A stretch of DNA of 36,178 nt from Streptomycetaceae bacterium (lineage in GTDB: Bacteria > Actinomycetota > Actinomycetes > Streptomycetales > Streptomycetaceae): positions 1-36,178 of the forward strand of contig JAFAUH010000349.1 of the NCBI GenBank assembly GCA_019243445.1, read 5' to 3'. This document shows, one piece after another, positions 1-36,178 of this stretch. Within the stretch, counting starts at the first letter, position 1. Each line of letters opens with the position of its first letter. Both the position numbers and the translations under genes were made by a program. Below the pieces are notes generated by a model. That model saw only the letters and a list, made by a program, of their open reading frames with translations. It was not told the origin of the DNA and ran no database searches.

Positions 1-1
1 C

Positions 2-301
2 GAGAACGCGGCCGAGTCGCTGACCCGGGGCATGCGCGTCATCGCCCAGGGACGGCTGCAGCAGCGCAGCTACGAAACGCGTGAGGGCGAGAAGCGCACC
101 GTCATCGAGTTGCAGGTCGACGAGATCGGTCCGTCCCTGAAGTACGCCAGTGCCAAGGTCAACCGCACGCAGCGCGGCTCGGGTGGCGGCGGCTTCGGTT
201 CCTCGGGCTCCGAGGGCGGCGGCTCGTCCGCCCCGGCCGACGACCCGTGGGGTTCGGCCCCGCCCGCCGGCGGCGGCTTCTCCGAAGAGCCCCCCTTCTA
301 A
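2..301 (+). CDS. ssb: Single-stranded DNA-binding protein SSB, C-terminal part (5' end outside window)
   Basis: The reading frame is already open at base 2 and ends at a TAA. The visible part holds the end of the OB fold ([20 protein letters not shown], then [22 protein letters not shown]), a Gly/Ser-rich flexible linker, and the acidic tip DDPWGSAPP...EEPPF. In bacterial SSBs the OB fold binds ssDNA as a tetramer and the acidic tip docks repair and replication partners; the final Pro-Phe is the usual tip. The gene sits upstream of rpsR and rplI, the common ssb-rpsR-rplI operon order (rpsF would lie outside the window). The first ATG inside the window (32) is internal to the OB fold and is not the start. 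Confidence 0.95.
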
Positions 302-381
302 CCAGACCAGACCCAGATTCGTCATGGCTCTGCGGTGCCGCAGCACCGCATCCGCATGACAAGACCGAAGGACGAAGACAG

Positions 382-618
382 ATGCCCAAGCCTCCGATTC
401 GCAAGCCGAAGAAGAAGACCAACCCGCTCATCGCGGCCAAGATCGAGTACATCGACTACAAGGACACCGCGCTCCTGCGCAAGTTCATCTCCGACCGCGG
501 CAAGATCCGTGCCCGCCGGGTCACCGGTGTCACCTCGCAGCAGCAGCGCCAGATCGCCAAGGCGATCAAGAACGCCCGCGAGATGGCCCTGCTGCCCTAC
601 ACCTCGACTGCTCGCTGA
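382..618 (+). CDS. rpsR: 30S ribosomal protein S18, cysteine-free (zinc-independent) type
   Basis: The 78-residue product matches S18 over its length: basic N-terminus [12 protein letters not shown], core [27 protein letters not shown], and C-terminus [16 protein letters not shown]18 binds the 16S rRNA platform next to S6. The start is the ATG at 382 because similarity begins there; an in-frame upstream GTG at 247 lies inside ssb. The gene is 80 nt after ssb and 17 nt before rplI, so it is probably cotranscribed. The CxxC and the later C/H positions that form the zinc ribbon in C+ S18 proteins are absent ([10 protein letters not shown] and VTSQQQRQ in their place). This is the C- form, found here in the main ssb operon rather than in a zinc-repressed paralog cluster. 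Confidence 0.95.
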
Positions 619-635
619 GAGAGGGTGACCGAAGC

Positions 636-1082
636 ATGAAGATCATCCTCACCAATGAGGTCAACGGCCTCGGCTCCGCCGGCGACGTCATCGAGGTCAA
701 GGACGGGTATGCCCGGAATTACCTGATCCCGCGCGGCTTCGCCATGCGGTGGACGAAGGGCGGCGAGAAGGACGTCGAGCAGATCCGCCGTGCGCGTCGG
801 ATCCGCGAGATCGCCACGCTCGAGCAGGCCAATGAGATCAAGGCCCAACTCGCGGCCATCAAGATCAAGCTGCAGACCCGTGCTGGTGACACCGGACGCC
901 TCTTCGGCTCGGTTACCCCGGCCGACATCGCCTCGGCGATCAAGGACGCGGGTGGTCCGGTCGTCGACAAGCGCCGTGTCGCGCTGGGCGCGCCGATCAA
1001 GACCGTGGGCTCGCACCAGGTGACCGTCAGCCTCCACCCGGAGGTCTCGGTAAAGATCGACTTCGAGGTCGTAGCTGCCTGA
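636..1082 (+). CDS. rplI: 50S ribosomal protein L9
   Basis: The 148-residue protein has the L9 layout: N-terminal 23S rRNA-binding domain ([20 protein letters not shown], then [16 protein letters not shown]), a long connecting helix (about residues 40-75), and a C-terminal domain with [14 protein letters not shown]9 lies at the base of the L1 stalk and helps maintain reading frame. A GAGAGGGTGA ribosome-binding site precedes the ATG at good spacing. The gene follows rpsR by 17 nt and is followed by a strong hairpin terminator, so it closes the ssb-rpsR-rplI transcription unit. Nothing unusual is seen in the product. Confidence 0.97.
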
Positions 1083-1111
1083 GGTGCTGAGCGCGCCTCG
1101 TACGGCACCGT

Positions 1112-1152
1112 ACGAAGGGCCGGTATCCCCTCTGGGGGTACCGGCCCTTCGT
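1112..1152 (+). terminator. Rho-independent terminator after rplI
   Basis: Near-perfect 19-bp stem: left arm 1112-1130 begins ACGAAGGGCCGGTA and right arm 1134-1152 ends TACCGGCCCTTCGT, with one G-T wobble and a 3-nt loop. The tail is GTCTTGGTC rather than a long U run, which is common in high-G+C actinomycetes. It lies 30 nt after the rplI stop. Confidence 0.9.
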
Positions 1153-1161
1153 CTTGGTCAT

Positions 1162-1175
1162 GTTTCACGTGAAAC
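1162..1175. promoter_or_regulatory. parS site 1 (ParB binding site)
   Basis: Perfect 14-bp palindrome GTTTCACGTGAAAC, preceded by T, identical to the core of bacterial and Streptomyces parS. ParB loads here to form the centromere complex segregated by ParA. First of three within 72 bp. Confidence 0.92.
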
Positions 1176-1200
1176 CGTCGAAGGTGTCGTGGAGAGCTAC

Positions 1201-1214
1201 GTTTCACGTGAAAC
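1201..1214. promoter_or_regulatory. parS site 2 (ParB binding site)
   Basis: Second perfect copy of GTTTCACGTGAAAC, starting 39 bp after the start of site 1. The sites lie between the rplI terminator and dnaB, in non-coding DNA. Confidence 0.92.
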
Positions 1215-1219
1215 GCTGG

Positions 1220-1233
1220 ATTTCACGTGAAAC
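1220..1233. promoter_or_regulatory. parS site 3 (ParB binding site, 13/14 match)
   Basis: ATTTCACGTGAAAC differs from the parS palindrome only in the first base. It starts 19 bp after the start of site 2, close to two helical turns, so ParB dimers on sites 2 and 3 could sit on the same face of the DNA. Confidence 0.85.
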
Positions 1234-1529
1234 AACACGTCATGTGCGGACGGCACCGGCGACCAACCAGCGTCCCGAGCATGCACAAGCGCGGATCCCG
1301 GTCGCATTCGGGCTCGGAGGGGTGAGGGCGGCCGATTTCACAGGGGGCAGCGTAACCATCCACAAGTAATAGGTGCAATGGTATAGCGACCATTACATGG
1401 GCTGTGGTTCCGCACGCATGTCCAGGGAGTTTTTCGCGATCTTGAAGTCGCTGGAGAAGTTTTTCTCCTGCACAGCCGGTGGGTAGTTAAATCCCAGGTC
1501 AGAGGTGGTTTCCTGGCGGTGCGTCGTTC

Positions 1530-1618
1530 TTGTCCACAGCACTGTCCCCCGCTCTGTACACAGGTTTGGCGGGCTTCTCCACAGGGTTGCGTCGTTCATC
1601 CACACGACCTGTGGATAA
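1530..1618. promoter_or_regulatory. Cluster of DnaA-box-like 9-mers upstream of dnaB
   Basis: Within 90 bp there are TTGTCCACA (1530-1538, the Streptomyces consensus), CTGTACACA (1554-1562), TTCTCCACA (1575-1583), TCATCCACA (1596-1604) and, on the other strand, TTATCCACA (complement of 1610-1618, the E. coli consensus). An outlying CCATCCACA is at 1356-1364. Two match textbook consensus exactly and three differ at one or two positions. The cluster could make dnaB responsive to DnaA, titrate DnaA, or belong to a broader origin-proximal array. Binding is inferred from sequence only. Confidence 0.65.
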
Positions 1619-1789
1619 CCATTTTGGCTGACGGTGTCCGGGGGCCTACCGTTGTACAGCACCCTGCTCCCGTCCGGTCCTCGCACTCGACGCGCCGGAC
1701 ACCAGAGTCGGGTGCTTCGTCTGTCAGACCCGTGCCGTAAGAAAGAAGGGCACGGAACGGGGGTCCGAAGGACCGGAGGAGGTGGGGGC

Positions 1790-4700
1790 GTGAGCCGGCC
1801 CGAGCCTGTGGACGTTCACTGGGACGAGTCACCACCCGGCGGTATGCCGTTTCCCGAGGGAGCGGCCGACCAGGCGCCGGTCAGCCGCTTCCTGCGCGAC
1901 AACGATCGTGTCAACGGCCGTGCCAACAACCGCGATGGTGGCCGTGCCAACAACCGCGATGGTGGCCGTGCCAACGACCGCGACGGCGGCCGTGGCGGCG
2001 GATGGGCCGAGGGCGGCTTCGAACGCGTGCCGCCACAGGATCTCGATGCTGAGCAATCGGTGCTCGGCGGCATGCTGCTCTCCAAGGACGCGATCGCCGA
2101 CGTCGTGGAGGTGCTCAAAGGTGCGGACTTCTACCGCCCCACCCACGAGACCATCTACAACGCCATCCTCGACCTCTACGCGCGAGGCGAGCCCGCCGAC
2201 CCGATCACCCTCGCCGCCGAGCTGACCAAGCGCGGCGAGATCAACCGAGTTGGCGGCGCGTCATATCTGCATACCCTCGTCAACGCGGTCCCCACCGCAG
2301 CCAACGCCGAGTACTACGCGGAGATCGTCCACGAGCGAGCCGTACTGCGCCGTCTCGTCGAGGCCGGCACGCGCATCACCCAGATGGGGTATGCGGCCGA
2401 TGGTGACGTCGACGAGATCGTCAATTCGGCCCAGGCCGAGATCTATGCCGTCACCGAACAGCGCACGTCGGAGGATTACCTTCCGCTCAGCGAGATCATG
2501 GAGGGCGCCCTCGACGAGATCGAGGCGATCGGTTCCCGCAGTGGCCAGATGACCGGCGTTCCGACGGGGTTCACCGATCTCGACGCTCTCACCAACGGCC
2601 TGCATCCTGGCCAGATGATCGTGATTGCCGCCCGCCCCGCCATGGGTAAGGCGCTTGCTCTTGATACTGTGCTCCCCACCCCCACCGGGTGGACCACCAT
2701 GGGCGAGGTGAAGCCCGGTGACTATCTGCTTGACGCGGCGGGGAAGCCGACTCGCGTGATTGCCACGACCGACGTGATGACGGGGCGATCGTGCTACGAG
2801 ATGTCATTCGATGACGGCACGACTGTCGTCGCCGATGCGGATCATCAGTGGGCCACCTGGGACCAGAAGATGTGCGAGGCATACGACTATGCCACGTCGG
2901 ATTCTTCCTCTTACCCGGCCAACTGGCCGTCGTGCTCTCCCTCTCCTTCCTCAGCCTGGCTGTACGCCCCAGGTGAACGCGAGCAGGTGCGCGTGATGCA
3001 CTCCGCTGGACTTTCCACCGCGCACATCGGTGAGCGACTGGGCAGGGCTGCAGAGGCTGTACGGCAGCAGTGGAACCGTCCCGAACTGATGAGCAAGGCG
3101 CTCACTCCGCGCACAACCGTCGAGATTGCGCGCACTCTCTATGCGCGGGGCAGGAAGAACCACGCAATCCCGGCAGCGAAGGCGCTTTCTTGCCAGGAAG
3201 CTGACTTGCTCATCGAGCCTTATGTACTCGGCTATCTCCTCGGAGACGGCAATACGCATGGGAGTGGCCGCGTCGCGTGCGATCCACGAGACCGTGAGTG
3301 GCTGATCAAGGAGTTCGATGCAGCCGGGTACGACACCAGCTTGACCAGCAGCAACGGCCATTTCTCTGTCCATGGTCTGAGGGACGCCTGGCAGTCGCTC
3401 AACTTGCCTGCGGGAAAGCACATTCCTCTTGCCTACCTGCGTGCGTCCTTTGCCCAGCGTCTCGCGCTGGCCCAAGGTTTGATCGACTCGGACGGGTACG
3501 TCGACAGTTATGGTGCCTATCGGTTCACGAACACCAACCGAGTGCTTGTCGATGGTTTCCGTGAGCTGGTCATCACCCTTGGGTGCGTTCCGCGGGTTCG
3601 TTGCCGAACCGGGCGCTCACAGGCAGGAAAGGCCAACGCTGACTCGTGGGAAGTCATCGTGCCGACCAGCCTCCCGCTGACCCGGGTGCCGCGTAAAGCG
3701 TGTTGCGCCCGACAGCAGTGGAAGCGAGAGCAGGTCACAAGGTACATCACCGCTGTCCGGGAGATTGAGAGCGTCCCTGTTCGCTGTGTCCAGGTGGACA
3801 ACCCGGATCACATGTATCTGGCGACTCGGTCGATGGTCCCGACACACAACTCCACCCTCGCACTCGACTTCGCGCGATCATGCTCGATCGCATACGGCCT
3901 GCCCAGCGTCTTCTTCTCGCTTGAAATGGGGCGCAATGAGATCGCCATGCGTCTGCTCTCCGCAGAGGCGCGCGTGGCGCTCCATCACATGCGTTCCGGC
4001 AATATGACCGACGACGACTGGACGCGCCTTGCACGCCGAATGCCGGAGGTCTCGGCGGGCCCGCTCTACATCGACGACTCACCTAATCTGACGATGATGG
4101 AGATCCGTGCCAAGTGCCGTCGGCTGAAGCAGCGCAACGATCTGCGGCTTGTTGTCATCGACTATCTGCAGCTGATGCAGTCCGGCGGATCGCGACGCCC
4201 GGAGAGTCGTCAGCAAGAAGTGTCGGAAATGTCCCGCAACCTCAAGCTGCTCGCCAAAGAGCTCGAGGTGCCGGTCATCGCGCTCTCTCAGCTGAATCGT
4301 GGACCCGAGCAACGCACGGACAAAAAGCCGATGGTCTCGGACTTGCGCGAGTCGGGCTGCGTCTCAGCCGGTACCCGGCTGCTGCGGGCGGACACCGGAG
4401 CTGAGGTGACCATTGGCGAACTGATGAGAGGTGGCGCGCGCGACGTACCAGTGTGGTCGGTGGATGAGCAACTGCGCCTCGTCCCACGGACACTCACCCA
4501 TGCCTTTCCCAGCGGTGTGAAGGAGGTATTCCGGGTACACCTGGCATCCGGGCGTCAGGTTGAGGCGACAGCGAACCACCCGTTCCTCACTCTTGACGGC
4601 TGGAAGCCACTGGGAGAGTTGGTAGGGGGGGACCGGGTCGCGGTACCCCGTCGCATTGCCGCCCCCGCGCAAGTCCAGGCATGGCCTGAAGCCGAGGTCA

Positions 4701-5620
4701 TCATGCTGGCTCACCGGCTCGGAGACGGCTGTGTGGCGCCAGATGGCCAGTGCTCGTACGAGAAGTTCCTGCCCTCTGAGGTATTCGCGTTGCCCGACGA
4801 GCAACTGCGTTTGTTCCTCAGACATTTGTGGGCCACTGACGGCTCGGTGACGGTCTCGAAGACCGGCGTGGTCCGCATCTACTATGCGACGACTTCCCGA
4901 CGCCTGGCTGAGGATCTTCAACAACTGCTGCTGCGTCTCGACCTACGGGCACAGGTGCGTGCAGTCGGAAACTGCAAGGAAAAGCCGGGCTGGACAGTAG
5001 AGGTGTCAGGAGCCGATGACCAACTGATGTTCCTGCGGGACGTAGGCGTCCACGGCCAGCGTGCCGAACATGTACAAGCCGTGCTGCGCTGCCTGGAGTC
5101 CGTCACCGCGAACACCAACCTTGACACCGTGCCGGTTCAGGTCTGGGATCGCGTACATGCCGCGATGACCGACAAGGAATTCACCACCCGAACCTTCCCA
5201 ACAACCCTTGGTGGCAAGTATTGCGGCTCGGCTTTCTCCAAGAGTGCACCAAGCTGCTCCCGACTCGCTCAGGTCGCGGAAATCCTCCAGGACGCGGGGC
5301 TTGAACTCCTCGCGACCAGCGATGTGCTGTGGGATTCGATCACGGCGGTCGAGAGCATTGGTGAACAGGAGGTGTTCGACGCGACGGTCCTGGGCACTCA
5401 CAACTTCATCGCCAACGGCGTCATTCTCCACAACAGCATCGAGCAGGACGCCGATATGGTCATCCTCTTGCATCGCGAGGACGCATACGAAAAGGAGTCA
5501 CCGCGAGCGGGCGAAGCGGATCTCATCGTGGCCAAGCACCGCAACGGCCCTACGGCGACGATCACCGTGGCCTTTCAGGGCCACTACTCGCGCTTTGTGG
5601 ACATGGCCGGGAACGTCTGA
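1790..5620 (+). CDS. dnaB: Replicative DNA helicase DnaB with two inteins
   Basis: The 1276-residue precursor splices to about 517 residues, a normal DnaB size. Extein features: disordered N-terminal tail with an 8-residue repeat (RANNRDGG), the DnaB N domain (PPQDLDAEQSVLGGMLL onward), linker, and RecA-like helicase domain. Intein 1 interrupts Walker A (ARPAMGK^STLALDFA). Walker B-type LRLVVIDYLQLM and the ALSQLNRGPEQR segment follow. Intein 2 interrupts DLRESG^SIEQDADMVILLHR. DnaB is the hexameric 5'-3' fork helicase. The GTG at 1790 is chosen because GGAGGAGG (1775-1782) precedes it; an in-frame start at 1634 has no such site and adds unrelated sequence. The stop lies 2-6 nt before the Tn7-like insertion point. 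Both inteins must splice for function, since each splits a conserved motif of an essential protein. Confidence 0.97.
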   Translation: MSRPEPVDVHWDESPPGGMPFPEGAADQAPVSRFLRDNDRVNGRANNRDGGRANNRDGGRANDRDGGRGGGWAEGGFERVPPQDLDAEQSVLGGMLLSKDAIADVVEVLKGADFYRPTHETIYNAILDLYARGEPADPITLAAELTKRGEINRVGGASYLHTLVNAVPTAANAEYYAEIVHERAVLRRLVEAGTRITQMGYAADGDVDEIVNSAQAEIYAVTEQRTSEDYLPLSEIMEGALDEIEAIGSRSGQMTGVPTGFTDLDALTNGLHPGQMIVIAARPAMGKALALDTVLPTPTGWTTMGEVKPGDYLLDAAGKPTRVIATTDVMTGRSCYEMSFDDGTTVVADADHQWATWDQKMCEAYDYATSDSSSYPANWPSCSPSPSSAWLYAPGEREQVRVMHSAGLSTAHIGERLGRAAEAVRQQWNRPELMSKALTPRTTVEIARTLYARGRKNHAIPAAKALSCQEADLLIEPYVLGYLLGDGNTHGSGRVACDPRDREWLIKEFDAAGYDTSLTSSNGHFSVHGLRDAWQSLNLPAGKHIPLAYLRASFAQRLALAQGLIDSDGYVDSYGAYRFTNTNRVLVDGFRELVITLGCVPRVRCRTGRSQAGKANADSWEVIVPTSLPLTRVPRKACCARQQWKREQVTRYITAVREIESVPVRCVQVDNPDHMYLATRSMVPTHNSTLALDFARSCSIAYGLPSVFFSLEMGRNEIAMRLLSAEARVALHHMRSGNMTDDDWTRLARRMPEVSAGPLYIDDSPNLTMMEIRAKCRRLKQRNDLRLVVIDYLQLMQSGGSRRPESRQQEVSEMSRNLKLLAKELEVPVIALSQLNRGPEQRTDKKPMVSDLRESGCVSAGTRLLRADTGAEVTIGELMRGGARDVPVWSVDEQLRLVPRTLTHAFPSGVKEVFRVHLASGRQVEATANHPFLTLDGWKPLGELVGGDRVAVPRRIAAPAQVQAWPEAEVIMLAHRLGDGCVAPDGQCSYEKFLPSEVFALPDEQLRLFLRHLWATDGSVTVSKTGVVRIYYATTSRRLAEDLQQLLLRLDLRAQVRAVGNCKEKPGWTVEVSGADDQLMFLRDVGVHGQRAEHVQAVLRCLESVTANTNLDTVPVQVWDRVHAAMTDKEFTTRTFPTTLGGKYCGSAFSKSAPSCSRLAQVAEILQDAGLELLATSDVLWDSITAVESIGEQEVFDATVLGTHNFIANGVILHNSIEQDADMVILLHREDAYEKESPRAGEADLIVAKHRNGPTATITVAFQGHYSRFVDMAGNV
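1916..1987 (+). repeat. Three tandem 24-bp repeats in dnaB N-terminal tail
   Basis: Units at 1916-1939 and 1940-1963 are identical; 1964-1987 differs at three positions. They encode RANNRDGG, RANNRDGG and RANDRDGG, a charged, disordered tail ahead of the conserved N domain. Copy number may vary between strains. Confidence 0.9.
2651..3850 (+). mobile_element. DnaB intein 1, class 3 (WCT), with LAGLIDADG homing endonuclease
   Basis: 400 residues (precursor 288-687) inserted after the Lys of Walker A; splicing restores GKST. It starts with Ala (ALALDTVLPTPTGW), not Cys or Ser, and ends VPTHN followed by Ser. It shows the class 3 signature: Trp in block B (DADHQW), Cys in block F (RCVQVDNPDHMYLA) and Thr in block G (VPTHN). 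In class 3 inteins that internal Cys starts splicing through a branched intermediate. The endonuclease domain has both dodecapeptides (LGYLLGDGNTHG and LAQGLIDSDGYVD, about 78 residues apart) plus a helix-turn-helix-like insert (VRVMHSAGLSTAHIGERLG), so homing activity looks possible. Mycobacterial DnaB carries a class 3 intein at this same site. Confidence 0.93.
4358..5434 (+). mobile_element. DnaB intein 2, class 1, with shortened endonuclease domain
   Basis: 359 residues (precursor 857-1215) between DLRESG and SIEQDAD. It begins with Cys (CVSAGTRLLRADTG), has block B ATANHPFLTLDGW with the TxxH pair, block F EVFDATVLGTHNFIANG, and ends VILHN followed by Ser, so all class 1 splicing residues are present. 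In the endonuclease region the two aspartate motifs (LGDG at 4718-4729 and ATDG at 4832-4843) are only about 34 residues apart, against about 78 in intein 1, and the first motif is degenerate (LAHRLGDG). This points to an internal deletion. Splicing is probably intact and homing probably lost. Confidence 0.92.
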
Positions 5621-5628
5621 AGCCGCTG
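5617..5628 (+). repeat. Left copy of 12-bp direct repeat at the transposon target (dnaB stop region)
   Basis: CTGAAGCCGCTG covers the dnaB stop codon and the first bases of the transposon end. The same 12-mer is at 18301-18312 just outside the right end. The simplest reading is a pre-existing 9-bp tandem (CTGAAGCCG twice, then CTG) split by the transposon, with CCGC or CCGCT duplicated at insertion: 5623-5626/7 and 18298-18301/2. The T at 5627 can be read as the last base of a 5-bp duplication or the first base of the terminal TGT. Confidence 0.8.
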
Positions 5629-5702
5629 TAGGTTCTCTAGTTCCGTGTCATTTTCTCTACGGCGATGTCATGCTGAGGTCAGTTCTGACACGGTCTGGAG
5701 AA
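5627..5702. repeat. Left terminal inverted repeat and TnsB-type binding sites
   Basis: The outer repeat occupies 5627-5651. Two direct 19-bp sites follow a 20-bp period: 5633-5651 and 5653-5671, both TTCTCTA-N6-TGTCAT apart from minor centre differences. A third, inverted copy lies at 5686-5702 (TGACACGG...GGAGAA, one base shorter). Tn7-like ends carry several such TnsB sites to build the synaptic complex. This end has at least three sites within 76 bp. Confidence 0.85.
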
Positions 5703-5712
5703 TCGCAGATGA

Positions 5713-5740
5713 GGGGCTTCACTCGATCGAGTGAAGCCCC
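5713..5740. terminator. Perfect 28-bp palindrome between left end and tnsA
   Basis: GGGGCTTCACTCGA followed by its exact reverse complement. As RNA it would form a stem of about 12 bp with a CGAUCG-type loop, followed by AUUGGUUCCU, so it can terminate dnaB read-through into tnsA or antisense transcription out of the element. A perfect palindrome could also be an operator for tnsABC. It lies about 80 bp before the tnsA start. Confidence 0.6.
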
Positions 5741-5818
5741 ATTGGTTCCTCCAGTGCGGCCCGGCGCCCGGTGCGACCCTCATCGAAGTCGAGGTGGTTG
5801 GCCAGCAGGGGGTGGGTC

Positions 5819-6547
5819 GTGGAGGTCGGGTCGGTCGAAGACGCGACGGTAAGTCACCGTCGCGCCGACGGGGAAGTCGAGGAGGAACGTCCCTGGGGGA
5901 CGGTGGGTGTCTCCGAGCTGTCGCAGGCGGCGCCGTGGCGTACGTTCCGCTGGTACCGCGGGCAGCGGCACTACTCGGGTACGTACTGGTCGGCCACGGT
6001 TGGCGATCATGTGATGTACGAGTCGCGTCTGGAGTTGGCGCGGTTGCTGTTCGCCGACTTCGATCCTTTGGTCCGGCACGTCGCGGCTCAGCCGTTCCTG
6101 GTGAAAGCGCTGGTGCAGGGAAAGATCCGCAAGCACATCCCTGACTACTTGCTGATGACGCGGGAGGGGCCGCTGATCGTCGACGTGAAGCCGAAGCGCC
6201 GGTTGGAAAAACCAGAGGTGGCTTTCACCTTCGCCTGGACGCGGCAGGTCGTGCAGGACCGCGGGTGGCGGTACGAGGTATGGAGCGAACCCGCGCCGGC
6301 GCCGTTGGAGAACGTGCGTTTCCTGGCCGGATACCGCCGTGACTGGCTCTTCCCCGGCGAGCTGCTGGATGCGGTGGAGGCGGCCGTCGTGGACGGGATG
6401 ACGCTCGGCGAGGCTGCGGACCGGGTCGCCGGGTTCGCCCCGGAACTTGCCCGGGCAGGGGTCTTCCACCTGTTGTGGGCGGGGCGGATGATGACGGATC
6501 TTCAGCGGCCGCTGAGTGCCTCGCATGTGCTGCGGAGGGCGGCATGA
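5819..6547 (+). CDS. tnsA: TnsA endonuclease of Tn7-like transposon
   Basis: 242 residues. TnsA cuts the 5' strands at the transposon ends so the element leaves by cut-and-paste together with TnsB. The PD-(D/E)XK-type catalytic set is visible: Glu68 (VMYESRLELARLLF), Asp109 (HIPDYLL) and Lys124 in PLIVDVKPKRR, followed by a C-terminal helical region (about 150-242) of the kind that contacts TnsC. The GTG at 5819 is preferred because CAGGGGG lies about 7 nt upstream; an in-frame GTG at 5771 lacks a ribosome-binding site. The stop overlaps the tnsB start (ATGA), indicating translational coupling. TnsA is separate here, not fused to TnsB. Confidence 0.85.
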   Translation: MEVGSVEDATVSHRRADGEVEEERPWGTVGVSELSQAAPWRTFRWYRGQRHYSGTYWSATVGDHVMYESRLELARLLFADFDPLVRHVAAQPFLVKALVQGKIRKHIPDYLLMTREGPLIVDVKPKRRLEKPEVAFTFAWTRQVVQDRGWRYEVWSEPAPAPLENVRFLAGYRRDWLFPGELLDAVEAAVVDGMTLGEAADRVAGFAPELARAGVFHLLWAGRMMTDLQRPLSASHVLRRAA

Positions 6548-8790
6548 GCGGGGCTGCCACGCGCGTGGGTATCGGCACGCACTTTCGCTACGACGGCGAG
6601 ACCGTCGAGGTGGTGGAGATGGCCGCGACGGCCGCGGGCAACGAGGTGGTGCTCAAGAACGGCCGCGGCCGCCTGCTGCGGGTCAGCTTGAAAGAGCTGC
6701 TCTTCTCCGACCGGGCAGCGATTGTCCCTGTTCAGGGCGGTCCGGGTTCCCAGGACGAAGAGGAGATCGCAGGGGTCGTTCTGGGACGGTTGTCGCAGCC
6801 GCAGCGGCTGCGGGTGATCGAGCGGGCCGAGCACGTGCGGGAGGTGCTGACGGGATTTCGTTCCGGGAACCGCGAACTGGCCCGGCCCGGCGAACCGCGT
6901 CCGCAGTTCGCGCCCGATCTTCCCCTTGATGCCCGTTACGCCGCTAAAGCGGACGAACTCGGCGTCACGGATCGGACAGTGCGACGGTGGGTGGCGGCCT
7001 ATCAGCGAGGCGGTGAGGCGGGGCTGGCTTCGCGGGTGGGGTCGGCGACGTCCGTATCCGAGCGGGCTGATCAGCGGTGGGTGGAGACCGCGCTGGAGGT
7101 GATGGTCGAGCACACCGACGCATCGAAGCCGTCGCGCAAGATGGTGATCGACCGCACAAGGGCCCGTGTCATCGCCCGTTTCGGGCCCGATGCGGTGCAT
7201 CTGCCGAGTCAGGCTGTCGCCTACCGGGTGCTGGCCGAGTTGGAGCGTCGGCACCCGCTGTTTCGGCTCAGTACGAAGCGGAACCGGGACATCGCCGACC
7301 GGCCGGAGGGCCCCTACGGCAAGTTGCGGCCGACGCGGCCGGGCGAGTACCTGCTGATGGATTCCACCCGGCTGGACGTGTTCGCGGTCGACCCGCTGAC
7401 GTTGAAGTGGGTGCAGGCCGAATTGAGTGTCGGTATGGACTGGTTGACCCGCTGCGTCACCGGGATCCGGCTCACTTCGGTCTCCACCAAGTCGGTGGAC
7501 GTGAGCGCGGTCCTCTACCAGGCGTTTCGTCCCCGTCCTGCGGACGAGCGCTGGCCACGGCACGCCGTGTGGCCCGAGCACGGCATCCCCAAGACCGTGC
7601 TGGTCGATGCCGGAGCGGTCGAAGGGCCGGGCCTGGCCCACCCGCCCATCGTCCCCGAGACGCTCGTGGTCGATCACGGCAAGGTCTACGTCTCCGAGCA
7701 CCTGACCAGCGTGTGCCAGCGGATGGGGATCTCCATCCAGCCCGCCCGGCTGCGAACTGGGCGGGATAAGGGGCCAGTTGAGCGGTTTTTCCGAACTTTG
7801 CGCGAGGATCTGCTGCAGGCTCTGCCCGGCTACAAGGGCCCGGACATCCACTCCCGCGGCCAGGACGTGGAGGAGGAAGCGTTCTTCTTCCTTGACGAGC
7901 TGGAGATGATCATTCGCGAGTGGACCGCTGCCGTCTACCACCACCGGCCCCACACCGGGCTCGTCGACCCCACTGTCCCAGGACTTGAGCTGTCGCCTGC
8001 CGCGATGTTCGAGCATGGCATGGCCCGCGCCGGCTACATCGAGGCGCCCAGGGACCCCTACCTGGCCCTGGAGTTCCTCGACACAGAGTGGCGCACGATC
8101 CAGCACTACGGCGTCGAGATCGACGGCCGCCGCTATAACGGTCCGGCCCTTACCCCCTACCGGGGCACGCCGAGCCCCTACCGCGATGCCAAGGACCGAT
8201 GGCCGTTCCAGGCCAACGTCGACGACATCACGAAGATCTACTTCCGCGACCCGAAGACCCGAGCCTGGCACACCCTGACCTGGGAGCACGCTCCCTCGTT
8301 GGAGATGCCGATGAGCCAGGACGCTCTGCGGTTCGCTCGCAGGCTCGCGGTGAAGAAGTACACCTACCCCGATGATCGCCTCGCGGTCGCTGACCTACTG
8401 GAGCGCTGGAAGGTGGGGCTGGGAACCACCTTGGCCGAGCGCCGCATGGCACTGCGGCTCTCCCGTGAGCAGGCCATCGAACTACCCGAGACCGGCGCCG
8501 AGACGGCAGTCACCCTTCCGTCGGTCCGCCGCGCTCTGGGCGAGGCGGAGGCCGAGGGTGTGCCTCTATGTCTTTCGTCAACTTCGCCTTGTCGGTTTTG
8601 TTGGTGGATGTCCGTTCATGCGGCCTCGACTTCGTGCCGTGGTGGTTTCGGGGTGGTGGGTGTGCTGGCGTCGGGGCCGGTGGACGCTCGTCATGCGAGA
8701 GAATCGGTTGTATGGCTACAGCGTCGGCGGGCTCGCCGCGGACCTATGAGGAGTTGCTTGGCGAACTTCATGCCCGTGGGGGCTCGCTGA
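6544..8790 (+). CDS. tnsB: TnsB DDE transposase, C-terminus replaced by an insertion
   Basis: TnsB binds the transposon ends and performs strand cleavage and joining. Visible: an N-terminal region, a helix-turn-helix around residues 130-160 (ELGVTDRTVRRWVAAYQRGG), the rve/DDE core with Asp273 (LLMDSTRLDV), Asp377 (LVVDHGKVY) and Glu413 (GRDKGPVERFFRTL), giving DD(35)E spacing, and a Mu-type C-terminal beta-barrel with WPFQANVDDITKIYF. The ATG at 6544 overlaps the tnsA stop. Native sequence ends near 8559 (ALGEAEAEG). After that the frame runs through IS110 end DNA and the regulator's 5' region to a chance stop at 8790, adding about 76 foreign, Cys/Trp-rich residues. The original last 28 codons lie at 12536-12622. 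DNA cleavage chemistry may survive, but the tail is lost. Confidence 0.88.
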   Translation: MSGAATRVGIGTHFRYDGETVEVVEMAATAAGNEVVLKNGRGRLLRVSLKELLFSDRAAIVPVQGGPGSQDEEEIAGVVLGRLSQPQRLRVIERAEHVREVLTGFRSGNRELARPGEPRPQFAPDLPLDARYAAKADELGVTDRTVRRWVAAYQRGGEAGLASRVGSATSVSERADQRWVETALEVMVEHTDASKPSRKMVIDRTRARVIARFGPDAVHLPSQAVAYRVLAELERRHPLFRLSTKRNRDIADRPEGPYGKLRPTRPGEYLLMDSTRLDVFAVDPLTLKWVQAELSVGMDWLTRCVTGIRLTSVSTKSVDVSAVLYQAFRPRPADERWPRHAVWPEHGIPKTVLVDAGAVEGPGLAHPPIVPETLVVDHGKVYVSEHLTSVCQRMGISIQPARLRTGRDKGPVERFFRTLREDLLQALPGYKGPDIHSRGQDVEEEAFFFLDELEMIIREWTAAVYHHRPHTGLVDPTVPGLELSPAAMFEHGMARAGYIEAPRDPYLALEFLDTEWRTIQHYGVEIDGRRYNGPALTPYRGTPSPYRDAKDRWPFQANVDDITKIYFRDPKTRAWHTLTWEHAPSLEMPMSQDALRFARRLAVKKYTYPDDRLAVADLLERWKVGLGTTLAERRMALRLSREQAIELPETGAETAVTLPSVRRALGEAEAEGVPLCLSSTSPCRFCWWMSVHAASTSCRGGFGVVGVLASGPVDARHARESVVWLQRRRARRGPMRSCLANFMPVGAR
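8560..8640 (-). repeat. IS110-type right-end remnant
   Basis: This stretch resembles the right end of the complete IS110 at 10996-11080. Shared blocks in order: GTGC, CTCT, TTCGTCA, TGT(T)CGGT, TTGGTGGA, and TCATGCGGC, where the last contains the complement of the transposase stop codon. Read on the minus strand, about 15-20 codons upstream end ...HEVEAA-stop, like the C-terminus of an IS110-family transposase. The full copy has an extra short GTTGGTGGA duplication. The rest of this second transposase is missing. Confidence 0.6.
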
Positions 8791-9620
8791 GCCGCTCGCA
8801 GCGCTTGCTGGCCGAGCGGGTCATGGCTGATCCCGAGGGCGTGGCGTTTATGACCATTTCGGAGCTGGCGTCTGCGGTGGGGGTGAACGAGGCCACTGTG
8901 GTGCGGTTCGCCGCCAGCGTGGGGCTTGACGGTTACCCGGGTCTGACCAGGCTCTGCCGGGAGCGGCTCCGTGAGCAGGCGCAGTTGTTGCGTCGGTACG
9001 ACAATCTCGAGCAGTTGGGGGCCGAGGATGGCGATCTGCTGGAGCGCACGGTCTGGTTGGACCGGGCGAACATCACGCGCACTTTCGCTCGTATTACCCC
9101 TGAGTCCTGGGATGCCGCGGTAGGTGTGCTGGCCGAGGCGCCCCGGGTCCATGTCATGGGCTTGCGCAAGTGCCATGCGCCTGCCTATTTGCTCGGCTAC
9201 CTGTTGCGCATGGTGCGTGAGGAGGTCGAGACCGTGACGGCGGGTGCGGGGACCCTCACCGATGAGCTGCGCCGGGTACGGGAGGGCGATTGCTTCGTGG
9301 CTATGGCGGTGCACCGGTACAGCGCGCAGACCGTGCGGGCTGCGGTCTGGGCCCGATCCCGTGGCGCCCGCTGCCTGGCGCTGACCGACAATCCCTCCTC
9401 TGCGCTGGTGCCCTCTGCTGAGCAGGTCTTTTTCGTGGATGCCGCGGGGGCGTCGGTGCTGCGGTCGCTGACCGCCTTTACCGCGCTGGTGCAGGCGCTG
9501 GCGGCCGGGGTGGCCCGGCATCGTGGACAGGATGTGCGGGCGGCTCTGCTGCAGGAGGAGGAGTTGCTGGAGCAGTTCGGCGTTTACGCCACCGACCCGC
9601 GTGATCCGCTCCTTCCCTGA
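8712..9620 (+). CDS. MurR/RpiR family transcriptional regulator
   Basis: 302 residues. An N-terminal HTH_6 domain (about 15-90) contains SQRLLAERVMADPEGVAFMT, ISELASAVGVNEATVVRFA and LDGYPGLTRL. A C-terminal SIS domain (about 135-270) contains RVHVMGLRKCHAPAYLLGYL and CLALTDNPSSAL. RpiR proteins use the SIS domain to sense phosphosugars or related metabolites. The ATG at 8712 is chosen because a GAGAG-type ribosome-binding site precedes it and the HTH homology starts soon after; an in-frame ATG at 8568 lies in IS110 remnant DNA and would add 48 unrelated residues. It converges on the aminotransferase gene and their 3' ends overlap by 37 bp. It may regulate that neighbour, but no shared operator could be defined. 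It lies inside the insertion that splits tnsB. Confidence 0.88.
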   Translation: MATASAGSPRTYEELLGELHARGGSLSRSQRLLAERVMADPEGVAFMTISELASAVGVNEATVVRFAASVGLDGYPGLTRLCRERLREQAQLLRRYDNLEQLGAEDGDLLERTVWLDRANITRTFARITPESWDAAVGVLAEAPRVHVMGLRKCHAPAYLLGYLLRMVREEVETVTAGAGTLTDELRRVREGDCFVAMAVHRYSAQTVRAAVWARSRGARCLALTDNPSSALVPSAEQVFFVDAAGASVLRSLTAFTALVQALAAGVARHRGQDVRAALLQEEELLEQFGVYATDPRDPLLP

Positions 9621-10861
9621 GGTGCTCCGGTCAGTGCGGCGAGCGCACTGCGCAGGTGCTCCAGAGACGCCGCGATCCATGGCAGCGACAGCGGATCGTC
9701 GCTGCGCAGTGCCGTCCAGCGTTCGGCGTCGGACTCCCCGTACAGCAGGCTTGTCGCCACTCGGGCGCGCAGCCCGCGGGCGGTATCCCCGAACGCCTCT
9801 CCGGTCAGCACGCCCACGCCTTGCTGTTCCAGCAGTGTGGCGGCGAGCGCGGAGCCGGTGGTGATGCCCAGCGCTTCCAGGGCCGGACGCATCGGTTCGA
9901 AGTCCGGGTACAGGTAGAAGCCCGCCTCGGGGCGCCGGCACACCGCACCGGCTGTCGTGAAAGTGGCGTGGACCGCGGCGGCGACGCGGGCGTGGAGCCT
10001 TCTGGCGGCGTCGATATGGGACAGGACCTCGGGCGGGTCCTGCAGGATATAGGCGGCCACCGCCTGCATCGGCGCCGCGAGGCTGGACCAGATCTCGCTG
10101 GCCACACCGACGAGCTCGGGCAGCAGACGGCTGCCCCACGGCCCGGTGGGCACCCGGGCGAAGCCGATCCTCCAGCCCCCCAGAGCCATCGACTTGCTCA
10201 ACCCGCTGGTGATGATGGTGCGTTCGGGAAGGTGACGCACCGCCATGGGGGCCGAACCGTGGTGGCACAGCTCCGCGTAGATCTCGTCGCAGACCACCGC
10301 CAGGCCGCTTCGGTCGGCGATCTCGCAGACCGCCCGTAGGTGCTCCGGGCGGCCGATCGTCCCGGTCGGGTTGTCCGGCACCGTCAACACCAAGATGCCC
10401 GGCCGCGCACCGGCCGCCCGTGCCTCGCGCAGCGCCTGCTCCAGCAAGGCGGGATCAGGCACGCCGCCGGCCTGCGCCGGCACGGGCACACTGACGGTCC
10501 GCTTCCCCGCCAGCGCCGCCTGGGCCGCATAACTGACCCAAGCAGGGCACGGCAGCACCACGTCGCCGGGCAGAACAGCGAGCAGCGCGAACAGCAGCGC
10601 CTTGCTGCCCGGCGCGAACAGCACCTGCTCCGCACCGGTCGGCACGCCGCGCCTGCCGAACCAGCCGGCGGCGGCCTCGCGCGCCTGCGCCGACCCGGCG
10701 ACCGGACCGTAGCCATTGCGTCGGGCCGCCGCCGAGAGCGCTGCGGCGACCGGGTCTGGAACCGGCAGGCCCGCCTCGCCGAACCCCAGGTGCAGCACCT
10801 TCTCCCCCGCTGCCCGGCGGGCTTGCAGCGCCTCGTTGATGGCCAAGGTCGCCGAATGCAT
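9584..10861 (-). CDS. PLP-dependent class I/II aminotransferase
   Basis: About 425 residues of fold-type I aminotransferase. Landmarks: LHLGFGEAGLPVPDPV near the start, FAPGSKALLFALLAVLPGDV, the VPDNPTGTIG motif, VVCDEIYAEL (Asp contacting the PLP ring nitrogen), and SGLSKSMALGGWRIGFARVP with the PLP-binding Lys. A C-terminal small domain follows (FYLYPDFEPM...). The family transfers amino groups between amino acids and 2-oxo acids; substrate cannot be told. The ATG at 10861 has a G-rich upstream stretch at suitable distance; a GTG at 10879 would put its AAGGGG almost adjacent, so it is less likely. Convergent with the MurR/RpiR gene. It is accessory cargo, not a homolog of the HisC-like gene at 29618. 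Confidence 0.88.
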   Translation of the reverse strand: MHSATLAINEALQARRAAGEKVLHLGFGEAGLPVPDPVAAALSAAARRNGYGPVAGSAQAREAAAGWFGRRGVPTGAEQVLFAPGSKALLFALLAVLPGDVVLPCPAWVSYAAQAALAGKRTVSVPVPAQAGGVPDPALLEQALREARAAGARPGILVLTVPDNPTGTIGRPEHLRAVCEIADRSGLAVVCDEIYAELCHHGSAPMAVRHLPERTIITSGLSKSMALGGWRIGFARVPTGPWGSRLLPELVGVASEIWSSLAAPMQAVAAYILQDPPEVLSHIDAARRLHARVAAAVHATFTTAGAVCRRPEAGFYLYPDFEPMRPALEALGITTGSALAATLLEQQGVGVLTGEAFGDTARGLRARVATSLLYGESDAERWTALRSDDPLSLPWIAASLEHLRSALAALTGAPQGRSGSRGSVA

Positions 10862-11066
10862 GGTCACCGCGCCCCACACCCCTTACATCCGCGCGAATCA
10901 ACTCAGTTTGCGATATCGAGAGTACATGCAAGTTCATTTGCGGCGCGTGGCAGAGCTGGGATGCGACCATCCGGGCCGGGGCGGCATCGCGCGCAGTGCT
11001 CTGTGACCTTCGTCAGCACTGCCCTGTTCGGTGTGTTGGTGGACGGCTGTGTTGGTGGATGGCCGG

Positions 11067-12278
11067 TCATGCGGCGGCTTCCTCGGGGAGGCGGGATTGG
11101 TAGAAGGCGCCGTCGCGAAGCATGGCGAACAGGACGCTGATGCGCTGGCGGGCGAGGCGCAGGAGAGCTTGGGTGTGGGTCTTGCCGCGGGCTCTTTGCC
11201 GGTCGTAGTAGGTGCGGGAGGCCGGGTCGTGCAAGGCGGCGAACGCGGACAGGAACATCGCACGTTTCAGCTGCCGGTTTCCCGTCCTGGGGGCGTGTTC
11301 GCCGTGGATGGAGGACCCGGAGGACTTCGTCGTCGGGGCCAGGCCGGCGTAGGAGGCCAAGTGGGCTGCGCTGGGAAACGCCGTGCCGCCGCCGACGGTG
11401 ACCAGGAGGACAGCCGCGGTCCTGACGCCGACTCCGGGCATCGAGGTCAGGACCTTCGAAAGAGGGTGCGCCTCCAAAAGTTCGGTGATCTGGGCTTCCA
11501 ACGCCCGTCGTTGCTCGTGGACGGCGGCCAGCGAGCGGGCCAGGGAAGGCACGATGACGTCCAAAGTGGCAGTGCCAGGGACGATGACGGTCTGCTCGTC
11601 GAGCGCGTCGAAGATCTCCCCCACCAAGCGCTCGGCCATGCGCGGGGCTTTGGGCTTTATCAGGCCGACGAGCCGACGGCGTCCAGCCTTGCGCAGGGCG
11701 GCCGGGGAGCCGAAGCGCTCCAGCAGGCAGGTGACGGCCGGGTGGTCCAGGCGGGGACCGAGCACGCGCTCGAGGGAAGGGTGGAATTGGGTGAGCAGGC
11801 CGCGCAGCCGGTTGCTGGTGCGGGTGGCCTCAGCGGCCAGGTCCTCATCGAAGCCGGTGAGCATGGTGAGCTGGGCGGTGGTCTCGTCAGCCAGCTCCAG
11901 GGCGCGCAGGGTGTGCGGCATGGTACGTGCGGCATCCGCGATCACACGGGCGTCGCGGGCATCGGTCTTCGCCTCGCCGGGGTACAGGTCGGCGATCCGG
12001 CGCATCGCCAGCCCGGGCAGATAGGCGACGTGGCAGCCGGCATCCCGGGCAACCGTCAAGGGCAAGGCACCGATCGAGGCGGGTTGGTCAACGATCACCA
12101 GCACCGGGCCGAACTTCGCCCGGAGCTTATCGAACACCGCCCGCAGCTTCGGCTCGCTGTTGGGCAGCCGCTTGTCATAGACGGTCTTGCCCGCCACGGT
12201 CAGAGCGTGGCCGTGGTGGTCGCCTTTGCCGACATCCAGGCCCAGGTAGACTGCGATCTCGCTGGTGTCGATCACCAT
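11067..12278 (-). CDS. IS110-family transposase (DEDD type)
   Basis: 403 residues from the ATG at 12278, which has CGGGGAG just upstream. An N-terminal RuvC-like DEDD domain begins IAVYLGLDVGKGDHHGHAL (first Asp) and includes VLVIVDQPASIGALPL and GEAKTDARDARVIADAAR. A coiled-coil region follows (EQRRALEAQITELLEAHP). The C-terminal Tnp domain has LTSMPGVGVRTAAVLLV and FPSAAHLASYAGLAP, the latter carrying the conserved catalytic Ser, then NRQLKRAMFLSAFAA. The frame is unbroken and of normal length, so the protein is probably active. IS110 enzymes are recombinases guided by an element-encoded bridge RNA that pairs with donor and target DNA. Confidence 0.95.
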   Translation of the reverse strand: MVIDTSEIAVYLGLDVGKGDHHGHALTVAGKTVYDKRLPNSEPKLRAVFDKLRAKFGPVLVIVDQPASIGALPLTVARDAGCHVAYLPGLAMRRIADLYPGEAKTDARDARVIADAARTMPHTLRALELADETTAQLTMLTGFDEDLAAEATRTSNRLRGLLTQFHPSLERVLGPRLDHPAVTCLLERFGSPAALRKAGRRRLVGLIKPKAPRMAERLVGEIFDALDEQTVIVPGTATLDVIVPSLARSLAAVHEQRRALEAQITELLEAHPLSKVLTSMPGVGVRTAAVLLVTVGGGTAFPSAAHLASYAGLAPTTKSSGSSIHGEHAPRTGNRQLKRAMFLSAFAALHDPASRTYYDRQRARGKTHTQALLRLARQRISVLFAMLRDGAFYQSRLPEEAAA

Positions 12279-12535
12279 AACTCCCCGAGAGTGTCCTCGC
12301 GTCCGTCCCGGCCTCGGGGCGTGGCACCGTTCGCGCGCATCCACGTTACGCAGACCTGCCACCCGTGAAACGGCCCGGCGTTACGCCGGTCCAGGTGGCC
12401 GTCAGACCTCTCATCAGCGGTCAATCGGTGCCTCGGGCCCGGCGACACCACACCCTAGGTCATGCGTGCGACATGGGGTCACAGTCATACCGGACCCGGA
12501 GGCCAGGAGCCCCGTTGCGGGGCCAGGAAGAAGGT
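12279..12535 (-). ncRNA. Candidate bridge RNA region of the IS110 element
   Basis: 257 bp between the transposase start and the inferred element end. It has no gene but several hairpins, including CCGGCG-TTA-CGCCGG (12375-12389) and AGCCCCG-TTG-CGGGGC near 12509-12523. In IS110-group elements such as IS621 the bridge RNA is read from this end in the transposase orientation. The exact ends and the target- and donor-binding loops were not derived, so this is a location call based on element architecture. Confidence 0.4.
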
Positions 12536-12622
12536 AACGGGGACGACGACGCCGCGGACTTCGACGACTTGGTGGACGAGGACGATTTCTACGCGACTGC
12601 GCTGAAGGATGTCGATGACTGA
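12536..12622 (+). pseudogene. tnsB: Detached C-terminal 28 codons of tnsB
   Basis: Encodes NGDDDAADFDDLVDEDDF then YATALKDVDD and a TGA that overlaps the likely tnsC start, the arrangement expected for the original tnsB-tnsC junction. It is in frame with the tnsB body if the insertion is removed. The acidic, aromatic-containing tail resembles in character the C-terminal hook by which TnsB proteins touch TnsC. The open frame upstream of it (from an ATG at 12365, or 12473) is IS110 DNA, so a short hybrid peptide carrying the tail is possible but unsupported. Confidence 0.75.
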
Positions 12623-13757
12623 TCGCCGCGACGCTTCGCCTGGGGACGACCTGCGGGCGAAGCTCGATCACCTCACCCTTTCCCGCAAAGAGGGGTTCAA
12701 GCGGCTGGCCGAGGCTTCGCGTCGGCTTCGGCCGGAGCCGTTGTCACGCCGACAGATCAAGGCGCTCGGTGAGGCGGCCCGGCTCGCATACAACCGTCAT
12801 CGGCGCAAGTGGCACGCGAACCTCGGCCCGTTGGACACGCCGCAGATGGCCGCGCTGCACGAGGATCTGTGGGACATCGTCGACAGCAATGACCAGGACG
12901 GTGACAAGGTCAAAGGCGGCATCGCGCTGGACGCCTTCCCTGGTTTAGGCAAGACCACGGCGGTGCTGGCGTTCGCCAAGAAGTTCCACCGCCGGGAGAT
13001 CGCCGAGGCTGGCGAGTTCACCGATGCCGGTTGCGAGCGATGGCCGGTCTGTCGTGTCGGGTTGACCGCGAACACCGGGATGCGTGACTTCAACCGCGCG
13101 ATCCTGGAGTTCTACGGGCATCCGGGGCGCTTTCGTGGCACTGCTTCCGACTTCGGCTACCGGGCTCTGGACTGCGTTTTGTCCTGTGAGGCGAAGCTGC
13201 TGATCGTGGATGACCTGCACTTCCTTCGCTGGAGGAACCGGTCTGGCGTCGAGGTCAGCAACCACTTCAAGTATATCGCGAACGAGTTCCCCGTCACGTT
13301 GCTGTTGATCGGTGTCGGGCTGAAGAGGCGCGGGCTGTTCGACGAGGGCGAGGACTTCGAGGACGCCGTGTTGGCCCAGACCGGACGTCGCACTACCCGG
13401 CTGGGCATGGAACCCTTCACGATCAAGACCGAGGAAGGACGCCGCCACTGGCGGGACATGCTGCTGGCGATCGAACAGCGCGTCGTGCTGGCTGACAAGC
13501 ACCCCGGCATGATCGCGGATGACCTGTCTGACTACCTCTTCGCCCGCAGCACCGGGCACATCGGCTCGTTGATGACGCTGATCAACCGCGGCTGCCAAAA
13601 AGCCGTCCGCACCGGCGCCGAGCGGCTGGACGAGGACTTGCTGAGCACGGTCAAGAACGATGCCGCTTCCGAGGAAGCCCGCCGGGAGCTTGAACTGGCC
13701 TTCGAGACCGGCAAGATGACCAGCCGACCGAAGCCCCGGCGCCGCAAAGCCGCATGA
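12615..13757 (+). CDS. tnsC: TnsC/TniB-type AAA+ ATPase of Tn7-like transposon
   Basis: 380 residues. TnsC polymerises on DNA with ATP and links the target selector (TniQ/TnsD) to TnsA/TnsB. Walker A is FPGLGKTT (Gly110-Thr115), Walker B is KLLIVDDLHFLRWRN (about 195-208), followed by an NHFKYIANEFPVTLLLIGVG segment holding the sensor region and a C-terminal lid helical domain (GHIGSLMTLINRGCQKAV). The ATG at 12615 is preferred because GAAGGA (12603-12608) is 6 nt upstream and it overlaps the tnsB tail stop; an ATG at 12609 sits on that ribosome-binding site. The stop overlaps the tniQ ATG (ATGA). Its former promoter upstream of tnsA is now separated by the 4-kb insertion, so expression may depend on a promoter in the IS110 end. 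Confidence 0.92.
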   Translation: MTDRRDASPGDDLRAKLDHLTLSRKEGFKRLAEASRRLRPEPLSRRQIKALGEAARLAYNRHRRKWHANLGPLDTPQMAALHEDLWDIVDSNDQDGDKVKGGIALDAFPGLGKTTAVLAFAKKFHRREIAEAGEFTDAGCERWPVCRVGLTANTGMRDFNRAILEFYGHPGRFRGTASDFGYRALDCVLSCEAKLLIVDDLHFLRWRNRSGVEVSNHFKYIANEFPVTLLLIGVGLKRRGLFDEGEDFEDAVLAQTGRRTTRLGMEPFTIKTEEGRRHWRDMLLAIEQRVVLADKHPGMIADDLSDYLFARSTGHIGSLMTLINRGCQKAVRTGAERLDEDLLSTVKNDAASEEARRELELAFETGKMTSRPKPRRRKAA

Positions 13758-16411
13758 ACGAGAGCCTGCGGACCCTCCCGGTCAGGGTCGCTCCGCTTCC
13801 CGGAGAGGCTCTGGACTCCTGGCTGGAGGCCCTCGCCCGGCGTCTGCACACCCCGCTGGGTGAGGTGACCCGCAACATCGGGCTGCCGCCTCGGCTTCGA
13901 GCCGGGAACCGGCTGCGGGGCATCCCGCCGGACTGGACGATCCTGCTTCAGCCGCAGCAGGCCGCCGCCCTGTCCGCCACGACCGGCCTGAACGAGGCTC
14001 GCATCCACGCGATGACGCTGCGGCACTACGACCAGCGGGCGGTGAGGATCGACACCGAGCGTCGCCGCGTTCGGCTCACCGTTTTGTGGGGCCGCGGCAG
14101 CGGGTCCCGCTTCTGCCCGGACTGCCTGGCGGAGAACGGCGGGCGCTGGATGCTGTCGTGGCGGCTGGGCTGGGCCTTCGCCTGTCTGCGGCACATGCGG
14201 CTGCTGGCGGACTGCTGCCCGCGCTGCGGGCGCGTCCCCCGCCATCGGCCCCGGAGCCTGCGGTCCGTCCCCGATTCCGGCCGCTGCGGGAACGCACCTT
14301 CCGGCCCGGACAGGCCCTTCACCAGCGGCTGCGGCTTCGACCTGAAACAGACGGATACCCTCCAACTTCCCGCCAGACACCCGGCTCTGACCGCCCAAGC
14401 CCGCTTGATGGGCATCATCGAGACGGGCACGGCCACTTTCGGTTCCTACGCACTCGCTCCGCAACCGTCCACCCTGGCCCTCGCGGACATCCGCGCCATC
14501 AGCGGGCGTGTCCTGTCCACCGCCTCCGGGACCGATCTCACTCGGCTCGCACCAGCGGACATCGCCGAAGCACACCTCAAGCCCAGCGCGGGCTGCACCC
14601 TCGCCGACCGGGCCAGCGAGCGGCCCGGCTTCATGGCGCCGCCCAGAGCCGTGAGCGCCGCGACCGCCGTCACCGCTGCCCTGCAGATCCTGGACACGCC
14701 CGACATCCACCAGGCCGGCAAGGCCATGGGCGTACTGCTGGAGACAATCCGCGAAGAGGGCGACTCACCCGTCAGCCCGGCCTCGCTCAGGAACTGGGGA
14801 CGCGGGCTGAGCCCCGTCCTGACAGCCGTCCACCTCGCAGCCCTGGCCCCATCGTCCCGTCCCAGCGAGCACCTCCGGCACCGCATGCCCGCCCCCGTCC
14901 CCCGGCTGCCGACGGCGACAACCAGGGACATCGCCTACCGGAGCCGAAAGATCCCCAGCATGTTCTGGAGTTCCTGGACGGTCCGGCTCGCGCCGCAGGG
15001 CGGCGTCATCGCCCGCATCCTGGCGCCAGCCCTCGCCGCCTGCCTCCTGATCGTCGACAGCCGCCTGGAGCTCGAGACCGCCACCGGAAATCTCGGGAAT
15101 GTGATCAACGGTGTCGATGTCTCCCGCGTGTTACAGCGGCTCGACAACCAGCCCTGCTGGCCCGACATCGTCACCGCCTTGATCCGGCTCGCCGACCACC
15201 TCGACGCCACCGAGGTCCCCATCGACTACGGACGGCGGCGCGGCCTGGACTACACCCGCCTCCTGCCGGCCGAGCGCTGGCGCACCTTCTGCCGGCGCAC
15301 AGGCACCCCACACGGCACAGGCCGTCGCGAGCGGATCATCCGCTGCCACCTCTTCCACCGCATCAGCGGCCTTCCGATCGAAGCCGCTCCCGGCTACCCC
15401 CGCACAAACAACGACGCCGAGTTCCGGGCTGAATACGCCCGCGCCACAGCCCTGCACACCCCGATGCTGGCCGAAGCGCTCCACGCCGAGGCACAAGCCT
15501 TCCTCGTCGAGCGGCAGATCCACGACGAGCCGGTCACCTGGCAGCCGCCGACGACACTTCTCGCCGGACTCACGCTTCCCGGCCCGGACCCCGACCAGGT
15601 CGACGTCTCCCTCCTGCACCGGCTCGTCCGTCAGAGCCGGCACCCTGTCCAGCACGCTGCCGAAGTCCTCGGCACGAGCGTCGAGACCGTCCGATACCTC
15701 CTCGAAGAACACCCGGCCCCCATGCCCCAGCCGACCGACGCAACGGCCCGAACCCCGGGGCAGATCATCAGCAAGGCCCTGCAGGTCCTGCCGAAGGACA
15801 CCATGGCCCGCCTCTATCTCGGGGAACGACGCTCGCTCGATGAGATCTCCCAGCGAACCGGCTTCTCCCGCCAGGTCCTCCGCCGTCTGATGGACGAGTA
15901 CGACATCCCGGTGCGGAATGGGCCACGGGCTCGGCGTCACGCGCCGGTCGAACGTGCATGGCTCCTCGAGCAGTACGTCCACAGGTGCCGCACCCTGGCC
16001 GACCTGGCCCGCGAGAAGGGCATGAGCCCGGCGAACATGACCCGCTGGGCCCAGCTGCACGACATCCCGCTCCGTCGGCGCGGCGGAGCAAGCCACGGCA
16101 TTACCCTCCGCGTCGCCGAGGAGGCCGCCCACGCCCCTGCCGTCCTGCGCGCGGCTTTCACCAGCACATTCGCTGGGAAGCGTCTTCAACGCTTCTCAGC
16201 AGCGCTGCCCTACCCCACGATCAGGGAAGCCGCGCAGAGCCTTGGCATCAACCCGCAGGTCCTGGTCGCCCAGATCATCCGGCTCGAGAGGGACCTCGGC
16301 CAGCCCCTGATCGAGCGGGCCGAGCGAGGCCGGAGGATGCGACCCACCCCGTTCGGCAGGAGGATCGCCGCGGCAGCACGACAACTCGCTCCGGAACGCG
16401 ACCCCAGATGA
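13754..16411 (+). CDS. tniQ: TniQ/TnsD-type target-site selector, very large, multiple HTH domains
   Basis: 885 residues, against 508 for Tn7 TnsD. The N-terminal TniQ domain starts RTLPVRVAPLPGEALDSWLE and has a zinc-finger array: Cys121, Cys124 (RFCPDC), Cys144, His147 (AFACLRHM), Cys154/155 and Cys158 (CCPRCG). The long remainder carries at least four helix-turn-helix-like units: about 618-655 (HAAEVLGTSVETVRYLLEEH), 690-720 (SLDEISQRTGFSRQVLRRLM), 740-775 (TLADLAREKGMSPANMTRWA) and 813-885 (TIREAAQSLGINPQVLVAQI, then LERDLGQPLIERA), the last like the winged HTH of LysR regulators. It is coupled to tnsC by ATGA. This is the likely reader of the dnaB 3' end. No separate tnsE or second tniQ is visible. 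Confidence 0.88.
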   Translation: MNESLRTLPVRVAPLPGEALDSWLEALARRLHTPLGEVTRNIGLPPRLRAGNRLRGIPPDWTILLQPQQAAALSATTGLNEARIHAMTLRHYDQRAVRIDTERRRVRLTVLWGRGSGSRFCPDCLAENGGRWMLSWRLGWAFACLRHMRLLADCCPRCGRVPRHRPRSLRSVPDSGRCGNAPSGPDRPFTSGCGFDLKQTDTLQLPARHPALTAQARLMGIIETGTATFGSYALAPQPSTLALADIRAISGRVLSTASGTDLTRLAPADIAEAHLKPSAGCTLADRASERPGFMAPPRAVSAATAVTAALQILDTPDIHQAGKAMGVLLETIREEGDSPVSPASLRNWGRGLSPVLTAVHLAALAPSSRPSEHLRHRMPAPVPRLPTATTRDIAYRSRKIPSMFWSSWTVRLAPQGGVIARILAPALAACLLIVDSRLELETATGNLGNVINGVDVSRVLQRLDNQPCWPDIVTALIRLADHLDATEVPIDYGRRRGLDYTRLLPAERWRTFCRRTGTPHGTGRRERIIRCHLFHRISGLPIEAAPGYPRTNNDAEFRAEYARATALHTPMLAEALHAEAQAFLVERQIHDEPVTWQPPTTLLAGLTLPGPDPDQVDVSLLHRLVRQSRHPVQHAAEVLGTSVETVRYLLEEHPAPMPQPTDATARTPGQIISKALQVLPKDTMARLYLGERRSLDEISQRTGFSRQVLRRLMDEYDIPVRNGPRARRHAPVERAWLLEQYVHRCRTLADLAREKGMSPANMTRWAQLHDIPLRRRGGASHGITLRVAEEAAHAPAVLRAAFTSTFAGKRLQRFSAALPYPTIREAAQSLGINPQVLVAQIIRLERDLGQPLIERAERGRRMRPTPFGRRIAAAARQLAPERDPR

Positions 16412-16483
16412 GCACGTCCGCGGTTCTGCCATGGTGCCCGTAATTCCCATGCGGGCGCCCGAGTTGTCTGCCACTCTCACGAC

Positions 16484-17266
16484 GTGTCCAGGTTCGATGA
16501 TCTCATCGCCGAAGGCGAAGCCGTCCCTACCGAGGGGTGGGATTTCTCCTGGTTCGTCGGCCGTGCGACCGAACAGCGCCCTTCCTGGGGTTATGCGACG
16601 CTGCTCGCCGATCGGATGGCGAAGGCCGAGACAGCGCTCGACATCCAGACCGGCGGGGGCGAGGTACTGGCTTCGATCCCGGTCGCCCCGCCGGTCCTGG
16701 CCGCCACCGAATCATGGCCCCCGAACGTGAAGATCGCCCGGCGCAACCTGGACAAGTTCCACGCCACCGTTGCCCGGGTCGACGACACAGCCGACCTGCC
16801 GTTCCCCTCTGATCACTTCGACCTGGTGCTCAGCCGTCACCCAGTGGTCACCCGCTGGGACGAGGTCCGCCGGGTCCTGCGCGCGAACGGCACCTACCTT
16901 GCCCAGCACGTGGGCTCGGGCTCGGTCCGCGAGCTGACCGAATTCATGAGGGGGCCGCAGCTCGCTTCGGCCCGCCCCTCCCCGGGCCCGCTGACGACCA
17001 CTTCCGGCGTCTGCCCGATGGCGGCCACGGCCAGTGCGGAAGCGGCGGGCCTGGACGTCATCGACCTTCGCCAAGAAGCACTCCGTATGGAGTTCTACGA
17101 CATCGCCGCGGTGGTCCACTTCCTCCGCAAGGTGATCTGGACCGTCCCGGGCTTCACCGTGGATGCCTATCGCCACCGCCTGGCAGAACTCCACGATTTC
17201 ATCGAGCGTCACGGCCTCTTCGTGGCCTACTCCCAGCGCTTCCTCATCGAAGCCCGAAAAAACTGA
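16484..17266 (+). CDS. Class I SAM-dependent methyltransferase (transposon cargo)
   Basis: 260 residues. DIQTGGGEVLASIPVAPP is the Gly-rich SAM-binding loop (motif I variant), VDDTADLPFPSDHFDLVLSR matches motifs II-III/IV of Rossmann methyltransferases, and EVRRVLRANGTYLAQHVG is the usual post-IV strand. Start is taken as the GTG at 16484 (reading SRFDDLIAEGEAVPTEGWDF) because conserved sequence begins there; no strong ribosome-binding site is seen. It follows tniQ by 72 nt and precedes the hydrolase by 42 nt in the same direction, inside the transposon. The acceptor substrate is unknown; similar stand-alone methyltransferases are common in Streptomyces genomes. Confidence 0.85.
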   Translation: MSRFDDLIAEGEAVPTEGWDFSWFVGRATEQRPSWGYATLLADRMAKAETALDIQTGGGEVLASIPVAPPVLAATESWPPNVKIARRNLDKFHATVARVDDTADLPFPSDHFDLVLSRHPVVTRWDEVRRVLRANGTYLAQHVGSGSVRELTEFMRGPQLASARPSPGPLTTTSGVCPMAATASAEAAGLDVIDLRQEALRMEFYDIAAVVHFLRKVIWTVPGFTVDAYRHRLAELHDFIERHGLFVAYSQRFLIEARKN

Positions 17267-17308
17267 ACCCGGGCAACACGCGCCCCCGTCCCGAGAAGGA
17301 GCCCCTTC

Positions 17309-18151
17309 ATGACCGAGCCGACCGTCGGTAGCCTGCGCGTGAAGGGCGCGACGCTGCACTACGAAGTACGCGGCCGGGGCCCGCTCTTGCTGCTGATCCC
17401 CGGAGGAACGGGCGGCGCGGCCTCCCTCGACGGCATCTCCGACGACCTGGCCGCCGAATACACCGTCGCGACCTACGACCCGCGCGGCATGTCCCGCAGC
17501 ACACTGGACAACCCCGAAGCCGAGCAGCGCGTGGCCGAGCACGCCGACGACGCGTTCCGAATACTGGAACGGCTGTCGCCCGGTGAGCCCGCCCGGGTGT
17601 TCGGCGCCAGCTCGGGCGCGATCGCCGCTCTGCACCTGCTCACCATTCATCCCGAACGCCTCGAACGCTTCGTAGTGCACGAGCCGCCGGTCGTGGAGGT
17701 CCTCCCGGACGCCGCCGAACACCGCGCGCTTATCGCACGCGTGCAGGCGACACTCCGCGCACAAGGGCTCATGCCGGCGATGGCCGTGTTCGCCGCGGGT
17801 CTGAAGAAGTACGGCGACACAACGGAGCCGGAGGCCGAGATCAAGCTTCCGCCGCAAGCAGCGGCGCGGGCCGAGCAGACGATGGTCAACCTGCCGTACT
17901 TCGTCGGGCGCATCGTGCCCAGCTTCATGTCCTATGCCCCAGATATCCATCGGCTGGAGGCACTCTCGGACCGGCTCGTGATCGCCTGCGGCCAGGAATC
18001 ATGCGGTGAATTGCCCTACCGCTCGGCCGCTTTCCTGGCCGAGCGTCTCGGCATTCAACCCCAGCACTTCCCCGGCGGGCACACCGGACTGACCACGCAC
18101 CCCGCTGAGTTCAGCGAACTCCTGCGGAAGGCGTTCCGCTGCTCGATCTGA
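17309..18151 (+). CDS. Alpha/beta hydrolase (transposon cargo)
   Basis: 280 residues with the hydrolase-fold core: LLLLIPGGTGGAASLDGIS (oxyanion region), YTVATYDPRGMSRST, nucleophile elbow FGASSGAIAALHLL (G-x-S-x-G) and C-terminal catalytic His in HFPGGHTGL; the acid is probably near RLVIACGQES. AGAAGGAG precedes the ATG at a good distance. It is probably cotranscribed with the methyltransferase upstream and is the last gene before the right transposon end. Substrate (ester, lactone, haloalkane or other) cannot be assigned. Confidence 0.88.
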   Translation: MTEPTVGSLRVKGATLHYEVRGRGPLLLLIPGGTGGAASLDGISDDLAAEYTVATYDPRGMSRSTLDNPEAEQRVAEHADDAFRILERLSPGEPARVFGASSGAIAALHLLTIHPERLERFVVHEPPVVEVLPDAAEHRALIARVQATLRAQGLMPAMAVFAAGLKKYGDTTEPEAEIKLPPQAAARAEQTMVNLPYFVGRIVPSFMSYAPDIHRLEALSDRLVIACGQESCGELPYRSAAFLAERLGIQPQHFPGGHTGLTTHPAEFSELLRKAFRCSI

Positions 18152-18195
18152 TTCCCACGCGCCCTGGCCAACTTCGCCGAAGACAGGCAAAGGAA

Positions 18196-18297
18196 ATGAC
18201 ACGACCCTGAGACTGCACCAATCCGTCACTGTCTGAGACAGCTGGAAGAACAACAGGTCACAGCGTCGCCATATGACAGCGAACCGGAGAACCTACA
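18196..18297. repeat. Right terminal inverted repeat and TnsB-type sites
   Basis: The complement of 18273-18297 starts TGTAGGTTCTCCGGTTCG and ends TGTCAT, 21/25 identical to the left end. A second internal site, complement of 18196-18213 (GTCTCAGGGTCGTGTCAT), matches the left-end consensus and has the same orientation. A 13-bp palindrome CTGTCTGAGACAG at 18229-18241 lies between them and may end hydrolase transcription or form part of a further site. Site spacing is looser than in the left end, as in Tn7, whose two ends also differ in site arrangement. Confidence 0.85.
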
Positions 18298-18300
18298 CCG

Positions 18301-18312
18301 CTGAAGCCGCTG
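18301..18312 (+). repeat. Right copy of 12-bp direct repeat flanking the transposon
   Basis: CTGAAGCCGCTG, identical to 5617-5628. The three bases between the transposon terminus (18297) and this copy are CCG, so the right flank reads CCGCTGAAGCCGCTGGG. Removal of the element with one CCGC(T) copy gives dnaB...GTCTGAAG-CCGCT-GAAGCCGCTGGG as the empty site. Confidence 0.8.
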
Positions 18313-18916
18313 GGAGACGAGGACATGCTCCTTGCGTGCTCGATCATCTGTTCGAGAATTTAAAGGTCCGGTATGCGCGCTTTGTTCGTGAATTCTTTGG
18401 GTTTGTGTGCAGAATCACAGTAATCGAGATGGAATCTCGGGCGGCGATGAGGTATGGGGGGTTGTGTATTCTGCGGCGCCCGGTATGGTCGATTGCGTTC
18501 GAACGCATGCCGCACTTCCGGCGAGCGTGGGGAGTACGTCCGGTGACAGGAAAGTTCCGTCAGGTGGAATGGCATGCACAAGTGCGACAGGGCCGGGGTC
18601 ATTGCCGAAGGCGCACGTTGGCCCACTCTAACGTGAACTGTCTTCCGGATTCGCGGACTTCCGGCTATTTGTCGGGGGCGTCGGTGGAGTATGGCACTCT
18701 TTACTTGACGGGAATTGCCTGGGGCACTGTCGTAGGTGACGCACGCGAGCAGGCGGAGGAGCGAGCGAAAGGTATGTTCGCCGTGGGCCGCCGTGTCGGC
18801 ATTGATCGGCATTGATGAGCATCGAACGGGGGTAGCAGCTGCAACGCTGTCACGAATTGGTTGTTGGTGTGCTGACGTAGGGGAACTGACCGGAGATGTT
18901 CAAGGCAAGGCAGACG
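18313..18916. other. Non-coding segment between transposon and flavohemoglobin gene
   Basis: About 600 bp of chromosomal DNA that originally followed dnaB. An open frame of 180 codons starting at 18273 begins inside the transposon terminus and shows no family, so it is rejected. Visible small features: GCGTTCGAACGC palindrome near 18494-18505, a CGAGA/TCTCG inverted repeat near 18425-18440, and a tandem CGGCATTGAT pair near 18797-18816. No tRNA could be folded. A promoter for the downstream gene should be here, but no clear -35/-10 pair stands out. Confidence 0.5.
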
Positions 18917-20548
18917 ATGGACGCTCTGACCACCAGTTCGGCCGACCATCGGGAGACCGGCTCGGACAGTGATCGTTCCGGCAATGCGAACGCTGCTTCC
19001 CGAACCGACCACCAGGGAACCGACCACCAGGAGAACAGTCAGGCGGACCATCAAGAGGAGCGGGGCTGGTTCGCACCGGCGAAGCCGCGCTCCACCATGG
19101 AATCGCACCAACACGCAGCGGATAGCGAAGAGCCCGCCGTATCGCGCCGGAAGGTGTCGCCGATACATCCCGTAGGCAAACAGTCGGAGCCACGCCCCGA
19201 CGTGACTATGCCGGGTCATGCGTCTGTGCAAACCGGTGAGTACCGCGCCGACGACACCTCGCCGCCCGACCAGGGCTCTTGGTTCGACTCGGCGTTTGCG
19301 GCCCCGCCTGAAAAGCCTGCCGCACCGGCACAACCGGCCGCGCTGCAAGACGTGCTGCAGGATGTATCTCCGGTACCAACGCTGTCCGTCTCACAACCTT
19401 CCGTCTCAAAAGAGACAGACACATCCCGCGACGCCATCCTCATCCGCCGTACGATGGCCGCCATCGAACCCGTCGCAGAGAAGACGACCTCATACTTCTA
19501 CGCGCTGCTCTTCCTCCAGCACCCCGAGTTGCGAGGCCTCTTTCCCGCCGCGATGGACGCCCAGCGCGACCGGATCTTCAAGGCGTTGCTCACCGCCGCC
19601 AAGCACATCGACAACCCTGGCGTCCTCACCGAGTATCTCTCGAACCTCGGCCGCGGCCATCGTAAATACGGGACCAGGCCCGAGTACTACCCCGCCGTCG
19701 GTGAGTGCCTCATCGGCGCGCTCACCTACTACGCCTACGACATCTGGAACGATGAGGTGGAGGCCGCGTGGGTGCGCGCCTACACCGCCATCTCGCAGAC
19801 CATGATCGACGCAGCCGCCATTGACGAACGCACCTCGCCCGCCTGGTGGGACGCCGAGATCGTCTCCCACGAGCAGCGCACGCGGGACATCGCTGTCATC
19901 ACCGTCCGCCCCGACCAGCCCTACCCCTTCCTCGCCGGGCAATACACCAGCCTGGAGACTCCGTGGTGGCCCCGCGTCTGGCGTCACTACTCATTCGCCT
20001 CCGCACCGCGCCCGGACGGACTGCTCTCCTTCCACATCAAGGCCGTGCCGGCCGGCTGGGTCAGCTCGGCGCTCGTCAACCGTGCCCGGCCCGGGGATGT
20101 GATCCGGCTCGGACCCCCTACCGGTTCCATGATTGTGGACCACGGCACTGACAACGGGCTGCTGTGCCTGGGCGGTGGTACGGGAATCGCGCCGATCAAG
20201 GCGATGATCGAGGACGTCGCGGAACACGGCCGCCAGCGTGCAGTCGAGGTCTTCTACGGCGCCCGCAACGACCACGACCTGTACGACCTCGACACCATGC
20301 AGTACCTGGAGCAGAGGCATCGGTGGCTTTCGGTACGTCCCGTGGTCTCGGACAGACCGACCGGCGGACTGGCGGGTCACCTGCCGGAGATGGTACGTAA
20401 GTACGGCCCTTGGTACTCGTACGACGCCTACCTGTCCGGTCCACCCGGAATGATCCGCAGCGGTGTGGACGCGTTGGTGGGCATCGGCATGCCGCACAAA
20501 CGCATACGTCATGACACATTCGAAGAGCTCGTGACGGCCGGGGATTGA
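18917..20548 (+). CDS. Flavohemoglobin-like globin/FAD-NAD reductase with long N-terminal extension
   Basis: 543 residues. The first about 170 are low-complexity and polar (repeated DHQ, plus ERGWFAPAKP and QGSWFDSAFAAP). Then a flavohemoglobin: globin domain about 174-315 (TTSYFYALLFLQHPELRGLF with the B10 Tyr region; proximal His248 in GRGHRKYGTRPEYYPAVG), FAD domain with RHYSFAS near 356, and NAD domain with CLGGGTGIAPIKAM near 419 and LSGPPGMI. Flavohemoglobins turn nitric oxide plus O2 into nitrate using NAD(P)H. The ATG at 18917 has AAGGCAAGG upstream; an in-frame ATG at 18896 directly abuts its GGAG and is less likely. A 58-nt gap leads to the PPOX gene, suggesting one operon. The extension is unusual for hmp proteins and may be a docking or regulatory tail. 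Confidence 0.88.
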   Translation: MDALTTSSADHRETGSDSDRSGNANAASRTDHQGTDHQENSQADHQEERGWFAPAKPRSTMESHQHAADSEEPAVSRRKVSPIHPVGKQSEPRPDVTMPGHASVQTGEYRADDTSPPDQGSWFDSAFAAPPEKPAAPAQPAALQDVLQDVSPVPTLSVSQPSVSKETDTSRDAILIRRTMAAIEPVAEKTTSYFYALLFLQHPELRGLFPAAMDAQRDRIFKALLTAAKHIDNPGVLTEYLSNLGRGHRKYGTRPEYYPAVGECLIGALTYYAYDIWNDEVEAAWVRAYTAISQTMIDAAAIDERTSPAWWDAEIVSHEQRTRDIAVITVRPDQPYPFLAGQYTSLETPWWPRVWRHYSFASAPRPDGLLSFHIKAVPAGWVSSALVNRARPGDVIRLGPPTGSMIVDHGTDNGLLCLGGGTGIAPIKAMIEDVAEHGRQRAVEVFYGARNDHDLYDLDTMQYLEQRHRWLSVRPVVSDRPTGGLAGHLPEMVRKYGPWYSYDAYLSGPPGMIRSGVDALVGIGMPHKRIRHDTFEELVTAGD

Positions 20549-20606
20549 CAGCGGCCGAGGATCGACAAACGTATTCACCGGCCCCCTGATCCGCTCAGGA
20601 GAATCG

Positions 20607-21524
20607 TTGAACCAAGATCCAACCGAGCTGTCTCCGGTGACGGCCCGGGCAGCCAGGCCCGGAAGCGACGGCGAGCATCGGGTCCAGGAGGAACTCGGCA
20701 CCGTCGCGCGTGCCGACAAATTCTACGACGAGCAGGTGCTCGACAGACTCAACCCGCGCATGCAGGAGTTCGTGGCCCGGCAAGAGATGTTCTTCCTGTC
20801 GACCGCGGATCGGCACGGCGAGTGCGATAGCACATTCCGGGCCGGCCCTGCCGGGTTTCTCCAGGTCTTGGACGAAAAGACGCTCGCCTACCCTGAGTAC
20901 CGCGGCAACGGTGTGATGGCCTCGCTCGGGAATATCCGCGAGAACCCCCATGTCGGCATCCTGATGATCGATTTCTTCCAGGACCGCATCGGCTTGCACG
21001 TCAACGGCCGTGCACGGATGGTCAGCGACGAGGTGATGCGCGCCACTCACCCCAGCCTGCCCGTCGATCCGGTACCGGGCCGCAGGCCCCAGGCGTGGGT
21101 CGAGGTGGGGGTCGAGGAGGCATACATCCACTGCTCGAAGCACATCCCGCGGTTCGCCAAAGCACCGATACGAGCAAGGGCCAGAGGTGAAGCCGAAGGC
21201 AAGGACCACAGCGAACAGGCATGGGGTACAGACGACGTCAAGCGCAAGGGCGGAGACTACTTCGGGGCCGCCGCTGCGGCCCGCGCCGGCGATCGCCCGG
21301 TGAACGGCCGTGCGCGGCACGCCCGGCCTGCTCCCGCCGGTGACTCCATGGCGTTCGAACGCCTGGACAGCGCGCTCCGTACAATCCGCCGGGTGCGGGC
21401 ACTGCAGACCGGCGGTCACAAGATCCAGCGGAGTGAGATCGGACAGCCCCTGGACGAGGTACGGGCCGCCATGGAGTCGTCGCCCGGCGACGAACAGCAG
21501 GATTTCCGCGGCTGGTTCAGCTGA
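20607..21524 (+). CDS. Pyridoxamine 5'-phosphate oxidase-like flavin-binding protein
   Basis: 305 residues with a split-barrel flavin-binding fold at about 45-165: LNPRMQEFVARQEMFFLSTA, then HGECDSTFRAGPAGF, LAYPEYRGNGVMASLGNI and IGLHVNGRARMV. The C-terminal about 130 residues are basic and Gly/Ala-rich and end DFRGWFS. PPOX-type proteins bind FMN, F420 or heme and reduce small molecules; the substrate is unknown. The start is TTG at 20607 with CAGGAGA upstream. It directly follows the flavohemoglobin gene; the terminal GWFS echoes GWFAPA in that protein's N-terminal tail, so the two may interact or share a partner (inference). Confidence 0.85.
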   Translation: MNQDPTELSPVTARAARPGSDGEHRVQEELGTVARADKFYDEQVLDRLNPRMQEFVARQEMFFLSTADRHGECDSTFRAGPAGFLQVLDEKTLAYPEYRGNGVMASLGNIRENPHVGILMIDFFQDRIGLHVNGRARMVSDEVMRATHPSLPVDPVPGRRPQAWVEVGVEEAYIHCSKHIPRFAKAPIRARARGEAEGKDHSEQAWGTDDVKRKGGDYFGAAAAARAGDRPVNGRARHARPAPAGDSMAFERLDSALRTIRRVRALQTGGHKIQRSEIGQPLDEVRAAMESSPGDEQQDFRGWFS

Positions 21525-21561
21525 GCAGGCCGGGGTCTGGGGGAAGAGGCTTGAGCTGCGG

Positions 21562-22080
21562 TCAGCCGAGGTCGGAGGCGAGCAGCGCCCGTAGGCCTTC
21601 GATATTTGTTTCCAGGTACGTCCGCAGTGAGGGCGGCACCAACTCGACGGAGGCGACGCCCACACGGGTGAATGGGACGCGGACGATTTCATACGAACCG
21701 ACTGGTTCGTCCACTTCTGGGCCGTGCCGCCGCCCTGGGTTCATCGATTCGAGGCGACAGACGAAGAAGTGCTGCACCTTCACACCGAGCGTGCCGTCGT
21801 CGTGGAGGTGCTCGACCGTGTCGACGAAAGCCGGCACGACGTCGGTGATCTTGGCGCCGAGCTCTTCGTCGACCTCGCGGTGCAGGGCGTCGACGACCGT
21901 GGCGTCCTCGGGCTCGACGCCGCCACCGGGAGTGATCCAGTAGGGCGGTTCATCAGGCTTGGTGCGCTTGATCAGTAGCAGTTCGTCGGCGTCGAGCAGG
22001 ATCGCGCGGGCGGTGCGCTTGACCACCGGGCGTGGGCGCGGTGCAGGTGAGTCCGCTGGCATGCAAGAACTGTCCCGCAT
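21562..22080 (-). CDS. NUDIX hydrolase
   Basis: 172 residues. The Nudix box is GGGVEPEDATVVDALHREVD followed by EELGAK: the REVDEELG metal-binding part is intact, while the earlier Glu of the G-x5-E segment is Ala. The fold start VVKRTARAILLDADELLLIK and PYWITPGGG are typical. Nudix enzymes hydrolyse nucleoside-diphosphate derivatives; substrate not predictable. The ATG at 22080 and an internal ATG at 22062 are both possible; neither has a strong ribosome-binding site. Convergent with the PPOX gene (38-nt gap) and 98 nt downstream of the holin-like gene, same strand. Confidence 0.88.
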   Translation of the reverse strand: MRDSSCMPADSPAPRPRPVVKRTARAILLDADELLLIKRTKPDEPPYWITPGGGVEPEDATVVDALHREVDEELGAKITDVVPAFVDTVEHLHDDGTLGVKVQHFFVCRLESMNPGRRHGPEVDEPVGSYEIVRVPFTRVGVASVELVPPSLRTYLETNIEGLRALLASDLG

Positions 22081-22178
22081 ACGGGCCGTCGCGAAACGCC
22101 GTCGGCGCTGACCATTCTTCGTGTTGTCGGCCACTGCGGGCGGGCGTCCGGCATGCACATGGCGGGTGCTGTCACCTG

Positions 22179-22562
22179 TCAATGGTCGTCCTCGTCGGGC
22201 AGGACGATGTGCATTGCCCAGGCCACGATGCTCACCACCAGGCCGCCGATAACCGCGGGCAGGAAGCCACGCACATGGAAGCCGAGGCTCAGCTTGTGCG
22301 CCAGATACGAGGTGAGTAGCAGCATCAAAGCGTTTACGACCAGCGTGAACAGGCCCAGCGTGAGGATGAAGAGCGGGAAGGAGAGCAGTTTCACGACCGG
22401 CTTGACAAGCCAGTTGACCACGCCGAAGACGAGCGCGACGAGGACGAGCGTGAGTGTTTTGTGTGCGAAGGAGGTTCCGGTGAGAGTGATGCCCTTGATC
22501 AACCACACGGCTACGCCCAGCGCGACGGCATTGGCCAACGTCTTGACTACGAACTTCTTCAT
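22179..22562 (-). CDS. Phage holin family 4-type small membrane protein
   Basis: 127 residues with about four membrane segments: LANAVALGVAVWLIKGI, TLTLVLVALVFGVVNWLV, FILTLGLFTLVVNALMLLLT and FLPAVIGGLVVSIVAWAMHI. The pattern (A/G)VNWLVKPVVKLLSFPLFILT and LGLFTLVVNALMLLL is characteristic of the Phage_holin_4_2/YvlD family, chromosomal proteins of unknown role despite the name; no other phage genes are near. Start at the ATG 22562 (MKKFVVKTLANAVA); a longer frame to 22649 would run through a tandem repeat and is unlikely. Divergent from the cupin gene. Confidence 0.88.
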   Translation of the reverse strand: MKKFVVKTLANAVALGVAVWLIKGITLTGTSFAHKTLTLVLVALVFGVVNWLVKPVVKLLSFPLFILTLGLFTLVVNALMLLLTSYLAHKLSLGFHVRGFLPAVIGGLVVSIVAWAMHIVLPDEDDH

Positions 22563-22618
22563 GGTGGGATCGTCGCAGAAATGATTCGCAAGGCAAGAGA
22601 TCAGTGACACATCGGCAA

Positions 22619-22648
22619 GAGAACAGCAGAGAACAGCAGAGAACAGCA
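22619..22648. repeat. Three perfect tandem 10-bp repeats
   Basis: GAGAACAGCA three times in a row, between the divergent holin-like and cupin genes, just before the cupin ribosome-binding site. One unit is about one helical turn, so it could act as a spaced binding array or be a simple slippage product. Confidence 0.85.
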
Positions 22649-22670
22649 AGGGAAGGCAGGGACCTGCAGC

Positions 22671-22988
22671 ATGAAGGTGTTCCGGCTGGACGATCTGGAC
22701 GCGGAACGCGCAGCCAACGACGGTGCGTATCTGCAGTTTCTACGCGAGCGCAACATGTCCGCCGGGCTCTACGCGCTCCCCGCGGGTGCCTCCGATCCGC
22801 AGAAGCCGCACCGTCAGGATGAGATCTACCTGGTCGTAAGCGGTCGTGCCTCGGTCACCGTTGGTGAGGAGACGACCTACGTGGCACGTGGCAGTGTCGT
22901 CTACGTACCGGCCGGAGTGCCGCACCGCTTCCACCACATCACCGAGGAGTTGCGGGTCCTGGTGGTGTTCTCGCCGCCCGAAGGGTGA
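22671..22988 (+). CDS. Cupin domain protein
   Basis: 105-residue single-domain cupin. Motif 1 is PHRQDEIYLVVSGRASVTVG and motif 2 is YVPAGVPHRFHHI, which carry His/Glu metal ligands in this fold. The ATG at 22671 is preceded by GGAAGGCAGGGA. Small cupins act as metal-dependent dioxygenases, isomerases or binding proteins; no function can be assigned. The gene is divergent from the holin-like gene and followed by a hairpin terminator. Confidence 0.88.
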   Translation: MKVFRLDDLDAERAANDGAYLQFLRERNMSAGLYALPAGASDPQKPHRQDEIYLVVSGRASVTVGEETTYVARGSVVYVPAGVPHRFHHITEELRVLVVFSPPEG

Positions 22989-23005
22989 CCCGGCGGCTCC
23001 ACAAC

Positions 23006-23032
23006 CTCCCAGGCCCGGACAGGGCCTGGGAG
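23006..23032. terminator. Hairpin terminator after cupin gene
   Basis: Perfect 11-bp stem CTCCCAGGCCC (23006-23016) with GGGCCTGGGAG (23022-23032) and a GGACA loop, followed by TCTTC. It starts 18 nt after the cupin stop. Confidence 0.85.
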
Positions 23033-23151
23033 TCTTCAGGAGTGGGTGGGCTCATGGGGGCACTGCTGCGAGCGCCGGCGCCCTTAAGCTCGAAGCAGAA
23101 CGCAGCAGCCGGAAGGCCGGAAGGGTGTCGAAAGGCAGAAGGAGTCGGATC

Positions 23152-23376
23152 GTGAAGAAAGTCTTCGAGGGCCTGCCGTGGTGGGTGAAGTGGGTCGCTG
23201 TACCAGCGATAGCGCTGGTCGTCTTCGGCGGCCTGATCATGAGCGTAGTCGGCTTCATGATCGTCCTGCTCTTCAAGGTGCTGCTGTTCGCGGCGCTGGT
23301 CGGCGCTTTGGTGTGGGTGGTGCGCAAGTTCACCTCGTCGTCCACATCGTCGAGGTCCTCACGCAATGACTGGTAA
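23152..23376 (+). CDS. DUF5326-like small membrane protein
   Basis: 74 residues, starting MKKVFEGLPWWVKWVAVPAI. Two membrane segments (about 11-33 and 36-60) are followed by VRKF and a Ser-rich tail SSSTSSRSSRNDW. This matches the short proteins annotated as DUF5326 in Streptomyces, of unknown role (recalled, not searched). The GTG at 23152 has AGAAGGAG 7 nt upstream; the open frame extends further 5' but without similarity. It lies between the cupin terminator and the thiC riboswitch, same strand. Confidence 0.8.
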   Translation: MKKVFEGLPWWVKWVAVPAIALVVFGGLIMSVVGFMIVLLFKVLLFAALVGALVWVVRKFTSSSTSSRSSRNDW

Positions 23377-23501
23377 CCGTGGTCCGCACGTCGTCGGGAC
23401 CCCGGTCAAGTACCTCCAGCCGATGAAGAACGAGCAGAGCATCCACCCCCTCTGGCGTGACCCGGCGTTGACCCGCTAGCGTGTGAATACTTTTGCAATC
23501 G

Positions 23502-25440
<1,939 letters not shown>

Positions 25441-25464
25441 TCGCTGCCGCACGCTTTGTCCTGG

Positions 25465-25492
25465 AGAGGCCCCGGTTGCTGCTGGGGCCTCT
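25465..25492 (+). terminator. Rho-independent terminator after thiC
   Basis: Stem AGAGGCCCC (25465-25473) with GGGGCCTCT (25484-25492), 10-nt loop, followed by TCTTGTTT. It starts 25 nt after the thiC stop. Confidence 0.88.
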
Positions 25493-25642
25493 TCTTGTTT
25501 CAGGGGAAGGTGACTACGGATGGCTGATCCACCGTCTTGATCGTCGTTGTGCGCTGCGACTGCCCAATGCGCGGATCGGGTATCCGGTAGTCCGGGTAAC
25601 TCTCGCCAATTTTCTCGTGATCTGCGTTCCCGCGCTTCCCTT

Positions 25643-25690
25643 GGCGATACGAGTGGCGATACGAGTGGTGATGCGAGGGGCGATACGAGA
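25643..25690. repeat. Four tandem 12-bp repeats downstream of thiC
   Basis: Units close to GGCGATACGAGT: two identical, then GGTGATGCGAGG and GGCGATACGAGA. They lie between the thiC terminator and the stop codon of the opposite-strand membrane protein gene, in DNA without a supported gene (25500-25694). Confidence 0.8.
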
Positions 25691-25694
25691 GGAA

Positions 25695-26546
25695 TCAACT
25701 CGATTCTGTGTCAGGCTCGCCGAAATCGGGGCTTGAGAAATCGGGGCTGCTGAATCGTGGTCGTCGTTCGCCGTCGTTCGATTCTTCGCCGCCGGGGCTC
25801 GAAAAACCAGGGTGTGAATAGCCGAGACGTGGAATGCGTGAATTGCCTGGTTTGGTGCGGATCGGCGTGCGTTCCGCGGTGTGGTCGGCGGTGTGGTCAG
25901 CGGTGCCCCCGGCGGTGTGGTCGGCGCTCGATGCCCGTGCTTCGGCGAGGAAGGGCAGCACGCCGTGGTCTCTGAGCGCCGCTAGCCACGCCTCTTTCGT
26001 TGCCGTCACGTCGTCGTCGTCGGGGGTGCCGTTCGAGGCGGATATCGCCGACGATCCGTCTCGTAGCGCGGTGGCCACCAGGCCCACCGTGCCGAGCAGG
26101 ATGCCCGCGACGGCGATCGCGGCGAAGAGCCAGCCTGCGGTGCGCAGTGGTGAGGCGATGGCGGGCTCAGGGGTCATCACCGTGAGCAGGTATCCGATGA
26201 GCAGGAAGATCAACGCGGCAGTGCCGGCGAGGATCGGGGTGAGGACAGCGACAATCGCGAACAGCCCTGCGCCCGAGGCCGTATCACCTGCGCCGCCACT
26301 CGTTGCCGGGTATGTGGTGTTGTGTGCGGCCCGTTGGCGGTGCCTGGCCTTGAGATAGTAGTCGTATTCGGTAGCCGCGCAGGCGGAGATCGCGGCCGTG
26401 GCGCTGAGCGCCATCGCGCGTAGCTGCTCGGAGTTGAGCGTGGATCCGCTTGCTCCGGGTGTGTTGGCGGCAGCCCGCAGTGCTTCGTCGAGGACGCGCT
26501 CGAACTCCGGGCGGTCCTCGATCAGCAGGTGCGGAGCGTTGTTCAT
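25695..26546 (-). CDS. Two-pass membrane protein of unknown function with C-terminal repeats
   Basis: 283 residues. The N-terminal about 100 residues are soluble (IEDRPEFERVLDEALRAAAN and LNSEQLRAMALSATAAISAC). Two membrane segments follow: LFAIVAVLTPILAGTAALIF onward and AGWLFAAIAVAGILLGTVGL. The C-terminal tail has repeated DHTA units (12-bp DNA repeats at about 25876-25930) and ends with FSSPDFSSPDFGEPDTESS. No family recognised. The ATG at 26546 has GGGGG 6 nt upstream; ATG 26552 is an alternative. It is downstream of the metallophosphatase on the same strand after a 240-nt gap with no clear signal. Confidence 0.75.
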   Translation of the reverse strand: MNNAPHLLIEDRPEFERVLDEALRAAANTPGASGSTLNSEQLRAMALSATAAISACAATEYDYYLKARHRQRAAHNTTYPATSGGAGDTASGAGLFAIVAVLTPILAGTAALIFLLIGYLLTVMTPEPAIASPLRTAGWLFAAIAVAGILLGTVGLVATALRDGSSAISASNGTPDDDDVTATKEAWLAALRDHGVLPFLAEARASSADHTAGGTADHTADHTAERTPIRTKPGNSRIPRLGYSHPGFSSPGGEESNDGERRPRFSSPDFSSPDFGEPDTESS

Positions 26547-26789
26547 GTACATCCCCCGGTGCTCCGTTCTCCGAGATGTCCTGCTCAGGGTCGTCCGGCC
26601 TTGGGGTAGTTGGGCGGAAGCGGAGACGAGCCTGTGACGGATAACCCCGATGGTAAAACGGCTCAGTGACATGGTGACAGAGTGTTTCCGGAAAATGGCT
26701 CCTCTGCCAGAGGCCGTTCGTTGCACCTGGTTGACCTGTGGTCCAGGCCGATGGCGTGGCTGCGGCATCAGCCGCTGGCGCGGCAACAG

Positions 26790-27896
26790 TCAGATGGCCA
26801 GCGGGAGTTGGGCCACGAGTAGGCAGCCCTCCATCGTCACTCCACCGTCCATCGCCAGCGCAAGGTCGTCGGCGTAGAGGTGCGGACCCGAGACGGTGGG
26901 CTTGCCGTCTTCGCCGTCGTCCTCCGCCCCGACCTCGCCGAGCAGATACGGGATAGGGCTGTGCCCGTGGACGACTCGACAGCCGCCGTACGCGTCGAGC
27001 AGCTCGCGCGCCGCCGTCCTCCCCGTCTCGCCACGGAAGGCGAAGCGCTTGGTGAACTTGCGGAACAGTTCCCAGCATTCGTCGGTGTCGCCGCGCTGCA
27101 GTACGCCGGTGACGGCGTCGTTGACCGCGTCGATGGTCGTGCCGTAGTCGAGGTAGGCGGTGGTGTCGGAGTGCAGCAGCAGGTGATCGTCTTCGAGAGT
27201 GATGGCATCGAGGCGTGACATCCATGCCAGGTGGTGGTCCTCGAGCCGCTCCATATCGCTTGGCTGGCCACCGTTGAGCCGCCAGGCTGCGAGGAACGAG
27301 GCAGTACCCGCAGGGGAGTTGACCGGAGTATCGCCGAATCTCTTGGCGCCGATGAGCAGAAGTTCGTGATTGCCCATCAAGGCTTTGGCATAACCGCCTG
27401 CAGCGGCAGCCTCGGCGGAGAGCCGCATCACCAGGTCGATCACGCCGACGCCGTCGGGGCCGCGGTCGGTGAAGTCACCCAGGAACCACAGTCGGGCGCG
27501 CCCCGCCGACCAGTGGCCTTCGGTGTCGATCAGGCCTTGCGCTTCGAGCGCGGCGCGCAGCTCGTCGAGGTAGCCGTGGACGTCGCCGACGACATAGAGC
27601 GGGCCGGGAAGATCGTCTTCCGGGTCGGAGAGCCTGCTCAGCTGCATCGTCGGGGTGTCTTGGACGATCGTCGGGGTGTCTTGGACGTTGTCCTGGGCGA
27701 TGTTGTGCTGGGCACGGTTGACCACCGGTAGGTCGTGGGTCGTGAGGGTGCGCTGGGCGACTTCACCGGCTATTGCCGCGGGAGGCGGCGGCGCAGCCCC
27801 CCCTGGCCCTCCGGGCAGGGGGAGTACGCCCTGCTGCGGGGGGCGCCAGCTCACGGAAGCATTCACCACGGGTCCCTGACCGGCCCCCTGAGTCAT
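26790..27896 (-). CDS. Calcineurin-like metallophosphatase
   Basis: 368 residues. The metal-binding motifs appear in order: YVVGDVHGYLDELRAALE, LWFLGDFTDRGPDGVGVID, KALMGNHELLLIG, HLLLHSDTTAYLDYGTTID and CRVVHGHSPIPYLLG, as in PPP-type serine/threonine and ApaH-like phosphatases. About 80 N-terminal residues are Pro/Gly-rich and include a duplicated IVQDTPT, from two identical 21-bp repeats at 27646-27687. The ATG at 27896 has GGAGGGG just upstream. Substrate unknown; a protein phosphatase or dinucleotide hydrolase role is possible. Confidence 0.88.
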   Translation of the reverse strand: MTQGAGQGPVVNASVSWRPPQQGVLPLPGGPGGAAPPPPAAIAGEVAQRTLTTHDLPVVNRAQHNIAQDNVQDTPTIVQDTPTMQLSRLSDPEDDLPGPLYVVGDVHGYLDELRAALEAQGLIDTEGHWSAGRARLWFLGDFTDRGPDGVGVIDLVMRLSAEAAAAGGYAKALMGNHELLLIGAKRFGDTPVNSPAGTASFLAAWRLNGGQPSDMERLEDHHLAWMSRLDAITLEDDHLLLHSDTTAYLDYGTTIDAVNDAVTGVLQRGDTDECWELFRKFTKRFAFRGETGRTAARELLDAYGGCRVVHGHSPIPYLLGEVGAEDDGEDGKPTVSGPHLYADDLALAMDGGVTMEGCLLVAQLPLAI

Positions 27897-28109
27897 TGAC
27901 CCCTCCACCTTTGCGCCGCCGCCCACCATTGCCGCGTCCGCGCAACCTGCGCCAACGCGTTCTCTGGTGTCATCCGTCCATCATAGGAATGACACTCTCG
28001 AGTTGCGACGCACCTTTCGCCTGCCAATTGGGACGCGACCGACATTTTGGGCGAAAAAATCTCCTGCACGCCCCGCCCGCTGCCTTGTCTGTCGTTCAGC
28101 CGCCTGCGT

Positions 28110-29210
28110 TCAGCCGCCGGACGGAGGGCGTGGTGAGCTTACCGTCGTCCGTGGTTGACGGCGCTGGGACGAGGCGCGGACGATCAGATCGGTCGGCATC
28201 ACCTGCTGCACCGGCTGTCCCGCACCGATCCCCTCGATCGCGTCGATCAGCAGTTGCACCACGGCTGTGCCGATCCTGCCGGGCTTGAGGGACAGAGTGC
28301 TGATCGGCGGTTCCGTTGTCGCGTAGGCGGCGCGCTCGCTGCAGCAGACCAGCAGGAGATCTTCCGGGACGCGTAGGCCGTAGCGCCGGGCAGCGGCGAG
28401 AAGATCAGTGCCGTTGGGATCGAAGAGACCATAGACAGCGTCCGGACGGTCCGGGCGAGCGAGCAGCCTGTCGGCGGCGACAGCCCCCGCGCATGGATCG
28501 TGGGCGGGGTAGGACTCGTAGACGGGCTCCTGGCCGACTCGCTCACACCAGTCGAGGTAGGCGGCGGTGGACAGCCGGGTGTAGGTGTCCGTACTGGTGC
28601 CGGTGAGCAGCCCGATGCGGCGTGCGCCGGCGTCGGTGAGGTGGTCGAGGATGCGGCGCATCGCATCTTCGTGGTCGTTGTCCACCCACGCGTGGACCGG
28701 CAGGTTGCCGGTGGGGCGGCCATCGCTGACTACCGGAATGCCTTGGCGGACGAGGTCGGTGACGACCGGGTCATGATCGGAGGGATCGATGACGACTGTG
28801 CCGTCGAGTGCGACGTTGCTCCACACGTCGTGGTGCGAGGACGCGGGCAGGATCACTAGGGCGTAGCCACGGGCGAGTGCGGCGGAGGTGGCGGAGCGGG
28901 CCATCTCGGCGAAGTACGCGAATTCGGTGAAGGTGAAAGGTTCTTCCCCATAGGTCGTCACCGTCAGGCCTATGAGGCCCGATCTGCCGGTACGGAGGGT
29001 GCGGGCTGCCGCGGAGGGACGGTAGCCGAGTCGGTTGGCGACTTCGCGGACATGGCGCCGGGTGGTGTCGGGGAGCCGCCCTTTGCCGTTGAGTGCATCG
29101 GAGACGGTTGTGATCGAGACCCCGGCCGCGGCGGCCACGTCCCGGATCCCTGCCCGCTCCAGCCGACGCCCGGTGGACCGGCTCGCCTGGTGGTTACCTG
29201 CTGCTGTCAT
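28110..29210 (-). CDS. LacI-family transcriptional regulator
   Basis: 366 residues. The N-terminal HTH and hinge are clear: IRDVAAAAGVSITTVSDALN, GKGRLPDTTRRHVREVANRL and GYRPSAAARTLRTGRSGLIG. The rest is a periplasmic-binding-like effector domain (YALVILPASSHHDVW, IPVVSDGRPTGNLPVHAWVD, RRIGLLTGTSTDTYTRLS, DAVYGLFDPNGTDLLAAARR). The ATG at 29210 is preferred; the longer frame to 29285 has no similarity. It is divergent from the HisC-like aminotransferase, the same order I recall in S. coelicolor, so it may be autoregulatory and act in the shared 400-bp gap. Ligand unknown. Confidence 0.92.
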   Translation of the reverse strand: MTAAGNHQASRSTGRRLERAGIRDVAAAAGVSITTVSDALNGKGRLPDTTRRHVREVANRLGYRPSAAARTLRTGRSGLIGLTVTTYGEEPFTFTEFAYFAEMARSATSAALARGYALVILPASSHHDVWSNVALDGTVVIDPSDHDPVVTDLVRQGIPVVSDGRPTGNLPVHAWVDNDHEDAMRRILDHLTDAGARRIGLLTGTSTDTYTRLSTAAYLDWCERVGQEPVYESYPAHDPCAGAVAADRLLARPDRPDAVYGLFDPNGTDLLAAARRYGLRVPEDLLLVCCSERAAYATTEPPISTLSLKPGRIGTAVVQLLIDAIEGIGAGQPVQQVMPTDLIVRASSQRRQPRTTVSSPRPPSGG

Positions 29211-29617
29211 GGCAGGCTGATAGTAGGGCTCGGGTGGTCCGTTTGGGGGGTGTGAGCACGGCAGTGAGAAGTAACGTTTCTGCATGAGTGCAACCCCAGT
29301 CTGTCCTTGAAATATTAGGTAATAGGCGGTAGTTGGGCAGAGTTATGGGTTGCGAGGCGGGTCCGAGGCGCTCAGTGGTCCCGTTTTCGAAGAGGTGTCA
29401 CCTCACCTTTACGAGGGACGCGCGCCAGGGCGTGCGCCACCGGCGTGCACAACAGAGCGTGACCCCTGTTCTTCGGCCCGCGCCCCCTCTTAAGGTGTGA
29501 TCAGAGGATGCGGGGGAGACCAGGCGAGATCAGGCGAGCCGCGGATTCGTGGATCCGCGGGTCTGCGGCTCGGCGACTACGGTGCGGATCTTAAGCACGC
29601 CCAAGGAGAGGAGCACG
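29211..29617. promoter_or_regulatory. Divergent intergenic region between LacI regulator and aminotransferase
   Basis: About 400 bp without a supported gene. An inverted repeat CCGCGGAT/ATCCGCGG (29539-29560) and the palindromic stretch AGGTG-T-CACCT (29394-29404) are candidate operator or RNA-hairpin elements. An A/T-rich patch (GAAATATTAGGTAATAGG, about 29307-29325) could hold promoter elements for the regulator. No assignment is firm. Confidence 0.4.
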
Positions 29618-30709
29618 GTGACGAAGGCAAGCGATCAGAATCCGAGGCTGCGGACTGCGTTGGACGGCATTCCCATGTACAAGCCAGGGAAGCCTGCGGC
29701 GTCGGTGGACGGCGCGCCCGCGTACAAGATCTCTTCCAATGAGAATCCATACCCGCCGCTGCCGGATGTGGTGGAGGCAGTGAGCGAGGCGGCCAGGTCA
29801 TTCCACCGTTATCCGGACATGGCGTGCGCCGGCCTCGTTGCCGAGCTGGCGAAGCGATTCGACGTGCCGGAAGTGCACATCGCAACGGGAACCGGCTCGG
29901 TCGGTGTGGCACAGCAGCTGCTGCAGGCCACAACGGGACCGGGCGACGAGGTGATCTACGCCTGGCGCTCCTTCGAGGCATATCCGATCATCACCCAAAT
30001 CTCCGGCGCGCGCTCCGTGCAGACGCCGCTGACCAGCAGCGAAGTGCACGATCTGGACGCGATGGCGGATGCGGTCACCGATCGCACGCGGCTGATCTTC
30101 GTCTGCAACCCGAACAACCCGACGGGCACGGTGGTGCGACGCGGGGAGTTGGAGCGCTTCCTCGACCGAGTGCCGGGCGACGTACTCATCGTGCTGGACG
30201 AGGCGTATCGCGAGTTCATCAGGGACGCAGACGTGCCCGACGGCACCGAGCTGTACCGGGACCGCCCGAACGTGTGCGTGTTGCGAACTTTCTCCAAAGC
30301 GTACGGTCTTGCCGGGCTCCGGGTCGGCTTCGCCATCGCGCACGAGCCGGTGGCGGCCGCGCTGCGCAAGACGGCGGTGCCGTTCGGAGTGAGCCAGCTC
30401 GCGCAGGATGCGGCGGTGGCTTCGTTGCGTTCGGAGGCCGCGCTGTTCGAGCGAGTGGAGGCGCTGGTCGCGGAGCGTTCTCGGGTGTATGAGGCGCTGA
30501 TGGCCCAGGGGTGGACTGTTCCCGAGACGCAGGCGAACTTCGTCTGGCTGCGGCTCGCTGACCGGACGATGGACTTCGCCGCCGCGTGTGAGCGGGCCGG
30601 AGTCATTGTCCGGCCGTTCCCAGGGGAGGGGATCCGGGCCACCATTGGCGAGCTGGCTGCGAACGATCTGTTCCTGCAGGTCGCGGAGGCGTTCCGCAAG
30701 GAACTGTGA
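29618..30709 (+). CDS. HisC-like (histidinol-phosphate/aromatic) aminotransferase
   Basis: 363 residues, class I/II PLP enzyme of the HisC/Pat branch. Motifs: [63 protein letters not shown], and [18 protein letters not shown] with the PLP Lys; C-terminal [16 protein letters not shown]. It could act on histidinol phosphate or aromatic amino acids; as it lies outside a his operon, a Pat-like (phenylalanine/aromatic) role is favoured. GTG at 29618 has AAGGAGAGGAG upstream; earlier in-frame starts lack one. It precedes the cyd genes but a terminator separates them. Confidence 0.9.
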
Positions 30710-30775
30710 GGGGGCGGAGAAATAAACGGAGAAAAAGGGGGGTGAGCGACGCTCCCCGTTGCTGGTTTCTACTGG

Positions 30776-30814
30776 TTTCGCCCCTGTCCACCCCCCGGTG
30801 GATGGGGGCGAAAC
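30776..30814 (+). terminator. Terminator between aminotransferase and cyd operon
   Basis: Stem TTTCGCCCC-TG-TCCACC (30776-30792) against GGTGGA-TG-GGGGCGAAA (30797-30814) with one short internal mismatch and a CCCC-type loop. It lies about 65 nt after the aminotransferase stop and just before the cyd promoter region, insulating the two units. Confidence 0.75.
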
Positions 30815-30837
30815 AGTGTGCGCCATAATACTTGTGA

Positions 30838-30855
30838 ATGTGAATGCATTCACAA
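30838..30855. promoter_or_regulatory. Rex-type operator upstream of cydA
   Basis: ATGTGAATGCATTCACAA contains the perfect 16-bp palindrome TGTGAATGCATTCACA (30839-30854), matching the Rex operator form TTGTGAA-N4-TTCACAA at 17 of the 18 positions including spacers. An additional half site TTGTGAA overlaps at 30832-30838. A -10-like CATAAT sits at 30824-30829 just upstream, so bound Rex would block initiation or elongation. Rex senses NADH/NAD+ and is known to repress cydABCD in S. coelicolor. About 35 bp before the cydA start. Confidence 0.88.
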
Positions 30856-30889
30856 GCTCGACGCACTCGACTCAAAGGAGGCGCGCGCC

Positions 30890-32488
30890 GTGAACCTGGC
30901 ATTGGCGCCCGAGACCCTGGCGCGGTGGCAGTTCGGCATCACGACCGTCTACCACTTCCTGTTCGTCCCCCTCACCATCAGCCTGTCCGCCATAACCGCC
31001 GGCTTCGAGACGGCATGGGTGCGCACGAGCAAGGAGAAGTACTTCCACGCCACCAAGTTCTGGGGCAAGCTCTTCTTGATCAATATTGCGATGGGCGTGG
31101 TCACCGGCATCGTGCAGGAGTTCCAGTTCGGCATGAACTGGTCCGATTACTCGCGCTTCGTCGGCGACGTCTTCGGCGCCCCGCTCGCCATGGAGGCGCT
31201 GATAGCCTTCTTCTTCGAGTCCACCTTCATCGGCCTGTGGATTTTCGGTTGGGACAAGCTGCCGAAGAAGCTGCACTGCGCCTGCATCTGGATCGTGTCG
31301 ATCGGCACGATCCTCTCCGCATACTTCATCCTCGCCGCCAACTCCTGGATGCAGCACCCGGTCGGCTACACGATAGACCCGCACACCCACAAGGCGCGTC
31401 TCGACTCCATCTGGGCCGTCCTCACCCAGAACACCACTCAGGTGCAGATGCTCCACACCATGACGGCCTCCTTCCTCACCGGCGCAGCCTTCGTTGTCGG
31501 CATCGCTTCGTTCCACCTGTGGAAGGCCAAGCGCAAGCAAGCCGCGGGTGAGCCGACCGATGCGAAGAAGATCGGCGTCATGCGCAGCTCACTGCGTACC
31601 GGTCTTGTCCTTGCGGTGATCTTCGGCCTGGGGACAGCGATCAGCGGCGACACCCTCGGCAAGGTGATGTTCGAACAGCAGCCGATGAAGATGGCCGCGG
31701 CAGAGGCGCTGTGGGACACCCAGGCGCCAGCACCTTTCTCGGTCTTCGCGATCGGTGACGTCGCCAAGGGCCACAACTCGGTCGAGCTGTCCATACCCGG
31801 ACTGCTGTCTTTCCTCTCGCACAGCAACTTCCACCAGGCCGTGCCCGGCATCAACAACGTCGCGAAGATGGAGGCCGCCAAGGCCGCGATCGATCTGCCG
31901 CTGGCGCGGCATGACGGGAACCCGAAGGACTACATCCCCAACATCTTCGTCACGTTCTGGGGCTTCCGGCTGATGATCGGCTTCGGGATGTCCTCGTTCG
32001 TTGCCGGGCTCATCGGCTTGTGGACAACGCGCAGAAGGCACTGGCTCGCGCCCGAGCACCGCACGGGCGACGAGGAGGTGCCGCGGCTGATGCTCACACC
32101 GAACCGTGAGATGAGCACGTTCTTCACCAAGTGGTCCTGGCGGATCTCCCTCCTCACCATGGGATTCCCGCTGATCGCCAACTCCTTTGGCTGGATCTTC
32201 ACCGAGATGGGCCGCCAGCCGTGGGTGGTCTACGGGCTGATGAAGACCCGGAGCGCAGTCTCGCCGGGCGTCAGCCAGGCCGAGGTGATCATCTCGATGT
32301 CGGTGTTCACCGTGCTCTACGCGATCCTCGCAGTCGTCGAGGTACGGCTGATGGCCCGCTATGCCAAGGCCGGACCGAACGTCGAAGAACAGCCGCCCGC
32401 CGAGGATCCGCGTTTCGGCGGCCCGTACGGCGGGGCCGGCGGGACCGTCAGCGAGGAGTCCGGCAAGCCCATGGCCTTCGCCTACTGA
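30890..32488 (+). CDS. cydA: Cytochrome bd ubiquinol/menaquinol oxidase subunit I
   Basis: 532 residues, membrane protein with about nine membrane segments. CydA binds hemes b558, b595 and d and oxidises menaquinol while reducing O2. Landmarks: RWQFGITTVYHFLFVPLTIS with the heme-ligand His22, NIAMGVVTGIVQEFQFGMNW, EALIAFFFESTFIGLWIFGW, and EMGRQPWVVYGLMKT in the conserved GRQPW loop. The Q-loop appears to be the short type. The GTG at 30890 has AAAGGAGG 8 nt upstream. First gene of a cydA-cydB-cydCD operon, under the Rex-type operator. Confidence 0.97.
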   Translation: MNLALAPETLARWQFGITTVYHFLFVPLTISLSAITAGFETAWVRTSKEKYFHATKFWGKLFLINIAMGVVTGIVQEFQFGMNWSDYSRFVGDVFGAPLAMEALIAFFFESTFIGLWIFGWDKLPKKLHCACIWIVSIGTILSAYFILAANSWMQHPVGYTIDPHTHKARLDSIWAVLTQNTTQVQMLHTMTASFLTGAAFVVGIASFHLWKAKRKQAAGEPTDAKKIGVMRSSLRTGLVLAVIFGLGTAISGDTLGKVMFEQQPMKMAAAEALWDTQAPAPFSVFAIGDVAKGHNSVELSIPGLLSFLSHSNFHQAVPGINNVAKMEAAKAAIDLPLARHDGNPKDYIPNIFVTFWGFRLMIGFGMSSFVAGLIGLWTTRRRHWLAPEHRTGDEEVPRLMLTPNREMSTFFTKWSWRISLLTMGFPLIANSFGWIFTEMGRQPWVVYGLMKTRSAVSPGVSQAEVIISMSVFTVLYAILAVVEVRLMARYAKAGPNVEEQPPAEDPRFGGPYGGAGGTVSEESGKPMAFAY

Positions 32489-32512
32489 TCCGGCCGCAAA
32501 GAGAGATTAACT

Positions 32513-33514
32513 ATGCACCTTCACGACGTCTGGTTCGTGCTGATCGCTGTCGTGTGGACCGGCTACTTCTTCCTCGAAGGTTTCGACTTCGGTATCGGCA
32601 TCCTTACCAAGCTGCTCGCGCGTGACGAGACCGAACGCCGAATACTGATCAACACGATCGGTCCGGTGTGGGACGGCAACGAAGTTTGGCTGCTCACCGC
32701 GGGTGGCGCGACCTTCGCCGCCTTCCCCGATTGGTATGCCACCCTCTTCAGCGGCTTCTATCTGCCGCTGCTGCTGATCTTGGTCTGTCTCATCGTGCGC
32801 GGCGTGGCCTTCGAGTACCGGGCCAAGCGGGACGACGAACGCTGGAAGCGCAACTGGGAGCACGCCATCTTCTGGGCCTCCCTGCTCCCCGCCTTCCTGT
32901 GGGGCGTGGCGTTCGCCAACATTGTGCGCGGCGTGCCGATCGACGCGGCGAAGAACTTCACCGGCAGCGTACTTGACCTGCTCAACCCCTACGCGCTGCT
33001 CGGCGGAGTGGTGACACTCGTCCTGTTCACCTTCCACGGATCGGTGTTCGCAGCGCTCAAGACCTTGGGGGAAATCCGTGCCCGAGCCCGTTCGCTTGCC
33101 GCTGTCCTGGGTCTGGTCACCACTGGTGTCGCCTCCGTCTTTCTGCTGTGGACGCAAGTCCACTCGGGGAACGGGCGTAGCCTCGGCGCTCTTGTCCTCG
33201 CCATCGCCGCCCTTGTCCTCGCCGTGGTCTTCAACCGGCTGGGGCGGGAAGGCTGGGCCTTCACGTACTCCGGGGTGACCATCGCGGCCGTCGTCGCAAT
33301 GCTCTTCCTCGCGCTCTTCCCCGACGTCATGCCCTCGACCACCGATCCAGCCTGGAGTCTGACCGTCTCCAACGCGTCCTCCAGCCCCTATACGTTGACG
33401 ATCATGACGTGGGTAGCGGGCTTCATGACGCCCGTCGTCCTTGTCTATCAGGCCTGGACTTACTGGGTGTTCCGTAGGCGCATCGGCGCCCACCACATCC
33501 CCGGCACACACTGA
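32513..33514 (+). CDS. cydB: Cytochrome bd oxidase subunit II
   Basis: 333 residues, starting HLHDVWFVLIAVVWTGYFFL and EGFDFGIGIL as usual for CydB, with GPVWDGNEVWLLTAGGATFA, FPDWYATLFSGFYLPLLLIL and about nine hydrophobic segments. CydB pairs with CydA to stabilise the hemes. ATG at 32513, 24 nt after cydA, with AAAGAGAG upstream. The cydCD start follows after 9 nt, so the three are one transcription unit. Confidence 0.97.
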   Translation: MHLHDVWFVLIAVVWTGYFFLEGFDFGIGILTKLLARDETERRILINTIGPVWDGNEVWLLTAGGATFAAFPDWYATLFSGFYLPLLLILVCLIVRGVAFEYRAKRDDERWKRNWEHAIFWASLLPAFLWGVAFANIVRGVPIDAAKNFTGSVLDLLNPYALLGGVVTLVLFTFHGSVFAALKTLGEIRARARSLAAVLGLVTTGVASVFLLWTQVHSGNGRSLGALVLAIAALVLAVVFNRLGREGWAFTYSGVTIAAVVAMLFLALFPDVMPSTTDPAWSLTVSNASSSPYTLTIMTWVAGFMTPVVLVYQAWTYWVFRRRIGAHHIPGTH

Positions 33515-33523
33515 GGCACACCC

Positions 33524-36178
33524 ATGCGACCCATTGACCCGCGCCTGCTCCGGTACGCACGAACCACCCGTGTCTTTCTCGCCGCGACTGTGGCTCTCGG
33601 CCTCGCCGGAGCCGGCCTGGTCATCGTGCAGGCCATGCTCATCGCCGACATCGTCAACAGGACAGTCGGCGCCTTCCACCGCCATGATTCCCTCCGACAC
33701 CTCACGCAGGACATCGCGTTGCTCGCAGCAGTCGCCGCGGGCCGCGCCCTGGTCAACTGGCTCACCGAACTCGCCGCTCATCGCACCAGTGCGGCCGTCA
33801 AGTCGGAGCTGCGCGGCCGTCTGCTGCGGCACGTCACCGGTCTGGGCCCCTCCTGGATGGACTCGCAACGCACCGGCGAACTCACCACCCTCGCACTGCG
33901 CGGCATTGACGCCCTCGACGACTACTTCGCTCGCTATCTCCCGCAACTTGGGCTCGCCGTCGTAGTACCGGCCGTCGTACTGGCTGCCATAGCCACTGCC
34001 GACTGGGAATCGGCGCTGATAATCGTGGTGACGCTGCCGCTCATCCCCGTCTTCATGGCCCTCATCGGCTGGCACACCGAGAACAGAATGAAGCGCCAAT
34101 GGCGGCTGCTCACCCGGCTTTCCGGCCACTTCCTCGATGTGGTCGCAGGCCTTCCCACCCTGAAGGTCTTCGGTCGTGCCAAGGCGCAGGCCACATCGAT
34201 CCGAAAGATCACTGACGACTACCGCCGGGCCACACTCAAGGCACTGCGGGTTGCATTCCTCTCCTCCTTCGCACTCGAACTCCTCTCCACCCTCTCAGTC
34301 GCACTCGTCGCCGTCGGGATCGGCTTCCGCCTTGTCGACGGCTCGCTCGGCCTCTACACCGGGCTGCTCGTCCTCGTCCTCGCCCCCGAGGCGTATCTGC
34401 CGCTGCGCAAGGTCGGAGCCGAATACCATGCCGCCGCTGAGGGCCTTGCCGCTGCCGACGAGATCTTCGCGATCCTTGAGACTCCCGCCCTCCACCCGTC
34501 ACCACCCGGGGCGGACGCCCTTCAGGCGGCAACCCTGCCTGCCCGCACCCCCGGATCCATCCCGGCTCCCGACATCCGTCACGCCTCCCTTGTTGTCGAC
34601 AACCTGACCGTCACCCACGATGACCGTCGCGGACCCTCCTTGGCCGCCACCTCGTTCACTGTCTCCCCCGGCGAGACTGTGGCCCTGATTGGGCCGTCCG
34701 GCGCGGGGAAGAGCACTCTGCTGAGCACGCTGCTCGGCTTTATCTCCCCCACCGCCGGCCGTATCACTATCGACGACAAGGACCTCACCTCCCTCGAACC
34801 ACGGACCTGGCGCGACCAGATCGCCTGGGTCCCCCAACGGCCTTATCTGTTCGCCGGATCGATTGCCGACAACGTCCGTCTCGGCCGCCCTGACGCGACC
34901 GATGACGAACTCCGCACGGCACTGGCCGATGCCCACGCCCTCGACTTCGTGAACAGCCTCGCACGAGGCACTGACACTCACCTCGGTGAAGGCGGCGCGG
35001 GACTCTCCACTGGGCAGCGCCAACGCCTCGCACTCGCCCGTGCGTTCCTCTCCGACCGCCCGCTTCTTCTCCTTGACGAGCCCACGGCCAATCTCGACGG
35101 CACGACGGAGGCCGAGGTCGTCGACGCCATCCGTCGCCTCGCCGCAGGCCGCACTGTGATCCTCGTTGTCCACCGGCCCGCGCTGATCGCCCTCGCCGAC
35201 CGGGTCGTCCGGATCGCGGCCCTGTCGGCTTCGCTGCAAGTTGCGGCAACTACCCCGAACGGAGCGGTCGTTCAGGAAACGGAGGCGCTTCGCGCCGCAG
35301 TGATGCCTGCCCGTCTCCCACCACTCTCGCCTCTCGCGCCCGCTGCTGCCGCTTGTGCTGCTTCTACCGCTGCTTCTACCGCTGCTTCTTCTACTGCTGC
35401 TTCCGCGCTGTCACGCGTCCGAGGCATGGCGGGTCCGCTGCGCCCCCGCTTCGCGTTGGCAGTGGCGCTCGGCGCACTTGCGCTCTGCAGCGCCATCGGG
35501 CTCATGGCCACATCCGGCTGGCTGATCTCGCGCGCCTCTCAACAGCCGCCGATCCTCTATCTGATGGTCGCTGTCACGGCTACCCGCGCGTTCGGCATAG
35601 GACGCGCCGTCTTCCGTTACGCTGAGCGTCTTGTCTCCCACGACGCCGTCTTCCGCACCCTGGCAGACCTGCGAGCTGCCGTCTACCGTCGACTCGAATG
35701 CCTCGCCCCCGCTGGGCTACGTGACATCCGGCGTGGTGACCTGCTCTCTCGTCTCGTCGCCGACGTCGACTCGCTTCAGGACTACTTCCTGCGCTGGCTG
35801 CTCCCGGCTGCCACCGCGGCGGTCGTCAGTACCGCGGCTGTCGCATTCACGACATGGCTGCTTCCCGCCGCGGGCGCCGCTCTCGCCCTGGGGCTGCTCG
35901 CCGCCGGAGCGGCCGTTCCAGCGCTGTCCGCCATGCTCTCCCGCTGTACCGAATCGACGCTTGCGCCGGTTCGCGGCAGGCTCTCCACCCAAGTGGTCGA
36001 CCTGCTCTCCGGGACCGCAGAACTGACGGTTGCGGGCGCCCTGCCCGCACGACTGCGCGCTACCGACGAGGTCGACCGGGCGCTCACCCGGATTGCCTCC
36101 CGGTCCGCCGCCACGGCGGCTCTCGGTTCGGCGCTGACCGCGCTGTTCACCGGAGTCACGGTAGCCGCCGGGGCGTAC
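33524..36178 (+). CDS. cydCD: Fused CydD-CydC ABC transporter, 3' end outside window
   Basis: 885 codons are visible and the frame is open at the window edge. The CydD half has an N-terminal membrane domain (about 15-330) and an ATPase: Walker A ALIGPSGAGKST (near 390), signature GLSTGQRQRLALARAF (near 495), Walker B LLLLDEPTANLD and switch His in VVHRPAL. A low-complexity Ala/Ser/Thr linker (about 605-630) follows, then the CydC membrane domain (ATSGWLISRASQQPPILYLM, ERLVSHDAVFRTLADLRAAV, DSLQDYFLRWLLP). Its ATPase lies beyond the window. CydDC exports thiol compounds and is needed to assemble cytochrome bd; the fusion is usual in Streptomyces. The ATG at 33524 lies 9 nt after cydB. Confidence 0.95.
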   Translation, partial: MRPIDPRLLRYARTTRVFLAATVALGLAGAGLVIVQAMLIADIVNRTVGAFHRHDSLRHLTQDIALLAAVAAGRALVNWLTELAAHRTSAAVKSELRGRLLRHVTGLGPSWMDSQRTGELTTLALRGIDALDDYFARYLPQLGLAVVVPAVVLAAIATADWESALIIVVTLPLIPVFMALIGWHTENRMKRQWRLLTRLSGHFLDVVAGLPTLKVFGRAKAQATSIRKITDDYRRATLKALRVAFLSSFALELLSTLSVALVAVGIGFRLVDGSLGLYTGLLVLVLAPEAYLPLRKVGAEYHAAAEGLAAADEIFAILETPALHPSPPGADALQAATLPARTPGSIPAPDIRHASLVVDNLTVTHDDRRGPSLAATSFTVSPGETVALIGPSGAGKSTLLSTLLGFISPTAGRITIDDKDLTSLEPRTWRDQIAWVPQRPYLFAGSIADNVRLGRPDATDDELRTALADAHALDFVNSLARGTDTHLGEGGAGLSTGQRQRLALARAFLSDRPLLLLDEPTANLDGTTEAEVVDAIRRLAAGRTVILVVHRPALIALADRVVRIAALSASLQVAATTPNGAVVQETEALRAAVMPARLPPLSPLAPAAAACAASTAASTAASSTAASALSRVRGMAGPLRPRFALAVALGALALCSAIGLMATSGWLISRASQQPPILYLMVAVTATRAFGIGRAVFRYAERLVSHDAVFRTLADLRAAVYRRLECLAPAGLRDIRRGDLLSRLVADVDSLQDYFLRWLLPAATAAVVSTAAVAFTTWLLPAAGAALALGLLAAGAAVPALSAMLSRCTESTLAPVRGRLSTQVVDLLSGTAELTVAGALPARLRATDEVDRALTRIASRSAATAALGSALTALFTGVTVAAGAY

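What the first reader, a model, noticed from the sequence alone, without database searches (positions are those of the whole stretch)
8560..12535. IS110-based composite: displaced right end plus two passenger genes
The block begins with a right-end copy (8560-8640) similar to the true right end of the IS110 at 10996-11080, then a MurR/RpiR gene and an aminotransferase, then the full IS. The outer borders (GGT on both sides of tnsB) match an insertion event involving the outer right end and the IS110 left end, not the inner right end. This suggests an IS110 that mobilised 2.4 kb of cargo by using an upstream end. Cargo carriage by IS110 is little described.
Basis: inference. Interest (0 to 1): 0.7.

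Follow-up and report, generated by a model that had tools for sequence, protein, structure and literature searches.

The report
IS110 element carrying two cargo genes
A small RNA-guided jumping gene (IS110 family) in this actinobacterium appears to have moved with two ordinary host genes inside it, because it uses a right end 2.4 kb beyond the usual one, and about a third of its close relatives in the same bacterial family also carry small passenger genes at that position.

Summary
A 3,979-bp block (8560-12538) interrupts a tniA/tnsB-type transposase gene; taking it out restores an in-frame C-terminus that matches uninterrupted homologues. Its ends are the IS110 left end and the outer right end (8560-8581), a perfect copy of the subfamily's right-end motif; the inner right end, just after tnp, has decayed. 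The left end encodes a recognisable bridge RNA. Its right target guide (AGGGTG, unique among 84 elements) matches the outer right-end/tniA junction 6 of 6 and the inner one 2 of 6. So LE plus outer RE made the insertion. The cargo, an RpiR regulator/aminotransferase pair, occurs in other actinobacterial chromosomes without this IS.

Beyond the finding: 26 of 79 distinct related IS110 transposases also have extra DNA (0.16-2 kb) between tnp and right end. It arose several times and, in several matched pairs at unrelated sites, has diverged as much as its tnp. Passenger carriage therefore recurs here. The window has the largest such stretch and keeps both right ends.

No second copy of this exact composite was found, so movement as one unit, rather than cargo gain after insertion, is likely but not proven.

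The parts
6475..8559 (+). tniA/tnsB-type transposase gene, 5' part (695 codons); its C-terminal tail is cut off by the insertion
   Evidence: Pfam HTH_23, Mu-transpos_C, rve; ~75% identical uninterrupted homologues
8560..8581 (-). outer (functional) right end of the IS110 element, TTGACGAAAGACATAGAGGCAC
   Evidence: zero mismatches to the motif that ends other elements of the subfamily; flank CACCCT pairs with the bridge-RNA guide
8560..8640 (-). outer tail: last codons of a second IS110 transposase (..EVEAA*) plus spacer plus right end
   Evidence: gapped alignment to the inner tail, score 57.5 vs shuffle maximum 34.5
8712..9620 (+). cargo gene 1: MurR/RpiR-family regulator (likely start 8712)
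   Evidence: HTH_6 + SIS; closest homologue starts at this ATG with a conserved GCGAGAGAATC upstream
9584..10861 (-). cargo gene 2: class I/II PLP aminotransferase, convergent with and overlapping the regulator
   Evidence: Aminotran_1_2 E 6.5e-51; same convergent pair in chromosomes of other Streptomycetaceae
10996..11016 (-). inner, decayed right end (CTGACGAAGGTCACAGAGCAC) at the usual place after tnp
   Evidence: homologous to the outer tail but only 14 of 22 bases of the motif, not distinguishable from chance as a motif alone; flank matches the guide 2 of 6
11017..11066 (-). spacer between tnp stop and inner right end, with a 16-bp tandem duplication
   Evidence: the repeat finder D2/D3
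11067..12278 (-). IS110-family transposase (RNA-guided recombinase), intact, 403 aa
   Evidence: NF033542 'IS110 family RNA-guided transposase' 232.5 bits, cutoff 140; DEDD_Tnp_IS110 and Transposase_20 full length
12279..12538 (-). IS110 left end (non-coding, ~260 nt) holding the predicted bridge RNA
   Evidence: alignment of left ends and consensus fold with guides in an internal loop
12441..12457 (-). bridge-RNA right target guide region (TAGGGTGTGGTGTCGCC)
   Evidence: AGGGTG complementary to CACCCT at the outer right-end junction 6/6; 470/504 matches over 84 elements vs shuffled maximum 432
12469..12483 (-). bridge-RNA left target guide region (TGTGACCCCATGTCG)
   Evidence: guide/left-flank matches over 77 elements 470 vs shuffled maximum 458; in the window only 5 of 9
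12539..12622 (+). tniA/tnsB 3' end (27 codons and stop), in frame with 8559 when the block is removed

Best explanation
The block 8560-12538 is one IS110-family transposable unit of 3,979 bp. Its recombinase and its bridge RNA (encoded in the left end) recognise the left end and the outer right end; everything between, including the RpiR regulator and the aminotransferase, lies inside the element. The bridge RNA's right target guide matched AGGGTG in tniA, and the unit integrated there and cut off the conserved acidic tail of the transposase. The extra right end most likely came from a second, related IS110 copy beyond the gene pair. When all but the last tnp codons and right end of that copy were lost, the first copy could excise and insert using the distal end, and the unused proximal right end decayed. 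Shown by sequence: the ends, the guide match, the empty site, the cargo's chromosomal relatives and the recurrence of passengers in related elements. Inferred: movement of the cargo together with the IS into tniA, and the two-copy origin.
For: Outer right end is a perfect match to the motif that ends other copies of this IS subfamily; inner is not. Multi-copy relatives define the ends. Guide/target pairing over 84 elements: 470 matches vs shuffled maximum 432; groups with A-rich guides insert at T runs; the window's unique guide AGGGTG pairs 6/6 with its own outer junction. Left guide also above shuffles, 470 vs maximum 458. In-frame empty site. The outer tail keeps tnp C-terminal codons, as a remnant of a second IS would. 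Cargo pair found in Streptomyces and other actinobacterial chromosomes, no related IS110 within the fetched flanks. 26 of 79 distinct relatives carry DNA between tnp and RE, 11 changes on the tree, 8 forced by well-supported branches; cargo and tnp divergence are equal or close in several element pairs at unrelated sites, e.g. 0.865/0.862, 0.952/0.954; G191 has a 2.87-kb IS110 with a nested IS in its right end at four sites, 99.8-100% identical. tniA is open on both sides of the insertion while the inner RE has several changes, which suggests that the inner RE decayed before this insertion.
Against: Only one copy of this composite was found: own genome, 298 family genomes, genome collection. 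So co-movement of this very cargo is not shown. The left guide matches the window's left flank only 5 of 9, mainly in the C run. As a motif alone the inner right end is not distinguishable from chance in 2.5 kb; it rests on the extended tail homology and its position. No other cargo-bearing element showed a clear second right end. The assembly is a draft of 414 contigs with 4.96% estimated contamination.
Confidence: 0.78

Rival explanations
1. A plain IS110 (LE-tnp-RE) first inserted in tniA; the regulator/aminotransferase DNA was gained later in place, for example by homologous recombination between related IS110 tails on another molecule. The result is the same and the cargo is still inside a potentially mobile unit, but it did not arrive with the IS.
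For: Two related but diverged tails flank the cargo and could have been recombination substrates; no second copy of the composite is known; passenger types differ among closely related IS copies, so cargo exchange inside the element seems to happen.
Against: The inner right end is decayed while the interrupted tniA shows no decay, which fits cargo gain before insertion; the general pattern in relatives is IS and cargo of like divergence at unrelated sites.
Confidence: 0.17
2. The gene pair entered tniA on its own or by another element, and an ordinary IS110 inserted next to it; the outer right-end likeness is a chance or unrelated remnant.
For: The IS110 has a right-end-like sequence directly after tnp, at the usual place.
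Against: The outer end is a perfect family right end at the exact border, its flank pairs with the guide, and removal of the whole block restores the frame; none of the tniA homologues examined has the pair.
Confidence: 0.02
3. Assembly artefact: contigs from different places were joined, giving a false composite.
For: Draft assembly of 414 contigs, some contamination.
Against: Both outer junctions are explained to the base by guide pairing and an open tniA frame; an artefact would not give this. Only the inner junctions (near 8640 and 10990) remain open to it. The IS and cargo are single copy in the genome, so repeat-driven misjoining is unlikely.
Confidence: 0.03

Closest known systems
IS110 family, IS110 subgroup (annotated neighbours: ISSgr1-family transposases in Streptomyces)
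   Same: Recombinase family (NF033542), long non-coding left end with a bridge RNA whose guides match the target, short right end, ~1.5-kb core
   Different: Right end displaced 2.4 kb, two host-type genes inside, decayed second right end, and a changed right target guide (AGGGTG in place of GGGGGG)
IS621 and other bridge-RNA IS110 elements (Durrant 2024, PMC11208160) and seekRNA elements (Siddiquee 2024, PMC11187229)
   Same: RNA in the non-coding end with left and right guides; Siddiquee showed that an engineered cargo gene placed inside ISEc11 (an IS1111 member), 46 bp from its end, is mobilised
   Different: Those are single-gene natural elements or laboratory constructs; here the cargo is natural
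IS117 'minicircle' of Streptomyces coelicolor (from my own knowledge, not tested)
   Same: Larger IS110-family element of Streptomyces with open reading frames beyond the transposase
   Different: Not compared by sequence here; its extra frames are not a regulator/aminotransferase pair as far as I recall
Transporter IS (tIS) and composite transposons of other IS families (own knowledge)
   Same: Passenger genes between IS ends, or between two IS copies of which one end of each is used
   Different: IS110 elements have no terminal inverted repeats and use a bridge RNA; here only the right end of the second copy remains

Membership tests
IS110 family (IS110 subgroup) | DEDD/RuvC-like transposase with C-terminal Transposase_20 domain | tested here: met
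   PF01548 1-155/155, PF02371 2-86/87; NF033542 above cutoff
IS110 family (IS110 subgroup) | Long non-coding left end upstream of tnp encoding an RNA with guides for both target halves | tested here: met
   ~260-nt left end, consensus fold with loop, guides covary with target flanks; transcription of the RNA not tested
IS110 family (IS110 subgroup) | Defined left and right ends bounding the inserted DNA | tested here: met
   LE and outer RE bound the block; empty site in frame
IS110 family (IS110 subgroup) | Mobility (excision as a circle, insertion) | not testable with these tools
   Only inferred from relatives with several near-identical copies
IS with passenger genes (tIS) | Genes unrelated to transposition between the ends | tested here: met
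   RpiR regulator and aminotransferase between tnp and outer RE
IS with passenger genes (tIS) | IS and passenger move as one unit | tested here: inconclusive
   Single copy in the window's genome; supported in relatives by like divergence at unrelated sites and by four copies in G191
Composite transposon (two whole IS copies flanking cargo) | Two complete IS copies, one on each side | tested here: not met
   Only one transposase; the other side has a ~80-bp tail

The most novel reading that the evidence does not exclude
Bridge-RNA IS110 elements regularly capture host genes by switching to a second right end downstream, so that they act as natural RNA-guided gene carriers; the window records an intermediate stage in which both right ends are still visible.
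Probability: 0.4. Interest if true: 0.8.

Novelty: new variant of a known kind. Interest (0 to 1): 0.62.

Why it matters
IS110 recombinases are being developed as RNA-programmed tools for inserting large DNA, yet their natural elements are described as minimal one-gene insertion sequences. A natural IS110 that appears to have carried two extra genes (2.4 kb), and a family survey in which about a third of elements have extra DNA, show how much cargo the system tolerates in nature and where (between tnp and the right end), and suggest a capture route through right-end switching. It also gives natural, testable pairs of guides and targets, including one changed guide.

Tried and rejected
Inner right end as the functional end: rejected, decayed motif and guide mismatch. 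'GGT' as a target duplication: rejected, the right one is inside the left end. Second right ends in other cargo-bearing relatives: looked for and not found above chance, so end switching is shown only here. Nested-IS explanations: G191's cargo turned out to be a second IS110-type element inserted in the right end, and L154's a second transposase gene, ISL3-like by eye, so those are insertions rather than captured host genes. Search for the aminotransferase in viral contigs and the block in phage records: no composite. Plasmid records: only the IS or only the gene pair. Passenger proteins against Pfam: HEAT, ankyrin and glyoxalase domains, the rest unknown or weak; no common function found. Literature: six searches found no report of IS110 passengers of this kind in the open library; absence there is weak evidence.

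Full report
What is there. A TniA/TnsB-type transposase gene starts at 6475 and is interrupted after codon 695. Between 8560 and 12538 lie, in order, a right-end tail of an IS110 element, an RpiR-type regulator gene, a convergent aminotransferase gene, a second, decayed right-end tail, an intact IS110 transposase on the minus strand and its long non-coding left end; tniA then continues at 12539, followed by tniB and tniQ. Removing the 3,979 bp gives GAG GGT GGG GAC GAC in frame, and the restored C-terminus aligns with uninterrupted homologues (E-x-G-D-D-D, acidic tail ending DFYA.AL.DV) from other genomes of the family.

The ends. Several relatives occur in two to five near-identical copies per genome, which fixes the ends of the subfamily: left end CCCGTTAY..., right end ...TTGACGAAxGACATAGAGGCAC followed by the target. 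In the window the outer copy at 8560-8581 is identical to this motif; the copy after tnp (10996-11016) is not. The two tails are homologous from the last transposase codons to the tip (score 57.5, best of 5000 shuffles 34.5), so the outer one looks like the last piece of a second IS110 copy.

The bridge RNA. Aligning 33 left ends shows one variable stretch in a conserved frame. Over 84 elements this stretch is complementary to the bases just outside the right end: 470 of 504 positions, shuffled pairs at most 432 of 504 in 2000 trials. Elements with GGGGGG sit at C runs, those with AAAAGG at CCTTTT, those with AAAAAG at CTTTTT. The window alone has AGGGTG, and its outer junction reads CACCCT: 6 of 6. 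The flank of the inner right end fits 2 of 6. The left guide also follows the left flank across elements (470 against a shuffled maximum of 458), though in the window it fits only 5 of 9. The guides fall in an internal loop of the consensus fold. Left end plus outer right end is therefore the pair that made this insertion.

The cargo. The regulator/aminotransferase pair is chromosomal in many actinobacteria: of 30 loci from the genome collection 17 have both genes nearby, 11 of them in the same convergent order and 5 divergent, and none has a related IS110 within the fetched flanks. DNA homology to the nearest loci covers about 8695-10887, so the captured piece is both genes plus short upstream stretches. 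In the closest relative (L111, 76-81% DNA identity) the pair sits next to a gene that looks like a hydantoin or Asp/Glu racemase (by eye). The window's genome has no second copy of the regulator.

How unusual it is. Distances from the tnp stop to the right end in relatives fall into two main groups: -1 to 44 bp, and 160 bp or more. Of 79 distinct transposases 26 belong to the second group; on a tree the trait needs 11 changes, 8 of them forced by well-supported branches. Passengers include HEAT-repeat, ankyrin and glyoxalase-fold proteins, zinc-ribbon-like and unknown small proteins. Elements with the same passenger sit at unrelated sites in different genomes, and in several pairs the passenger has diverged as much as the transposase (86.5/86.2%, 95.2/95.4%, 91.2/92.3%), although in others the passenger is the more diverged. 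In G191 an IS110 whose right end was split by another IS110-type element has spread as a 2.87-kb unit to four sites. So this subfamily tolerates and moves DNA between tnp and the right end. The window has the largest stretch of cargo in the set and is the only one in which a second right end can still be seen.

How it most likely works. Ends and guides are shown by sequence. That the cargo came in with the IS is inferred: the inner right end has several changes and a 16-bp duplication next to it, while the interrupted gene is undamaged, so the inner end was probably already out of use. A gain of the cargo after insertion is the main rival (0.17). The insertion removes the conserved acidic tail of TniA; by analogy with TnsB, whose C-terminal tail contacts TnsC (own knowledge), it probably silenced the Tn7-like element.

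Known and new. Engineered cargo in an IS1111/IS110-type element is published (Siddiquee 2024, PMC11187229), as is the bridge-RNA mechanism (Durrant 2024, PMC11208160). I found no report of natural two-gene cargo or of a frequent passenger class in IS110 in the open library; IS117 has extra reading frames as I recall. I rate this as a new variant of a known kind.

Limits. One composite copy, draft assembly, no expression or movement data. The family sample was 298 genomes drawn by the tool, and the set of relatives was chosen by similarity to the window's transposase (about 70% or more), so the one-third figure applies to that subset only.

Noticed in passing
L044-L204 (survey of Streptomycetaceae IS110 elements): About a third of distinct IS110 transposases related to the window's carry extra DNA, mostly small passenger genes, between tnp and the right end, often on the opposite strand; closely related IS copies carry different passengers, as if cargo were exchanged.
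   Followed up: partly
L048-L051 (G191, four sites): An IS110 with a second IS110-type element nested in its right end, present as a 2.87-kb unit at four sites, 99.8-100% identical.
   Followed up: partly
L019 480-1240: Two IS110 elements in tandem sharing a right-end/left-end junction; the upstream one has two successive remnants of the transposase C-terminus before a small passenger gene.
   Followed up: no
L160, L171, L191 right ends; window 8568: The reversed right end contains a start codon (M-G-F-V-K.. or M-S-F-V-N..) opening into the cargo, so target plus right end could supply a start for passengers on the opposite strand.
   Followed up: no
window 1634-5620: DnaB replicative helicase with a LAGLIDADG-type intein, upstream of the tni genes.
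   Followed up: no
window 6475-16411: A TniA/TniB/TniQ (Tn7/Tn5053-like) gene set with TniA cut by the insertion; its own ends were not sought.
   Followed up: no
L061 (G001, same genus) and L204: IS110 copies whose right end is followed by CGTTA..., resembling a left-end start, instead of the target predicted by the guide.
   Followed up: no
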